Source of the DNA: Planctomycetota bacterium
Lineage (GTDB): Bacteria > Planctomycetota > Phycisphaerae > UBA1845
DNA length: 64,000 nucleotides
Assembly (NCBI GenBank): GCA_024276605.1
Contig: JAJRWX010000010.1
Coordinates: 1 to 64,000, forward strand
Direction: 5' to 3'
This document shows positions 1-64,000 of the stretch, piece after piece (the stretch's first letter is position 1; every line of letters starts with the position of its first letter). The position numbers and the translations under genes were made by a program. Under the pieces are notes generated by a model that saw only the letters and a list, made by a program, of their open reading frames with translations, searched no databases and was not told where the DNA came from.

Positions 1-3000
1 AGCATGGGCACGTTGGTGTCACCCAGCGCGGCCATGGTTTCAGCTTCAGGTGTGTTGAATCCGATGTTCACGTCGTTAATCTCACCAAGAATACCAGTGA
101 AGACGCCGTCACTCATAGCCGTCATCATAAATCCGGTGTCAGTGGGAGACACTTCATATTCAAACCCCTCAGCCAGGTCAACAATTTCGACGTTCTCGAA
201 GTTGCCGGTTTGGGTTCCGCTGATTGAAAGAAAGTCAAAGGATTGGCCAGTGGTTGGCGAGAAATCGTCAATGAACTTGAGCACTAATGTACCGCCGATG
301 TTAGCGTTTCCGTTGATGATGAGTTGATCCTGGTTGTTTTCGATGTCGGTTCCACCGATCTCTATCTCGAGGTTGCCTTCTGGAAACTGCGTGTAGTCGC
401 CGTTTATAGTGAGTATCCCCGGTGTGTTCCCAGGGTTGGCTATACCACTATTCACCACGTTGCCGTTTATGGTGCCTTTTCCTTTGATTAATGCTTTTAT
501 GTTGTTGTTCAAACTTCCCACTGTTAGGGTTCCGTTGATTACCGTGCGCGTGCCCGTAACGTTTGCGCTTAATTCACCTCCCACCGTCCCCGTGGTATTT
601 TCACCGAGGAAGAAATTCAATCGGTTTTGGTAGTCACCGCGCACGTTGATCTGTGTGTCAGGCAATATCAAGTTAATGGTTCCACGACTGATGAGGTCGC
701 CGTCCACAATCAAATTCGCACCGCTCGATAGAAACAATGAGCCATCGTTATTGAAATCGAGTCCAGGGCCTACATCGGGTAGATTATTCAGTTTTCCAGT
801 TCCGCTGATATTTACGGAAGCATCATTGCGAATGATTGACGTGTCACCAATGTTCAGCATGGTCCCGGATGAGATATCCCATTTGCCGCCCATGAGCGTT
901 CTGTTATCTTTGTCAAGTTGAGTAACTGGTCCAGTGAGATTGTACGTTCCATCTACTCGGGCGAAAACGGTGCCTTGATTATTGAATCTTGTTCCGATAG
1001 AGCCGGATCCTTCAGCCGAGATATTGAACCAGCCCATGTTGTTGATGATGCTGTCGTCACCACCTTCGATCTTGCCCAGGAGGTCGTAAGTGCTAACGTC
1101 CTGAAAGTCTCCTTCGATGTTCAGAGTCGCATTGGATAGAATAACCGTAGCCTCGGATTCATGACGTATAGCACGACGAAAACCATCTATCGTGAGCACA
1201 CCATTCAGCATTTTGGTGCCACTACCTTTGATGATAAAATCCTCCCTATCCAATCCTTCGTGGCGAAACTCTCCTGACATCGATAGGGTTCCTGATAACC
1301 ATTCGAATAGCCCCGTATTAACGATCTTTCCTGCACCGGAAAACGTGGCGCCATCGAGAACCAATCGCGATTCATTTTGAAAAATGTCACGCATGTTCAT
1401 AGTCAGGCTGGCATCGGATGCGACGCTTAGCTCACCGGCACTCATATGAACCATACCTTTGCCTTCTATTATTGAATTCCCGTTGATCGTAGCATTGCCA
1501 CCGTTGAATTTGAAACTAGCGCCGGAAACGACATTCACGGTAGCCTCTGAAAACTCGCCACCGTTGTTAACCGTGAGGTCGCTACCAACGTTGAGTTTTC
1601 CTTGGAGGTTGAGCGTGCCAATGTTCGCGCTTTGTCGGTCGAGCACTACACCGCTTTCCGGAACACTGTCCTTTATGTTGACTTGCTGATCACCCAAACT
1701 GCCGGGTGGAAAGGTAGTCATCCCCTCGTTGTCGTTCCAATTGGTTTCGTTACCGACTCTGGTATGCCAGTTGTCATCACTGGCCTCTCGGCTCCAGAAG
1801 AAACGATCGGCGTCGATCGGACCTGCTTGACTGTTGTCGAGCTTGGCGATAAAAACCCCAGAAGTGAAGTCGTCAAAAACCGCAATGAACGCCAATTCAA
1901 AATTATCATTAAAGCTACTACTAAATCCGCTGACATTGCTTTGTCCTGAAAGGATTAAAACGCTGCTGATGGTTTTCATCCCATCCCGCGTCATTAACTC
2001 GCCGCCATCTAAAGCCACGAGTTGAAGGACACCCTTTGAGTCCTGTGCCCACAAACCTCGGCCATTCACGTTCTGGTCAACAATATCGTACCGTCCAATG
2101 AACGCCACAGCGCCGGCACTGTTAGCGGTTAGGTCTGAAAAACCAACAAAGGGCACTTCGATTCCAGGTGCGATACTGCCGGGTCCGTCTGCGCCAACGC
2201 CGGCATGGGCTATCACCTCTAAGGATTCACCCGTTTCCTTCCAGATGGCCCTTCTTACACGATCCGCCGTGCTGGTGTTGTTTTCAGAGAAATAGATCAA
2301 GTCACCGGAATCAGCGATAACGAACTCACCCTTTTTGACTTGGGTTTCGACATCGAATCCTAGGCTGCTGGGCTTGACTGTATCGAATAGTGGTTCGAGT
2401 GTGTTCGGGCTGGTCCAGCGCCACATGCGTCTTCTTGGTACGAATCTGGGAGGAGAAAATACAGCCTCAAACAGAACTTCTCCGTTGGGACCAATCGCAA
2501 TCCCGGCGCCGGTGATGCTATAATCATTGCCGTTGTCCAGGCCTGGCAATAATGTTACGCCAGATTCTACTACGGTTTGAAGTTGGCCTGTTTGATTGGA
2601 GTAAAACGATATTTTCCCCTGCGTAGAGACCACCACGTCTCCCCGTGCGTTGATGAGTGGAGAGTCAGCTCCGGGGGCGATCATGGTAAACCCACCCGAA
2701 CTTCTACCTAGATAAACGTCCCCGCCGGCAGCAAAGGCTACGAATCCTGATTGATTGAGTGTTGGTCGTCCCGCTGATACAAACTTGACGTCCGGGTCAT
2801 CAGGAGGTGCGACAACTTTCGCATCAACAAAAGCCAGACCGGACACATTGGCCCCGATGTAGATGCCGTTCTTGCTGGTCTCCTCGATTCCTTCGAACCA
2901 GGGAAAGGCTATGGTACCGGTGGCATTCATAATCGGCTTAGGTTTTTGAAAATCCAGGAAGTCGAAATCCGTCAAAACCGACGTGGCTGTGCCATTAGAG

Positions 3001-3257
3001 GTAGCCACATAGAAGTCGCGCGTACTGGTGTCACCATCTCTTTCCGTTGTGACGAAAAACATGACCTTCCCGGAGGAATCTATGGCAACGTCTCCACCGA
3101 CACCTATAACCGGATCGCCGGTACTCAGGCCCGAGTCTGTGGATAGTGCGAGGGTAGTTATCGAGATGTCTTGAGCACGACTTTCAACTGCGCAGGCAAT
3201 CAGTAAGGCGCCAAGAGATAGGACTAAGCGAATTGACCTCACATTATGATTCATCAT
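1..3257 (-). CDS. Secreted NxxGxxAF-repeat / beta-helix surface protein, 3' end outside window
   Basis: Open frame on the minus strand from ATG at 3257 to the window edge (about 1,085 codons, no stop on reading through). It starts with a signal peptide (hydrophobic stretch ending near 'ESRAQD'). The N-terminal half carries repeated motifs of the NxxGxxAF type ('NQSGFVAFAA', 'NSAGAVAFIG', 'GPNGEVLFEA') seen in planctomycete secreted proteins. The C-terminal half is Gly/Asn-rich with short repeating strands ('GGTLVLKFIDDFSP', 'NFENVEIV') like beta-helix or autotransporter-type passenger regions. A second in-frame ATG lies at 3254. Likely exported and surface-associated; its cargo or ligand is unknown. 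The C-terminal sorting signal expected for such proteins would lie left of the window. Confidence 0.8.
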   Translation of the reverse strand, partial: MMNHNVRSIRLVLSLGALLIACAVESRAQDISITTLALSTDSGLSTGDPVIGVGGDVAIDSSGKVMFFVTTERDGDTSTRDFYVATSNGTATSVLTDFDFLDFQKPKPIMNATGTIAFPWFEGIEETSKNGIYIGANVSGLAFVDAKVVAPPDDPDVKFVSAGRPTLNQSGFVAFAAGGDVYLGRSSGGFTMIAPGADSPLINARGDVVVSTQGKISFYSNQTGQLQTVVESGVTLLPGLDNGNDYSITGAGIAIGPNGEVLFEAVFSPPRFVPRRRMWRWTSPNTLEPLFDTVKPSSLGFDVETQVKKGEFVIADSGDLIYFSENNTSTADRVRRAIWKETGESLEVIAHAGVGADGPGSIAPGIEVPFVGFSDLTANSAGAVAFIGRYDIVDQNVNGRGLWAQDSKGVLQLVALDGGELMTRDGMKTISSVLILSGQSNVSGFSSSFNDNFELAFIAVFDDFTSGVFIAKLDNSQAGPIDADRFFWSREASDDNWHTRVGNETNWNDNEGMTTFPPGSLGDQQVNIKDSVPESGVVLDRQSANIGTLNLQGKLNVGSDLTVNNGGEFSEATVNVVSGASFKFNGGNATINGNSIIEGKGMVHMSAGELSVASDASLTMNMRDIFQNESRLVLDGATFSGAGKIVNTGLFEWLSGTLSMSGEFRHEGLDREDFIIKGSGTKMLNGVLTIDGFRRAIRHESEATVILSNATLNIEGDFQDVSTYDLLGKIEGGDDSIINNMGWFNISAEGSGSIGTRFNNQGTVFARVDGTYNLTGPVTQLDKDNRTLMGGKWDISSGTMLNIGDTSIIRNDASVNISGTGKLNNLPDVGPGLDFNNDGSLFLSSGANLIVDGDLISRGTINLILPDTQINVRGDYQNRLNFFLGENTTGTVGGELSANVTGTRTVINGTLTVGSLNNNIKALIKGKGTINGNVVNSGIANPGNTPGILTINGDYTQFPEGNLEIEIGGTDIENNQDQLIINGNANIGGTLVLKFIDDFSPTTGQSFDFLSISGTQTGNFENVEIVDLAEGFEYEVSPTDTGFMMTAMSDGVFTGILGEINDVNIGFNTPEAETMAALGDTNVPM

Positions 3258-3619
3258 TGGTTCGCACCCTTTCAATTTGGACTTACAACTGCACGATTTT
3301 CCATGATAGTATTCTTGTTTATTGCGAATCGATGACATTCGAAAACCTCTTGAAAAGAACACCCATCAATGAGACTGCCCGGACTTGACCCGTAAAGTTG
3401 TATGACATAGTGGCCTCGCTGGCGCTACAGATAAACAGATTTTGCTTTTGCTAGAACTCGAGTCACAATTGTAGCTCAATGTACAGCTCGCTACAAACAA
3501 CAGCAACCACAGCTGCAGCGAGTATCGCCTATATGCACACTTTAATAGATTCTACATTGACATAGTAGTAGCCCGAGATGTTGAGCACTTGAGTGAAGCC
3601 CTGCCAGTGTATACTTGGT
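3258..3619. other. Intergenic region
   Basis: About 360 bp between two minus-strand genes. It holds the 5' region of the surface protein gene (AAGGG about 10 bases upstream of its ATG) and the 3' region of the GGDEF/HD-GYP gene. I see no convincing ORF, RNA gene or repeat. Confidence 0.5.
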
Positions 3620-6289
3620 TTATTTCATACCGGCAGAACATGTTGTTGGTGTTAGGTCGACTAGATTGTCACCATTTTCATCGGTGTTTGGCGTGGATGG
3701 TGGGTTGTCAGTCAATTCTTCGCTTATTGTTTTGAATTGACTTTCGTGACGCATAAATGCTTCGACCACGGCTGAGTCGAATTGCGTACCGGACGATTTC
3801 AAGATGATGGTTACAGCCTGGTCATGATCGATGGCTTCTTTGTACGGTCGCTTCGAGATGATCGCGTCATAGGCATCCGCCAATGCCACGATACGTCCGA
3901 CCAATGGGATTTCAGCGGCTTTTAATCCCTGTGGGTAGCCCGTCCCGTCGAACCATTCGTGATGTGAAGAAGCGATGACTTCGGCCATTTTCAGCATAGG
4001 TAGCGCCGGGGCGCGATCGAGAATGGTGCGGATGGTGTCGGCACCGATCTCGGCATGTGTTTTCATGATGGCCATTTCCTGCGCGGTCAATCGGCCCGGT
4101 TTGAGCAATATTTTATCAGGGATGGCGATTTTACCAATGTCGTGTAGGGGAACTGCGCGTTCAAGGTTGTACATGAACTGATCATCAATTTTGTTGGAAT
4201 ATAGCTGCGATTTTCGCAATTCACCTGCGAGTATCAGGCAGTATTGTGTCAAGCGATCCACGTGGTTAATCATGTCTCCATCACGCTTTTCAGCAAGCTT
4301 GGCGAATGCCACCATGATGGCGTCACGTGTTACATCGCGCGATCGACGAGCCAAGATACCACTGATCGCAGTCACCGCGATGCTTGCGATCATCTCTACA
4401 GCTTCTAAATCCCGTGGCAGGAAGGGGCTTTTATCTATTCGATCGACAATATTGATCACACCGACGACGTGTTCCGTCGTACCTAGCGCGGTGCAGATGA
4501 AAGGTGTGGATATAAAGTGTAAAGCGTCCTCCTCAAGCTTGGTGTCCGCAACGGTATGCTCATCATTGATAACATGGCGAATGCCGGATTCAAAAACCCG
4601 CCATGCGATCGATGGACCGGCTGGTATTCTCATTGACGGCGATAATGGATCATCTACCCCAATGGATTTTTCTATACACAGGCATGTTCGGTGAATATTC
4701 GGCAGCATAATCGATATTCGACGACAACCGGTCAATGAGGCGGTTTCCCGGATCGTGAATTCGAGTACTTTATCCAACTCCTCCGTGGCGCCGAGCGTAC
4801 GACATAGATCCAGCAGTAAGTTAAGAATACGTGTTTGTTCGCCTCGGATATGGTTACTGTTCAACAGGTCTTGACGAGCACATTCGCGTTTGATCATTGA
4901 CTGTACGCGCATGGCAAGCTCGGCTGGTCTGATCGGCTTAGTCAAGTATTCGTCAGCGCCCGCTTCCAAGCCGGCCCTAATGTCAGAGGCGTCCGCTAAG
5001 GCACTCACCATGATGACGGGGATGTATTGTGTATTCGGATTCTCCTTGAGATGTCTTGTGCATGTCAGGCCATCCATGCCCGGCATCATGACATCCATTA
5101 GGATCACATGTGGCGGCATGCGGGAAATTTCATCGAGTGCGGTTATTCCGTCGATGGCTTCGCGTATCTCATAGCCTTCATGCTCGAGAGATTGCCTGCA
5201 AACAGCTCGGTTTGTCGCATGATCGTCTACAATCAACACCCTAAATCGGCCCTGATCATGTTGTTGCGCGGTTGTGCCTATGGCAGTTGGGCCTTGTGGT
5301 GTGATGTTCCGTGCATCCTTATTGGGCATGGTTTGGTTGAATGTGCACACCTTATTTCGCCCAGTCTCCTTGGCGATGTACATGGCCGTATCAGCTTTTT
5401 CGAGCACATCTTCCCATGAATTTTCATCCAGGTCGGCAATACCTACACTCACCGTAACACGATCAGCCACTAAGCTGGCGGGATGCGGTATGTTAAGATC
5501 GTACACTGCTTTTCTTATTCGTTCCGCAAGTACCTGCGAGGAATCAGATATTTTTTGCGGAACCAGTACGACAAATTCTTCCCCGCCGTATCTACCCACA
5601 GCATCCATCGTTCTGCAAGAAGACTGGATACAAGTAGCTACGTGCCGCAAGCAATCATCGCCCGCCTGGTGCCCCAAGGAATCGTTGTAGGATTTGAAGT
5701 AGTCGACGTCGATCATAAAAATGCTGTATCGGTCGCCATTTCTCCGGCAACGATCATGTTCCATCGTTACGCTTTCTTCCCACGCACGCCGATTGAGTAA
5801 AGTAGTGAGAGAATCGATGCGTGCCTGCCGGGCCAGTTCGATATTTGTTTCGGCTATGACTTTGGACATTTCTTCCAGTTGCTTGTTTCTTTCTTCCGTT
5901 TCCTTTTGGGCATGTCGCAACTGTAGGTGTACGGAAATGCGAGCCTTAACCTCACTCATTTTGAATGGTTTGATAAGATAGTCACATCCACCGAGTGAAA
6001 AAGCCCGGTCAATATCCTCGGCGTCGGACTTTGCGGTTAGGAAGATGAAGGGTATTGAGGCAGTCACTGGCTGCGACTGGAGGATCCTGCCTACCTCGAA
6101 ACCATCGCGTCCCGGCATCATGATGTCAAGGAGGATCAGGTCCGGCACTTGCGCGGTGGCTATGTCTACTGCTTCGAATCCGTCACGTGCTTCCTGGACT
6201 TCGTAGCCTATTTGGCTTAGAGATTTTACCAGGATGTGTCGGTTAGTGGCGTTATCGTCCACGACGAGGATGCGGTATGCTTTAGCCAT
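3620..6289 (-). CDS. REC-GGDEF-REC-GAF-HD-GYP cyclic-di-GMP regulator
   Basis: 889 residues from ATG at 6289 (a TTG 24 bases upstream is less likely because it precedes the Hpt stop). Order: receiver 1 (phospho-acceptor Asp55 in LILLDIMMPG), GGDEF cyclase (GGEEF 235-239, with an inhibitory RxxD I-site at 226-229 exactly five residues before it), receiver 2 (Asp399 in ILMDVMMPG), GAF (about 500-645) and HD-GYP phosphodiesterase (HD at 716-717, HHEWFDGTGYP at 776-786). Both cyclase and phosphodiesterase motifs look intact, so it may both make and degrade c-di-GMP under control of two phosphorylation inputs. It is encoded 10 bp after an Hpt gene, its likely phosphodonor. Cytoplasmic; no membrane segment seen. 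Confidence 0.92.
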   Translation of the reverse strand: MAKAYRILVVDDNATNRHILVKSLSQIGYEVQEARDGFEAVDIATAQVPDLILLDIMMPGRDGFEVGRILQSQPVTASIPFIFLTAKSDAEDIDRAFSLGGCDYLIKPFKMSEVKARISVHLQLRHAQKETEERNKQLEEMSKVIAETNIELARQARIDSLTTLLNRRAWEESVTMEHDRCRRNGDRYSIFMIDVDYFKSYNDSLGHQAGDDCLRHVATCIQSSCRTMDAVGRYGGEEFVVLVPQKISDSSQVLAERIRKAVYDLNIPHPASLVADRVTVSVGIADLDENSWEDVLEKADTAMYIAKETGRNKVCTFNQTMPNKDARNITPQGPTAIGTTAQQHDQGRFRVLIVDDHATNRAVCRQSLEHEGYEIREAIDGITALDEISRMPPHVILMDVMMPGMDGLTCTRHLKENPNTQYIPVIMVSALADASDIRAGLEAGADEYLTKPIRPAELAMRVQSMIKRECARQDLLNSNHIRGEQTRILNLLLDLCRTLGATEELDKVLEFTIRETASLTGCRRISIMLPNIHRTCLCIEKSIGVDDPLSPSMRIPAGPSIAWRVFESGIRHVINDEHTVADTKLEEDALHFISTPFICTALGTTEHVVGVINIVDRIDKSPFLPRDLEAVEMIASIAVTAISGILARRSRDVTRDAIMVAFAKLAEKRDGDMINHVDRLTQYCLILAGELRKSQLYSNKIDDQFMYNLERAVPLHDIGKIAIPDKILLKPGRLTAQEMAIMKTHAEIGADTIRTILDRAPALPMLKMAEVIASSHHEWFDGTGYPQGLKAAEIPLVGRIVALADAYDAIISKRPYKEAIDHDQAVTIILKSSGTQFDSAVVEAFMRHESQFKTISEELTDNPPSTPNTDENGDNLVDLTPTTCSAGMK

Positions 6290-6299
6290 TGGTGGGGTT

Positions 6300-6698
6300 C
6301 TATGGTTTGTCAATAGTTTCAGCGAAAGTGACTAATGCGCTAACATGGTCCTGAAGTGTAGCCATGATAGTCTCGACCTCATTGAAGTCGCCTAGCTGTC
6401 CCATTTCTTCAAGTTGTTGTGCCGCGAAGCGTACGGGTTCAGCGCAGATATTGGATGCAGCCCCCTTGAGGCTATGCGCTACGCCTTGCAATTGTTCAGC
6501 GTCGTTAGAAGAGATAGCCGATTGAAGGTCATCCATGAGTTCCGGAATTGTTTCCACAAATATATCGATAACTTCTGATAGCAGCTCGCGATCTCCATCC
6601 AATTGGCCCAATGCTTGCGCAACGTTTATAGCCACGATCCTATCAGCTACCATGTCTTCATTTGCATCGGGGATGGAAGGGGGTCGTTTTTCTATCAT
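6300..6698 (-). CDS. Hpt-domain phosphotransfer protein
   Basis: 132 residues from ATG at 6698, preceded by AGAGGTG (a GTG at 6707 is the alternative). Contains the histidine phosphotransfer motif 'AHSLKGAASNI', where His accepts phosphate, in a mostly helical protein of the usual Hpt size. Its stop is 10 bp before the start of the double-receiver GGDEF/HD-GYP gene, so the pair is probably one operon and the Hpt protein likely passes phosphate to one or both receivers. The cognate hybrid kinase is not in the window. Confidence 0.88.
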   Translation of the reverse strand: MIEKRPPSIPDANEDMVADRIVAINVAQALGQLDGDRELLSEVIDIFVETIPELMDDLQSAISSNDAEQLQGVAHSLKGAASNICAEPVRFAAQQLEEMGQLGDFNEVETIMATLQDHVSALVTFAETIDKP

Positions 6699-7051
6699 TT
6701 CGTACACCTCTGATCCATTTCACATGGATGATCTATCTCAGCACGCGAGCATCGGGGAGGATGCTTCTAGTGTGGCGTTCCTACCCTGATAACGCTATCC
6801 GGAGATACCGTATCTATCATCGACGTACGCAAGACATGCCCTAAGAACGGATATTTACATCCAAACGATATAGTGGATTTACGATGACGTTTTAGGTTCG
6901 ATACATGGGAGATTATCGGTATTTGTTCCTGATCGTCGGGTATAAAACCCTGATGTGTACTTATAGGTACACAGCGACCGGTATACGTCTTCTGGGATAA
7001 GGCTCGAAGTACAATTGCGTCCATCCGAGTATCCCTGCACAATCATCATCC
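6699..7051. other. Divergent intergenic region
   Basis: About 350 bp between the Hpt gene (minus) and the YkgJ-type gene (plus). It should hold both promoters. A 91-codon minus-strand ORF at 6767-7042 has no recognisable protein character and is not called. Confidence 0.5.
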
Positions 7052-8329
7052 ATGAACGCTAGCACACCATTGCCGGTCATCATGCCGACTATTGCCAAAC
7101 AACAATGGTCCTGTCATTCGTGCGGGAATTGTTGTCGAACCCTAGTGATTGATTTATCAAGTCAGGAATGCGCGAGCCTGGATAAGTATGACTGGGAGAA
7201 TCAAATTGGCGTGAAACCCTACGTGCGTATGGGACGTCGTATCATGCTAAACAAGCGACCCGATGGTGCGTGCGTATTTTTGGATAATAAAAATTTGTGC
7301 ATGATCCATGCACGTTTCGGTGAACAAGCCAAACCGCTGGCCTGCCGCATTTTTCCGTTTTCAGTACGCAAGATAGACGGCGCCTGGCAGGCTTCACTTC
7401 GTTATGATTGTCCCAGTGCAACCACGTCAAAGGGTAAACCTATTTCCCAGCATCATGGCTGGCTATCACAATTGACCCGGCAAGTTTCGCATGATGAATA
7501 TGTCCAAAGACCTAATGCGTTGGATCGAGGTTTGTTGGCTACATCGGATGAAATGTCCCTCATCACGAATCGGTTGTCGCGCTGGGTCGAAGATGAACAA
7601 CTGTCGGTTCATCAGCGTCTTATGGCATTATCTCGTGTATCTTCGATGCTATTTGATGCCAAACTGGCGCGGGTGCGCGGGAAAAGATTGGGTGAATTAC
7701 TCGATATTTTTTGGCAGTCAGCTACCCTCGAGGTCAATCATCCCCTATTGGCGCCGACCAAAAGGCAGTTAGCCATGTTGCGTCAGGTCGCCTTCGTACA
7801 CGCTGAGTTTGTGACGCTGGATGAACTTCGTTCGGGGTTCATCGGTCAACTGCGAAAACGATGGCAGCAGCTTAGCGCAGCCCGCCGCTTTTTAGCCGGT
7901 AAATCGTCAGTACCATCCTTGCAGGGCATTACCGGCCAATGTACCTTCGACGCAGTAGACGCGGTGATACCATTGCCACAGGCGAAAAAAGTGGACGAGT
8001 TGATTCAGCGATACCTGCTATCACGCATTACTTCGCAGTCTTTTTTTGGCTCGGGCTATTATGGCTGGCCTTTAGCTGCGGGGCTGGGCGCACTAACCGC
8101 GTCGGTTTCCGTCATTGGATGGCTAGCCCGACTGAATTGTGCTGCGCGTGGCTGCAATCAATTGCAGTGGGAAGACGTCGCTCAAGCGGTGGCCATCGTC
8201 GATCGCGCAGCGACGAGATTGCCGTCGGTGGGTAGTGCAGCCGAGCGCGCCCGCATCCGCTATTTATCAGTCGAAGACGGTCTAGCGCGCCTATGTCAAT
8301 GTTATTCGTTGACGGAGCAGACGCCATGA
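7052..8329 (+). CDS. YkgJ family cysteine-cluster protein
   Basis: 425 residues. The N-terminus has the YkgJ/UPF0153 cysteine cluster: 'CHSCGNCC' near residues 20-27, then 'ACVFL', 'CMIHARFGEQAKPLACRIFPF', which in the family binds an Fe-S cluster or zinc. The remaining 300 residues are helical with no domain I can name, a size seen in flagellin lysine methylase-like members. The role is unknown. The stop overlaps the deoC start (ATGA at 8326-8329), so the two genes are probably co-translated. The alternative start at codon 11 would still keep the whole cluster. Confidence 0.85.
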   Translation: MNASTPLPVIMPTIAKQQWSCHSCGNCCRTLVIDLSSQECASLDKYDWENQIGVKPYVRMGRRIMLNKRPDGACVFLDNKNLCMIHARFGEQAKPLACRIFPFSVRKIDGAWQASLRYDCPSATTSKGKPISQHHGWLSQLTRQVSHDEYVQRPNALDRGLLATSDEMSLITNRLSRWVEDEQLSVHQRLMALSRVSSMLFDAKLARVRGKRLGELLDIFWQSATLEVNHPLLAPTKRQLAMLRQVAFVHAEFVTLDELRSGFIGQLRKRWQQLSAARRFLAGKSSVPSLQGITGQCTFDAVDAVIPLPQAKKVDELIQRYLLSRITSQSFFGSGYYGWPLAAGLGALTASVSVIGWLARLNCAARGCNQLQWEDVAQAVAIVDRAATRLPSVGSAAERARIRYLSVEDGLARLCQCYSLTEQTP

Positions 8330-9030
8330 GTGACACCATGAAACGACTCGCGTCGGCCATTGATCACACGCTGCTCAAACCTGAAGCGACGCCGGATCAG
8401 ATCGATCAACTTTGCGAACAGGCTATGGAGTACGGCTTCGCTGCGGTGTGTGTAAATCCTGTTTATGTGCGACGTGCCGTTGAGGTTATTCGCACAAGAC
8501 GTGATGAATATCGTGCCAGGCCTGCGGTAGCATCGGTTGTTGGGTTTCCCCTTGGTGCTTCGCATCCGAAAATTCTTGCCGATGAAGTACGGCAGGCGAT
8601 CGACGACGGTGCGACGGAGGTGGATATGGTCGCGCCGCTAGGTTTATTGATTGACGAAGATTATGGTCAAGTTCGCAAATATATTGAAGCCGCCACCTAC
8701 GCCGCGCACCAAGCGGCCTCCCCAGCGATCGTCAAAGTCATCCTTGAAACTGCGGCGTTAACCGAGCAGCAGATCATTCAGGGGTGTCGGTGCTGCGCGG
8801 AAGCAGAAGCCGATTTTGTGAAGACGTCGACGGGTTTTCACCCGTCCGGCGGCGCTACCGTTGAGCATGTAGCATTACTGCACCGCTATGCCTCACCGAT
8901 CAAAGTGAAGGCATCCGGTGGTATTCGCACACTTTCGGATATGCAGGCCATGCTCGATGCCGGGGCGTCGCGTATAGGCACATCGTTCGGGGTAACGATC
9001 ATGACTCAGGCGGGGGAGCTAGGGCGTTGA
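8326..9030 (+). CDS. deoC: Deoxyribose-phosphate aldolase
   Basis: 234 residues. Cleaves 2-deoxyribose 5-phosphate to glyceraldehyde 3-phosphate and acetaldehyde in deoxynucleoside catabolism. Schiff-base Lys166 in 'DFVKTSTGF', the proton-relay Asp near 100 ('EVDMVAP'), and 'KASGGIRT' in the phosphate-binding end of the TIM barrel are all present. Length is normal for bacterial DeoC. I chose the ATG at 8326 rather than the in-frame ATG at 8293 because it overlaps the upstream stop as ATGA and gives the usual N-terminus 'LASAIDHTLLKP'. Confidence 0.95.
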   Translation: MSDTMKRLASAIDHTLLKPEATPDQIDQLCEQAMEYGFAAVCVNPVYVRRAVEVIRTRRDEYRARPAVASVVGFPLGASHPKILADEVRQAIDDGATEVDMVAPLGLLIDEDYGQVRKYIEAATYAAHQAASPAIVKVILETAALTEQQIIQGCRCCAEAEADFVKTSTGFHPSGGATVEHVALLHRYASPIKVKASGGIRTLSDMQAMLDAGASRIGTSFGVTIMTQAGELGR

Positions 9031-9226
9031 CGTGCGGTTGTTTATTTCGATACAATGCCCGCTGTGCGTAACAGTTAAGTGTATTATGTGGCATAGTGCA
9101 TATGATCCTGACTTGTCGGCAGCTTACGCAGCACCGCGAAATGTGTGCCTTGTTTAATGAAAAGGAAGCCACGGCGGACTGTTTAGCTATTTAGCGCGAA
9201 CAACCCTTTTCTTGGGAGCCAGACTC

Positions 9227-9745
9227 ATGCCCGAAGATGTAACTGCACCGTGTCAAGCATGTGGTGCCAGCGTGTATCCAGAGCACATCGAATCCGGTAA
9301 GGCGCGTTACGATGGGGGTAAGCTACTTTGCCCTCATTGCGTAGCCGATGAGGAGAAAAAGAAGAAAAAGGAAACGGCCTTCCCCGGCGATGATATCGAT
9401 CTTTCTCCCATCTCATTCGATGATCCCGATCCTAATGATTTGAGTGAGTCCAAAGCGGATCTGTCGGAAAGTCGCATCCACGGTTTTTCGGATGATAAAT
9501 TCGGTTCGTCGGGGTGGGATGAATCCAAGTTCAAACGCAAAGTTGATCCTAACGCATCCGGTGCTGCTCGCTGTAGAATCTTTCATGCCAAGCTCAGTGA
9601 CGGTGCATTGACATTTATGAACGACCAGATCAACGATTGGCTAGACGACAATCCACAAGTCAGCATCAAATTTGCCACATCAACGATTGGCATCCTAGAA
9701 GGCAAGCACGCCGAACCCAACCTGATGTTGACGTTATTCTATTAG
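9227..9745 (+). CDS. Hypothetical zinc-ribbon protein
   Basis: 172 residues from ATG 9227, which has GGGAG 8 bases upstream (9214-9218); an in-frame TTG at 9212 is less likely. N-terminal zinc ribbon (CQAC at about residue 9, then CPHC), a lysine stretch, an acidic low-complexity linker with 'DLSESKADLSES', and a C-terminal folded stretch of about 60 residues ('ARCRIFHAKLSDGAL...'). I do not recognise the C-terminal domain. Probably cytoplasmic; no signal peptide. Function unknown. Confidence 0.75.
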   Translation: MPEDVTAPCQACGASVYPEHIESGKARYDGGKLLCPHCVADEEKKKKKETAFPGDDIDLSPISFDDPDPNDLSESKADLSESRIHGFSDDKFGSSGWDESKFKRKVDPNASGAARCRIFHAKLSDGALTFMNDQINDWLDDNPQVSIKFATSTIGILEGKHAEPNLMLTLFY

Positions 9746-9756
9746 AGCATTGGGTG

Positions 9757-9784
9757 TCCCATGTCCTGTTTTTTGGACATGGGG
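9757..9784. repeat. Short palindromic hairpin, copy 1
   Basis: CCCATGTCC (9758-9766), a T-rich loop, then GGACATGGG (9775-9783). It recurs at 10195-10220 and, inverted, at 41006-41035, next to copies of the 133-bp element each time. It follows the stop of the preceding gene by about 12 bp and could end its transcript. Confidence 0.75.
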
Positions 9785-9815
9785 GAGTCGATGATATGCG
9801 GCGTGTGGCATGGCT

Positions 9816-9948
9816 GGGTGCCCCATTCTTCGGGTACTCCCGAAGGGTGGGGGACGGATCTTGTGTCGAATGGATTCGCAAGTGTCACGATCATTGCACG
9901 CAACATCCTTCCCCCACCCTTTGCCAGTAGGCAAAGGATGGGGCACCC
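9816..9948. repeat. Dispersed 133-bp inverted-repeat element, copy 1
   Basis: Begins GGGTGCCCCAT and ends ATGGGGCACCC, with inner arms 'GGGTGGGGGA' and 'TCCCCCACCC' and a conserved core 'GCAAGTGTCACG'. Near-identical copies lie at 10237-10370 and 40768-40900. No protein is encoded. Looks like a mobile or amplified intergenic palindrome of the REP/MITE kind, without a transposase in this window. Confidence 0.85.
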
Positions 9949-10194
9949 CGGTAGGGCAGATCGTTCTTTCGCCAATCCCAAATTGGCGAAAGGTTGACCT
10001 GCCTGAAGTCATTTGGCATGCGCTACCACCAGTCATCTGGCACCCCCTACCACCAGGATAATCGATCAGAGCCGCACGGCGCTAGCCTGCGGACTGGCGC
10101 ACGTCAACAAGGCCACCGTCGTCAACGAGTCCACCCACGCCAACCTATGACCGGGTCACCAGGCTTGCGCCAGGTGCTCTGATTCGCTGGGTGT

Positions 10195-10220
10195 CCCATG
10201 TCCTGTTTTTTGGACATGGA
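10195..10220. repeat. Short palindromic hairpin, copy 2
   Basis: Second copy of CCCATGTCC...GGACATGG, again just upstream of a copy of the 133-bp element, showing that the two units travel together. Confidence 0.75.
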
Positions 10221-10236
10221 GGAGTCGATGACATCT

Positions 10237-10370
10237 GGGTGCCCCATTCTTCGGGTACTCCCGAAGGGTGGGGGACGGATCTTGTTTCGAATGGATTCGC
10301 AAGTGTCACGATCATTGCACGCAACATCCTTCCCCCCACCCTTTGCCGGTAGGCAAAGGATGGGGCACCC
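10237..10370. repeat. Dispersed 133-bp inverted-repeat element, copy 2
   Basis: Same ends and core as the element at 9816-9948, with a few substitutions and a one-base insertion in the C tract. The stretch 10068-10115 between copies 1 and 2 matches sequence flanking copy 3 near 40950-40980 ('GCCGCACGGCGC', 'GCCTGCGGAC'), so the element is modular and longer than the 133-bp core. Confidence 0.85.
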
Positions 10371-10460
10371 GCCGCGATTCAACCTTTCGCCTTGAAGGGC
10401 GAAAGAACGACCTGCCCTACGCGTTTTGTGTGTCTATCAAGAGGCCGCTTCCTCACGGGC

Positions 10461-10553
10461 GCGGTTCGGATCGGAAGCTTCCTAATCCTGATGTACATTG
10501 GCGCGGTTCGGATCAGACGATTCCTGATCCCGATGTGCATCGGGACGGTTCGG
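10461..10553. repeat. Tandem repeat, 42-bp period, abutting the mutY stop
   Basis: Units starting 'GCGGTTCGGATC' at 10461 and 10503, and a partial third unit 'ACGGTTCGG' at 10545. The array ends one base before the mutY stop codon. The motif 'CGGGCGCGGTTC' also occurs, reverse-complemented, upstream of the gene at 61149-61664. Confidence 0.7.
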
Positions 10554-11654
10554 TTATGCGGTCTCATTTGCCGCATCATATATTTTACGATGAGCGGTGG
10601 ATACTGACAGTTTATCAAATTGTTTGTGCGTAACCCATCGATAGGCGTCGGATAACTTTTGGTCTGTACGATGGGAAACTTGACCGGAGAAAACGTGGAA
10701 ATTCATGAGCCTATGTGTGAGTTGATGAACAACGGTAGAACGCGCCGACCATTCGTCCGGCTCTAACGATAGCGCCTCAAATAGTTTCGTCATGATCCTA
10801 CTTTTTCGCCGACCGTTGGTGATTTCGAGATTAGGAAATTCCCACAATCCTCCCCAAAGACCGCCCACCGGCCTGCGCCGCACGAGTATGTGTTGGCCAT
10901 GGGCTATCACCCCAACGACCACTTGAACCACCGGCACTTTTTTCGCCTTAGTTGCACCGCGCACAGGTAAAATGTCCGTCAAACCGTGTGCGTATGCGAA
11001 ACATTCACCACCAAGTGGGCACGCCTGACATGCCGGGCGGCGAGGCGTGCATACCTCGCTACCAAAATCCATCCACGCCTGATTGAAATCACCCGGACGA
11101 CTTACGGGAATGAGTTGGTTAGCCAGTCGGGTGAGGTGCGATTTCCCCTGCGTCGATAACACATCCAGCTTGACGCCGAAAAGTCGTGCCAATACCCGCG
11201 CGACGTTTCCATCAACAGCCGCGATAGACTCGTTATTTGAAATCGAAGCAATGGCTGCGGCGGTATAATCGCCGATGCCCGGAAGCGCTTTTAGCTCCGC
11301 CGCCACGGATGGGACGTTTTTTTTCTGGGTGTAAAGTTGACGACAGGCTTTGTGCAACAGAAGGGCACGCCTGTAATAGCCCAGACCTTCCCAATGTTTG
11401 AGCACCGTCTCTTGGCGGCCCCGGGCTAATGATGCCGCATTGGGAAAACGAGCTAGAAACCGTTTGTAGTAGGGGATCACCGTATCGACGCGTGTCTGCT
11501 GCAACATGATCTCCGCTACCCACTGCGCGTATGGGTTATGGCTATGTCGGCGCCAGGGCAGGTCGCGTTTGTGTCTATCATACCAGCGCAGGAGTTTACG
11601 CCGAATCACGGCCTGCAACCGTGACGGGATGTGCTCTATGGTAGACGTAGCCAT
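10554..11654 (-). CDS. mutY: A/G-specific adenine DNA glycosylase
   Basis: 366 residues. Removes adenine mispaired with 8-oxoguanine in base excision repair. Helix-hairpin-helix glycosylase core with Glu48 (AEIMLQQTRV), catalytic Asp147 (AAVDGNVAR), the HhH 'LPGIGDYTAAA', and a 4Fe-4S cluster Cys201-x6-Cys208-x2-Cys211-x5-Cys217. The C-terminal NUDIX-like MutT domain that recognises 8-oxoG follows ('VRRRPVGGLWGGLWEFPN'). ATG 11654 is preferred over an in-frame start at 11741, which would run into the upstream gene. Confidence 0.95.
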   Translation of the reverse strand: MATSTIEHIPSRLQAVIRRKLLRWYDRHKRDLPWRRHSHNPYAQWVAEIMLQQTRVDTVIPYYKRFLARFPNAASLARGRQETVLKHWEGLGYYRRALLLHKACRQLYTQKKNVPSVAAELKALPGIGDYTAAAIASISNNESIAAVDGNVARVLARLFGVKLDVLSTQGKSHLTRLANQLIPVSRPGDFNQAWMDFGSEVCTPRRPACQACPLGGECFAYAHGLTDILPVRGATKAKKVPVVQVVVGVIAHGQHILVRRRPVGGLWGGLWEFPNLEITNGRRKSRIMTKLFEALSLEPDEWSARSTVVHQLTHRLMNFHVFSGQVSHRTDQKLSDAYRWVTHKQFDKLSVSTAHRKIYDAANETA

Positions 11655-11671
11655 GCGAGCGATTGCGTGCG

Positions 11672-11899
11672 TCACGATTTTTTGAGTGCCTGGCCGCACT
11701 GGGCGCAGAAATTGGCTTGAGGTCGATTGATTTCCTGACAATTCGAGCAGCGCCGACCACCCTTGCGCGACGATGTCGCTACGAAAACGATAAACGCCAC
11801 GACGGCAATGGTGATAAACTGATTGCGGCTAGGCCAATTGCCGAGTACCTGCGAGGTACTTAGGTAGCAAGTAAGTAGAAGAATCGATTGGTCGAGCAT
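11672..11899 (-). CDS. Small membrane-anchored zinc-ribbon protein
   Basis: 75 residues. One hydrophobic segment (about 28-42, 'FITIAVVAFIVFVAT') followed by a zinc ribbon, CSNC (about 50-53) and CAQC (about 66-69). Sits 17 bp upstream of the mutY start and 4 bp downstream of the flavin reductase frame, so the three are probably one transcript. Tail of the double-zinc-ribbon type; function unknown. Confidence 0.7.
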   Translation of the reverse strand: MLDQSILLLTCYLSTSQVLGNWPSRNQFITIAVVAFIVFVATSSRKGGRRCSNCQEINRPQANFCAQCGQALKKS

Positions 11900-11903
11900 A
11901 GCC

Positions 11904-12536
11904 TCATCGCTTGGGTGCAGGCATGTCGAAGCGATCGCGCGTAGTCACATAACCCGCGCCATCCAATCGACCGACAAGGTCCAATTTGACGGAATCGACA
12001 AAGCCGCTATCGAGTAGGTAACCTTCAGCGATATGAAAGCACAACACCTCTCCAATGCAGATATTGGCGGCTGATGGGCCTCGGCCAATGGGAACAATCT
12101 GCAAGAGTTTGCATTCCATCTGCACGGGAGATTCAGCCGCGCGCGGCGGTTTGACGAACGTGCTTTTGATCGGTGTAAATCCACCCAAGTCGAATTCGCT
12201 GATTTCAGGGGCAACAGCAGCGGCGGTTTTATTCATGCCTTATTTAATAGCATAGGGGACCACGTGTACCACGAACTCCTCGACTTCGCGGAGGTTGTTG
12301 AGCGTGTCTTTGTCTTGTCCATCACGCATGGTGCATGGAGAAAATAAGACAGCCGGTGGATTTGATCCAACGGCGTTGAAAAATGAAAACGGTGCCAGAT
12401 TGTTAACACCATCAGCCGAGATGGTCGAAACGAAGGCAATCGGTCGCGGGACCACCGAGGAAATAAGAATCTTGAAGTTGTCTCGCCCCTCGCGCTCGCC
12501 GGCAACTAATGTTTGAAATTGGCTAAATGTTTGCAT
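11904..12536 (-). pseudogene. Flavin reductase-like FMN-binding protein, interrupted by in-frame TAA
   Basis: One continuous frame of 210 residues broken only by TAA at 12240-12242 (codon 99). The first part has the flavin reductase-like N-terminus ('SSVVPRPIAFVSTIS', 'NLAPFSFFNAVGSNPP'); the second continues the same fold after the stop ('FDLGGFTPIKST', 'ESPVQMECKLLQIV'). The joined length matches the family; neither half alone does. An ATG two codons after the stop could restart translation, but the C-terminal half lacks the FMN-binding N-terminus. Either a nonsense-inactivated gene, a sequence error or a readthrough site. Confidence 0.8.
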
Positions 12537-12601
12537 GACACTTATCTACAATACGTTCAGTACATGTTGAACCATTCATCACCGTCATATTAAGTCTAGC
12601 C

Positions 12602-13663
12602 TCACGACGTTCCATTTAGCAACTGCTTGCATTGTTCATAAAACGCCAGTGCATCCACCAAAGATTGGTCTTCATCGGAACCCAACGCAGAGATCGCTTC
12701 TTTTTGCAGTGTGATAGCTCTATTCAGATCGCCAATTTGGTACGAAGCCAGTGCGTATAGAGCTATGGCGATGGGGTCTTTTTTATCCGTAGCCATATAA
12801 GCTGCCCGAGCGGCTTCGATGGCCAGGTCCGGTGCGCGCATGGTGATGTCCATGTTGGAACAAAGAATGCGGGCCAGTGTTTTCATGGCTGCGCTGTTCT
12901 CGCGGTAGCTGGCGATGTGCCCGCTAACGAACGACCGAAACGCTTTACGATCACGCGTCTCCGAAACATATAGTTGCATCAACACATCCATCGCTTCTTC
13001 ATGGGATGGATCAAGTTTGAGCACGCTAATCAGTCCATCCCATGCGCGAGATATCTTACCCCGCTGATAGTCCATGGAGATGTCCTGGAAACGCCGAGAG
13101 ATGTCCGTTTGTAATTTGCGTTCACGTATCGCTACGTCAACATCATATTTGCCGGACAAAATGTTTGGTACAATGTCTAAAAGTTCCGGGTCAAGCGGAC
13201 TACCATGCCAGATGATACGTCCATCTTTACCCACCAGGAATGAATGTGGAATACCGGAAACCCGTGCGGCGACAAGATAGTCGTTGGTCGTTTTATTTCT
13301 GTCGTCAATGGCCACGGTAAAGTCCATATCATCGCCCTGTTGTTTCGTAAATCGCTCAATAGCGGCAACCGTGTTGCCACCATCATCAGGTGCGGAAATA
13401 CCGATGATGGTCAGATCCTTACGATGTTTATTTTGTAATCGCGAAAGTAGCGGAACACTCACTTTGCATGGCGGACACCATGTCGCCCAGAATTCAACCA
13501 GGTAAAGTTTCTTACCGAAATCCTTGGGGAAAGATACCGGCTTGCCTTTGACCCATTTGATGATCGAAAGAGGTGGCGCTTTATCGCCAACATCTAACGC
13601 CATGACAGGTGTAGCCAGCATGGCCATGACAGACATACATAGGACTGGAACTGTTCGCTTCAT
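12602..13663 (-). CDS. Exported TlpA/ResA-like thioredoxin with TPR-like tail
   Basis: 353 residues from ATG 13663 (a TTG precedes it by one codon). Signal peptide ending near 'TPVMALD', then a thioredoxin fold with redox pair WCPPC (Cys63/Cys66) and the cis-Pro region 'GIPHSFLVGKDG', residues about 25-180. The rest is helical and tetratricopeptide-like ('AWDGLISVLKLDPSHEEAM', 'ALYALASYQIGDLNRAI'). Probably a periplasmic disulfide reductase; the partner is not evident. Confidence 0.85.
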   Translation of the reverse strand: MKRTVPVLCMSVMAMLATPVMALDVGDKAPPLSIIKWVKGKPVSFPKDFGKKLYLVEFWATWCPPCKVSVPLLSRLQNKHRKDLTIIGISAPDDGGNTVAAIERFTKQQGDDMDFTVAIDDRNKTTNDYLVAARVSGIPHSFLVGKDGRIIWHGSPLDPELLDIVPNILSGKYDVDVAIRERKLQTDISRRFQDISMDYQRGKISRAWDGLISVLKLDPSHEEAMDVLMQLYVSETRDRKAFRSFVSGHIASYRENSAAMKTLARILCSNMDITMRAPDLAIEAARAAYMATDKKDPIAIALYALASYQIGDLNRAITLQKEAISALGSDEDQSLVDALAFYEQCKQLLNGTS

Positions 13664-13734
13664 CAAACTACCAACCTCTCACACGCAACCGTCGGGTTAT
13701 CCGTGAATAATTTATGAGATTTAGAATGCGTTAC

Positions 13735-14997
13735 CTAAGTCGATTTCACGCCGACCACTGCGCCGCTTCCCAGCTTGCGCAACCGTTGGCAAGCATCTTC
13801 AAGATCTTTCATTTGTTTGGCATAACAAAACCGTAGTTGATATTTCCCATCCTCGGGATTTCGGTAAAACGCTGAACCTGGAACCGTGGCTACGCCAACT
13901 TGCTTCAAAATGGATTCCGTAGCTGCCGTGCCGTCCACCCAGCGATCAGGTGCAAACGAGGCTAACATATAATAGCTACCGTCCGGAATATGAGGAGAAA
14001 AACCGATACTTCGTAAGGTATCGACCAACAGATCGCGCTTTACTAGATAGTCCGCACACATGTTTTCGTAATAGCTGATGTCCAATTGTAACCCCGCTTC
14101 GATACCATGCTGAAGCGGTGCAGGGGCGCATATGTAGAATAAATCGTTTACCACGGATATACGATCAATCATTTCCGCCGGACCAACCGCATAGCCAATG
14201 CGCCATCCGGTCACGGCAAACGTTTTAGACGCCCCGCTGATCGTCACCGTGCGTTCTTTCGCTTGGGGAAATCGTCCAATGCTCACATGCTTTTTATCGT
14301 AGGTGATGTATTCGTAAATTTCGTCAGTGACAATCCAAGCATCGTGCTTAGTCGCTAAATCGGCGATGGCTAATAGCTCAGCTTCGGTAAATACTTTGCC
14401 GGTCGGATTGCCTGGGGTGTTAATGAGCACCATGCGCGTGCGTTCGGTAAAAGCTGCGGCTAATGCCTCTTGGGAATATTGCCAGTCCGGCGGTTGAAGA
14501 TCAACATATTTGATGTTGATGCCAAGAAGTTTCAGTAGATTCACGTGATAGCTATAGAACGGTGAAAAAATAATACACTCGTCGCCGGGATTTAAGGATG
14601 AAAGCACCATGCAGGCGAACGCACCGGCTGATCCCACATTGACAGCGATCTGAGTTTCGGGATCACATTCGATCCCATTAAACGAGCGCATTTTTTCCGC
14701 AATCGCCCGCCGCAACCCAGCCGTGCCTCGTAAGTTGGTATAAATCGCATGGTTATCATCGATAGCCTGCTTCGCTGCCTCTTTAACCACGTCGGGAGCG
14801 GGTTGGTCACACACACCCTGAGACAGATTGACGCCGTTCATAGCTGCACAAATAGCTGAGAATCGGCGAATGTCAGACTGTTGGATGGTCTTTACGCGGT
14901 CAGCAAACGGTGGCGTCACAAAGTAACTCCTACTAAATGATGAGCGGTTGGCCATCAATTCTGCACTACAATCAGCGACGGAAGATGATTGGCCCAT
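13735..14997 (-). CDS. PLP-dependent class I/II aminotransferase
   Basis: 420 residues (an ATG at 14955 would give 406 and is equally plausible). Fold-type I aminotransferase with 'NTPGNPTGKVF', 'DEIYEYITYD', the PLP lysine in 'SGASKTFAVTGWRIGYA' and the carboxylate-binding Arg in 'QLRFCYA'. Most like aspartate/aromatic aminotransferase subgroup I-gamma; the substrate cannot be fixed from sequence alone. Cytoplasmic. Confidence 0.9.
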   Translation of the reverse strand: MGQSSSVADCSAELMANRSSFSRSYFVTPPFADRVKTIQQSDIRRFSAICAAMNGVNLSQGVCDQPAPDVVKEAAKQAIDDNHAIYTNLRGTAGLRRAIAEKMRSFNGIECDPETQIAVNVGSAGAFACMVLSSLNPGDECIIFSPFYSYHVNLLKLLGINIKYVDLQPPDWQYSQEALAAAFTERTRMVLINTPGNPTGKVFTEAELLAIADLATKHDAWIVTDEIYEYITYDKKHVSIGRFPQAKERTVTISGASKTFAVTGWRIGYAVGPAEMIDRISVVNDLFYICAPAPLQHGIEAGLQLDISYYENMCADYLVKRDLLVDTLRSIGFSPHIPDGSYYMLASFAPDRWVDGTAATESILKQVGVATVPGSAFYRNPEDGKYQLRFCYAKQMKDLEDACQRLRKLGSGAVVGVKST

Positions 14998-15229
14998 CGT
15001 TTTCCCAGCCCGCCAGTATAGAGTAGCCTCAGATATTCGACAAACGGATTCCCTACATTATTCGGCATGGACAGTGCTATTGGACACAATCATACACCTC
15101 ACTCGGCGTAATCTTGCGTTGGTGTGTCTTGTCGTTGTGAGTCTCCTCACCTACGATAGCACCATGTAGAGTACCATATAACTTTCAAGGTAGCCCAGCG
15201 GCACCAAAGTTCGATGCGGGAGTGACACC

Positions 15230-15991
15230 ATGCAGGTATGCAAAGGTTTATGCGTAATGTTACTCATTCAAAACATAGCCTGGGGATTTAATCAGGCGCC
15301 GTTGCCTGTTCAGATCACCCCACAGGTGGACGCCATCTTGACCGCGCTGGAGCGACGTGGCGTCGGTTTACGTGACATCCGCTGCCGTGTGCGCTTTACC
15401 GAAGAGGATCGGGTGAACATCACCAAGACGGTCAAAGAGGGCACTATTCGGCTGTTGGTCACTAAAACAAACCCACACTTTTTAATCCATTTCGAACGCT
15501 GCGAGTTAGATGGTGGCATGCTCGGTAAGCAGGAGTGGTATCTGTTCGATGGCTATTGGCTATATCAGGCTGTGGAAAGATTGCGGCAAGTTACCAAGCA
15601 GCAGGTCGATGAGTCGGGTCAGTCGATCGATCTATTCGATCTCGAAACCGCACCGTTTCCATTACCCTTTGGCCAGAAAAAAGAAAAGATACTCAGCAAT
15701 TTTGATGTAACGCTCGTGCCGGTCGCCAAGGGTGATCCACCCAATACCGACCACCTGGTCTGCGTGCCTAAGCCGGATTCACGTGTGGCTAAAAAGTATG
15801 AAAAGTTGGATTTCTTCGTAGATCGTGATGTGCATTTGCCGCGCCGTGTCATCATGACCAAAAACAAAGGTTATGAAATCAACACGGCTGACTTCCCCGA
15901 TTTATCCAACCGCTCAATCAATAGTGGCGTTACGAAAAAAGACCTTGGCTATCCAACCGCCTGGAAGAATTACACAATCGTGGAGGAGTAA
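15230..15991 (+). CDS. Exported LolA-like protein
   Basis: 253 residues. Signal peptide at residues 1-19 ('MLLIQNIAWG'). The rest alternates strands in the pattern of the LolA/LppX half-barrel ('RLLVTKTNPHFLIHFER', 'EWYLFDGYWLYQAVE', 'VDRDVHLPRRVIM'). No lipobox. May bind lipid or lipoprotein in the periplasm; this is inference from fold-like pattern. A second protein of similar character, but with a lipobox, lies at 23756-24580. Confidence 0.65.
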   Translation: MQVCKGLCVMLLIQNIAWGFNQAPLPVQITPQVDAILTALERRGVGLRDIRCRVRFTEEDRVNITKTVKEGTIRLLVTKTNPHFLIHFERCELDGGMLGKQEWYLFDGYWLYQAVERLRQVTKQQVDESGQSIDLFDLETAPFPLPFGQKKEKILSNFDVTLVPVAKGDPPNTDHLVCVPKPDSRVAKKYEKLDFFVDRDVHLPRRVIMTKNKGYEINTADFPDLSNRSINSGVTKKDLGYPTAWKNYTIVEE

Positions 15992-16003
15992 TGTGCCGAA
16001 ATC

Positions 16004-16028
16004 GAGCCGCGTGCTTTAGTCTGCGCGG
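16004..16028. repeat. Dispersed 'GCCGCG-GGCTTTAGTC-CGCGG' palindrome, copy 1
   Basis: Imperfect palindrome with core GCGTGCTTTAGTC. Related copies lie at 19885-19910, 31109-31133 and 56359-56380, all between genes. Copy 3 is the closest to a perfect palindrome. Confidence 0.7.
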
Positions 16029-16099
16029 TGTGACGAATGCTAACTGACGATGATAAATCTAAAACGTAAGCACTAGTTCTGTGTCACAGCTAAGAATTC

Positions 16100-16212
16100 G
16101 GGTGGCATGGGCAAGTCTCGATGTATCCCGACTTTACGTCGGGATACATCGAGACTTGCCCGTGTAGTTCCGGAGGCAGCCACGGGCAAAAAAAGCGTTG
16201 CCCATGCCACCC
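16100..16212. repeat. Nested inverted repeat with a perfect 24-bp hairpin
   Basis: Outer arms GGGTGGCATGGGCAA (16100-16114) and its exact complement at 16198-16212. Nested inside is a second perfect inverted repeat, 24 bp per arm (16109-16132 and 16138-16161) around a 5-base loop. Sits between the LolA-like gene and tdh. 'GGGTGGCATG' recurs near 63926 at the window end, so this is a member of a dispersed family. Confidence 0.85.
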
Positions 16213-16326
16213 TCGATGATCCAAACATTAAGCTGTGACGCTGCATGAGGCAGTTATACAAGGCGCCCGCTGTGATCTATAACGTACCCAATAATCTTGT
16301 CCTTCTTTCAAAGTAGTCATTGTGTT

Positions 16327-17462
16327 ATGTCAAAAACCATGAAAGCCATTCGTAAACTTCATCCCGACAAAGGGCTTGAGGTGTGTGAGATCGACATCCC
16401 GTCACCGGGGCCTGAAGACGTCCTTGTTTACGTCGAAGCGGCCAGCCTCTGTGGTACGGACTTACATATCTGGAGTTGGGACGAATGGTCGCAGCGGCGT
16501 ATCAAGCCACCGCTGACGTTGGGCCATGAATTCTGCGGTACTATTGTAGCCGTAGGCGATCGCGTGCGCCGCGCGGCTATCGGGGATTACGTCTCCGCGG
16601 AGTCGCACGTGACCTGCGGTATGTGTTATCAATGTCGCACCGGGCAAGCGCATATGTGCCCCAACACCGAAATCCTCGGCGTGGACCGTGATGGGGCATT
16701 CGCTAATTATGTCACCGTGCCGGAAAAAGTGATCTGGCAGAACAATCGCGACAAACTCCCTCCGCACATCGCTACTCTACAAGAACCTTTTGGTAACGCC
16801 GTTTTTTCGACCATGAACCAAAATCTTTCAGGTCAATCCGTAGCTGTGTTGGGCTGCGGGCCGATCGGTCTGTTTACCATAGGTATCGCCAGAGCGGTCG
16901 GCGCTAAACACGTTTTCGCCTCTGATGTTCATCCCTTTCGAATGAACTTAGCCACAACCATGGGGGCTTCGCATGTGTTCGATGTCTCTCATCAGGCCTC
17001 GATGTGGTCACGGAGATTGTCAAAGCCAACAGCGGTTACGGAGTGGATGTCGTACTTGAAATGAGTGGAGCGCCGTCCGCCATTACGACCGCGTTTCGTG
17101 TGGTTCGAAACGGCGGCACCGTGGTGTTGTTCGGTATCCCCGCCAAACCTGTCGAGATTGACGTAGCTGAGAACATGATCTTCAAAAATCTTACCGTCCT
17201 AGCCCTCAACGGTCGGCGCATCTTCGATACCTGGTACAAAACGCGTTGGCTCTTGGAAAGCGGTGTAGTGGATTTACAGCCACTCGTCACTAAGACCATA
17301 ACGTTCGATGAAGTCAACGACGCGATGGAACTATTGCAGAAGGGTGATGCTTGTAAGATCGTACTATTACCCAATGGTACGACATTGCCCCCCGAACAGG
17401 CCAGGCAAAAGAGCGAACGCGTGCCCGATCCCAACATTACCGGCGTGCCGGTCCATCGCTAA
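16327..17462 (+). pseudogene. tdh: L-threonine 3-dehydrogenase, frameshifted
   Basis: Zinc-dependent medium-chain dehydrogenase that oxidises threonine to 2-amino-3-ketobutyrate. The first part carries the catalytic-zinc and Tdh signature 'CGTDLHIWSWDEW', 'GHEFCG', the structural-zinc cysteines (CGMCYQC...HMC) and 'VLGCGPIGLFTIGIA'. Near 16990-17000 the frame shifts by one base (a deleted base, e.g. around 'CATCAGGCCTCGATG'), and the second part continues 'VDVVLEMSGAPSAI', 'LALNGRRIFDTWYK'. Joined length is about 378 residues, normal for Tdh. Start is ATG 16327, ten codons into the longest frame. True frameshift or sequence error. Confidence 0.85.
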
Positions 17463-17466
17463 CCGA

Positions 17467-18522
17467 TCAGACGGACGATGTAGCCCCTGCGGCGACAAGG
17501 TCGCCATGCCCATCTTTGCGCACTGTCGCGGGCCAATCGACCGTTGGCGCATACCAACGATCAAGCACCGCTTGGAAATCCTGCGGTGATTTCACCTTGA
17601 CAAAAGCATCTCGCACATCGCACGCAAGTGGATGGTGTTCGGCATATTTGATGCCGAACTTGCGCATGATGCGACAGGCCAGCGCCTTGCCATGTACCTC
17701 CACGGCATCGATAAAATGTTGCGCAATCGCTTCACGTTGCATTAAGATTGACGGTGGGGCGGGTAACGGCTTACCTTGATACAGGGCGATGCAATCTTGA
17801 AAAATCCACGGATGACCAATGCAGCCACGAGCAATGGTCACGCCGTCGACGCCGGTTTCTTCCATCATACGTAGACAGTCCTTAGCACTGAACAAATCCC
17901 CGCTACCTAGCATCGTGCGATGACCAATGTGTTGTTTTACTTTCGCCAGAAAGGGCCAATGACTAGGGCCGATGTACCGCTGCCGTACCGTTCTACCGTG
18001 AACTGTCACGGCACTGACACCAATCTCATAAGCGCCATCCAGAATCTCGAAAAAGTTGCACTCACTCTCGGGCGAATCATCCATCCCGCGGCGCATTTTG
18101 ACCGTGACGGGATGGGTTTTCCCGATGGCGTCGTACACGCGGCGTATGATGTCCAGGGCTATGCGCGGTTGCGATAGATGGAATCCGCCGCGACATCGAC
18201 CAAGCACTTTTTTAACCGGGCAACCGAAGTTAATATCAATAATGTCATACCCCGACTGTGCCATCGCTGCTGCTGCCGGACCGAACTGCTCCGGGTCATC
18301 CCCCATGAGTTGTCCGCCGACAGGATGATCGTCCTCCGCTACGCAGAGAATGCGCCGCTGCTTCTTACCTTTTTCGATAACCATCTTATCGAGTACGACT
18401 TCATTGATCGTATACGGGCACCCATGACGCCTCGCCTGGCGGCGCATAGCTAAGTCACTATACCCGCTCAGCGCAGCTTGGACGAAAGGAACATCGAATT
18501 GGAATGGACCAATAGTCAGCAT
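17467..18522 (-). CDS. dus: tRNA-dihydrouridine synthase
   Basis: 351 residues. FMN-dependent reduction of uridine in tRNA. TIM-barrel with the Dus signature 'DINFGCPVKKVLGRCRG' (catalytic Cys in NFGCP), 'KMRRGMD', 'VHGRTVRQRY' and 'GSGDLFSAKD...GVDGVTIARGCIGHPWIF'. Most like the DusB/Dus-1 group; subtype is not certain. Converges with tdh, 4 bp apart. Confidence 0.92.
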   Translation of the reverse strand: MLTIGPFQFDVPFVQAALSGYSDLAMRRQARRHGCPYTINEVVLDKMVIEKGKKQRRILCVAEDDHPVGGQLMGDDPEQFGPAAAAMAQSGYDIIDINFGCPVKKVLGRCRGGFHLSQPRIALDIIRRVYDAIGKTHPVTVKMRRGMDDSPESECNFFEILDGAYEIGVSAVTVHGRTVRQRYIGPSHWPFLAKVKQHIGHRTMLGSGDLFSAKDCLRMMEETGVDGVTIARGCIGHPWIFQDCIALYQGKPLPAPPSILMQREAIAQHFIDAVEVHGKALACRIMRKFGIKYAEHHPLACDVRDAFVKVKSPQDFQAVLDRWYAPTVDWPATVRKDGHGDLVAAGATSSV

Positions 18523-18566
18523 AGTGATGACAAGCCGCGACCTTCTTCACAATGAGAGAGTCAGCT

Positions 18567-19832
18567 TTAATGATACAATGGAAATTGCTCACAGAGCGCC
18601 AGCACTTCACTGTGCGCTGCCTTGATCGTCGCCTCATCCCCCTCTGCCTGAATCACTCGATCAATTAGACCGGCAATCACGCCCATTTCCGTCTCTTTCA
18701 TCCCCCGCGTACTCACTGCCGGCGTGCCGAGGCGCAAACCAGAGGTCTGTGTCGGCTTGCGCTCGTCAAAGGGAATCATATTTTTATTGGTGACAATGCC
18801 ACTGGCCACCAACCAGTCTTCCGCCTGCTGTCCTGTCACGTTGGGATGAGCCGGTCGTAGGTCCAGCAGCATCAGATGATTGTCCGTCCCTCCGGAGACG
18901 ATGCGATTGCCTTTGGCTGATAGTGCGTCTGCCAGAGCTTGGGCATTGCTGATAATCTGTTGTTGATACGTTTTGAACTGGGGTTTAAGCGATTCACAAA
19001 ACGCCACAGCCTTGGCCGCGATACAGTGCATTAAAGGCCCGCCTTGTGAACCGGGGAAAATACGAGAGTCAATTTTCTTCGCCCAATCCTCTTTACACAT
19101 AATGAGTCCACCGCGCGGCCCGCGCAGGGTCTTATGCGTGGTAGACGTGACAAACGTAGCTGTCGGTACGGGTGATGGATGAAGCCCGGTAGCCACCAAC
19201 CCTGCGATATGCGCGATGTCAGCCATGTGTAATGCACCCACCTCCGCTGCTATTTCGGAAAACTTGTCGAAGTCAATCGTGCGCGGGTAAGCCGAAGCCC
19301 CGGTAATGATAAGTTTCGGTTTATGTTCCTGGGCTAATTTGCGAATCTCGGCAAAGTCAAACTGTTCCGTCTTTCGATCCACGCCATAAGAAACGATGTT
19401 GTAAAGCAGTCCGCTCAGATTCACTTTGAGTCCGTGCGAAAGATGGCCCCCGTGCGCAAGATCGAGTGACAAGATCGTGTCGCCCGGCTGTAGCGTTGCC
19501 AAATAGACGGCTGCGTTTGCCTGAGAGCCTGAGTGCGGCTGTACGTTGGCATGATCACACCCGAAAAGCTGCTTAGCACGATCCCGGGCCAGGTTCTCCA
19601 CGACGTCCATATTCTCGCAGCCGCCGTAATACCTTTTGCCGGGATACCCTTCGGCGTACTTATTGGTAAACACCGAACCCAGCGCCTCCAGCACCGCCTT
19701 GGAGACATGGTTCTCCGAAGCGATCAATTCAATAGTATTTTCCTGCCGCTGCTGCTCCGCCTGCATCACGGGGAACATGTCAGGATCAACAGCCGCAATG
19801 GCCTCAAACTGCGATGATGTAGCTACAGTCAT
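18567..19832 (-). CDS. glyA: Serine hydroxymethyltransferase
   Basis: 421 residues. Interconverts serine and glycine with tetrahydrofolate, the main one-carbon source. Full-length with '[13 protein letters not shown]', '[15 protein letters not shown]', the PLP lysine in '[14 protein letters not shown]' and '[14 protein letters not shown]'. Ends at a TAA where the family ends, which shows that TAA works as a stop in this genome. Glycine from threonine breakdown (tdh nearby) would feed this enzyme. Confidence 0.97.
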
Positions 19833-20197
19833 GATTCAAACCTTTTTGGGTTGCGACGATAATGTCGCAGTCTATATCTCCAAACGAACCGAGGGCTTCA
19901 GCCCGCGCGGCGTTACGAACGATGGTGATTCACGCCGCAAGTAAAATGCCAGGGGCGTTCACATCGTTACTCACCAATTACATGCACAATAGATACACGC
20001 GGAAAGAAAATCAAATGTAGCCAATTTTGCTAAGATAATCATGCCAATGAGGTGAGGATGTCTATCGCACCCTAGTGGACCTATAATATGCCGATATTGT
20101 TGCCGATGCTTATCCAGTGTTGTAGAATGTATCATAGTTCATGGCATAGGTCACGGATGGCCGATTCTGACTTTATCAACATAGTTGAGAATGTTCC
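19833..20197. other. Divergent intergenic region with one palindrome
   Basis: About 365 bp between glyA (minus) and the DUF6941-like gene (plus). Contains copy 2 of the GGCTTCAGCC palindrome at 19885-19910. The 71-codon ORF starting at 20088 ends inside the next gene in another frame and is not called. Confidence 0.5.
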
Positions 20198-20602
20198 GTG
20201 GTTGAAGCCCCCACATTACAGGCGCTCGTATTGGCCGATCAAGTGTACGTGGAAAGCGACACGTATAAATTTATTATCGCGGGCACTTTTCGTCAACTTC
20301 TGACAGCAGAATTACCTTGTCAGTTTCATCGTGAGACTTATGCGTATGTTTGCATGACGAATGTACATGGCACCGTTAATGTACATCTGAGATACATTGA
20401 TTTATCGACGAACCAAGTACTATTACGATCGATGGAATTTCCAGTTGTTGCATCAAGCCCCGTGGAGACCGTGGAACTAAAAATCCCAGTCGCACCATTA
20501 CCGATGCCACACGAGGGGGTGTATGCTTTAGAAGTGCATGTAGGCGATGATATGCTCGGTGCATTTCGAGTGTCGGTGCGACGCTTCGCAAAGGAAGGAT
20601 AG
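20198..20602 (+). CDS. DUF6941-like protein
   Basis: 134 residues from GTG 20198; an in-frame TGA at 20186-20188 bounds it upstream. 'PTLQALVLADQVYVESDT', 'KFIIAGTF' is the characteristic opening of small beta-sandwich proteins of the DUF6941 group found in planctomycetes; the rest is strand-rich ('HLRYIDLSTNQVLL', 'VYALEVHVGDDMLG'). Ends 2 bp before hicB, so likely co-transcribed with the toxin-antitoxin pair. Function unknown. Confidence 0.7.
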   Translation: MVEAPTLQALVLADQVYVESDTYKFIIAGTFRQLLTAELPCQFHRETYAYVCMTNVHGTVNVHLRYIDLSTNQVLLRSMEFPVVASSPVETVELKIPVAPLPMPHEGVYALEVHVGDDMLGAFRVSVRRFAKEG

Positions 20603-20604
20603 AC

Positions 20605-20934
20605 ATGACATCAACGGATACACGAACTGCTCCGGCGGGACCATACCATCTTGTTGATGAAAGAAGACTCGATTGGACACAACAAGAAGATATATATCAG
20701 ACTGAAGTTCGACTTGTTGAAGAACAAATCGGCACATGGACCGTATATGTTCCCCAGTTACCCGGCGTTATGAGCGAAGGTGAAACAGTCGAGGAAGCAC
20801 TCCATAATATCCGCGAGGCCTTGCAAGGTACTCTTGAAAGCTATAAGGCTGACGGGATGAAGGTTCCATGGATAGAATCGATTGAACCTCGTCAACCAAA
20901 TGAAAAGGCCAAGTGGGTTCTTGTGCATGCCTAA
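20605..20934 (+). CDS. hicB: HicB-like antitoxin
   Basis: 109 residues. Central HicB fold 'GTWTVYVPQLPGVMSEGETVEEALHNIREALQGTLE', a partly degraded RNase H-like domain that binds and neutralises HicA. Strong ribosome site AAGGAAGG 8 bases before the ATG. No ribbon-helix-helix tail is obvious, so repression of its own promoter is uncertain. hicA overlaps its 3' end by 8 bases. Confidence 0.85.
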   Translation: MTSTDTRTAPAGPYHLVDERRLDWTQQEDIYQTEVRLVEEQIGTWTVYVPQLPGVMSEGETVEEALHNIREALQGTLESYKADGMKVPWIESIEPRQPNEKAKWVLVHA

Positions 20935-21154
20935 ATTGCCAGTTCTAACCGGCATAGAAGTAATTACCGCGTTCAAACGAGCCGGTTTTGAAATAGATCG
21001 CATCAAGGGAAGTCACCACATCCTAAAGAAAGCGAATTATACCTACCGGCTAGCTATACCTGTCCACGGTAAGAAACCTCTTGGTTCAGGATTACTAAGA
21101 CGGCTGATCAGAGATGCGGGGCTATCGGTCGAAGAGTTTGTTGAATTGCTTTAG
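20927..21154 (+). CDS. hicA: HicA-like mRNA interferase toxin
   Basis: 75 residues. dsRBD-like HicA fold with the catalytic His in 'GSHHILKK' and 'IPVHGKKPLGSGLLRRLIRDAGLS'. In the family it cleaves mRNA independently of translation. ATG 20927 overlaps the hicB stop, and an upstream in-frame ATG at 20882 is rejected because it would lie deep inside hicB. Order hicB-hicA is the less common one. Confidence 0.88.
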   Translation: MPKLPVLTGIEVITAFKRAGFEIDRIKGSHHILKKANYTYRLAIPVHGKKPLGSGLLRRLIRDAGLSVEEFVELL

Positions 21155-21250
21155 GACCAGGGTTTCGACGTACTGTCATCAATCGTGGAATTTTTCAGGT
21201 AGGACCAATTGCAGGTAATGCACAAAGCATAAAATGTACGCTATTTAGGC

Positions 21251-21793
21251 CTACATCCCCACTTCCAGATCAACCCCCAACCCCTCTGCGATGCGGTTGA
21301 TATAGTTGAAAAACGAGATGACCTGCGTAGCGTCGCCGATGGCTTCGTCGGTGAGGTCCAGCGAGCGTAGGTGGTCGATATCAGTCTGTGTCACTGCAGA
21401 AGGCGTTTTTGTTAGTTTGATGGCGTGATCGCAGAGCGCTCGATCGACTTCGGAAAGCTTAGCCTGGCGATAATCCGTCTTGATCTGCTCTACCCATTCG
21501 TCGTTGTTGACCTCAACACGGAGGTCGCGCGCGTGCGCCTGCGTTCAGTAATAGCAGTCGTTAGCTTTAGAGACCACCGTAGCCAGCATCTCCCGTTGTG
21601 CTCGACTCAGATGCTCGTTGTCCTGCACGGTTGAAGCTACGTACAGGTTCATGCACCCCTGCAGCGCAGCAGGGTTGGTGCTTTGAACTTTTAGAATGTT
21701 AGCCACACGCCCCGTTCTGGCGGTCGAAGCTTTGTAGATGCGATCGAGCGTACCGTCTGCGTGTGCCTCATCAATGATGTTGATATAAGCCAT
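21251..21793 (-). CDS. AhpD-like peroxidase-related selenoprotein (in-frame TGA = Sec83)
   Basis: 180 residues if TGA at 21545-21547 is read through as selenocysteine; TAG at 21251-21253 is the true stop. The TGA falls exactly at the second cysteine of the AhpD CxxC redox motif: residues 80-83 are C-Y-Y-TGA, preceded by 'VVSKAND' and followed by 'TQAHARDL'. Downstream the frame continues the family: 'KLSEVDRALCDHAIKLT', 'DATQVISFFNYINRIAEGLG'. In AhpD this position is the peroxidatic residue. A hairpin of bacterial SECIS form starts 18 bases after the TGA. AhpD-like selenoproteins are known in bacteria, which supports Sec. selABC are not in this window. Without Sec incorporation only an 82-residue fragment would be made. 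Confidence 0.88.
21509..21526 (-). promoter_or_regulatory. Bacterial SECIS-like hairpin
   Basis: On the minus strand GACCTC-CGTGTT-GAGGTC: a perfect 6-bp stem with a 6-base apical loop. The loop has G at its second position, and this G is 26 bases after the TGA. Both the loop G and the distance (16-37 bases) meet the published bacterial SECIS model for SelB binding. It lies within the coding sequence, as bacterial SECIS elements do. Confidence 0.8.
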
Positions 21794-21832
21794 AGCCGAA
21801 TGTTCTTTCTATGAGCCTTAAAATATGAAATG

Positions 21833-22831
21833 TCATTTAACTGTCACAGTGGAATGTTTCGACACCAGGCAGTCGTACAGTTGTTCGACGTCCTTGTTGT
21901 ACATGCGAATGCAGCCGAGTGAAGTGTTGTGTCCAATGGAGTCCGGCTCAATAGTCCCGTGGATACCGTAGCGACGTTGACCCAGTGCATCTCCGCTCAC
22001 GCCGATCAATCCAATCCACCGTTCCCCCAACGGGTTCGTGGGATCATCGGCTGCGATAATGTCCCCGCCGCGCGGGGGATAGTATTGCGGATTCTTAAGC
22101 TTGGTGCCGACCTGCCACTCTCCCGTCGGCGTGCTTCCATCTTCACCAAGCCCCACACGATATTGCTTCACAAACGTCGAGTCTAGATGTAGGTCCAGCG
22201 TGAAAGTTTTTTTGCTAACCGTCGCAAGAAAAGGGCCGTGAATAACTTTCAATGCCTGACCCACGCGAATGAGATTTTTATTTCGGATACCATTGATGGT
22301 CGCCAGCAAATCATCCGACACTCTGAATTGCCGTGCGATCTTCCCCAGCGTGTCACCCGTCTTGATGATATACCGACCGACATGCGGGTCGCCATCGTAA
22401 ATTCGCGCCGAGAAGATTGTCTCGTTCCCAATGCGTGACAATTCGCCACGCAAAAACTTCTCATCAGCTTCACCGACCCCCAGCGACAGAGCTTCACTGA
22501 AGTGCGTCCGCGCTGCAATCAGGTCTTTGCTGATAACCGCCTGCTTACCGGCTTTGATTAGCGACTGCGTCCGCTGCGGCGTCGTCATCACAGGCTTTGT
22601 GCTAGGACTGATCCCACCCTTTTCTATGACGTCGGGTTGAGTGCGGTTGGGTTCGTACTGCTGTGGTCGATCGGTTGATAGTCTGGGTTGAGGCGCAAGG
22701 GCGAGCGTGTTGTCGAGTTCGTTTCCTTGGCTATCGGTGTGATACAACCAATACCAAGCGCTGGCTGCGGTCGCCAATAAGACGATTAAAGCCAGACCCG
22801 GTCGAGATTTTCGTCTGCGGCGTCTGGCCAT
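21833..22831 (-). CDS. LysM-containing L,D-transpeptidase
   Basis: 332 residues from ATG 22831 (9 codons inside the longest frame). Arg-rich N-terminus and one TM/signal anchor (about 12-32, 'GLALIVLLATAASAWYWLY'), a Pro-rich linker, a LysM domain ('IIKTGDTLGKIARQFRVSDD'), then the YkuD catalytic domain with 'GIHGT' and 'SLGCIRM' (catalytic Cys). Cross-links peptidoglycan 3-3 or attaches proteins to it, in the periplasm. Evidence that this planctomycete has a peptidoglycan wall. Confidence 0.93.
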   Translation of the reverse strand: MARRRRRKSRPGLALIVLLATAASAWYWLYHTDSQGNELDNTLALAPQPRLSTDRPQQYEPNRTQPDVIEKGGISPSTKPVMTTPQRTQSLIKAGKQAVISKDLIAARTHFSEALSLGVGEADEKFLRGELSRIGNETIFSARIYDGDPHVGRYIIKTGDTLGKIARQFRVSDDLLATINGIRNKNLIRVGQALKVIHGPFLATVSKKTFTLDLHLDSTFVKQYRVGLGEDGSTPTGEWQVGTKLKNPQYYPPRGGDIIAADDPTNPLGERWIGLIGVSGDALGQRRYGIHGTIEPDSIGHNTSLGCIRMYNKDVEQLYDCLVSKHSTVTVK

Positions 22832-23177
22832 GTGTCGCCTCCGTGCGGGAAAATCCAAAGCTTATGCCACGCGACCCTTCTGTTCAGGGTACGTATCAAA
22901 TTACGGCTACTAAAATCTAAGAATAGCATAACAAGTCACCAAACGGATGCAACGTGCGCGACTTAATTCACAGATTTGTGAAGTTGTGTTTTTCGGCCAT
23001 GTGACTATGTGTTCAGCCCATACGCCCTGTAAAGGGTGGTAGATGACTTTCTTAGGTGATTGGGAATCGTATCAGTACGGGTTGACGAATCGCAGCCCGG
23101 TCTCTCCAATGTAGATGGTAAATTCATGGTGTTAGTTCCAACACCTAAAATCTCTTGGCGTAGAAAACGATAAGTCT
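22832..23177. other. Divergent intergenic region
   Basis: About 345 bp between the L,D-transpeptidase gene (minus) and the gene at 23178 (plus). I see no ORF with coding character, RNA gene or repeat. Confidence 0.45.
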
Positions 23178-23747
23178 ATGGCGCAGCAACAATGGCAGGT
23201 CGATCACTCCAATGGCGTTTGCGCGGAATCCGGGCGCAAGCTGGAAGAAGGAGAACCATTCTATACCGTACTCTTTGAAGAGGGTGAATCCTTTCGCCGG
23301 GCGGATTATTGTGTCGAAGCTTGGAAGGGGCCTCCCGATGGAGCTTATTGCTATTTCAAAGGTCACGTGCCGGTCAAAGAGAAGAAACAAAAGCTTCTTG
23401 TTAACGACGACCTGCTAACAGATTTTTTCACCCGGTTAGCCGACGAGCAAATCGAAGTTCGCTTACAGTTCCGATTTGTGCTTGCGTTAATTCTCATGCG
23501 CAAAAGAAAGCTGAGGTATGACAGCTCGACCGACGTCGGTGGGCGGGAGATATGGACCATGACGCTAATCAAGGACCAGACCACCCACGAAGTGCTCAAT
23601 CCCCACCTGACAGACGATCAAATCGAAGGCGTCAGTCAGCAACTCACCGCTATCCTCCACGGGGATATGGGGGAGTATATAGCTACCCTGGACCAAGCCA
23701 ACGTCACCGCCTCGGAAACGGATCAAACGGATGAGCCACCCTCGTAA
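23178..23747 (+). CDS. Conserved hypothetical protein
   Basis: 189 residues. Starts with a compact region containing three cysteines ('NGVCAESGRKLEEGEPFYTVLF', 'YCVEAW', 'GAYCYFKG') that resembles the opening of planctomycete zinc-binding hypotheticals, followed by a helical middle ('RLQFRFVLALILMRKRKL') and an acidic tail. No signal peptide. Function unknown. Stands 8 bp upstream of the lipoprotein gene at 23756, so probably the first gene of an operon. Confidence 0.75.
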   Translation: MAQQQWQVDHSNGVCAESGRKLEEGEPFYTVLFEEGESFRRADYCVEAWKGPPDGAYCYFKGHVPVKEKKQKLLVNDDLLTDFFTRLADEQIEVRLQFRFVLALILMRKRKLRYDSSTDVGGREIWTMTLIKDQTTHEVLNPHLTDDQIEGVSQQLTAILHGDMGEYIATLDQANVTASETDQTDEPPS

Positions 23748-23755
23748 GCATCACC

Positions 23756-24580
23756 ATGCATAAACTCCATTTACTAATCTGCGGCACGGCATTGATGATC
23801 GTCGGTTGTCCGTCGCAGCCAAGGGTTTCACTCCGACCTCAAGCCCCCAGACCGCTGTATGATGTCGTCTCGGTAGTCAATGCCAATGCTGCGGCCATCA
23901 CCAACACCCTGCGCGCACGCGGCGTCGTCGACGGATATTTTACCAGCCCTCAAGGCCGCCGCCGCAGTTACCATGTAGACGGTACGCTGTTCTATCTTGA
24001 CCCATCCTACTTGCGATTTGATCTGAAAAAACTTGGTACCCGTATGTTGCTGTTCGGTTCGAACGACACGAACTATTGGATAGTCGGCCAGAAGGACGAG
24101 GATTCTTTTTGTGGACGACATGGCGTGGCAGATGATCTCCCACCGGATACGCCAATCTCACCGACCCAGCTCATCGAAGCACTAGGCTTAAGTTCAATTC
24201 CTGTTGACTATAGTGCCCTGGATGATGTTCAATATGTACAACGAATCGTACCGGACTACCAACAAATACTTTTTTTTGATTACAACCACGCCGCTTCACC
24301 GATCCTGAATAAAGAATATTGGATCGATCGGCGCGCGCCTTATTTAGTGAGCAAAGTGATCTTTCGCGACGAGGATGGCCAGGTGGAGATGGAATCTTCT
24401 TTGTCGCAATATCGGCGTCATGGCGGTGTTGATTGCTGGCTGCCGTATGTGATGGAGGTAGTTTGGCCTAAGGCGCAGGCTTACCTTCGCTTCCAAGTAC
24501 GCCAGTGGAAACAGTTTGAAGCGGTCACGCCCACGAGTCCACAATTTGTCACGCATGAAGTGTGTGAAAATAAGAGATAG
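23756..24580 (+). CDS. Lipoprotein, LolA-like
   Basis: 274 residues. Type II signal with lipobox 'LMIVGC' (Cys18), so a lipidated periplasmic or outer membrane protein. The mature part is strand-rich ('GTLFYLDPSYLRFDLKKLG', 'YLVSKVIFRDEDGQVEMESS'), reminiscent of LolA-type or outer membrane lipoprotein sorting proteins. Fold assignment is inference. Follows the gene at 23178 closely. Confidence 0.75.
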   Translation: MHKLHLLICGTALMIVGCPSQPRVSLRPQAPRPLYDVVSVVNANAAAITNTLRARGVVDGYFTSPQGRRRSYHVDGTLFYLDPSYLRFDLKKLGTRMLLFGSNDTNYWIVGQKDEDSFCGRHGVADDLPPDTPISPTQLIEALGLSSIPVDYSALDDVQYVQRIVPDYQQILFFDYNHAASPILNKEYWIDRRAPYLVSKVIFRDEDGQVEMESSLSQYRRHGGVDCWLPYVMEVVWPKAQAYLRFQVRQWKQFEAVTPTSPQFVTHEVCENKR

Positions 24581-24619
24581 TGCTGTGACAACGTTCTAGC
24601 ACTATGGAACTTGTTCTAG

Positions 24620-26485
24620 TTGGAAAGGTCGCTGTCAATTATTCTTTGCCCAGATCAATCCAGCTTCTACCCATACAACACCAGAGCGTTGTCCGTTTCC
24701 AGTTGCCGAGCGTCAAGCAAAATAAAAGCCTGGCAAGGTGGCAGCAATCGCGGACACACCGTAGCCTATCTGATGTTGGCGGTAGGGTTATTTGCGTACC
24801 CAGTATCGGCTTCCGAAGTGCCTTCACTTGGATTGTATGGCAGCGATGACGTGTTATGGATATTCCTACGCAAACCCGACAAGACCGGTACCTTACATCT
24901 ATATTTTTCATTTTGGTTGCAGCGTGATATTCAACGTGGTGGTCATTTTCGTCCGCACATACAAGGCCTCAGTGGTGGTATCGCCAAGGCTGCTCTGCGC
25001 GGTACCGACTTGCATGCCATCTATCGCGATGGTACGCATTGGCGTTACCAAGCTCAGGCTTTTTCGAGACTTCCAACCGCCAAACCGTTGCGCGTTGCTG
25101 AGCGCAATATCCCTGGAAATGTCGTACCCGCAGCGCTTGGTTTTGATCGTGGGCGATCTGTTCTCTACGCACTCATCACCGCCCGACAGGCCCATGAAAT
25201 GATAAAGCTTGAACAAGAGGCTACCGCTTTACGCGAAGAAGCTGTGCACGACGATGATCCCATTGAAAAAACTCAGCGAGCCATAGTAACACCTCTGCAA
25301 GAGATCACCACGGATTACGCCATCATATATTACGAGGAAGGACGCTGGCGGGTGGATCGCAATGCGCCGTCTGATCTTACCCTGGGGTCTGAAGTGCAGA
25401 CTATCGTGGGGGATGGTGACGCCATTCATTTGCTCTATGAAGATGGTGCTATACCCAACACCTATCTCTATAAACAATCTGCTTCTGCTTCGGCTTCTTG
25501 GTCATCCTCTTCACCAATTTCTTTTGATGCCCCATTGGAATCTGCGATTTTATCATTGTCTGATCAATCCCCCTTGATGGTTGTTAGTTTGGGGCATAAT
25601 AACAGTATCGATGTGTCGATTTATCGTTTTCAAGACGATTCGTGGCGCTTATCGAATGTGTTATCTGATAGCGAGGGTCATGTACGCCATTTCACCAGGC
25701 CCGTAGCCGTATCTCTTTTTGCCGATACTATAGCCGTCGCTAGGCAAGACGCAGACCATGTGGTTAGCGTAGGGCGTTGGTCGTTGGAAACCGGTCTTCC
25801 CGTGGAGCCGGCAAAGACCGTCATTGCGCTACAACATTACATGCTGACGACACCCGAATCACGCGTGCGCACATTGATCCAGTACGGTATATTAGGCGGC
25901 ATACTAACGGTCGTTTTTCTACGCCGGCGAGAGAGCGTCACAGTGGTGGCATCAATTAAGGACGACCAACAGCTCGCACCTTTCACCCGTCGTCTGGCTT
26001 CTTTTTTGGTTGATATGTCGATATTGTTCCCCTTGTGGGGCGCGTTACTTTTTCGCCAGATCATGGCCATGGATGGTGCTATGTCAGCTTTCGAGCCGAT
26101 GGGCGGTGGGGAATCGATCTCACCCAATCATCTACAGTTTTGGCTAATGGCTATCATTGGTGCCATCTTTGGTACATATTGCCTGATTTTTGAGAGTATC
26201 GGTGCGGCAACACCCGGCAAACGCCTCTTAGGCTTAACGGTAGTTTCCGACCAAGGGCAGCGATGTAGTTTCGCGGCGATCGTGATAAGGAATCTCGTGC
26301 GGCCTATGGAGTTTTATTTCCCCCCCGTAGCGCTTCTTGTCATTGTTACACCAAGTAGGCAAAGGCTGGGAGACATGTTGGCCCGGTCGGTCGTGGTCAT
26401 GCCACTGCCGCCGACCAAAGGCCGGGCCAATGGCCAAGAGTATGATTCAAACGAAAACGAACCGCATATCGACGAACAAGTCTGA
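24620..26485 (+). CDS. RDD family membrane protein with large extracytoplasmic domain
   Basis: Up to 621 residues from TTG 24620; the start is uncertain, and ATG 24773 would place a signal peptide ('MLAVGLFAYPVSAS') at the N-terminus. The first 400 residues look like a beta-propeller-type exported domain ('ATALREEAVHDDDPIEKT', 'GDAIHLLYEDGA'), then one TM, then an RDD domain with three TM segments and its signature 'APFTRRLASFLVDMSILFPL' and 'GKRLLGLTVV', 'RQRLGDMLA'. RDD proteins are often transport-associated, but the role here is unknown. Confidence 0.8.
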   Translation: MERSLSIILCPDQSSFYPYNTRALSVSSCRASSKIKAWQGGSNRGHTVAYLMLAVGLFAYPVSASEVPSLGLYGSDDVLWIFLRKPDKTGTLHLYFSFWLQRDIQRGGHFRPHIQGLSGGIAKAALRGTDLHAIYRDGTHWRYQAQAFSRLPTAKPLRVAERNIPGNVVPAALGFDRGRSVLYALITARQAHEMIKLEQEATALREEAVHDDDPIEKTQRAIVTPLQEITTDYAIIYYEEGRWRVDRNAPSDLTLGSEVQTIVGDGDAIHLLYEDGAIPNTYLYKQSASASASWSSSSPISFDAPLESAILSLSDQSPLMVVSLGHNNSIDVSIYRFQDDSWRLSNVLSDSEGHVRHFTRPVAVSLFADTIAVARQDADHVVSVGRWSLETGLPVEPAKTVIALQHYMLTTPESRVRTLIQYGILGGILTVVFLRRRESVTVVASIKDDQQLAPFTRRLASFLVDMSILFPLWGALLFRQIMAMDGAMSAFEPMGGGESISPNHLQFWLMAIIGAIFGTYCLIFESIGAATPGKRLLGLTVVSDQGQRCSFAAIVIRNLVRPMEFYFPPVALLVIVTPSRQRLGDMLARSVVVMPLPPTKGRANGQEYDSNENEPHIDEQV

Positions 26486-26729
26486 TACGCATGGCCTTCA
26501 TGTAGCAAACAGGCGTTTTCAGTGTCGCCCAATCGTTTTTTCACTAGTTCTTCATGTTATCCCCCTTTTTTCAATTGATCCGATAACTTCAGCCCTACCT
26601 TTCGTCATCCGATGTTTATTTAGGACGTAGATGGATTGCGTCTGTTTGCTCGCTCTGGGTTTGGTTTGTGAGCTGTGCTTGGAACACCAGGGCATTGGTT
26701 CAGCTCAGTCGTGAGCGGAGATTGTGGAC

Positions 26730-29700
26730 ATGTATAAAAAATTCTTTGGGCTTCGCTGTTCGCCGTTTGAAGATCGGATTCAACCCGAATTCCTTTTTAC
26801 TTATCCGGACTTGGATGAAGTGCTTGCGTCTATGGAATGCGAAATCCGCTACCGTCAAGGCCTTGGTCTTATCGTGGGAGAAGCCGGTACGGGTAAGACG
26901 CTGCTGGTGAGATTACTGCTGACTAAACTGGACCCACAGGAACCAGCCGTAGTCATTCGGTGCCCTGCCGATGGGAATATGGATGTCGTACGTGAGACCT
27001 GTAAAGGCTTTGGTGTCACATTGCCTGAACACTATGACGCCAAACGCGGTCTGGCCCGGCTTCGTCGCCGACTACTTGACATCCACCAGCAAAAGCGACT
27101 AGCCGTTCTCATCGTAGATCAAGCTGAAAATGTGAGTGCCGAGGCGATGGTCGCCATGGAATCACTCTTTGATCTCAGTCGAGAAGATAAACAATTATTG
27201 ACTATACTGCTCGTGGGGCAACCACGCCTAACTGATGTGCTTGGGCAGCCACTATTCGATCGACTTCGTCAACAGCTTTCTTCGGAAATCAGATTACACA
27301 AATTCACATCGGCCCGGACGCAAGAATACATTACCCATCGACTTCGCGTAGCCGGTGCCGGCGAAAAGACGATTTTTGATGCGAGTGCGATGGCTGTGAT
27401 TCATATCGTTACTAAAGGTATACCGCGATTGATTAATCGCCTCGCCGATGCAAGCATGATCGCGGCCTATAGTGATGGTAAGTCATGCGTGACCGCAGGC
27501 ATGGTTCGTGAAATGACGCACGAAGAAAACGTAAAATCTCAGCCCACGCTTTCAAAGCTAAGTGTGGCTCAGGAGGAAATACAGATGTCCAAACTCGTCT
27601 CACGTGTGGACTCAACCATTCAGGCTATGAAGGGCGACGATATGAATATCTCTGGGGATGACCTATCCGGCAGCGAGCCTGCGGGTTTGTCAGGTCGGGC
27701 GCAATCATTGATTGCTAGGCTTGAACAGACGATTAGCCAAACGCAACACACGACAGCCAAGCTTGAGCAACGCGCAAAAGAAATCACAGATCAAGTTCAA
27801 GATCAATTGCGTGAACTTGAAAGTGAAACATCACGTGTGGGTAGCTCGGCGTCCGATGTGCAACCACAACTTCATCGCATCGAAAAAACCTGTGATCGTG
27901 CTGTAAAGATCGAAGCGGAACTGTCCGCCTTCGCCGAAACTTTGGTCGAGCGGGCCGACTCCGTTCAGCAGCGCATATCGTTGCTCATGACGGCCATGAC
28001 CGACGCCGATGCGTGCCGCGAAAACATACACACCATCACCCACCAAGCTGTTGAGACGTGCAAAGAGGCGCAGCGATCTGTGCAAGGGGCACAAACTACG
28101 ATCGAGCAGGCCCAGCAAGAATTCAAAGAAAACCAGCGAGTGGCTAACGAGACCGTCGATCACCTACGAAAAAAGATTCGCCACATCGATGAAGATGCGC
28201 AGCGTAGTTACCAACATCTGGTAGAAAAAGAAAGAAATAAACTTGCCCATTGTCTCAGCGATGTGATCAAGGAATCAATCGAAGATTTTAAGGAAAAGTT
28301 ATCTCAAGTCACTCAAGAAACGCTCGACGCGCAACAAAAGACCTCTCAGAAACTAAAGGATGAGTTCCACGTCGATGTAGATCGTGTTTCCTCCGAAGCG
28401 TGCACACGTGTGTCCAGCGATGTCGAGGCATTGTCGGTTAGGAAAGACGACATGCTTGCGTCTATCAAGCATGAAATGGATACACAACAAGCTTCGTTCT
28501 CATCGATGACGAGGGATGTGCTTGAGACTGCGACCAGCGATGTCGAGGCATTGACGGCTAAGAAAGAGGACATACTTGCATCAATTAAGCATGAAATGGA
28601 AACACAGCAAGCTTCGTTCTCAGCGATGACGAGAGATGTGCTTGTGGCTGCAACCAGCGATGTTGAGGAATTGATGGCTATGAAAGAGCATACACTGGCA
28701 TCAACCAAGCATGAAATGGATAAACAACAAGCCTCCTTGGCATCGATGACTAAAGTCGCACAAGCAAGAATCGAAAAAATCCAAGCGGATCGAGTGGCGA
28801 TATTACGGCACACCATGGAGGGACTCGCTGAAGAATTGTCTGAAACCATTGAAAACAAGGTAGAGGAAGCGAAACGTCATGTGACACAATTACAGGACCG
28901 TGCCACGACCACCGTACAATCAACGAGTAAACAGTTGGATCATCTGGTACAAAAACATACGCAAGCTTGGGAAGCGCAGGAAAAAAGCCATAGTTCGCAG
29001 GAGAAGCAACTCGAATCATTGGCCACTAAGCGTGTAGCGCTGTCTTCACAAATTGATGATCTCGCAGCCCATGTCGATGCGACGGACATGATGGTAAAAA
29101 ATTCAAAGTTGGCGGTTGTTGATTTGCAGCAAGTTTCACAAACGGTGCAAATGGAGATTAAATCGACGATTGATCAAGGTCGGGCTATGACGGGTGATGT
29201 TACCAACGCCTGTGGACGTGTAGAATCTCTGCAGCGCAGCATCGCGAATACGTTGCTCGAAGTTGGAGGCGCCTGCGAGCGGCTAAACATGCTGAGCGAA
29301 AAAGCAGATAAAAGCGCTAAGTTCGCATCTCAAATTGATGATCTCGCAGCACAAATCAAATCAACAGAGGCGTTTGTACATGATTCTAAAACTGTGGTTG
29401 CCGACATGCAACAAGCTGCACAAACCATACAAAAAGAGCTTACAACGACGATTGATCGTGGTCGTGCGATGACGGGTGATGTGACTAACGCCTGTGAGCG
29501 CGTAGAGTCATTACAGCACAGTATCTCGAACACACTGCTCGAAGCTGGCGGTGCTTGCGAACGATTACATACGTTAAACGAAAAAGCAGATCGTGCAGAA
29601 AAGTTAGCCGGCAAGCTGGAAAATGTGCTAGGTACACACAACGGTCAATGCGCACAATTAGAGCGTCTCGTCAGTCAGGCTAACAAAGCTGTCGAGTTAT

Positions 29701-30995
29701 TGCAGCCCGCTGTAGCTTCCGCTGATGAAAAAGCAGGTAGATTGCAGTCTCATCACGCAGCGGCTTCCAGTCTGCTTAACAAAATGACCAAGGCCAGTGT
29801 TGATGGTCAGTCGATGTTGCAACAATTCGAGGTAGCTTCAGTAAATGCCAAACAACTGGTCGAAAGGACGTCTTCAAAAGTCGATCGTATGATTCAAGAT
29901 ATTTGGGGTTTGACTACAAAAGCTGAGGCTACTTCAAAAACTCTGTCGGCGATTGGCACGGATGCAACCGCTAGGGATCAACATGATGTCGAAGCTTCCC
30001 CGCAGGCTGTGGCCACAGATTCTGAACAACCTGAAGATATCGACAATCATACCGACCAAAAAACGGAAGAAGTCGTTCCACGCGGAAATACGTACGAAAA
30101 GTTGGCTGCCCAGGTGAATTCAATCGCCAAAGTGCTCAATAAAGCACAGGACGTGGCTAAATCAACGCGTGAAGAACTTGCAGAAGCGAAAGAAACCTAC
30201 GCAAAACTCACCACGATCTCCCAGGTGGCCAACGAGCAGATTGCCAATTTGGACACACTCGTCAAGTCAGCCTACGGTATGATCGAAACGCACGAACAAT
30301 TGCAACTCGAAACGGCGACGTCCACAAAAGAGTTTCAACAACATCTGGCTGCCATGGCGGACACAACCGACGCCGGTATGCAGATGATTAACGAGTTTAC
30401 CAAACAAACCATCGACATCGAGAAACAGCTACGCGCGGCAACGCGAAAGTCTGCCCAGCTTCAGGCCAATGTGGCGGAGGCGCTGGCTCAACCGGGCGAA
30501 ATTGTAGCTGATGCCAAAGAGCAAGCAGCCCAGCTTGAACAAGTTTGCACGGCTGTTCGCAAAGTATTTTCCGCATTATCACAAACAAGCCTGGAAGCGC
30601 AGGAAAAAATCAAACAGTTCCACGAATCCAAAGTGCAGGCCCAGGCCGATATGACCAAGCTCAAAAATACGACGATACAAGTATCTGAGCGGATTCAATC
30701 AACAACAAAATCCGGCATGGAAAAACTTCAGAACACAGCCAGGCAAACCGCCGAACATGTCCGTAGTGAATCGTCGCGCGCGTGCCAGACGTTGAGCGAA
30801 TGGGTCCAGGAAACCAAGCGTGCCCAGCAGCGTCTTGAACACGCCATGCAATATGTTCCCCCCATCAGCCAAACCCATCCTGTCCAAGGGACGGTCCCTG
30901 CCACGGACCAAGTTGCCACCCTTGATCTCCCTGATACAAAAATGGCACCGTTGGAAGACAATGGAATTCTTGATGAAAAACAGGTACCTGTGTAA
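26730..30995 (+). CDS. ExeA-type AAA ATPase fused to a giant coiled coil
   Basis: 1,421 residues to TAA 30993-30995. Residues 1-270 are an ExeA/GspA-like ATPase: 'FFGLRCSPFED', Walker A GEAGTGKT (50-57), Walker B LIVDQAE (Asp130), and 'IPRLINRLAD'. Residues about 300-1400 are almost all coiled coil, rich in Q/E/A. It contains three tandem 40-residue repeats (DNA 28416-28775) and two 94-residue repeats (29046-29609). No TM segment. ExeA family ATPases help assemble type II secretion or pilus machines; the fusion suggests a filamentous scaffold driven by ATP. The frame stays open for 32 more codons beyond the TAA, ending at TAG 31092-31094 ('DDKATRKEKIKKLLEEARRA'), so the real C-terminus may be longer. 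Confidence 0.85.
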   Translation: MYKKFFGLRCSPFEDRIQPEFLFTYPDLDEVLASMECEIRYRQGLGLIVGEAGTGKTLLVRLLLTKLDPQEPAVVIRCPADGNMDVVRETCKGFGVTLPEHYDAKRGLARLRRRLLDIHQQKRLAVLIVDQAENVSAEAMVAMESLFDLSREDKQLLTILLVGQPRLTDVLGQPLFDRLRQQLSSEIRLHKFTSARTQEYITHRLRVAGAGEKTIFDASAMAVIHIVTKGIPRLINRLADASMIAAYSDGKSCVTAGMVREMTHEENVKSQPTLSKLSVAQEEIQMSKLVSRVDSTIQAMKGDDMNISGDDLSGSEPAGLSGRAQSLIARLEQTISQTQHTTAKLEQRAKEITDQVQDQLRELESETSRVGSSASDVQPQLHRIEKTCDRAVKIEAELSAFAETLVERADSVQQRISLLMTAMTDADACRENIHTITHQAVETCKEAQRSVQGAQTTIEQAQQEFKENQRVANETVDHLRKKIRHIDEDAQRSYQHLVEKERNKLAHCLSDVIKESIEDFKEKLSQVTQETLDAQQKTSQKLKDEFHVDVDRVSSEACTRVSSDVEALSVRKDDMLASIKHEMDTQQASFSSMTRDVLETATSDVEALTAKKEDILASIKHEMETQQASFSAMTRDVLVAATSDVEELMAMKEHTLASTKHEMDKQQASLASMTKVAQARIEKIQADRVAILRHTMEGLAEELSETIENKVEEAKRHVTQLQDRATTTVQSTSKQLDHLVQKHTQAWEAQEKSHSSQEKQLESLATKRVALSSQIDDLAAHVDATDMMVKNSKLAVVDLQQVSQTVQMEIKSTIDQGRAMTGDVTNACGRVESLQRSIANTLLEVGGACERLNMLSEKADKSAKFASQIDDLAAQIKSTEAFVHDSKTVVADMQQAAQTIQKELTTTIDRGRAMTGDVTNACERVESLQHSISNTLLEAGGACERLHTLNEKADRAEKLAGKLENVLGTHNGQCAQLERLVSQANKAVELLQPAVASADEKAGRLQSHHAAASSLLNKMTKASVDGQSMLQQFEVASVNAKQLVERTSSKVDRMIQDIWGLTTKAEATSKTLSAIGTDATARDQHDVEASPQAVATDSEQPEDIDNHTDQKTEEVVPRGNTYEKLAAQVNSIAKVLNKAQDVAKSTREELAEAKETYAKLTTISQVANEQIANLDTLVKSAYGMIETHEQLQLETATSTKEFQQHLAAMADTTDAGMQMINEFTKQTIDIEKQLRAATRKSAQLQANVAEALAQPGEIVADAKEQAAQLEQVCTAVRKVFSALSQTSLEAQEKIKQFHESKVQAQADMTKLKNTTIQVSERIQSTTKSGMEKLQNTARQTAEHVRSESSRACQTLSEWVQETKRAQQRLEHAMQYVPPISQTHPVQGTVPATDQVATLDLPDTKMAPLEDNGILDEKQVPV
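28416..28775 (+). repeat. Three tandem 120-bp repeats within the coiled-coil gene
   Basis: Units start at 28416, 28536 and 28656 with 'AGCGATGT(C/T)GAGG' and encode 40-residue copies ('ASIKHEMDTQQASFSSMTRD', 'ASIKHEMETQQASFSAMTRD', 'ASTKHEMDKQQASLASMTK'). High identity between units suggests recent in-frame duplication. Confidence 0.9.
29046..29609 (+). repeat. Two tandem 282-bp repeats within the coiled-coil gene
   Basis: Units begin at 29046 and 29328 ('CAAATTGATGATCTCGCAGC') and encode 94-residue copies with 'DQGRAMTGDVTNACGRVE' and 'DRGRAMTGDVTNACERVE'. More diverged than the 120-bp units. Confidence 0.85.
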
Positions 30996-31108
30996 TCGGT
31001 CTCCTTTCTGGGTGATGACAAAGCTACCCGTAAGGAAAAAATCAAAAAGCTATTAGAAGAAGCGCGGCGCGCATCCGCCGGTGCAAGGCGATAGGGTTTA
31101 CATATAAC

Positions 31109-31133
31109 GAGCCGCGGGCTTTAGTCCACGCGG
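31109..31133. repeat. Dispersed GCCGCGGGCT palindrome, copy 3
   Basis: GAGCCGCGGGCTTTAGTCC then ACGCGG. It lies between the ExeA-coiled-coil gene and the convergent transaldolase gene. Confidence 0.65.
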
Positions 31134-31157
31134 AAGTAGAGACGTAGTCTGAGTTGA

Positions 31158-32276
31158 TTATCCCGCTGCGCGTAGTTGAGCTTTTTTACTTTGTAAATTG
31201 TTGAGCAGCTCATCGAAAGATTGGGCGAACAAACCAACGCCGTTGTCACGCAGTTTTTCGGTGGCTTGATTCATGTCGAGGTGTAACGCGGCTAGCTCCT
31301 TCATGATCGAACGCGCTTCGTCCACGTCATTTGTGATGGCCACCTGAGTTTGGCCATGATCTAATGTGGCATCAATTGTAGCCGGTGGCAGAGTATTGAC
31401 ACTTTGCGGACCGACCAGGCCATCGAGATACATGGTATCGCTATAGGCTGGGTTCTTCGTGCTGGTGCTTGCCCATAAGGGACGTTGCACGCGAGCGCCT
31501 TTAGCCGCCAATGCGCCGAACGTACCGGTCGTTGAAAATACTTCCTGGAATCGGGCATAGGCTAACTTGGCGTTGGCAATCGCTGCGCGTCCGAAAAGAT
31601 GATCGACGTCTGCGCCACCGGCTTTTTTCTCCTCTAAGGCCTTATCGATAACTACATCCAGTCGGCTTACAAAAAATGATGCCACCGACGTGACCTTTGT
31701 TACATCACCACCGGCAGCGTCGAGCTGTTTCAGCCCGTTAATGTAGGCCTGCATGACCTGCTCATGTGCGGTGAGGCCGAATATCAGCGTCACATTTACA
31801 TTGATTCCCGCACCGATGAGTGCTTCAATGGCCGGCATACCTTCCTGCGTAGCCGGGACTTTGATCATCACATTGCGACGATTCAACGTGGCGAAGAGCC
31901 GTTTGGCCTCTGCAATAGTGCCCTCAGTGTCGTAGGCGAGCTTAGGGTTCACTTCGAGGCTGACAAAGCCATCGACGCCATCGGTAGAATCAAAAATAGG
32001 TTTAAGTATGTCAGCCGCGTCGCAAATGTCAGGAATGACCAACCCTTCATAGAGACCCATTTTATCCAGTCCCTCGCCAATCAGTCGATCCAACAGTTCA
32101 TCGTAGTCAGTGCTCCCTGTGATCGCCTTCATGAAAATCGACGGGTTGGACGTAACACCGACGACACCGATATCAAGGAGACGCTTGAGTTCACCCCCGT
32201 CGATCATGTGTCGGCTGATGTTGTCGCACCAGATGGATTGCCCGATGTCGTATAAAGCTTGGATTCGGTTGCTCAC
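31158..32276 (-). CDS. tal: Transaldolase
   Basis: 372 residues. Transfers dihydroxyacetone between sugar phosphates in the non-oxidative pentose phosphate pathway. 'GVTSNPSIFMKAITGS', 'VSLEVNPKLAYDT', the Schiff-base lysine in 'NVMIKVPATQEG', 'NVTLIFGLTAHEQV' and 'ASFFVSRLDVVID' fit the longer TalB-type (tal-pgi-like) subfamily, whose usual length is 360-380. Ends at TAA, a normal end for the family. Confidence 0.96.
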   Translation of the reverse strand: MSNRIQALYDIGQSIWCDNISRHMIDGGELKRLLDIGVVGVTSNPSIFMKAITGSTDYDELLDRLIGEGLDKMGLYEGLVIPDICDAADILKPIFDSTDGVDGFVSLEVNPKLAYDTEGTIAEAKRLFATLNRRNVMIKVPATQEGMPAIEALIGAGINVNVTLIFGLTAHEQVMQAYINGLKQLDAAGGDVTKVTSVASFFVSRLDVVIDKALEEKKAGGADVDHLFGRAAIANAKLAYARFQEVFSTTGTFGALAAKGARVQRPLWASTSTKNPAYSDTMYLDGLVGPQSVNTLPPATIDATLDHGQTQVAITNDVDEARSIMKELAALHLDMNQATEKLRDNGVGLFAQSFDELLNNLQSKKAQLRAAG

Positions 32277-32443
32277 GTTTGTATGGCTCCCTCAGGGGGC
32301 ATGAGGTCGTTTCTGGGTAAAGCCCGACCCACATGGCTGCTACTAAAATCAACGTCATTCACGAAGTAGGTCGGGCATTGCCCGACGGAACATGGTAAAC
32401 CATAATCAAACTACGCATACATGACAAATCGATATGACATGAC

Positions 32444-33049
32444 CTACCAGCGACGGCGACGGACGAATCCCAACATACTCAATCCGGCCAGTGAGGCAAT
32501 CATACCCACCGTTATGTTGGATCCGCAAAGTTGTACGGTGACTGGTGGTGTGTCGTCGATAATCACGTCCAGCGGTGGTGGTTCGTCTACGAAAAATACT
32601 TCACACACGGAGACATCGTCCCAGAAATCGCAGGCATCACAGGGGACGTCGAAAAAGTCCGATGGGATCAAGTCCGTAAACGTCGGCTCACCGGTGAACC
32701 CATCGACATCGACGACGTTACCCGTCAGATCAACCCACCAAAGCGTCTCAAACCCGTCGCCGTCCAATTCCAAACTAATAAACCCAACAGGAACTAAATC
32801 CACACCATCGTCAAGAAAGATGTCGCTCGTCTCGCTCACAAAAGTATCCACGAGTGTTACATCCGGTCCGGACACGATCACCAACTGTCTGGAACCCTCA
32901 AGCACGACTAACTCTGCGTTAGCAGCATTGATCAAATCGCAATCCGTACCCGCAAACAACGACCAAGGTACTTGTGCCCATGCACTAGCCGCACCGGCAT
33001 ACAACACGGCTATGCCCATCAGTCCGGTTAGGCTACGTCGATGTTTCAT
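32444..33049 (-). CDS. Exported protein with C-terminal sorting signal
   Basis: 201 residues. Signal peptide ('GLMGIAVLYAGAASAWAQ'), an acidic Asp/Phe/Val-rich body with 'CDACDF' and many D-rich turns, and a C-terminal TM followed by a basic tail ('GMIASLAGLSMLGFVRRRRW'). This hydrophobic-plus-arginine end is of the CTERM sorting type found in planctomycetes, probably processed by an exosortase-like or rhomboid-like enzyme. Function unknown. Confidence 0.75.
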   Translation of the reverse strand: MKHRRSLTGLMGIAVLYAGAASAWAQVPWSLFAGTDCDLINAANAELVVLEGSRQLVIVSGPDVTLVDTFVSETSDIFLDDGVDLVPVGFISLELDGDGFETLWWVDLTGNVVDVDGFTGEPTFTDLIPSDFFDVPCDACDFWDDVSVCEVFFVDEPPPLDVIIDDTPPVTVQLCGSNITVGMIASLAGLSMLGFVRRRRW

Positions 33050-33385
33050 GGCTATTCTCGCTCCTCTACTACAGCATCCTTCGTTATTGCGTATCGCTTT
33101 TTTGAAGCCATTTTCCGGGACATTATGAGTATTGACCGCAACACAATAAAAGAGCCTGCTCTAACAAACCCCGATTCAACAGCTTATGCTACCCGGAAGT
33201 ATCCCCGAATCCTACCGTCCTGGCCACACTTTGGGCCGGAAATGATGATTATGGCCATACCCGACTCACGCCGCCACCTAGTATAACACCGCACGTGATC
33301 GCTGAATGTATGGAAACGAGAAACGGGGGGGGGGGACTCGTTACTTAGATAAATTCGTATTTGCGATATTCGTAGTACGAATAAG
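33050..33385. other. CRISPR-flanking region (possible leader) with a G11 tract
   Basis: No gene. The final 50 bp before the first repeat are AT-rich and leader-like. They contain the perfect palindrome ATTCGTAGTACGAAT (33368-33382), ending 3 bp before the array. A run of 11 G lies at 33325-33335. The crRNA strand predicted from the anti-repeat makes this the 5' side of the array, so it is the more likely leader; the cas2-proximal side cannot be excluded. Confidence 0.55.
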
Positions 33386-35928
33386 GCTGTGGTTTGCCGA
33401 GACGCGTCGCTCAGATACACTCAACTCGTCTTCGGACATTTCGCTTTCCAGGCTGTGGTTTGCCGAGACGCGTCGCTCAGATACACTAGCACGGCACGAC
33501 TGTTGACGGTGCAATTAGCTGTGGTTTGCCGAGACGCGTCGCTCAGATACACTGCCCGCGTTATCCGGTATCGCCGCCCGATCGCTGTGGTTTGCCGAGA
33601 CGCGTCGCTCAGATACACTCGGGCCAGTGATCTCACCGTCATCGCTAATGCTGTGGTTTGCCGAGACGCGTCGCTCAGATACACTTGACCACTGCCCACG
33701 CATCTGCAACACACGCTGTGGTTTGCCGAGACGCGTCGCTCAGATACACTGCCATTCCGGGGCGCCCGTAACATACACGCGCTGTGGTTTGCCGAGACGC
33801 GTCGCTCAGATACACTTGCCATCCCCATTTTGGTTGAGGCAGTAACGCTGTGGTTTGCCGAGACGCGTCGCTCAGATACACTTGGGAGTCGATGATCGCT
33901 TACGTTTTTTGTGCTGTGGTTTGCCGAGACGCGTCGCTCAGATACACTCTTTCCAGAAGACCCACGATTGCGTGATGAGCTGTGGTTTGCCGAGACGCGT
34001 CGCTCAGATACACTACGTATAACTTGGGCCATGACAACGGGGTAGCTGTGGTTTGCCGAGACGCGTCGCTCAGATACACTGCAGGCCCAACGTCTATATT
34101 GACAACGACTGCTGTGGTTTGCCGAGACGCGTCGCTCAGATACACTAACGACGATAATTAAGATATTGACACAATAGCTGTGGTTTGCCGAGACGCGTCG
34201 CTCAGATACACTACCATTAGTTACCTGCCCACCACTCGCCGCGCTGTGGTTTGCCGAGACGCGTCGCTCAGATACACTGAGGTTTTTTGAGGGTACGTAG
34301 GTCTTTTAGCTGTGGTTTGCCGAGACGCGTCGCTCAGATACACTACCTACAGCGTATGAAGCTTTAGTCAAGTAGCTGTGGTTTGCCGAGACGCGTCGCT
34401 CAGATACACTTAACATTACCTGCTTTACCCCCTACTGATCGCTGTGGTTTGCCGAGACGCGTCGCTCAGATACACTTCACCGCCGGTACCAACGCCGCTA
34501 GCCGTCGCTGTGGTTTGCCGAGACGCGTCGCTCAGATACACTCCGATGGTATACTCTGATCGTGTATATCTGGCTGTGGTTTGCCGAGACGCGTCGCTCA
34601 GATACACTCTCGCCGCGTTTGCGGTCTATGCTTGAGTTGCTGTGGTTTGCCGAGACGCGTCGCTCAGATACACTACGGTATCATTCACGATGGTGGTTAG
34701 TATGGCTGTGGTTTGCCGAGACGCGTCGCTCAGATACACTTTGACGCCGCTAGCTAGTGCCGCCGAATCCGCTGTGGTTTGCCGAGACGCGTCGCTCAGA
34801 TACACTGCTCCTTTATTGCGAATGTGCTCCATGTACGCTGTGGTTTGCCGAGACGCGTCGCTCAGATACACTGGAATCGTTTGGCAAGCGAGTTGACCAG
34901 CAGCTGTGGTTTGCCGAGACGCGTCGCTCAGATACACTATCAGTAAAATTGAAACTGTGGCACGCAAAGCTGTGGTTTGCCGAGACGCGTCGCTCAGATA
35001 CACTTTCCCCGCAATAGATATATCCTGGCACGGGGCTGTGGTTTGCCGAGACGCGTCGCTCAGATACACTGCGTGAGTTGCTTATGAATCCCCCACAACT
35101 GCTGTGGTTTGCCGAGACGCGTCGCTCAGATACACTCCTGCCGTCCTCGTCCTTCCAGTTGTCTGGGCTGTGGTTTGCCGAGACGCGTCGCTCAGATACA
35201 CTTCAGCTCCAGCTTACGAGGTGTGGGCATTGGCTGTGGTTTGCCGAGACGCGTCGCTCAGATACACTTCAACCGGGCAACGTACAACTACAAGACGTGC
35301 TGTGGTTTGCCGAGACGCGTCGCTCAGATACACTGATAATTCAATCGCTGCGGTTGGCATTTGGGCTGTGGTTTGCCGAGACGCGTCGCTCAGATACACT
35401 CGCGCCTTAGAACCGCCAAGGCTATCTACCGCTGTGGTTTGCCGAGACGCGTCGCTCAGATACACTCAGCTTCTCGAATATGTCGCCACGCATCTTGCTG
35501 TGGTTTGCCGAGACGCGTAGCTCAGATACACTCGAGTATGTGGTTATACGACTGTTTGGTGGGCTGTGGTTTGCCGAGACGCGTCGCTCAGATACACTTA
35601 TAGTCTTTTGTTACAATTGCCATTTAAGGCTGTGGTTTGCCGAGACGCGTCGCTCAGATACACTTGCATAGAGATTGAAGCGTCAGCACCAAGTGCTGTG
35701 GTTTGCCGAGACGCGTCGCTCAGATACACTAATATATTTAGTCGTCCCGATCCCGCCTGTGCTGTGGTTTGCCGAGACGCGTCGCTCAGATACACTACCA
35801 ATGGACATCGGCAGGCGATTTGCCGCGCTGTGGTTTGCCGAGACGCGTCGCTCAGATACACTGATGAGCACCAAGGGCACACGCTGGTATACGCTGTGGT
35901 TTGCCGAGACGCGTCGCTCAGATACACT
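33386..35928 (+). CRISPR. Type II-C CRISPR array, 39 repeats and 38 spacers
   Basis: 36-bp repeats beginning GCTGTGGTTTGC and ending CAGATACACT, all identical by eye except repeat 33 (35497-35532), which has C to A at position 23. Repeat starts are spaced 66 bp, so spacers are 30 bp; spacer 5 (33686-33714) is 29 bp. Pairing with the tracrRNA anti-repeat shows transcription on the plus strand, toward cas2. Each repeat contains TTGCCG (positions 9-14) and TACACT (31-36), 16 bases apart, resembling a promoter, as in Neisseria II-C arrays where each crRNA has its own promoter. Near-perfect repeats argue for recent acquisition. Confidence 0.98.
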
Positions 35929-35978
35929 CGAGCGCTCGTAAACCACTGAGAGGTAAGGAGATATCAAAGAAAGGCTGG

Positions 35979-36323
35979 TCAAAAAAGCATGAGCTGCGCT
36001 GGCGGTTGTTCGGTTGGTGTGCGTTTTTTTCCATGAAAAACCTGCATTGTCTCGAACTGTCGATCCGTTACAGATAATAGTCTAACCTGGCCTGATGGAG
36101 GCAATGCACCTTGTACGCGCTTACGGTGAGTCTCTGCTGACTCCTCACTTGGACAGTATCGCGCATACACGGAAAATTGCAACATAGAAAACCCTTCCAC
36201 GAGCAGCGTTTTGCGAAATTGTGTGTATTGCCGTCGCGCTGCTCGCGTCGTAACAGGTAAATCAAACATAGCGAACAACCACACGGCTTTATATCCCGAC
36301 AAGGCTGGACTGTTATTCGACAT
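35979..36323 (-). CDS. cas2: CRISPR-associated endoribonuclease Cas2
   Basis: 114 residues from ATG 36323, which overlaps the last 11 bases of cas1. Ferredoxin-like Cas2 with 'YKAVWLFAMFDLPVTTRAAR' (conserved Asp in the first strand), 'YTQFRKTLLVEGFSMLQFSVYAR' and C-terminal 'QLMLF', typical of type II-C Cas2. With Cas1 it integrates new spacers. An upstream start at 36404 would lie within cas1 and is rejected. The stop is 50 bp from the last CRISPR repeat. Confidence 0.95.
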   Translation of the reverse strand: MSNNSPALSGYKAVWLFAMFDLPVTTRAARRQYTQFRKTLLVEGFSMLQFSVYARYCPSEESAETHRKRVQGALPPSGQVRLLSVTDRQFETMQVFHGKKRTPTEQPPAQLMLF

Positions 36324-37218
36324 GAGTCCATCCATCCGCAAGGTAAAGCTTTTTCGCTTCGCCCATGAACACTTTAACCAACGAAGATGCCGTCCTGGTA
36401 GCATGATCGAATAATGTTCGTGCTTCTCCTTCGCAATGATAACGATCCAGCATCACTTCCAGCAGCATCTGCTTGGCGGCCTTGTCCAACGAAGCATCCG
36501 CACCATAAGTGTTGACGATGTCAACCACAGCTTCATCAACGATCGGTCGATAGGGTTCCATCAGGTCGTCGGCTAAGCAAAAGGGGTTGTATCGGTTGTG
36601 GTGATGTACGCCGAGTGAAGGGTGTAGACCTACACCGCATATGGCTCGAGCGATGATCGCACGCAGTACGGCATATCCATAATTGAGGAACCTGTTCTGG
36701 TCGGGCAATTCACGACGACGCCGAAAATTAGGATCATCGAACAGCGCCGGCCAATATCGCCGGGATGCCTGGGCCTCGATGTTGGCCGTATCACCCGATC
36801 GTACTTGAGCTACTAAGGCACCGATGCCAAAATCATCACTGCGAATTCGTTTCAACAATGACGCCTGTGCTTTTACTTTCGCTTGTATGATCTGTTTCCA
36901 TAGTCTTTTACGTGTAGGCACGGTAACAGATGCCTGTGTAGAAAATCGCTCACTTTGCGTAGTATGCGCGTGGATCGGTAACATCATACCAACAGGAAGA
37001 CTCTGCTTATCACAGACGACGATGACTCCTCCGCATTCCATTAGCGAAGTAAGAACGCTATGCGTACATGTGATCTGTGGATTAGCCAGAATGACTACTG
37101 TAGCTTCGACTAGTGGTGTGCATACGGTCTGCTCACCTTTGCGTTCGAGCACAAGTTGCTTGTATTCAGTGCGCAAATAGGTTGGTGATCCCGAACAATC
37201 GATAATGCGTTCTAACAC
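36313..37218 (-). CDS. cas1: CRISPR-associated integrase Cas1 (type II)
   Basis: 301 residues. Spacer integrase. N-terminal beta domain ('TVVILANPQITCTHSVLTSL'), C-terminal helical catalytic domain with metal ligands Glu148 (DTANIEAQASRRYW), the His cluster 205-207 (LGVHHHNRYN) and Asp218/Glu221 (CLADDLMEPYRPIVDEA). Length matches type II-C Cas1. Frame is intact. Lies between cas9 (110 bp upstream) and cas2 (overlapping), the standard II-C order with no csn2 or cas4. Confidence 0.96.
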   Translation of the reverse strand: MLERIIDCSGSPTYLRTEYKQLVLERKGEQTVCTPLVEATVVILANPQITCTHSVLTSLMECGGVIVVCDKQSLPVGMMLPIHAHTTQSERFSTQASVTVPTRKRLWKQIIQAKVKAQASLLKRIRSDDFGIGALVAQVRSGDTANIEAQASRRYWPALFDDPNFRRRRELPDQNRFLNYGYAVLRAIIARAICGVGLHPSLGVHHHNRYNPFCLADDLMEPYRPIVDEAVVDIVNTYGADASLDKAAKQMLLEVMLDRYHCEGEARTLFDHATRTASSLVKVFMGEAKKLYLADGWTHVE

Positions 37219-37328
37219 GGTAACACACTCTACTCATAGCGCGCAACTGAACTCGTCCACACCAAGAAATGTTCGATAACCCAAAGAAGGGTACTCAAAA
37301 GGTGCATCGGTTGAAACGTTATCGTGTC

Positions 37329-40300
37329 TTAGTCATTAGCTGGAATAACACATCCGAGATATGTTACTCGGACCTTGCGGGCTTTGCCTTTGCGTAGTTT
37401 CTCGCCTGAGGCTCGCTCACGAGACTTTGTCTTACGACGCTCCTTTTGTGTGCGCGCGTCCCAATGTAATGTCAATTCAATGTCTCCCTCAGAAATGCCA
37501 TTGATCCGATAAATGTGGTTATCACCATGCTTGTCTTTGAATTCGAGACACTCATTCCCTGAAAGTGAAAACTTGAACCGCCGATTATCGCCCCAATCAC
37601 GTTGTACGATGGGTTCGCCGCGCCGGCGTCGCTGCATGACTTCAAATCTAGTTACGGGATGATCGGTCCATTTGGTTTCGTTTCCATTTTCATCAAGATC
37701 GGCCACGATGACGGTATGATGGTTGCTACCTGCCTTGGCGGCTACATGTCGCCGACGCGGTCCCTCTCCAATATCCCATGTTGTGACACTGGCTTTGACA
37801 CGTATTTTGTGAATGGGAATACGTCGCCCATCGTGCGTTTTCTGGGATGGGTGGTTGGCTGGGTCGGCGAACACTATCGCTGGATTCTTGCCTTTAGCGT
37901 TAGCGAATGCCTGTTGAATGATCTTGCGTTTTATGGGGTCAACAATGGCGTTTCCGGTGATTTCCTTTACTTAAAGCTTATGGAGGAGTTTACGCACGTG
38001 GCGCACCGGTTGTTTGTCATTCACGTTTATCGGTTTGCTGTATAATGTTTCTGCGTGCAATACGCCGTTTAACTTGCGACTTACCCGCATTGAAACATGA
38101 ACATGGTTTAGCATCTCATGTAAATCTTTCTCGAACCCTGTCCATGGATGCTCAATTGGGGCAAAGAGTTTTCGCCGGTGCTCATAGGCATTAGCCGCCG
38201 CATGAGAAAGTTTCTCCACAATAGCTGGTGAAGACAGTGCAATTAGGACGGCATCTTCGGCATGATGTAAATGCGTGTCTCGATTCTTAGGGCCTAGCTG
38301 CCATTCGCGTCGCAGAATACTAGTTATACCACCTGTGTTCGTCTGAATGTGTTGGCGACCATTCTAGTCTATTCGTCCACCATATAGTAGCCCCAGATAA
38401 TCTGCGGCCAGTCTTGATGTGTATCGGGTATCCTGCAGATGTCGTAATGGCTGCATGTCTTCCGGTATTTCCTCAGCCATAAATCGACGTAGTTTTTCTC
38501 GCGCTCCATTTCCCTGGAATCGCCTTACTCGTTCAATGATTTGCTCCCAACGTTCCTGGTCTTGACTATAGGCTTCATGCGGCGTGAGATTCCCTTTGCG
38601 TGTACGGTTCTCTTCATGGTAGCAGAGCGTTTTGTTGAAAAAATTGTTATCGAGGGATCGGCTCATTGGCCAGATGTGTTCTATATCGAATTGGGGGTTT
38701 TGTCCGATCAGTGTACGCATAGAAATCTGTTTCCCGGTATAGGGGCATTCCCAGCCACACTCGTCTGCTAGAAGAACTTTCTGTATGTCTGAGTTGTTGG
38801 GTATGGCTACGTCTGATTTGTCAAGAATCCTTGCAATAGCCTTCTCACGTTGTTTTTCATTGGCTTTCATTCGTTTAGACGCCTCCTGCCGTTGCTTGCG
38901 GGGGCGTTTTAGATCGCGTGCTAATTCGATGCGAATCACATCCGGTTTGCCATGCTCATCAATCAACTGATTAACCAGCTTGCGAAGTTCAGTCAGTGCA
39001 CGGCAGACGGCAGGATTGCGTAAATCGGACAGAGCTGTCAACACCGGCGGTAGCTTGTCTACAGGTTCTTTAGATTCAAAACTTTCCGGAAATTCAATCT
39101 GACGGGCTGTTTGATACGGCGTACCATCCTTCATACGTTTAACCAATCTAGCTAACGCTTGACGGGAATGGGCGGTATGTCCAGATTCTAAGGTGACTTC
39201 TGCCAATTCTCTGGCTTGTTCGGTGTCAAGACTCCAAACCTGCCGCGCACGACGAATCAATGAGTCGCTTTTTTCAAATGATCGAACATCCTCAACAACT
39301 GCATCGCGCTCCGCCTCCGATAAAACCATCCATCGATCACCGAAGATTTTACTCAGCTTTGCGTCTGTACGATTTCCGACCAGCCTTTTCTCGCCACCCT
39401 CTTCGAAGTTGAAGGTCGCATCCTTTGGCAGAGCCAAATATTTTTTACCCTTCAATGTCTTTAGCGTCTTGTCTCCTTCTTGGTCGAGCACTTCAAACAA
39501 TTGTTGCCTTTCCATATCGTCTAGCTTGCGTGAGGTTTGATCGGGCAAGTGAATAACCAAATCGTTAATTTTTTGCATCATGCGAAAGCGCTGTGCTACG
39601 CGCAGCGCTAACGGTGCACGTTGATAAATTGGTTTGCCATGTTTGTCCCGAATCAGTTCGCACTTACCTATTAAATGGCTTTGTGATTTGAGTGGTCGCT
39701 GGTCAAAAATAGCATCAAAAATGCGTTTTCGAATGTCTTCGGTTAATTGTTTAAGATACTTCGACTGTGCTAACCAAATCGCATCGAATTCGTCAATAAA
39801 CATTTGACGGGAAGTCCATCGCCGCCGGACAACTTCATTTTGTGGGTTAAGCGAAGCAAAGTATTCACCCAATGTACGTGCCTGGACCTGTGTCATCTCT
39901 TCATGCAACTTGCTAATCCCAGCTTTCACTACACCTTCATCGCTATCGCCTGCACTAGTCTTACGATTACTCAAGAATCCTCGCCGCTGAGCCAAATGAT
40001 AAATGGCTCGCCCAAATTCAAAAGGCTCAAGTTGACTGTCCAATGCTTTGCGCCGTAGCAAGTAGGGTAATAAATGCCGCGTTGCTTCTTGGTCGATATA
40101 TTTTTTTCGAATTGAGGCATCGAGCGCAAGAATCATGTCATGAATTTCAGTTGGTGAATCAACCGAACATGTTGGAAGCAAATGATGGTATTGCAGGATT
40201 TTGAGCAACTTGCGTTTGCGCCATGCACGCCGCCAATGCTGACGCCTGGGTTGTCGTGCCTCACGGCGCACTGTAGCCCGTGACTCATCACGTCCACTTT

Positions 40301-40454
40301 CCATATCCCCCTCTACGCCGGCATCAAACCTATGAGAGCCAAGCGATATGAGCTTTCTATCACCCGACTGCTGTTTCTGTAATACAGCCCAACCCACAGA
40401 TTCTGCACCAATATCCAATCCCAATACATAAGAGCCGGTTTTTGTGTTTTCCAA
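37329..40454 (-). pseudogene. cas9: Cas9 endonuclease, type II-C, interrupted by two in-frame stops
   Basis: One uninterrupted frame of 1,041 residues except for TAG at 38364-38366 (codon 697) and TAA at 37971-37973 (codon 828). Start is TTG 40454, with AGGAG 7 bases upstream; the longer frame to 40562 would run through the tracrRNA gene. Seen in order: RuvC-I (Asp14, 'YVLGLDIGAESVGWAVLQ'), Arg-rich bridge helix ('RREARQPRRQHWRRAWRKRK'), REC lobe, RuvC-II (Glu510), HNH (His593, 'FDIEHIWPMSRSLDNNFFN'), then after the TAG 'NGRQHIQTNTGGITSILRREW' in two parts, RuvC-III (HHAEDA, His731/Asp734), and after the TAA the WED/PAM-interacting region ('GSNHHTVIVAD'). No frame change and no catalytic loss. 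As read, only residues 1-696 would be made, lacking RuvC-III and PAM recognition. Confidence 0.93.
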
Positions 40455-40465
40455 TGAAAAGCTCC

Positions 40466-40496
40466 TTGACTTAACACATTGATTTGATATTATACT
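40466..40496 (+). promoter_or_regulatory. Predicted tracrRNA promoter
   Basis: -35 TTGACT (40466-40471) with -10 TATTAT (40488-40493, spacing 16) or TATACT (40491-40496, spacing 19), just before the anti-repeat at 40501. The -35 box overlaps the cas9 ribosome site on the opposite strand, so transcription of tracrRNA and cas9 may interfere with each other. Confidence 0.65.
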
Positions 40497-40500
40497 GGGT

Positions 40501-40611
40501 AGTGTATCTGAGCGACGTTTGTCTTGCAAATCATAGTAAGGACTTATGTTCGCGAAAGGCAACGCTCCTCGTGAGCGACCTTCTAACGCCTCTCATACGG
40601 GGCGTTTTTTT
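40501..40611 (+). ncRNA. tracrRNA
   Basis: Anti-repeat 40501-40537: AGTGTATCTGAGCGACG matches the complement of repeat positions 20-36 exactly, and GCAAATCATAGT pairs with the repeat 5' end (GCTGTGGTTTGC) with three G-U pairs; the middle forms a bulge. It is followed by 'AAGGACTTATG', a hairpin CGCTC-CTCGT-GAGCG (40563-40577) and a terminator hairpin with T7. The tail resembles the Neisseria tracrRNA ('TAAGG...CAACGCTC'). Location directly upstream of cas9 on the other strand is common for II-C. It guides crRNA maturation and Cas9 loading. Confidence 0.92.
40584..40611 (+). terminator. tracrRNA Rho-independent terminator
   Basis: ACGCC (40585-40589), loop, GGCGT, then seven T (to 40611). Stem of 5 bp plus a T run, the usual tracrRNA 3' end. 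Confidence 0.8.
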
Positions 40612-40767
40612 ATACCTCCTGTTTGGTTTTTCTTTCCATGTATAGAGCAATAGCCCAACTTTCGTAACTCGGGTGAATTGATACGTCAGTTGTTGTTTTT
40701 GGATATTTGCTTGCTGACTCAGGTGACCTTGTTTACATGCGCTTGTCCGCAGGCTGCGCCGTGCGGA

Positions 40768-40900
40768 GGGTGCCCCATCCTTTGGGTACTCCCAAAGGGT
40801 GGGGGACGGAGCAAGTCTCGAAAGGTACCGCAAGTGTCACGGTCATTGCACGGACTATCCTTCCCCCACCCTTTGCCAGTAGGCAAAGGATGGGGCACCC
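40768..40900. repeat. Dispersed 133-bp inverted-repeat element, copy 3
   Basis: Same GGGTGCCCCAT/ATGGGGCACCC ends and 'GCAAGTGTCACG' core as the copies near 9.8 and 10.2 kb. Flanked on both sides by 'GACTCAGGTGACCTTGTTTAC' split copies (40717-40737 and 40918-40939), a direct duplication around the element. Confidence 0.85.
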
Positions 40901-41005
40901 GCGCCACACGGCCTTGCTGACTCAGGTGACCTTGTTTACGTGTGCTGGTCCGCAGGCTGGCGCCGTGCGGCTCTGAATCGACTACGCGCGTGCTAATCAT
41001 CGGCT

Positions 41006-41035
41006 CCCCCATGTCCAAACAAAAGGACATGGGGC
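41006..41035. repeat. Short palindromic hairpin, copy 3 (inverted)
   Basis: CCCCCATGTCC (41006-41016), A-rich loop, GGACATGGGG (41025-41034). Same unit as at 9757 and 10195, in the opposite orientation. It lies downstream of mmgE/prpD and could terminate it. Confidence 0.75.
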
Positions 41036-41061
41036 ACACATTTCATGATCCGTACCGCATG

Positions 41062-42420
41062 TTAATCAAGTACGTTGAACGAAAACAACGGTGTTAAATC
41101 GTCAAGGGTGTCTAAGCGCCAAGCCAGCTTGAGGGTTGCTTCTGCGGTTTCATCGGAAATCACGCCGTTGGCCATCCGTTTGAATTTGGCGATCACCTCG
41201 TCGTCGGTCATGGGGTTTTATGCATGGCCGCGAGGGAAGTCCACCCGTTTATTCGCCTTCGTTCCGTCGCTACACGTGATGGTGATATCGTTGGGTATGC
41301 CCTTGGGATATCCTTTGTTGAGTTCAGCGTCTTCCACGATGTTGGTTTTATCGATCAAGTCCAGCAAGACAGGATCGGTTAATCTTTCCTGTTTGAACGT
41401 ATCCAGCGTGACATCTCCATCTACCAGTGCGGCTGCACAACAGTAGAACATGGAATGATCCGCCGTTTCGCGTGAGGTGGGGCGAAGTTTTTCCGGCTCG
41501 CTACCAATGATGCTGACGGCAGCCTCAAAACTGCCGATATGGATGTTATCAATCTTTTTACCCTCTACTTGGGGTCGCAGTTGTAGCATGGCATCGATGG
41601 CGGATTGCGAGTGGTATTCAGCCGGCCAGAATTTGATGTAGGTCTTATCGATCATGAAATCACCTTCACATCCGAGCACCACATGCTTGGCGCCGTGAAT
41701 ATTGAGCTGATTCATTAACCCTTTCGGTCCTTCAAAAATTTCGTTCGGACCGGTCATACCACGACGGGCCAAGTCGGCGGCGAAGATGCCGTTGCGACCG
41801 GCATTGGAGAACGCGCAGGCTTTCCAGTCGGAAATTTGCCCGGTGCGGGTTTGTCGTGTGGTGATATTGCAGACCCCGGCTAAACCCAAGGCATGTTCCA
41901 TCTGATCTTCAGAAAGTCCCCACAACTTTGCAGCTAGTAGCGCGGTGGATAGTGCGCCGTAGGTGACGTGATCCCAACCGCCCGCCCGCAGACTGGCAGC
42001 GTCACATAAGCGACACTGAATTTCGTAACCGATGACCGTTGCGAGGATCATATCCTTGCCGGATTTTCGCGCGTTTTGCGCGACAGCTACTGCCGCCGGG
42101 ATGTTGTCCGAAGGATGAGCCGGTTCCAGGCTCAGGTAGGTGTCGTTGTAATCGAGGTAGCGCACCATGGCCCCGTTGGCGAACGCTGCTAACTCGGAAG
42201 AGGTGTTGTGATTAGTCCCCCAAACTGAAGCTGCGGGTGGTGAATCGTTGATGGCCATGGCTATGGCGCGGGCGATCTTCGCCGGTTGAGCACGGTAGGC
42301 CCCCAGGCAAGTAGCGATCGAATCGATCACCCGTCGCTTGACCTCGTGAACGGTCTTTTCCGGCAAATCCTCATACTTCAAATTCGTGGCCCAGTTGGCC
42401 ATCTTTCGTGCGATTGTCAT
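41062..42420 (-). pseudogene. MmgE/PrpD family protein, interrupted by in-frame TAA
   Basis: 2-methylcitrate dehydratase-like family. Full frame of 452 residues with one TAA at 41218-41220 (codon 401). Before it: 'DSIATCLGAYRAQPAKIARA', 'DYNDTYLSLEPAHPSDNIPA', 'LWGLSEDQMEHALGLAGV', 'RVDFPRGHA'. After it, in the same frame: 'NPMTDDEVIAKFKRMANG', 'ATLKLAWRLDTLDDLTPLF', the usual C-terminus of the family, to TAA at 41062-41064. Homologs typically have 'GHxxNPMTDxE' across this point, where a Lys codon (AAA) could become TAA by one change. As read, the C-terminal 51 residues are lost. Confidence 0.85.
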
Positions 42421-42469
42421 GTTGCTCCTTACCTCGTTACAAGAAATTATACAGTTTTTTGTTTAGCAC

Positions 42470-43003
42470 TTACTTATTAAAAGACGGAATTGAAGATGGT
42501 AAACCCACGCGCATAAAGAATCTAGCAAACGCCTGAGAAAAATGTTCGAGGAATGGTGAACAAAGGCGCCATCGATTGTTTAGTGACTGCGCATGCTTTT
42601 TAGTGTATTCGATTGGTAGACTATAAATTTAACGAAAATCCACTACGTAGCATGCTTGGTTATCATTGGAGTCCACCATTGAAGCCATCATATGTAAGCC
42701 TTCGACCCTACCTGTCCTGACCCTTTCCCAAGCTTTCTTTTCTTTGAATTTAGGATTGGCGTTTTCGAATTGTGAAATAGAGATGATCGGACACATGGCT
42801 ACAAGAGTAGCCTTATCGTTTTCCAGGTCGCAGCTTTGAGTGACCACGATACAATCATATTCTTTTACTAGTACTTGGTGAACTTCTTTTTCGCTTCCGT
42901 AGTCCGGTTCAAAGCATGGTATGAGGCATTCGGGCAAGTAATCACCTTGCGCTAAAGCTGAACCTTCGACTTGATCCCACCACTTTCTATTGGAGCTTGC
43001 CAT
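42470..43003 (-). pseudogene. Third gene of TIGR04255 cassette, interrupted by in-frame TAA
   Basis: 177 residues in one frame with TAA at 42629-42631 (codon 125). Before the stop: 'CLIPCFEPDYGSEKEVHQVL', 'CIVVTQSCDLENDKATLVAM'. After it: 'IYSLPIEYTKKHAQSL', 'RLCSPFLEHFSQAFARFFM', 'RVGLPSSIP', a highly protein-like end, finishing at TAA 42470-42472. I have seen this 'HFSQAFARFFMRVGLP' end in uncharacterised small proteins but cannot name a function. Start codon overlaps the upstream stop as TAATG, so the three genes are translationally coupled. Confidence 0.75.
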
Positions 43004-43293
43004 TACTCATCTTCCAACTCGAAAGGTAACGGTTTGCCCTTTCCGCCATCGATATACAATGTTGGCACGAAAAACATTCGTTTGGGTGGTACAGGCGAAT
43101 AGTCTATGATGTCCGAATTGACTTCCTCAGACATGAACATTTCGGTCCGATCCGACCAATGAATCCGTGCCTCAAGTTCCCTTACCAGAAGTTGTTGTCC
43201 CTCTATACCCTGGGCTTGCGGAATATCATCTGCTTGGGTTGCATCCCAATAATAAGTGATTGGTGGTATAGCGGTAGTTGCGATAGCTGGCAT
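43003..43293 (-). CDS. Small hypothetical protein, second gene of TIGR04255 cassette
   Basis: 96 residues. Acidic, with no signal peptide or known motif; recognisable stretch 'ELEARIHWSDRTEMFMSEEV' and a Pro/Phe-rich end 'RMFFVPTLYIDGGKGKPLPF'. Both junctions are TAATG overlaps (43293 and 43003), placing it between the TIGR04255 gene and the SCDL-motif gene. Function unknown. Confidence 0.75.
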   Translation of the reverse strand: MPAIATTAIPPITYYWDATQADDIPQAQGIEGQQLLVRELEARIHWSDRTEMFMSEEVNSDIIDYSPVPPKRMFFVPTLYIDGGKGKPLPFELEDE

Positions 43294-44033
43294 TAGTTGA
43301 ATAGCTCCCTTGTTCGATCAGTTATGCATGCTTCGAATATATTATTTTTTCTCTCGTGAAGAGTCTCGAAAAAATTCCAAAGCTCATCTTCGTCATGAGG
43401 TAAGTTTTCATGTCTAAATAGATCGATATCTAAAACTATTGACGCCACATTTTGTGTTGCCGGTTCAATGATGGCTTGGTTAATAACAGCCAGCGACTGT
43501 ATGTCTACCTGCGGAATACGCAATTGCATAAAATAACCTTCCAACTCCTGCGGCAGGTCAACAGAAATTTCCGGTGACGTGCGTAGGTAATCTTTCAGGT
43601 CAGTTAGCGGAAGGGGCAGGTCTAATCGGTTTATATATCTGACGGCCATTCGTATCACCTTGGTTGGCTGTACTACCGTCCTGTATGCATTCCACAGCCT
43701 ACGTGCTTCGTCTCGGAAGGGTTGCCAATTTTCATACGGGGCAAGCCGGCTTACACTGAATCCATCTAGCCGAGCCTGGAAAATATATCTGCTGTCTTGG
43801 CTCGTGAATAGAAATCCAACATGTTCCGTACTAGCAGAGGCCGAAGTTTCTTGGTTGTCCATCTGTCCTTGAAGGACAGCCACATTGCGGTGTTTTTTAT
43901 TTGGGTATTCCGACTCTAAGCCCAGTTGTACTTTCTCTAAACCTGCGATGGTTACATCGCTAGTTTGTTCGATTTTCAAGTCGATTATGGCCTCTGTGAT
44001 CGGGGCATGGGGATAATGTCGTGTTTTGACCAT
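43293..44033 (-). CDS. TIGR04255 family protein
   Basis: 246 residues from ATG 44033; the frame extends upstream to 44120 but that part overlaps the Fe-S reductase gene. Family signature at the start 'HYPHAPITEAIIDLKI', with 'GFLFTSQDSRYIFQARLDGF', 'IRMAVRYINRLDLP' and an acidic DUF-like C-terminus ('LDIDLFRHENLP'). TIGR04255 proteins are sporadically distributed and of unknown function. Heads a three-gene coupled cassette. Confidence 0.85.
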   Translation of the reverse strand: MVKTRHYPHAPITEAIIDLKIEQTSDVTIAGLEKVQLGLESEYPNKKHRNVAVLQGQMDNQETSASASTEHVGFLFTSQDSRYIFQARLDGFSVSRLAPYENWQPFRDEARRLWNAYRTVVQPTKVIRMAVRYINRLDLPLPLTDLKDYLRTSPEISVDLPQELEGYFMQLRIPQVDIQSLAVINQAIIEPATQNVASIVLDIDLFRHENLPHDEDELWNFFETLHERKNNIFEACITDRTRELFN

Positions 44034-44085
44034 CTGTAAAATTCTATCTAGTTTCAGGCGAGCATTCAACTGAGGATAATTCGAG

Positions 44086-46155
44086 CTAGGCTTCTGATTG
44101 AGATGATGACTCCTCCCCAACCGATTCCAGCAGCATTTCCGCTATGTCGAGTTGCTCTACATCTTCACGGTCTTTTGTGGCTAGGCCGTCTGTTAACATG
44201 CGCATGCAGAACGGGCAGGCGCTACTGACGCAATCGGGTTTGGTATCCAGTAGTTGTTGCGTTCTGACTTCGTTGACCCGCTCATCGCCCGGCTCTTCTT
44301 CCTTAAACATCTGCGCTCCGCCTGCACCACAGCACATACCACGATCGCGCGTCTCCTTTGGTTCCAGTACGGTAAGGCCGGGGATGCTATTGAGCACCTC
44401 GCGCGGCGGGTCGTATACTTCGTTATGGCGACCGAGATAACACGAATCGTGATAAGCCACTTTTTTGTCGATGTTCTTGACCGGTTTGAGCTTACCATCT
44501 TTGACCAAGTTAGCTAGGAAAGTTGTATGGTGAACGACGTCGAACTTGCCGCCGAAATCGGGATATTCGTTGAGCAGTGTATTAAAGCAATGCGGGCAGG
44601 TAGCCACGATCTTTTTCTTGCCGGCCTCATATCCGTTGAGCACTTCGACATTGGCCGTGGCGAACATCTGAAAAAGATATTCATTGCCTGCACGCCGGGC
44701 AGGATCACCGGTGCATTGTTCCTCATTGCCGAGAATGGCAAAGTCTACGCCGGCTTGCTTCATAAGCTTCGCTGTAGCGCGTGTCACTTTCTTGGCACGT
44801 TCGTCAAAGGCGGGAGCACAACCCACCCACAGCAAGACCGGAACCTCCGGATGTTCGGCCAGTTTTTTGATGTTCAGGTCGCTGGCCCAATTGTCACGGT
44901 CCTCAGCCGGGAATCCCCAGGGATTGGCGCTGGATTCCAAACCTCTAAACGCTGTCTGCAATTCGTTGGGGAACTCGCCGCGTTCCTGCACGAGATACCG
45001 CCGCATATCAATGATTTTGTCTACATAGGTGATGAAGACCGGGCACTCCGTCTCGCAGGCGCGGCAAGAGGTGCAAGCCCAGAGCACTTCGGGGTCGATC
45101 ACACCGTCGATCAAATCCTTGTTATACTCCGGCGTCTCACCATCATCTGTATCAGCACCATTGGTCTTCGCCTTGGCTGCGACAAGGTCCGTTTCGTGTT
45201 TGTAGAGAAAATTTCGCAGGTCGAGGGTGAAGTGTTTAGGTGATAGTTTTTTTCCGGTCTTCGCCGCCGGGCATTGATCGGTGCAGCGGCCACACTCCGT
45301 GCAGGTGTAGAAATCCATAATGGACTTCCAGCTAAACTGGTTGATCCGCTTGATCCCCAGCGTCTCCTCACGTTCTAGCTTGCCGTCAATATCCACAATA
45401 GGCGGCAACCGACCGGGCGAATGTAAATCCTGCAAGTAGATATTTGGAATAGCGGTGATGACGTGAAAGTGTTTGGAATAGGGAAGCAAATTCAAAAAAA
45501 TGAGCACGAGCGATGCATGAATCCAGAAACCGAGGTGCTTGATGGTCGTCAGCACATTTTCAGAAAGTCCTTGAATGAAGATGCCTACCATACTGCCAAC
45601 AGGTTCGTACCAAGCTATGTGAACCGAGTCCGTATCACTGGCTTTAGCGGTCAATGCCAGTAATGCGCCGTCATAAAAAAGATCGGCTACCATCATCACT
45701 AAAATAATACCGAGGATGACGAGACCTTCGGTGCCGAGGGTCATGCGACCGAGGCGTTTTATGACGCGTAGATAAAAGAAAACCAGCGTGCCGAGGATGA
45801 CCAGAACGACGAAGAAATCCTTCTGGATCGAGTAGATCTTACCCATCATCGTGTCGGTACTAAGCAGCCAAAGGTTGAACGATTCGTCGAAACCTCGACC
45901 CCACAGAATCATGGTGCGTTGAAGCAATATCGCAAAACCGGCAAAGATCATGATGTGCGCGAAACCGGCGAGTGGATATCGCTTCATGCGCCACTGTCCG
46001 AAGGCGAACAACACGGTTCGCGCAAGACGCTGCCCGATGTTTCCGCTGCGCGTTTCTTTGGCACCGATCATCATGAGATTCCAGCGCTTCTTCGCGGAAT
46101 AGGCAAAGCAGCCACAACCGGCGAGCAGTAGTAGGGCCATGAAGGTTGGACTCAT
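44086..46155 (-). CDS. Membrane Fe-S oxidoreductase (EtfD/HdrD-like electron acceptor for ETF)
   Basis: 689 residues. N-terminal cytochrome b/NarI-like membrane domain with about five TM segments (residues 5-265), then two 4Fe-4S motifs 'CTECGRCTDQCP' and 'CTSCRACETECP', and two CCG cysteine-rich domains ('CTGDPARRAGN', 'CCGAGGAQMF'). Downstream of etfB-etfA (22 bp after etfA), so it likely passes electrons from reduced ETF to menaquinone or a related carrier at the membrane during fatty or amino acid oxidation. Role is inference from context plus domain order. Confidence 0.9.
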   Translation of the reverse strand: MSPTFMALLLLAGCGCFAYSAKKRWNLMMIGAKETRSGNIGQRLARTVLFAFGQWRMKRYPLAGFAHIMIFAGFAILLQRTMILWGRGFDESFNLWLLSTDTMMGKIYSIQKDFFVVLVILGTLVFFYLRVIKRLGRMTLGTEGLVILGIILVMMVADLFYDGALLALTAKASDTDSVHIAWYEPVGSMVGIFIQGLSENVLTTIKHLGFWIHASLVLIFLNLLPYSKHFHVITAIPNIYLQDLHSPGRLPPIVDIDGKLEREETLGIKRINQFSWKSIMDFYTCTECGRCTDQCPAAKTGKKLSPKHFTLDLRNFLYKHETDLVAAKAKTNGADTDDGETPEYNKDLIDGVIDPEVLWACTSCRACETECPVFITYVDKIIDMRRYLVQERGEFPNELQTAFRGLESSANPWGFPAEDRDNWASDLNIKKLAEHPEVPVLLWVGCAPAFDERAKKVTRATAKLMKQAGVDFAILGNEEQCTGDPARRAGNEYLFQMFATANVEVLNGYEAGKKKIVATCPHCFNTLLNEYPDFGGKFDVVHHTTFLANLVKDGKLKPVKNIDKKVAYHDSCYLGRHNEVYDPPREVLNSIPGLTVLEPKETRDRGMCCGAGGAQMFKEEEPGDERVNEVRTQQLLDTKPDCVSSACPFCMRMLTDGLATKDREDVEQLDIAEMLLESVGEESSSQSEA

Positions 46156-46177
46156 GCAGGAACCTTTCGTTGTGGTG

Positions 46178-47161
46178 TTAGCCTTTGAGTCTTTCTAACT
46201 CAGCGGTTACCAATGGTACTAGAGTAAACAGATCGATGACGCAACCATAAGTTGCCACTTTGAATATCGGGGCGTCTTGTTTTGTGTTGATGGCTACGAT
46301 GACTTTGCTACCGCGCATACCGGCCAAGTGTTGAATAGCGCCGTCGATCCCGCAGGCGATGTAGAGCTTGGGGGTGACGACCTTTCCGGTAAGCCCCACC
46401 TGCCGCGTATGCGGTTGATACCCTGCATCACAAGCCGCTCTTGACGCGCCGACTGCACCGTCAAGCATTTCCGCGAGATCGTAAATGATTTTGAACTTCT
46501 CCTCGGATTTCAGCGCTCGCCCACCTGAAACCACAATGTCAGCCTCGGTGACATCTTTTACGCCCGAACTGGTCGAAGCAACTTCCGTGCAGGTTAAGCG
46601 CTGGTCATGATCCGAAAAGGTAACATCTACTGCCTGAATCTCTGCTGATGCGCCGGCTATCGGCTCGTTAGCGGCGTATACGTTTGAACGGACCGTTGCG
46701 ATTTGCAGACCCGCGCTGGACAGCTTGAATTTTGCAGAGAGTTTGCCTGCATACGTGGTCTTGGTGGCCATCAAATCGCCACCTTCGAGCGTTAGTTCCG
46801 TACAGTCAATAGCCAAAGCTGCGTGCTTTCTGGCGGCTGTGCGGGAGGCAAGATCGCGCCCCATAGCTGTCGTAGGAACCAACACAACCTTAGGCGAAGT
46901 GGCCTCGATCACGGCTGATAGGGCCGTCGTATATTGACTGGCTACATAACGGGATAGACCCGCGTCCTCGACGGTGTAGACCTTCTTCGCGCCGTACGAT
47001 GCGATGGTATCAGTCAAACCGGAAACACTATCCCCGACCACACAGGCCTCTGTCTGACCACCAGTGGCTGAGGTGAGTTTTGTGGCTAAGGCTAACAGTT
47101 GAAAAGATGCGGGAAGGATTTTCCCGTCTCGTTGTTCGATAAATACAAGTATATTACTCAT
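46178..47161 (-). CDS. etfA: Electron transfer flavoprotein alpha subunit
   Basis: 327 residues. N-terminal ETF domain ('ILVFIEQRDGKILPASFQLL', 'VYTVEDAGLSRY'), and the FAD-binding C-terminal domain: 'VSGGRALKSEEKFKIIYDLA', 'VGASRAACDAG', 'QVGLTGKVVTPKLYIACGID', 'GAIQHLAGMRGSKVIVAIN', 'DLFTLVPLVTAEL'. Complete. Starts 2 bp after etfB. Confidence 0.95.
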   Translation of the reverse strand: MSNILVFIEQRDGKILPASFQLLALATKLTSATGGQTEACVVGDSVSGLTDTIASYGAKKVYTVEDAGLSRYVASQYTTALSAVIEATSPKVVLVPTTAMGRDLASRTAARKHAALAIDCTELTLEGGDLMATKTTYAGKLSAKFKLSSAGLQIATVRSNVYAANEPIAGASAEIQAVDVTFSDHDQRLTCTEVASTSSGVKDVTEADIVVSGGRALKSEEKFKIIYDLAEMLDGAVGASRAACDAGYQPHTRQVGLTGKVVTPKLYIACGIDGAIQHLAGMRGSKVIVAINTKQDAPIFKVATYGCVIDLFTLVPLVTAELERLKG

Positions 47162-47163
47162 GG

Positions 47164-47955
47164 TTAAACGACTTTCGCCTCCTCCCGTAGTAAACGAACT
47201 AATTCCTTGGCCATCTCCTCCGGCTCACCTTCGATGAACTTGCAATCAGGCTTGGGCGGTGGCGGAGATATGGCTAACATTTCAGTCGCGTTTTTCAAAT
47301 CCTGAGAAATCGAAAGGTCGTTAGCGGTGATAACCGACACCGGCTTTTTCTTGGCCTTCATGATATTGGGTAGTGAAGGATAGCGTGGCTCAACCAATCC
47401 CTTTTCGATGGTCAGTAGCACCGGAAGGTCGCCCTCGATCACTTCTTCCGCACCCTCGATCCGACGGTGGGCAGTGAAATGCTTGCCGTCGTCAGCAATC
47501 TCTAATCCTTGAACGGCGCCTACATGCGGTAGATCAAGGAATTCCGCTAATGCAGGTCCGACCGCGCCGCTATCAAGGTCGATGTTATATTTGCCGCAAA
47601 GTATCAGATCGAAGGGTTGCTCCTGCTTCTTGATGGCTTCAGCGATGACATGGGCTGCAAACAGTTCATTTTGAGACTGTAGTGCCTCGTCGTTGATATG
47701 TATGCCGGCATCCGCCCCCATAGCCAATGCGACGCGTAGTGCTTCCGACGCCTTGTCCGGGCCTAGAATCATAGCGACGACTTCGGACACGTCGCTTCGT
47801 TTCTCACGTAGTTGTAGGGCTAATTCGACGCCAAACTCGTCAAAAGGATCGAGTATGAGCTTTAACCCGCCCATGTCGATGCCGCTGCCGTCTGCCAGTA
47901 CTTTGACGGCAACGTTTGAGTCTGGGACCTGTTTCACGACCGATAGAATTCTCAA
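47164..47955 (-). CDS. etfB: Electron transfer flavoprotein beta subunit
   Basis: 263 residues from TTG 47955, which has AAGGAGAAG upstream. 'SVVKQVPDSNVAVKVLADGS' and the AMP/FAD-binding segment 'LDPFDEFGVELALQLRE', plus the family signature 'DLILCGKYNIDLDSGAVGPA'. Whether it is of the bifurcating type is not clear. First gene of etfB-etfA-Fe/S reductase. Confidence 0.95.
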   Translation of the reverse strand: MRILSVVKQVPDSNVAVKVLADGSGIDMGGLKLILDPFDEFGVELALQLREKRSDVSEVVAMILGPDKASEALRVALAMGADAGIHINDEALQSQNELFAAHVIAEAIKKQEQPFDLILCGKYNIDLDSGAVGPALAEFLDLPHVGAVQGLEIADDGKHFTAHRRIEGAEEVIEGDLPVLLTIEKGLVEPRYPSLPNIMKAKKKPVSVITANDLSISQDLKNATEMLAISPPPPKPDCKFIEGEPEEMAKELVRLLREEAKVV

Positions 47956-48273
47956 GGTGTCTTCTCCTTATGTAGTTGGCTAATATCCCAAGTCGCCGCG
48001 CTGCGACTCGGGCCGGGTATCGTAGCGAGTTTTTACGATTTGTGCAGCCTTTGGGAGGTTACATCCTGTTCTGCCGGTCTACCGGTCCGGAGGAAGCACT
48101 CCGTCATTCGCGTGAAGGCGAGAATCCAGCGGTGGTCCAACATGCCTACAGCGTGAAACTGGGTTCCCGCCCACACGGGAACGACGGTTAGCGATACACG
48201 ACGGACAAACCAAATCCGGGCCATAATCCCTAACTACACCTGCATTATGTACGGCAGATCGCGTGCCAGCAGG
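47956..48273. other. Intergenic region with palindromic repeat
   Basis: About 320 bp. It contains 'CTGGGTTCCCGCCCACACGG' then 'GAACGACGG' (48154-48188), an imperfect palindrome related to the one at 58645-58672. No gene seen. Confidence 0.5.
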
Positions 48274-48561
48274 TTAGTGGGAGATAGTAAACGAGGCGAA
48301 CTCGCCCGTAGCGGGGCTATGATTGGTTTGGATATGATCAATGTAGGGTTTCATGGAAGTGGTGATTTTAGCCAGGAACCGTGCAAGCTCGTCGGGATGG
48401 CCCTCGGCGACCAGTTCGACCCGGCCATCCGGTAAATTGCGTACAAATCCTGTGACGGCGTAACCTCCAGCGATCGATTCAGTCGTGAAACGAAACCCAA
48501 CGCCTTGAACATTTCCTGTGAAGTAGGTGGTATATCGTTGTCTGTCTAGGGTATCACTCAT
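48274..48561 (-). CDS. acyP: Acylphosphatase
   Basis: 95 residues. 'YFTGNVQGVGFRFTTESIAG' contains the phosphate-binding loop and catalytic Arg, and 'VTGFVRNLPDGRVELVAEG' the catalytic Asn. Hydrolyses acyl phosphates. Typical length. 21 bp downstream of the RsbW-like gene, so probably the same transcript. Confidence 0.93.
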   Translation of the reverse strand: MSDTLDRQRYTTYFTGNVQGVGFRFTTESIAGGYAVTGFVRNLPDGRVELVAEGHPDELARFLAKITTSMKPYIDHIQTNHSPATGEFASFTISH

Positions 48562-48582
48562 CGAGCTTCCAGCGACAAGGCC

Positions 48583-49029
48583 CTACTTTTTCTGCTCACG
48601 GCGCTTGACCATATACACTTCCCGGCCATTTTTACGGTAGCAGACCTCGTCCATGTACGCCCTCATGAGCATCAGTCCGCGACCATAGGGCAGCGGAAGG
48701 CGGTCAGGGGAAGTGCAATCGGGAATGGTGTGTGGTTCGAACCCGTCGCCCTGGTCGGTAATGGTGATGACAGCTTGCACGGTATCGATGGCGTAACTTA
48801 TAGTGATCGTTTTGGCGGTGTCGTTTTGGTTGCCGTGTTTGATCGCATTGGTCAGGGCTTCTTCGAGGGCGAGTTTGATCCCGAATATGTCGTCTTGGCT
48901 ATATCCGGTTTGCGTGAGCTGATCGACGATCGTTTGCTTGGGCGCCTGCATGGCCTTGAGGTTGCTGGGGACCGTGCACACCTTACAGTCCGATCGGCTT
49001 TCGCGATTTGAATCGGTCATGCCAGTCAT
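48583..49029 (-). CDS. RsbW-like ATP-binding regulatory protein (anti-sigma/serine kinase)
   Basis: 148 residues. GHKL ATPase fold with N-box 'ALEEALTNAIKHGNQND', G1 'DQGDGFEPH' and G2 'PYGRGLMLMRAYMDE'. This fold in RsbW/SpoIIAB proteins phosphorylates a STAS antagonist and may bind a sigma factor. The STAS protein gene lies about 90 bp upstream. Two cysteines ('DCKVC') in the N-terminal extension are unusual. The regulated sigma factor is not in the window. Confidence 0.85.
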   Translation of the reverse strand: MTGMTDSNRESRSDCKVCTVPSNLKAMQAPKQTIVDQLTQTGYSQDDIFGIKLALEEALTNAIKHGNQNDTAKTITISYAIDTVQAVITITDQGDGFEPHTIPDCTSPDRLPLPYGRGLMLMRAYMDEVCYRKNGREVYMVKRREQKK

Positions 49030-49116
49030 GAACTCAAAATCTGCACTAGCCCTATACGTCGTTTTGACGAAGCGACCATAAGCCGTGCCTGAAAAAACCG
49101 ATGCGGAGCGTTCGCA

Positions 49117-49476
49117 CTATACGAAACTGTTGAGCGCCTGTCCGGTCGAGTCGTGAATATCAAACAGTTTGTTAAGGCGCGTGATCTTAAACACCTCATA
49201 AATCTGCGGCGATATATCGGAAAGTTTCAATTGCCCCGCCTGCTCGGAAACTACCTTATTCAAATTAATGAGCATGCCCAGCGCTGCACTGGACAAATGT
49301 TCCACATTTTTGAAGCACAGCAAGAGCTTAACATTGCTTTGACCATCGATATGGGCGAAAATTTCGTCCTCAATCTCGCGGATCGACAGCTCTTCGAGGA
49401 TTTTGCGATCGGCAAACTCGACGATGCTTACCCCGTCCGTCTCGATGATGGTTAAATGTACCTGCTGTTCACTCAT
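49117..49476 (-). CDS. STAS-domain anti-sigma factor antagonist (RsbV-like)
   Basis: 119 residues. STAS fold with the phosphorylatable serine in 'HLSSAALGMLINLNK'. N-terminus 'LTIIETDGVSIVEFADRKI'. Expected to be phosphorylated by the RsbW-like protein encoded downstream and to release its target when dephosphorylated. Confidence 0.88.
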   Translation of the reverse strand: MSEQQVHLTIIETDGVSIVEFADRKILEELSIREIEDEIFAHIDGQSNVKLLLCFKNVEHLSSAALGMLINLNKVVSEQAGQLKLSDISPQIYEVFKITRLNKLFDIHDSTGQALNSFV

Positions 49477-49657
49477 ACCTGCTGATCTCCATGGAAAACC
49501 GTCGATATCTGGAAGTTTCCCTGATTTTCACTAGAGTCTACTTTGAGGCATGGGGGTGTCAAGAATGCATGGAGATGCCGGTACATCACCCCTGGGGAGT
49601 CATTAAGGTAATTCCTCCAAAGCACGTGGCCTGATAGACCACACCGAATTGAGCATT

Positions 49658-50524
49658 GTGAAACGGACGTTGATTATATTAGTGGTAGGTGGAGTGTTGT
49701 TCCTGAACGCTGAGTCGGCATGCGCGTGGGGCCCGGCGACGCATATTAGTCTGGGATCATCAATTCTGGATCAATTATCACTCCTGCCATCAGCATTGGC
49801 TTTATTGCTACACCGACACGCCCGTAGCTATCTATTTGGCAACATTGCCGCTGATATGGTATTTGCCAAGCGACTCAGTCGCGTCAAACAGTTTTGTCAT
49901 CATTGGTCTACGGGGTTTGGATTGCTCGATAGAGCGATGAGTGATACCGACCGGGCCTTTGCGTATGGCTATTTATCTCACCTAGCCGCGGATACGGTTG
50001 CCCATGGGAAATTCGTGCCGCGACAAATTGTTCTCAGTGGCAACCGAGTCAATTCGGGACATTTGTATTGGGAGCTGAGGGCGGACGCCGCAGTGTCAAA
50101 CGGTGTTTGGTCGAAGCTAAATGACGTGCTCGATGCCGAACACGATGGGCACTATGGGGCGATGTCGCTTCACCTGACGAACACATTTTTGAGCTACGAA
50201 ATGAATAGGATTATTTTTCAACGACTCAATTATTTTTCCGCGCGTCCTATGTTCCGTCATAGCATAAACATCCTCAGCCAATACTCTCGTTGGGAATTAC
50301 CTGAAAAGTTGATTAGTGCCTATCATGGTGAGTGCATCGATCGCATCGTAACTTTGTTAATAGAGGGCGAGCGATGTGCTTTGTTGCGAGATGATCCCAA
50401 TGGCACGTCTGCGCTGATGAACATACATGCCCATCGAAGACACGAAAGGCATCTACGGCGACGCGGTATGGGGGTCTCACGGTTTCGCCTAGAGGCCTGT
50501 GCAGGTCTAGCGCCTTCTGGGTGA
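49658..50524 (+). CDS. Exported zinc-dependent phospholipase C-like protein
   Basis: 288 residues from GTG 49658 (a TTG three codons upstream is the alternative). Signal peptide ending 'NAESACAWG'. The N-terminal 'WGPATHISLG' and later 'HHW', 'YGYLSHLAADTVAHG' carry the Trp/His/Asp zinc ligands of the S1-P1 nuclease/phospholipase C fold. Helical throughout. Probably periplasmic; the real substrate is unknown. Confidence 0.82.
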   Translation: MKRTLIILVVGGVLFLNAESACAWGPATHISLGSSILDQLSLLPSALALLLHRHARSYLFGNIAADMVFAKRLSRVKQFCHHWSTGFGLLDRAMSDTDRAFAYGYLSHLAADTVAHGKFVPRQIVLSGNRVNSGHLYWELRADAAVSNGVWSKLNDVLDAEHDGHYGAMSLHLTNTFLSYEMNRIIFQRLNYFSARPMFRHSINILSQYSRWELPEKLISAYHGECIDRIVTLLIEGERCALLRDDPNGTSALMNIHAHRRHERHLRRRGMGVSRFRLEACAGLAPSG

Positions 50525-50622
50525 AACTGAAAATGACCAGTCAGCTAGTGTGGGTACTAATCGCTGCTACTCCGCTGGGGATCCTAAGGAATTGAAGACA
50601 AAACAGTATAAGTAACCTTGTC

Positions 50623-51603
50623 ATGTGCAGTCCCGAATACTACCTCAAGAAGTGTTTAGAGGCAGAAGAGGATAAACGAACCTTTAAGGCCATTGAGTAT
50701 CTTCAACTGGCCTTAGCTATTGACTCAATGGATGCATTTCTTTGGGTGCGACTAGGTTATTTTCAAAAAGAAGTAGAATTATTTGATGCCGCTTTGGATT
50801 CATTCAAGCGAGCAATTGAATTGGATGCTAATCAGCCATTGGCGTACACGGGCATGGGAGCTGTAGCCGCCGATACAGGAGATTATGAGACCGCAGAAGA
50901 ATGTTTTCAGAAGAGCATCGACCTGAAACCTTTGGCGTGCCGGTATGTGTTTCTAGGTGATGTTCAGCATCGCCTTAATAAGATCGAAAAAGCAGAATGC
51001 TCATTTCTGGAAGCATTGAGAATAGATCCAGAATACGAAGAAGCCATGTACAACCTTGCACATTTACTTAGAGATAAAGGCAAAGAGCAAGTGGCTATAT
51101 CGTTGTTTAAGAAAGCGATTGAAATTGATCCCGATTATGCCGCGGCATATAGAGAACTTGGATTTTCGCTGCGAGGGATGGGAGAATTGGAAGAGGCCGA
51201 AAGATTACTGAGGATTGCAGTCACATTGGATGAATCCGATCATTGGACACACTTGTACTTAGCTGAATTGTTGGAAAATCAAGATAAGACTGTTGAGGCA
51301 GAACAGGAAATTCTTCATGCCTACGAACTTGCACCGACTGAGCCTTTACCTCGTATCATGTTGGGTAATCTGTATACATCCCAAGGCAAAAAAACAGAGG
51401 CAGAACAGAATTACCGATACGCAGTCGATTTAAACAGCGATGATGCTCAATCATGTTTCAAACTGGCACAGTTTCTAATTGATAATGACGAAGTAGATGA
51501 AGGAGCGCAATGGCTTGATAAGGCATTGAAAATTGAACCAGATCATGAGAAGGCACGCCTTCTACGCGAAATGCTGCCAAAACCGGACGAACCACCTTGT
51601 TAG
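50623..51603 (+). CDS. Tetratricopeptide repeat protein
   Basis: 326 residues built almost wholly of about nine TPR units ('AYTGMGAVAADTGDYETAEE', 'AAYRELGFSLRGMGELEEAE', 'AQSCFKLAQFLIDNDEVDEG'). No signal peptide or catalytic domain. Codon use is more AT-rich than most neighbours. A scaffold or adaptor; partner unknown. Confidence 0.88.
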   Translation: MCSPEYYLKKCLEAEEDKRTFKAIEYLQLALAIDSMDAFLWVRLGYFQKEVELFDAALDSFKRAIELDANQPLAYTGMGAVAADTGDYETAEECFQKSIDLKPLACRYVFLGDVQHRLNKIEKAECSFLEALRIDPEYEEAMYNLAHLLRDKGKEQVAISLFKKAIEIDPDYAAAYRELGFSLRGMGELEEAERLLRIAVTLDESDHWTHLYLAELLENQDKTVEAEQEILHAYELAPTEPLPRIMLGNLYTSQGKKTEAEQNYRYAVDLNSDDAQSCFKLAQFLIDNDEVDEGAQWLDKALKIEPDHEKARLLREMLPKPDEPPC

Positions 51604-51750
51604 CGTTGTGGCGAGGGAGGTTTGAAGTTGGTTGTACAGTGGGCTTTGCTTGTACGGCAGGTGATGCGTACATGATGCCGTTTTCGGCGTTGCCGTAACT
51701 GATCCACTTTGGTTACGTTGCATGAATTGTTGGATACCTCGCGAGGCATG

Positions 51751-51788
51751 AAAAAGGGCGACCACCGGTGTCGGCAGTCGCCCTTTTC
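51751..51788. terminator. Bidirectional Rho-independent terminator
   Basis: AAAAGGGCGAC (51752-51762), 14-base loop, GTCGCCCTTTT (51777-51787). Perfect 11-bp arms with A and T runs at the ends, between the convergent TPR and lipoprotein genes. Confidence 0.9.
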
Positions 51789-51839
51789 AAATTAAAAGTC
51801 TAACCCGGCTATAAGCTAGCCGAATCTTGAATACATGCG

Positions 51840-54800
51840 TTAGCGTACACTCACACGTTGTTGGATTGACTTAGCAGTAATCGATTCAGCATCTCTGACG
51901 CCATCCCTGACGGGGGCTGACCGTGCCTTAAAACCTTCAACTAACAACAGGAACGGATCGCCAATCGGCGTGACAAACAGTTGTGCGTCGGTGAGAATAG
52001 GCTTGCGTGGTAGGGGGCCAAGCCCGTCAATATCAATGTTGCCGACCACGTTGAACACCTGGTCCATAGCTAGATTGATTAACGCAATCGCACTGAAGAT
52101 ATCGATGACCGTGTCTTTGGTTAGCGCTTTCGTTCCGTTGAAGAAGTTAGCCGGTGCGAACGCCGTCAATAGATTGATAGCCGTGTTCGGACGACCAAAC
52201 TTGAAGGCATTCAAACGAGGCAAATAGTTACGTGTGACCAGTGCTTCACCATCTAACGTAGCCGGCGTGAGTGATTCAAAATCAACGGCATCATACGCAA
52301 CTTCACCACCGCTTGCCAACCGGTAATAGAGACGAATGTCGGTCGAACGCCAATCGCCCGGATCAAACAACGTTGGCCTGAATGGCGAAGTCGATTCACC
52401 TTCATCTTGAATGCCATTGTCATTGGCATCATCAAAGAATGGGTCTCGACTCGCATCGAAACGCAGGTTTGGCGCATCCGTACCAAATACGTTTGAGAAT
52501 TCCCGCTTGCCGAGTACCAGACCGTTGATCGCATTCACGTCGATGAGGATTGGCTCAAAGTCGACGAATACAGGGTCTAACGCTTCAGCCGGTGGAATCG
52601 TACCGTCGTTGGGTGGAGGTGGTTGCGTGCCATCACCTGGAGGCGGCAGCGTGCCGTCCGGTGGTGGAGGCAGCATGCCATCATCCGGTGGCGGAGGCAA
52701 CGTACCCGTTGAATCGAACTCGTTGAATACATCGTTGATGAACTGATCCGTATCATTAAACGCATCAAATTCATCAAAGTCGATTTCATTAAAGAAGTCT
52801 TCAAACCCTACCGGAAGCTCCGCCTGCACGTCAAAGAAGTCGATCGGATCTCCCGTGCCGGCATCGCGTCCGGTATCCTCGTTGAACAGACCGAAGATGC
52901 CCGTCTCTTCCGAATCCTGGAGGAAGGTGAGAAGATAACGTCCGCCTGGGTTAAAAGTGGCTACGCCCGTGGCCGGATCATAATCCACCCGTACCGGCTC
53001 TGCACCAAACCCCACATTCGTCGCTAACACAAAAAGGTATTCGGTTGATCCACCAAACTCATCACCACCACCGAAAGAGAAATCATTTCTGATGATCGGT
53101 ACGTCCATACCAGGATAAAATACGCCGGTTTCAGAAACCATTGCTGAGAACGGCAGGCCATTGACCGGTTGAAAAATCGATTCATTATAGATGCTGGCCC
53201 TGGCCGGTCCGCGTGAACCGTGCAAGAATCTACCTGTTTCACGGACCAGGAATTCAACGGTGCCGTCGTCTTCAGTAGATCGTGAGAATGCCAGGTAATA
53301 TTTTCCGTCGCCCGTTGGGTTGTATACCACGTTATTCACGATACCCTCACGAGACACTTCCACATCAACCGTTACGGCAGACACGACATCACCTCGGAAT
53401 GCGTCGCCGTCAGCTAAGACAAAGAAGGAGCTGGGGCCGGAGTTGTTAAAGGGCAAATGTGCTCGGGCCTCACGGATATTGCGTGTGACGGCATGGATGC
53501 CTTCCAATCGTGCGGCTAAAATACCTTCAAACATGCGTTCGAAAGTGGGTGGGATCGTGCCTCTTAGTAAATCCTTCATAAGAAGGCGAACCTGTTGTTC
53601 GTTATTTTCGAAATCATCTACGGAGGATTTGCCGAAACCGGCGTCAAAAATGCGGGCAAACAGTTTTTCCATGTTGATGGCTTTACCTTTGCCGTCCGCC
53701 GTTTCAAACACGGTCAACGGTGGCCCGAAGAAGTTTGGGTCTTCTAGGAAGTAGGTTAGCCTGGCGCCAAGCCCGCCGTCGATATCGGTGAGCAGCGCAT
53801 GCAAATTGGCCAGACTGATTCTCCGCCCCTCGGATTGCAATCGGGCCATCTGAAGGAGAATATGGTCACTTAACAGAGGCATGGGGGGTAGACCGTCTTT
53901 ACCTTCTTCTTCATTAAGACCAAAGTTGCGGTCCGGTTCTGCTATACTGTTGATATAAATAATGCCGTCCGCTTCAGCCAGTCCAAATCCGCCAAGATCG
54001 TTAACCGTGCCGTCGGGGAAAGCGGAAAGAAATTCATTCAACATTTCATCAGAGAAACCATTTAAGAGTTCCGGAGAAAAATCTTCTGGAATGACACCGC
54101 CGAACTGGTCTAGAAGCTCGGGTGGTAGGTCTTCAATAAACTGATCAAATTCGTCAAATTCTTCAACCAATTCAAAACCGCCGAACAACTCGGACTCCGT
54201 GGTCGTTGTTATACCGTCAAGCTGACCTAAAGTAGATAAATCAACGCCGCCTGGGAAGTCAATGATGGGGAAGCCGGCCCGCAGGAATACTTCAGCTACG
54301 GATAGTGCTAGTTCTTCGGCATTTCCGGCTTTGGAAGCCTCTAGGTTACCTTCTACGATTTGCAGACCTGCTTGGGCACCGATTGGAATCTGTTCCTGAA
54401 AAATACGAGCCAGGACTTCTGTCGCGACGTCGGATATTTCATCCAATGTCAAAGCGTGATCAACACCGGAATCTTCAAACAAATTTTCGTAAGCTTCGCT
54501 CACACGGGCGACGACTACAGCCGGACTTATGGGCAAGTTATCTACATTGATGTCAAGCTCATCAATGATCTGACGCAATCGGGCAAGTACGACGGTCGTC
54601 AATGGGTCCGATTGAACATCAATTAACGTACCACTTGTACCATTTTCGTCAGCTGGAATCTGTACACAGCTTTCGATGTCACAATCACCGTCCTGATCGA
54701 TGTCACCACAAACCGTAAAATCAATACCCACAGGCAAGTCTTCAGCGGTAAATGAACCGTCTGCGTTTACCGTTACTTCACCGATAGGGTTACCCTGTGG

Positions 54801-55100
54801 GTCTAACAAATCGTTGCCCGCCATGTCTCTAAATCGAACAGTGGTTTTGCCGGTGTCAAAATCAGGAGGAACCGCCTGTCCGGGGGCATCGTCTTCAAGT
54901 GACGCTCGTGTGCTTTGCGTGTCGACCAGTTTGCCGGAAATAGTGCCGTCGAAACTAAGCGGTGCGTTATTGTCGCCGCCGGTGGTTGTACCGCCGCCGG
55001 TACTGTTGCAACCCACGCCGGCCACAGTCAGCGCAAAGAGGGCGCCTGGGATGGACAGGCAAGTCAGCCATGACTGCCATTTTGTCTTGGTGAAGTTCAC
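51840..55100 (-). CDS. Large secreted lipoprotein
   Basis: 1,086 residues from GTG 55100 (GGAG 12 bases upstream); the frame extends to 55154. Lipoprotein signal with 'ALTVAGVGCNSTGGGTTTGG' (lipobox GVGC). An N-terminal Ig-like or calcium-binding stretch ('DIDQDGDCDIESC'), repeated acidic 'FDEFDQF'/'EFDAFND' segments, and a Pro-rich linker of 'PPPPDDGMLPPPPDGTLPPP' type near 52615-52700. C-terminal 'DANDNGIQDEGES' is another EF-hand-like loop. Cell-surface; no enzymatic motif seen. Confidence 0.82.
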   Translation of the reverse strand: MNFTKTKWQSWLTCLSIPGALFALTVAGVGCNSTGGGTTTGGDNNAPLSFDGTISGKLVDTQSTRASLEDDAPGQAVPPDFDTGKTTVRFRDMAGNDLLDPQGNPIGEVTVNADGSFTAEDLPVGIDFTVCGDIDQDGDCDIESCVQIPADENGTSGTLIDVQSDPLTTVVLARLRQIIDELDINVDNLPISPAVVVARVSEAYENLFEDSGVDHALTLDEISDVATEVLARIFQEQIPIGAQAGLQIVEGNLEASKAGNAEELALSVAEVFLRAGFPIIDFPGGVDLSTLGQLDGITTTTESELFGGFELVEEFDEFDQFIEDLPPELLDQFGGVIPEDFSPELLNGFSDEMLNEFLSAFPDGTVNDLGGFGLAEADGIIYINSIAEPDRNFGLNEEEGKDGLPPMPLLSDHILLQMARLQSEGRRISLANLHALLTDIDGGLGARLTYFLEDPNFFGPPLTVFETADGKGKAINMEKLFARIFDAGFGKSSVDDFENNEQQVRLLMKDLLRGTIPPTFERMFEGILAARLEGIHAVTRNIREARAHLPFNNSGPSSFFVLADGDAFRGDVVSAVTVDVEVSREGIVNNVVYNPTGDGKYYLAFSRSTEDDGTVEFLVRETGRFLHGSRGPARASIYNESIFQPVNGLPFSAMVSETGVFYPGMDVPIIRNDFSFGGGDEFGGSTEYLFVLATNVGFGAEPVRVDYDPATGVATFNPGGRYLLTFLQDSEETGIFGLFNEDTGRDAGTGDPIDFFDVQAELPVGFEDFFNEIDFDEFDAFNDTDQFINDVFNEFDSTGTLPPPPDDGMLPPPPDGTLPPPGDGTQPPPPNDGTIPPAEALDPVFVDFEPILIDVNAINGLVLGKREFSNVFGTDAPNLRFDASRDPFFDDANDNGIQDEGESTSPFRPTLFDPGDWRSTDIRLYYRLASGGEVAYDAVDFESLTPATLDGEALVTRNYLPRLNAFKFGRPNTAINLLTAFAPANFFNGTKALTKDTVIDIFSAIALINLAMDQVFNVVGNIDIDGLGPLPRKPILTDAQLFVTPIGDPFLLLVEGFKARSAPVRDGVRDAESITAKSIQQRVSVR

Positions 55101-55394
55101 GATCTGTTTCTCCGTTTCTAAGAAAAAGTTAGATGACCGACAGTGGAGGCGCAAGTCACGCGCCTTGTCCCTTAGTGTCGGCTGACAACTAAAAAGACAC
55201 TTGTTGGCCGGACTATCGAATGATTATTAGCGAGACTTTGGTTATAGGAGCATAAGAATTGCTGTGATTATTCTGCCGGTATAGTTAGGGTGCGATCAGG
55301 ATAGTCATAGTCCGATAATCTGCGTTACGATGATCGGGGGTGAGTCACGATGCAACCGGCTGGCGTGGGATGGGGTTGGTGAGGTTAACAGACC

Positions 55395-56249
55395 CTACGG
55401 GATTGGTGCTGATGCCTGGGAGATAAAATCCAACAGCGCAGCAAAGTATGCTTGGTTGTGGCTCTCGAATTCCAGTGAGTGTCGCGCCTTTTCGTAAATC
55501 GTTATGCGACATTGAGGCCAATCTAGCTTGTTGAAAAATGACTCGGTCTTGTCATTATCGATGATGCGTTCGTCACCGGCTAGGAATAAGTGACACGGGA
55601 CTGGTGGTGCTTGTGGGAGTTTGGCGCAGGTTTTGTCCATCCGCCGTGACGCTAAATAAAACCCAGCTGAGCAATGTCGTAGCGTTAAATCATCCGTAGC
55701 TATGTATTGTTGCCACGTGGGGTCTATAGTGAATAGCGCTGGGTCATCCAGGGGAATGCGAAACGTTTGTTCTCTTTCATAGATCATGGCCATCGCAATT
55801 CGGCTCATCTCTACTTTGCTGACGCCCACCAAGGGGAACAAACCGGGTGTAACCAGACTGAGGCTGGCGACGTTCTCCGGGTCATCTACATAGGCCGCCG
55901 TGGCGAGTTTACCTCCCCAACTAACACCGATTACATGGTAGGCTTGCGCGCCGGAGAGGTTGAGTAAATCGTTGCGTGCTACATGGGCGTCCTCGATGAG
56001 TTGATCGGCTGACGCGGCGTGTCCGCGCTGCGTGGGATTTCGTCCCGAGCCTCGCCGATCGACTTGGAGAACCGCATAACCTGCCTGAGCGAGTATCTTG
56101 GCTGAGGATTCGTACCATCCGCAGTGGGATTGAATGCCGTGATGATATAGGATGGCCCCACGCTGTGACCGGCCTTGAGCAGGCCAATAACGGGCATAGG
56201 CTTCATAACTATCCTCGAGGGTGACTGTGATTTCCTCGTATAAGCTCAT
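55395..56249 (-). CDS. Alpha/beta hydrolase (lysophospholipase-like)
   Basis: 284 residues. Oxyanion region 'LYHHGIQSHCGWYESSA', nucleophile elbow 'GVSWGGKLA' (Ser), acid in 'GDERIIDND', and the catalytic His in 'KARHSLEFE'. Serine aminopeptidase/lysophospholipase S33-like. Cytoplasmic; substrate unknown. Confidence 0.9.
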   Translation of the reverse strand: MSLYEEITVTLEDSYEAYARYWPAQGRSQRGAILYHHGIQSHCGWYESSAKILAQAGYAVLQVDRRGSGRNPTQRGHAASADQLIEDAHVARNDLLNLSGAQAYHVIGVSWGGKLATAAYVDDPENVASLSLVTPGLFPLVGVSKVEMSRIAMAMIYEREQTFRIPLDDPALFTIDPTWQQYIATDDLTLRHCSAGFYLASRRMDKTCAKLPQAPPVPCHLFLAGDERIIDNDKTESFFNKLDWPQCRITIYEKARHSLEFESHNQAYFAALLDFISQASAPIP

Positions 56250-56358
56250 GGCTTAACATTGTACCTTGAATTAACTGACGAATCACGTCATAGTCTTTTG
56301 GGGGGCGTGTGACGTATTTATGTTGCTCGTGGTACCCTGGAAGGAGATTGTGACTCTG

Positions 56359-56380
56359 CGCGGGCTGAAGCCCGCGGCTC
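56359..56380. repeat. Dispersed GGCTGAAGCC palindrome, copy 4
   Basis: CGCGGGCTGAAGCCCGCGG, near-perfect palindrome, in the gap upstream of the UDG gene. Same family as copies at 16004, 19885 and 31109. Confidence 0.65.
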
Positions 56381-56427
56381 AAATGCTAAGTTAGGAACGC
56401 GCCTTAGGTAAAAGACGGATTATAGAC

Positions 56428-57219
56428 TTGGACCTGACCATACTGAAGCAACGACTGATTCAACAATTGCGATCGGATCAATTGCTGGGGTTGCGCTCAA
56501 TACCCCTGGTATGGCCAACGTCTAAGACAAGTACGAAAAAGCAGACTTCCGGTCGCTCAGCCAATACCCAATCACGAGTAGCTTCCTCTGCGGCGCCCGT
56601 AGATGATTCGTCCCAAGTCGAGCAGTTGCGCATACTTAATGAGACGCAGGTGAAAAACTGTAAGAAATGTTCCTTGTGTGAAGGACGTACGCAAACGGTG
56701 TTCGGACAAGGCAGTGCTCTACCCAGGGTAGTATTTGTTGGCGAAGCACCGGGGTACGAAGAGGATAAACAGGGGCTAGCTTTTGTGGGCCGTGCGGGTC
56801 AGTTGTTGACACGTATTATCTCAGCGATGGGAATGAAGCGCGAAGAAGTTTACATTTGCAATGTATTGAAGTGTCGGCCTCCACAAAATCGTGATCCCTC
56901 TGCAGAGGAAATTCTGGCGTGTAGTCCCTACCTTCGTGCACAACTGGAGATATTACAACCCGAAGTGCTTGTGGCCCTTGGGGCGCCGGCGGCTAAGACG
57001 TTGCTGAATACCGCAGATGGCATTGGAAGACTCCGAGGTCGATTTCACGATTATTATCTTTCCGGTGTTACCGGTGAAGGCCCTTCTATCGCGCTGATGC
57101 CTACTTATCATCCAGCGTATTTGCTCCGTAATCCGAGTGAAAAAGTGAAGGCGTGGGATGATATGCAATTGGTGATGTCGAGATTAGGGCTTACCGACCC
57201 GCGAAAGTTATCTTCTTAA
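56428..57219 (+). CDS. Family 4 (Fe-S) uracil-DNA glycosylase
   Basis: 263 residues from TTG 56428. Removes uracil from DNA. 4Fe-4S ligands 'CKKCSLC' and 'LKCRPPQNRDPSAEEILAC', active-site motif 'VGEAPGYEEDKQGLAFVGRAG', and the second motif 'PTYHPAYLLR'. The N-terminal 70 residues are a low-complexity linker typical of longer members. Ends 16 bp before lpxA. Confidence 0.94.
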   Translation: MDLTILKQRLIQQLRSDQLLGLRSIPLVWPTSKTSTKKQTSGRSANTQSRVASSAAPVDDSSQVEQLRILNETQVKNCKKCSLCEGRTQTVFGQGSALPRVVFVGEAPGYEEDKQGLAFVGRAGQLLTRIISAMGMKREEVYICNVLKCRPPQNRDPSAEEILACSPYLRAQLEILQPEVLVALGAPAAKTLLNTADGIGRLRGRFHDYYLSGVTGEGPSIALMPTYHPAYLLRNPSEKVKAWDDMQLVMSRLGLTDPRKLSS

Positions 57220-57235
57220 CAAAGAAAGGCACCTG

Positions 57236-58018
57236 TTGGCCATTCACCCGACAGCCATTATCAGCCCGCGTGCCGAAGTTGACTCGAGCGCGAGTATAGG
57301 CCCTTACTGTGTCATTGATGGGGATGTGCGCATTGGGGCTAAGTGTAAGTTGTTTCAGCAGGTATACGTCACCGGATGGACGGAGATTGGGGCAGGTTGC
57401 GTTCTGCATCCCGGTGTGATCGTAGGTCATGAGCCACAGGACACGAAGTATAAAGGTGAACGTAGTTATTGTCGTATTGGAAAAGACAATATCATACGTG
57501 AATACGTGACTATTCATCGAGGTAGTGGTGAAGATACCGAAACCGTGATTGGTGATCGGTGTTTTCTGTTGGGCGGGAGTCATGTGGCGCACAACTGTGT
57601 TGTTGGTAGTGATGTTACGCTAATCAACCTGACGATGTTAGCCGGTCATGTTGAGTTACAAGATCGAGTGACCATTGGTGGTAGCGCGGGGATTCATCAG
57701 TTTGTGCGGATCGGCGAGTTGGCGATGGTTCGGGGTAATAGTAGTGTTGTGATGGACGTTCCTCCGTTCGCTCTAACCAATAAGGATGGTCGCATTGTCG
57801 GTGTGAACCGTGTGGGGTTGAAGCGCTCGGGTTTTGGGCAGGTTGAGTTGGATGAAATACGTGAGTCCTACCGTACGCTGTATCGATCAGGATTAGGATT
57901 CAGCGAAGCGATACGGATTGTGTCAGCGCGGGTTAAGACGGATGCCGGTCAGCGACTCGCTGCCTTCCTACAGGCCGATAGTAAACGCGGTTTTGCCGGT
58001 CCATCTCGTGGAAAGTAA
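57236..58018 (+). CDS. lpxA: Acyl-ACP-UDP-N-acetylglucosamine O-acyltransferase
   Basis: 260 residues from TTG 57236. First enzyme of lipid A synthesis. Left-handed beta-helix of hexapeptide repeats ('IGPYCVIDGDVRIGAKCKL'), conserved 'HEPQDTKYKGE', catalytic His in 'GSHVAHNCVVG', 'GGSAGIHQFVRIGE' and 'NRVGLKRSGF'. Shows a Gram-negative, LPS-making envelope. Confidence 0.95.
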   Translation: MAIHPTAIISPRAEVDSSASIGPYCVIDGDVRIGAKCKLFQQVYVTGWTEIGAGCVLHPGVIVGHEPQDTKYKGERSYCRIGKDNIIREYVTIHRGSGEDTETVIGDRCFLLGGSHVAHNCVVGSDVTLINLTMLAGHVELQDRVTIGGSAGIHQFVRIGELAMVRGNSSVVMDVPPFALTNKDGRIVGVNRVGLKRSGFGQVELDEIRESYRTLYRSGLGFSEAIRIVSARVKTDAGQRLAAFLQADSKRGFAGPSRGK

Positions 58019-58199
58019 TCCCGGATAGCTTTTCAATGGGCGTAGCATGTGTTCAGGTGATATGTGTGGGTCTATTGTTGACATGTTCGTTGGGGTATAT
58101 ACATTGGCTCGTCCGTGGCTGCGGGGATGATGCGTATTTTCCCTCGATTTGACTACAGCTGATGTAGTGTGCGAGGGGTATCTTGGCTAAGCGGTGAAG

Positions 58200-58273
58200 G
58201 GGCTCATAGCTCAGTTGGCTAGAGCGCGTCGCTGATAACGACGAGGTCCCAGGTTCGAGTCCTGGTGGGCCCA
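58200..58273 (+). tRNA. tRNA-Ile (anticodon GAT)
   Basis: 74 nt. Acceptor GGGCTCA/TGGGCCC with discriminator A, D-arm GCTCAGTTGGCTAGAGC, anticodon loop CTGATAA (GAT), T-arm with GGTTCGAGTCC. CCA is not encoded. The 180 bp before it is intergenic. Confidence 0.97.
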
Positions 58274-58724
58274 TTTGAGGATAGTGTTTTTTTCAATTAT
58301 GACAGGTATGTTTCGACTTTCGCGGGCCGTGTGAGATAAACTCTAATGCAAATCATCGGTGTTTTAGCGGTGGCTGTGGTTGTGATTTTCTTTGTGCTCA
58401 AGCGTGGTGGTGGTTGAGGGCCAAAAAGCAACAGCTAGGCGGTGCCTGGTTATAACTGTTATTCTTGCTCTCTGTCATTCTCGCGTACGCGTTCGTCATT
58501 CCTAATCCGAGCCCGGTGTTTTTGGGGCTCCACCCATGCTGTGAATGTTCTGTGTGATTCCGGTGCGTGTATAGCGTTCTGAAGACACGGGTCGCTTGCG
58601 CTCGCCGCTCGGATTGTCGTGTCCAGCGCACTTACAGGATGGAACTGGGTTCCCGCTTTCGCAGGAACGACAGAGGGATGCGCACGTCGGAGAACAGCAT
58701 GGTTTACAACTTGTTCAGGGTCGA
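58274..58724. other. Intergenic region with palindromic repeat
   Basis: About 450 bp between tRNA-Ile and the asparaginase gene. Contains an imperfect palindrome near 58645-58672 ('GGGTTCCCGC' and 'GCAGGAACGAC') related to one near 48160. A 23-residue ORF is listed separately. Nothing else convincing. Confidence 0.5.
58346..58417 (+). CDS. Possible 23-residue membrane peptide
   Basis: ATG 58346 to TGA 58417, 'MQIIGVLAVAVVVIFFVLKR' plus GGG. A hydrophobic helix with a basic end, as in small membrane proteins. No ribosome site is obvious, so it may be a chance ORF. Confidence 0.2.
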   Translation: MQIIGVLAVAVVVIFFVLKRGGG

Positions 58725-59786
58725 TTAGCTATTGCGTTCATATAGGAATGCACAATCTTCCAGACGGTTTCGACCACCTTCATATACGGCGAACTTTCCA
58801 CCGGACCAGATTGAGGCTGCACCGAAGCGACCATCTTTCGATAAAGCATACATCTTCACATCAAAATTAGGCCTTCCATCTTTACGGCGAAGTCGCGCGA
58901 TTTTCGTGGTTTGGTCGATCCGTTTGATGGCGTGTAGGCAAGCCTGCTGTGGTGATATGCCATGTCGCATGGCTTCTACCACGGTATGTGAGCCGCATAT
59001 TTTGATGACTGCTTCGCCGCGCCCCGTTGCGCCAGCTGCGCCAACTTCATTGTCAACGAATAGCCCGGCGCCGATGATAGGTGAGTCACCAATGCGTCCG
59101 GGGATTTTATAGCTCAGGCCGCTGGTTGTGGTAACGCCGCTCATCTGGCCGTTAGGTGCCAAGATCGAACAGGTGATCGTGCCGTAGGTGAATGGAATGT
59201 TAGTGGTGGCGTCGGACCGTGCGTCGCCGAATCCGGATTGCGAGGCTGGTACCCAGTCGTCCGTGTCGGATAGATTTTCTTTCCAACGCAGCCAAGCTTG
59301 CCGCGCTTTGTCGGTCAAGAGATTCGTTTCTTTTAGCCCGTGTGCTCTTGCGAAGCGTAGCGCGCCCTCTCCGACTAGCATGACATGGTCCGTGCGTTGC
59401 ATGACCAATTGAGCCACGCGCGAAGGTGTTTTGATATTGCGCAAGGCAGCGACCGCGCCGGCTTCGCAGGTAGGCCCGTGCATAACGCATGAATCCAATT
59501 CAACGATGCCGTCTTCGTTGGGTATGCCGCCGTATCCGACGCTCATATCTTCAGGGTCTTCTTCGACGATATTAACGCCGGCGATGACCGCGTCGAGCGT
59601 ATCTGCGCCTTGCTTTACTAGATCAACAGCTTTGGCGGTAGCCCGCAGCCCGTTAGCACTGGAGATGGCGATTGGCCCATCAATGGTCCCTTCTTCGTCG
59701 ATCCCGAAGGATGTTGGTGTTAATGTGCCCAGGGCAGCAGATACTGCCGCTGAAGATATGAAATCGCGACGGTTCAAGGTGGCCAT
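58725..59786 (-). CDS. Glycosylasparaginase / isoaspartyl peptidase family
   Basis: 353 residues from ATG 59786 (nine codons inside the longest frame). Tat-type signal 'NRRDFISSAAVSAALG', then an Ntn-hydrolase precursor: 'MSVGYGGIPNEDGIVELDSC' and the autocleavage Thr in 'TYGTITCSILA', with 'GRIGDSPIIGAGLFVDN' and 'AAGATGRGEAVI'. Most like N4-(beta-N-acetylglucosaminyl)-L-asparaginase. Exported folded, then self-processed. Confidence 0.92.
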   Translation of the reverse strand: MATLNRRDFISSAAVSAALGTLTPTSFGIDEEGTIDGPIAISSANGLRATAKAVDLVKQGADTLDAVIAGVNIVEEDPEDMSVGYGGIPNEDGIVELDSCVMHGPTCEAGAVAALRNIKTPSRVAQLVMQRTDHVMLVGEGALRFARAHGLKETNLLTDKARQAWLRWKENLSDTDDWVPASQSGFGDARSDATTNIPFTYGTITCSILAPNGQMSGVTTTSGLSYKIPGRIGDSPIIGAGLFVDNEVGAAGATGRGEAVIKICGSHTVVEAMRHGISPQQACLHAIKRIDQTTKIARLRRKDGRPNFDVKMYALSKDGRFGAASIWSGGKFAVYEGGRNRLEDCAFLYERNS

Positions 59787-59820
59787 GATTAACTCCTTAC
59801 TCGATGGTGCCATTTAGAGA

Positions 59821-61038
59821 TCACTGTGCTTGGGCAAAAAGGTCTGCCGCTTCGTACCGGGCGTCGGTCACATGATCCTGCAAGCTTCGAAGCAGACCTC
59901 GCACATTACGATGGCCGATACGATCCGCCCAGGCTAATGGACCTTGTGGATAGTTCGTGCCTTTTTGCATGGCGATGTCGATGTCGTCGGCACTAGCCAC
60001 GTCGGCAGAAAAAGCCAAACCGGCTTCGTTGATCACCGCCCCAAGAATACGTGCGAAGATATATTGTTCGGTGGACCCTGCATCGCTCAAACCTGCTTTG
60101 TGGGTGAAAACCGTTATCGCATCGCGCAGCAGTGGTGATAAATCAAAGGACTTGCGTTCTGCATGTAAAGCAGGGAGCGGCGTATCGCCGTCATAACAAT
60201 AGAATCCCCGACCGGTTTTTCGCCCCAAGTGAGCTTGATCGACAAGGTTTTTCTGAATGTCGTGTGGCGCGAAGCGTGGGTGGCGGTCCATTTGTTCATA
60301 GACCGACGTGCTCACAGCTAAGTTGACATCCAGGCCTACTAAGTCCATCAGTTCAAACGGTCCCATGCGAAATTGGCCATGTGTTCGCATAACCAGATCG
60401 ATTTCCGACACACTCGCGACGCCTTCGCCGAGTAGGCGAAGCGCTTCGAGATAAAATCCCCTTGCGACCCGGTTCACGATAAAACCCGGCGTGTCTTTCG
60501 CTCGCACAGGTGTCTTTTGCCAGGTTTTGGCGATGTCGTATGCGTCGTCCACACTTTGGCTGTTACTAGTGGTGGCGGCGATAATTTCGACCAACGGCAT
60601 GAGTGGTGCGGGATTAAAAAAGTGCATGCCCACCACACGCTCTGGATGTTTTGCACCTTTGGCGATAGCTGCGATAGAAAGCGACGATGTGTTGCTTGCC
60701 AGGATGGTTGAAGATGATACAGCGGCTTCTAAATCGGCGAATACTTTGCGCTTCACATCTAGATTTTCGACGATGGCTTCGATAGCCAAGCGGGTATCCT
60801 TTAGGTTTGTGATAGTATCTTGTGCTGTAATGCGCTGGAAAGCTTGGAGTCCTATCTCTTTGGAGAGTTTCCCCTTCTCTACCAACCGTTGGAAGCGCTT
60901 TTGTAATCCTGTGATGGCAGATGAGAGAACACTCGCGTTGACATCAATCAACCGTACTTGCCAGCCGTGCATAGCTACGACCTGAGCTATTCCAGCTCCC
61001 ATCGTGCCAGCGCCGATAACCGCTAGGGTGTTCTCCAT
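59821..61038 (-). CDS. 3-hydroxyacyl-CoA dehydrogenase
   Basis: 405 residues. NAD-binding 'AVIGAGTMGAGIAQV', 'ASNTSSLSIAAIAKG', catalytic His in 'VVGMHFFNPAPLMPLVEII' and 'DTPGFIVNRVARGFYLEALR', then the C-terminal dimerisation domain plus a second helical part. PaaH/Hbd-like. Oxidises 3-hydroxyacyl-CoA in beta-oxidation, consistent with the ETF genes at 44-48 kb. 34 bp from the asparaginase gene. Confidence 0.93.
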   Translation of the reverse strand: MENTLAVIGAGTMGAGIAQVVAMHGWQVRLIDVNASVLSSAITGLQKRFQRLVEKGKLSKEIGLQAFQRITAQDTITNLKDTRLAIEAIVENLDVKRKVFADLEAAVSSSTILASNTSSLSIAAIAKGAKHPERVVGMHFFNPAPLMPLVEIIAATTSNSQSVDDAYDIAKTWQKTPVRAKDTPGFIVNRVARGFYLEALRLLGEGVASVSEIDLVMRTHGQFRMGPFELMDLVGLDVNLAVSTSVYEQMDRHPRFAPHDIQKNLVDQAHLGRKTGRGFYCYDGDTPLPALHAERKSFDLSPLLRDAITVFTHKAGLSDAGSTEQYIFARILGAVINEAGLAFSADVASADDIDIAMQKGTNYPQGPLAWADRIGHRNVRGLLRSLQDHVTDARYEAADLFAQAQ

Positions 61039-61148
61039 CGTTATTCGCCGAAATAATCACTATGAAAGCCCGACATCCGAAGCGGGCACACGAGGTGTAG
61101 CGTAACAACAAAAGGTCTGAGCGTATAGATATGGTTCAGGAGAGATTT

Positions 61149-61664
61149 CTAGGTGAACATGTAAGCGACGTTGCACATCACGACCATAACTGGTTCCGGT
61201 ACTTCCGGCATCAGTCCAGCTTTGGTTAACAGGCAGAAGGTATATATCACGGGTGTGCTGTTGATAAGCACCGCGACATAGGCGAGCACTCTACCCATGC
61301 GGTCACGATTACGTCCGACGATTTCGCAGATTACGATGGCGGTCATCATGGTGGCGAACTTAAACACCACCACCCAACTAAAACCGAGTGTGCTAATGAT
61401 CAGCGATGCAACGGGATTGACTTCTTGGCCATGCCAGGCAAACAGTACGAGCGCGGTCAGTATGATATCGAGGGCGGAGACGAGCACCAACCAAACGTAG
61501 GCGTTTTGGTAGCGCATTTGCGGGATGGAGAAAAAATTCGGCGATGAGATGTGCGGACGTGCGTTATCTCTCGCTTGTGCAGTGTGCGAAACCGTGATCT
61601 TAGGCATCACGAAGCCAAGGACGCTCGAATCGTCTAGGCTGGGATGGTTAAGCGTCGATGCCAT
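61149..61664 (-). CDS. DUF5658-like small membrane protein
   Basis: 171 residues from ATG 61664; the frame extends to 61913 but its upstream part runs through a dispersed palindrome and looks non-coding. After about 70 soluble residues come three or four TM segments ('VWLVLVSALDIILTALVLFA', 'SLIISTLGFSWVVVFKFATM', 'GRVLAYVAVLINSTPVIYTF') with 'GQEVNPVAS' after the first, as in DUF5658. Function unknown. Confidence 0.75.
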   Translation of the reverse strand: MASTLNHPSLDDSSVLGFVMPKITVSHTAQARDNARPHISSPNFFSIPQMRYQNAYVWLVLVSALDIILTALVLFAWHGQEVNPVASLIISTLGFSWVVVFKFATMMTAIVICEIVGRNRDRMGRVLAYVAVLINSTPVIYTFCLLTKAGLMPEVPEPVMVVMCNVAYMFT

Positions 61665-62277
61665 ATGTATCAAACCGTTTTCTCTATGTACTGCTGCGAT
61701 TTCTACGCAACAGTTGGACGCAACCCAAAACGGAGTAGGGCGGGCATTGCCCGCCGCAATCGTCTTTAGTGACAGGTCGCGCCAAAACCGAGCCGCGCCC
61801 GTCAGGAAGCGGTTCCCGCATACCCTTGTCATCAAATTATGCAATATGCTTCGCACATAAGAAAGCACGTATGTAATAAGTGATGACACTTGCATAGTTG
61901 ATGATGCTAGCATTTATTATGGGATGTCATGGCAGGGTTATCGCTGCATTGGCCATGAATTCCTCGCCGGTGATACCAATCATGTGGTTTTCCTCTGCCC
62001 AAGTGGAAGGCCACGACTAGGCGGTCACCTTATCTCTTTATAGTCCGCACACATGGGTAGCGTGTGTACGGAGCAACAGAGCGATGTCAAAGGTGATGCC
62101 ATGTATGCATCATTGTTTGCCTTTGTAAGAGGTTTTGACTAATGGCTCGAAATACCATGTACAAGTATCGACAACAGCATGAAATCGCGGGGATGTCCTC
62201 AATTGAATGGGGATAATCGTCTCTATACGATAGGGTTTGAGTTCTTAACAAATGGCCCCTTGGTTTAGAGGAGATAT
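61665..62277. other. Intergenic region with dispersed palindrome
   Basis: About 610 bp between divergent genes. Holds 'GTAGGGCGGGCATTGCCCGC' (61735-61754), related to 'GTAGGTCGGGCATTGCCCGA' at 32369-32388, and a copy of the CGGGCGCGG/CCGCTTCC unit seen near 10450. Good ribosome site (GGAG) at its right end for the next gene. Confidence 0.5.
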
Positions 62278-62916
62278 ATGATGCGCACAAAGAAGTCTTT
62301 AGTGGCTGTGATGGTGGTCGGAATTTGTGTTGTGGCTACAAGCCGTGTTTTGTCTCAGGATGCGGGCGATAAAAAACCCGATGGTATGCCTGCGATGTCG
62401 GCTGAAGACATGGCTCATATGGAAGAATACATGAAACTTATGCAGCCGGGCGAGGCGCATAAACATTTGCAGCACTACGTCGGTACGTGGGATACAGTTA
62501 CCAAAATATGGATGGGCGGCCCTGGCACGAAACCGTTGGAGTCGACTGGTACATCGATTTTCAAATCCGTGCTTGGTGGTAACTGGATCATGGAAGAGCA
62601 CACCGGCTCCATGATGGGCATGCCCTATAAGGGGGTGGGCATGATGGGTTATGATAATTACAAGAACCTGTATGTCGGAACTTGGTTCTCGAACATGGGC
62701 ACCGAAATGCTACAAATGGCCGGTGCCCGGCACCCTAAGAGTGGTGTGACTACGCAGTACGGCATGATGGACGAACCCCAGCTAAGTGTTCATGGCCGCA
62801 CGGTGAAATATGTTACGACCCCGATCGACGACGATCACTACACCTTCGCCATTATCGACCTACACGCCGGTGATGATTACAAGGTGATCGAGATCAGCTA
62901 CACAAGGCGGAAGTAA
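62278..62916 (+). CDS. Exported DUF1579 protein
   Basis: 212 residues. Signal peptide ('SLVAVMVVGICVVATSRVLS'), a Met/Asp-rich linker, then the DUF1579 fold: 'HYVGTWDTVTKIWMG', 'GGNWIMEEHTG', 'GVGMMGYDNYKNLYVGTWFS', 'GDDYKVIEISYTR'. Common in planctomycetes; function unknown. GGAG 8 bases before the ATG. Confidence 0.9.
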   Translation: MMRTKKSLVAVMVVGICVVATSRVLSQDAGDKKPDGMPAMSAEDMAHMEEYMKLMQPGEAHKHLQHYVGTWDTVTKIWMGGPGTKPLESTGTSIFKSVLGGNWIMEEHTGSMMGMPYKGVGMMGYDNYKNLYVGTWFSNMGTEMLQMAGARHPKSGVTTQYGMMDEPQLSVHGRTVKYVTTPIDDDHYTFAIIDLHAGDDYKVIEISYTRRK

Positions 62917-63114
62917 TCCCGCGCAATCTTGTGCGCCAATAGACAACTCGCCGAACACGCTCTGGTTGGCCATGCGAGGCAGAGTCTACCTGATGTTCAT
63001 CTTGCGCGTGTATGACGGTGAGTGGAAACCACCATCACCGGCTACCTGGTCCATAACACTTTTTCCGTCGTAACAGGAGGTGCAAGTGTCGCTGGGGCGC
63101 GTATAATTGTTTTC

Positions 63115-63684
63115 ATGTCAACCTTGGACTCAGCACTAGACGAGGCCTTGTGCCTCGGTTGCGGTTATTCGCTACGTGGCCTTCCAGGTGTCATATGTCC
63201 GGAGTGCGGGCGTGCGTTTGATCCTAATGACCCATCAACGTATGACTTGGCCGGGCGATCGCGCAGGCGGCGGCGTATCAAGTATGTTGCCCTATCAATC
63301 GTCTTGGTCGGTTTGCTTTATGGCCTTGTCCCGCGCGGACTGTTGCGTGCCAACATCAAGATGACGTGCTCTGCATGTGGTATAACGACAACAGTATCGC
63401 GTTGGCAATTGAAGCCACCTCCATGGTTACCTTTTCGGTATCCCGGCAAGAGCCGCACGATCAGTACTCCCGCCAACGTCACTTCCTACGTCGGACCGTG
63501 TAACCAACATCAATTCGCCGTTTCTGTTCAATCTGACCTTCATTGTACTGGATCATTTACTGCAACGACGTCGTTTGCCGAAGGTGAACGCCATACCTAT
63601 AACGGCGTCCAGGTTGCTCTAGATACTCTACCCGACGTGCTCTACAAACTCCTCGCACGTGACAACAACGGTATTGGACCATAA
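63115..63684 (+). CDS. Zinc-ribbon membrane protein (CGYSLRGLPG type)
   Basis: 189 residues from ATG 63115 (the frame extends to 63022 without a plausible start). N-terminal zinc ribbon 'CLGCGYSLRGLPGVICPECG', a planctomycete-typical opening, an Arg-rich loop, one TM ('YVALSIVLVGLLYGLVP'), and an exported C-terminal half with 'MTCSACGITT'. Function unknown. Confidence 0.78.
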   Translation: MSTLDSALDEALCLGCGYSLRGLPGVICPECGRAFDPNDPSTYDLAGRSRRRRRIKYVALSIVLVGLLYGLVPRGLLRANIKMTCSACGITTTVSRWQLKPPPWLPFRYPGKSRTISTPANVTSYVGPCNQHQFAVSVQSDLHCTGSFTATTSFAEGERHTYNGVQVALDTLPDVLYKLLARDNNGIGP

Positions 63685-63816
63685 GCAGAGCAGTAGTCCC
63701 GCGTAAGTGCCTGAATAGTCGGGTCTGGGTGGTTAGTCTTGACGATCGTTACGAAGGAGTTAATCTCCTGGTGTGCCGTTTGCCTTGCCATCCGCAAGAG
63801 CAGGGTTGCACGTCAT

Positions 63817-63889
63817 GGGGACGTAGCTCAGCTGGGAGAGCGTCGCGTTAGCAATGCGAAGGTCGAGGGTTCAAATCCCTTCGTCTCCA
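63817..63889 (+). tRNA. tRNA-Ala with anticodon AGC
   Basis: 73 nt. Acceptor GGGGACG/CGTCTCC with the alanine identity pair G3-U70 and discriminator A. D-arm GCTCAGCTGGGAGAGC, anticodon stem TCGCG/TGCGA, loop TTAGCAA so positions 34-36 are AGC, T-arm GAGGG/CCCTT. Other reading registers of the loop break the stem. A34 in tRNA-Ala is rare in bacteria, where GGC and TGC are the usual anticodons. Confidence 0.93.
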
Positions 63890-63899
63890 TTATTTGTGA

Positions 63900-64000
63900 C
63901 AAGTCAGTGCCACTCAATGCGGTTGGGTGGCATGCCCAAGCTGAAAGCGCGGGCATGGAATGTCGGGTGACCCACCTCGTTTTCGAGGTGGGGGAGTTGA
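63900..64000. repeat. Dispersed palindromic sequence at window end
   Basis: 'GGGTGGCATGCCCAAGC' (63925-63941) is related to the arms at 16100-16212, followed by 'CCCACCTCGTTTTCGAGGTG' (63971-63990), a hairpin with CCACCTCG/CGAGGTGG arms. Continues past the window. Confidence 0.6.

Follow-up and report, generated by a model that had tools for sequence, protein, structure and literature searches.

The gene and its surroundings

The window analysed here, a 64,000-nucleotide stretch of DNA from a Planctomycetota bacterium, carries on its minus strand a gene (21251-21793) for an AhpD-like protein of 180 amino acids in the TIGR01926/CMD family. The reading frame opens with an ATG at 21793 and closes with a TAG stop codon at 21251-21253, and is crossed at codon 83 by an in-frame TGA (21545-21547) that is preceded by 82 codons and followed by 97 more up to the TAG. 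This TGA occupies the second cysteine position of a C-Y-Y-C redox motif (C80-Y81-Y82-TGA83; 21545-21556), and a putative bacterial SECIS hairpin lies downstream of it on the same strand (21509-21526). A sequence-only reading of the locus had proposed a probable AhpD-like selenoprotein with a CxxU motif and an adjacent SECIS element; when the frame was re-read, the ORF ends, the position of the TGA, both codon counts and the C80-Y-Y-TGA83 motif given there all proved correct. A standard gene caller ends the ORF at codon 82, and ordinary callers would cut its relatives in many planctomycete genomes in the same way.

Upstream on the same strand, across a gap of 39 bp, lies a LysM and YkuD L,D-transpeptidase gene (21833-22858), and the two genes are possibly co-transcribed. 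This gene order is kept at four of the compared loci (L022, L023, L025 and L026) and lost at more distant ones. A search by gene order for a conserved redox operon found none: only the L,D-transpeptidase gene recurs, and only among near relatives, and no neighbour at the compared loci could be tied to the chemistry of the selenoprotein. Downstream of the selenoprotein gene, the congeners carry glyA and a dus-like gene; in the window, a HicB-like antitoxin and HicA toxin pair on the opposite strand (20605-21154, plus strand) intervenes before glyA, and this pair is missing at the corresponding place in the congeneric loci L022 and L023. At locus L026, part of the C-terminal half of the selenoprotein occurs a second time (5794-6108; VDRALCDHAIKLTR...), about 1.2 kb downstream from the complete gene.

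Elsewhere in the window, a Cas9-like frame on the minus strand (37329-40592; LGLDIGAESVGWAV, HHAEDA) is broken by an in-frame TAG (38364) and an in-frame TAA (37971), and CRISPR-like repeat stretches lie beside it at about 33421-35949. Because these interruptions are TAG and TAA rather than TGA, they do not represent selenocysteine; the frame is a decayed gene or contains assembly errors. A scan of the window for a TGA combined with a redox motif and a hairpin brought up no obvious gene by eye besides the AhpD-like one.

Conservation of the TGA and the selenocysteine machinery

Matches to the protein were present in 40 of 60 relatives, and the best match holds exactly one TGA in 38 of these. 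A phylum-wide draw of 246 Planctomycetota genomes (match threshold E 1e-12) gave 110 with a match, 105 of which have one TGA in the best match. Seventy-four different homologues with the TGA were read individually, among them loci titled Myxococcota, Chloroflexi/Anaerolineae, Actinomycetota and Candidatus Actinomarina, and in all 74 the TGA falls at the CxxU position. The solved relatives 6k40, 2oyo and 2pfx carry cysteine exactly where the TGA stands, in keeping with the assignment of this codon to the second cysteine of CxxC in the sequence-only reading, and cysteine also replaces selenocysteine in homologue loci L096, L099 and L100. The in-frame UGA lies inside a conserved coding frame. Comparison of the gene with its two congeners gave dN/dS values below 0.1 before as well as after the TGA, those after it being 0.048, 0.089 and 0.060; such strong purifying selection indicates that the 97-codon extension is translated as protein.

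A pseudogene or a sequencing error would offer a different account, in which a cysteine codon (TGC or TGT) has been mutated to or misread as TGA and the product is truncated at 82 residues. A single substitution makes this change, and the stop called at codon 82 agrees with it. This account is refuted by a TGA retained in tens of independent assemblies and by purifying selection downstream of it (dN/dS about 0.05-0.09), and the complete selenocysteine machinery described below also speaks against it; we assign it practically no probability. Since the TGA is common to independent relatives, it is not a sequencing error.

Several loci depart from the simple pattern of one TGA-containing gene. 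Locus L098 (G130:C155) has tandem paralogues carrying CHYU and CEYL; in the latter, leucine takes the selenocysteine position, and this copy is possibly a case of selenocysteine lost without a return to cysteine. Both congeners have a second CxxU paralogue (L103, G002:C6; L104, G001:C107), about 37% identical, which was not found in the genome of the window (G000). A TAG in homologue G212 was considered as selenocysteine at UAG and rejected, as it lies elsewhere in the frame and the G212 protein has CAYC.

Genome G000 (4.5 Mb, 96% complete) contains SelA, SelB, SelD and tRNA-Sec, the full set of genes that the selenoprotein proposal presupposed. The selA gene is on contig C13 (569 bits), selB on C16 (310 bits, or 352 bits including a second piece; cut-off 242), the tRNA-Sec gene selC on C108 (anticodon TCA, 64.8 bits vs a cut-off of 47) and selD on C110 (368 bits), where its own frame holds an in-frame TGA in an SCAGU motif. 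A match to selA was absent in four draft relatives with the TGA form of the gene (G004, G007, G009 and G047). Peroxiredoxin and thioredoxin-fold genes are many in G000, and at least four of the thioredoxin-fold genes other than the one studied here have TGA at redox positions. Four such AhpC-TSA/thioredoxin-fold genes (L111-L114, on contigs C75, C10, C16 and C49), with the contexts WGHG-U-GPC, YRAYW-U-PFC, SYT-U-PPF and SW-U-AGC, are probable further selenoproteins, and one of them lies about 460 bp from selB. From selABCD and the TGA codons in selD and the four AhpC-TSA genes, it follows that the organism very probably uses selenocysteine, and does so in several redox proteins.

The hairpin downstream of codon 83

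The hairpin (GACCTC-CGTGTT-GAGGTC) begins 18 nt past the TGA and places its loop G 26 nt past it, and its sequence and spacing are those originally described. The model for bacterial SECIS elements has a loop of 3-9 nt, a stem of 4-16 bp, a G in the first two loop positions, a distance of 16-37 nt from the UGA and a minimum free energy of at most -7.5 (PMC13188914). The hairpin agrees with this model throughout, with a 6-nt loop, a 6-bp stem, a G second in the loop, 24 nt from UGA to loop and a calculated energy of -7.8 kcal/mol for the 18-mer or -9.3 kcal/mol with flanks. The sequence-only reading had judged chance an unlikely source of these signals. One sequence by itself does not show this: 31 (1.3%) of the window's 2428 TGA triplets are followed, at a suitable distance, by a similar G-loop hairpin of 6 bp, and the stability of the local fold does not exceed that of shuffled sequence for a stretch this rich in GC (z = -0.09), so that the hairpin in a single sequence is suggestive only. 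It is conservation among relatives that settles the question.

Across the 74 sequences, 88% of the stem cells are paired, vs 29-55% when one side of the stem is slid. The stem pair 24-37 is C-G in 53 sequences and T-A in nine, the latter being double changes. Changes at position 24, the third base of an Asp codon, are silent, and the base at position 37 determines whether Val or Ile is encoded. The Asp codon follows this choice: with Val it is GAC in 40 sequences and GAT in none, and with Ile it is GAC in two and GAT in eight (Fisher 8e-8, related sequences being counted as independent). The Leu codon in the stem is CTC in 66 of 68 sequences vs 33% elsewhere in the same genes, and the Glu codon is GAG in 65 of 67 vs 59%. 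The p-values for these hairpin codons are inflated by relatedness, and their direction is clear. A well-formed hairpin at the exact offset and register is missing from 13 of the 74 TGA homologues, mostly in distant branches of the family; the Cys homologues are of limited use as a control, as they are distant and have different amino acids in this region. The compensatory and silent changes by which the stem is kept indicate that the hairpin is under selection as RNA.

The residue inserted at the UGA cannot be named from sequence alone, and a suppressor tRNA, or a genome-wide reassignment of TGA to Trp or Cys, would also give read-through. The full SelABCD set with its dedicated tRNA-Sec(UCA), the selection on the hairpin as RNA and the presence of Cys, not Trp, at position 83 of the homologues all argue against these routes, and we consider them highly improbable. 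The earlier proposal of a selenoprotein is thus supported by selABCD, the conserved TGA, the Cys homologues, the dN/dS downstream and the selection on the hairpin. We conclude that the gene product is almost certainly an AhpD-like oxidoreductase that contains selenocysteine and belongs to the TIGR01926 "peroxidase-related" family, UGA83 being recoded via the hairpin. At UGA83 the ribosome would not terminate; SelB with Sec-tRNA(Sec), recruited by the hairpin, would insert selenocysteine.

Family, fold and predicted chemistry

The read-through protein matches TIGR01926 with 150.3 bits (curated cut-off 81.8), its residues 3-174, across the TGA, aligning with positions 2-173 of the 178 in the model, and is a member of this family over the full model; Pfam CMD is matched as well. 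All 49 aligned homologues match TIGR01926; C80, Y82, H87 and position 83 do not vary among them, and E68 is nearly invariant. The protein is not a member of the equivalog NF041238 (AhpD_rel_CFYUT; 75.3 bits vs a cut-off of 175), an AhpD-related (seleno)protein family with C-x-x-U to which its C-terminal half is homologous. Glu68 (codon 21590-21592, minus strand) is equivalent to the proton-relay residues Glu36 of PA0269 and Glu118 of M. tuberculosis AhpD, and His87 (codon 21533-21535, minus strand) to the relay residues His55 and His137, in the spacing E-x11-C-x-x-U-x3-H. The Glu/Cys/Tyr/Cys/His relay is known in PA0269, and M. tuberculosis AhpD has His for Tyr and requires both cysteines (PMC3141380).

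A single-sequence structure prediction (pLDDT 42.6) was rejected in favour of an AlphaFold2 model built on the 49-homologue alignment, with Cys standing in for Sec. The model predicts an all-helical protein (pLDDT 95.8) in which residue 83 is at the start of helix 81-95. The sequence also has the Glu, CxxC/U and His residues of the AhpD active site. The nearest solved relative, by sequence (E 5e-27) as well as by fold (TM 0.93, rmsd 1.4, 33% identity), is D. radiodurans AhpD (6k40, DR_1765), which has the same E/C/x/C/H pattern but Cys where the planctomycete protein has Sec. M. tuberculosis AhpD (1knc) and PA0269 (2o4d) share the catalytic helix pair with its Glu, Cys, Tyr/His, Cys, His relay, but differ in chain topology or length and also have Cys for Sec. 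Structures of the AhpD-fold debrominase Bmp8 are among the fold matches too.

The product would be an all-helical AhpD-fold protein with Sec83 and Cys80 at the start of a helix, beside the Glu68, Tyr82, His87 relay. Most probably, it would reduce either a peroxide or an oxidised thiol partner. Sec83, presumably the residue that attacks first, would be oxidised and form a Se-S bond with Cys80, which a cellular dithiol, probably of the lipoyl or thioredoxin type, would reduce back.

A genuine selenoprotein may also serve in a role other than peroxide reduction, either as a thiol-disulphide adaptor for a peroxiredoxin or OsmC partner or in another redox reaction, as in Bmp8. Peroxidase activity in the family is weak where it was measured (PA0269; PMC3141380), so that a reductase, adaptor or other role is possible. 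M. tuberculosis AhpD is an adaptor for AhpC, C. glutamicum AhpD reduces OsmC (PMC8945050), and the genome's many peroxiredoxin/thioredoxin-fold genes and the Bmp8 fold matches point the same way. Conversely, all five relay residues are present, and the nearest characterised relative guards against H2O2, the D. radiodurans AhpD mutant being H2O2-sensitive and its CxxC mutants complementing poorly (PMC8945050, a review); the gene-order search found no conserved redox neighbour, which also counts against a role of this other kind. We regard such a role as a serious possibility, somewhat short of an even one.

AhpD-like CxxU selenoproteins (COG2128) were described in the 2005 survey of the Sargasso Sea (27 sequences; PMC1088965) and as "AhpD-like 1" from GOS in 2008 (299 sequences; PMC2398784), and a 2026 review and catalogue places them under TIGR01926 (PMC13188914), so that the planctomycete gene is a further case of a known family. 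It has in common with them the HMM family, the CxxU motif and a bacterial SECIS element close after the UGA, and differs in its host, a Planctomycetota lineage known here from a MAG; no functional difference was detected. What the gene offers is clean comparative evidence for recoding of the TGA, together with silent-site selection on the hairpin. The mildly new point appears to be the completeness of Sec over Cys in the TIGR01926 AhpD-like family within Planctomycetota. Selenocysteine, apparently almost exclusive there and accompanied by a conserved recoding hairpin, may be a long-held state of the lineage from which the Cys forms (or the Leu form at L098) are rare later losses, rather than an occasional replacement, and we hold the chances of this to be evenly balanced. 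Knowledge of selenocysteine insertion and of the AhpD family is left unchanged, and the gene enlarges the known selenoproteome of a little-studied lineage.
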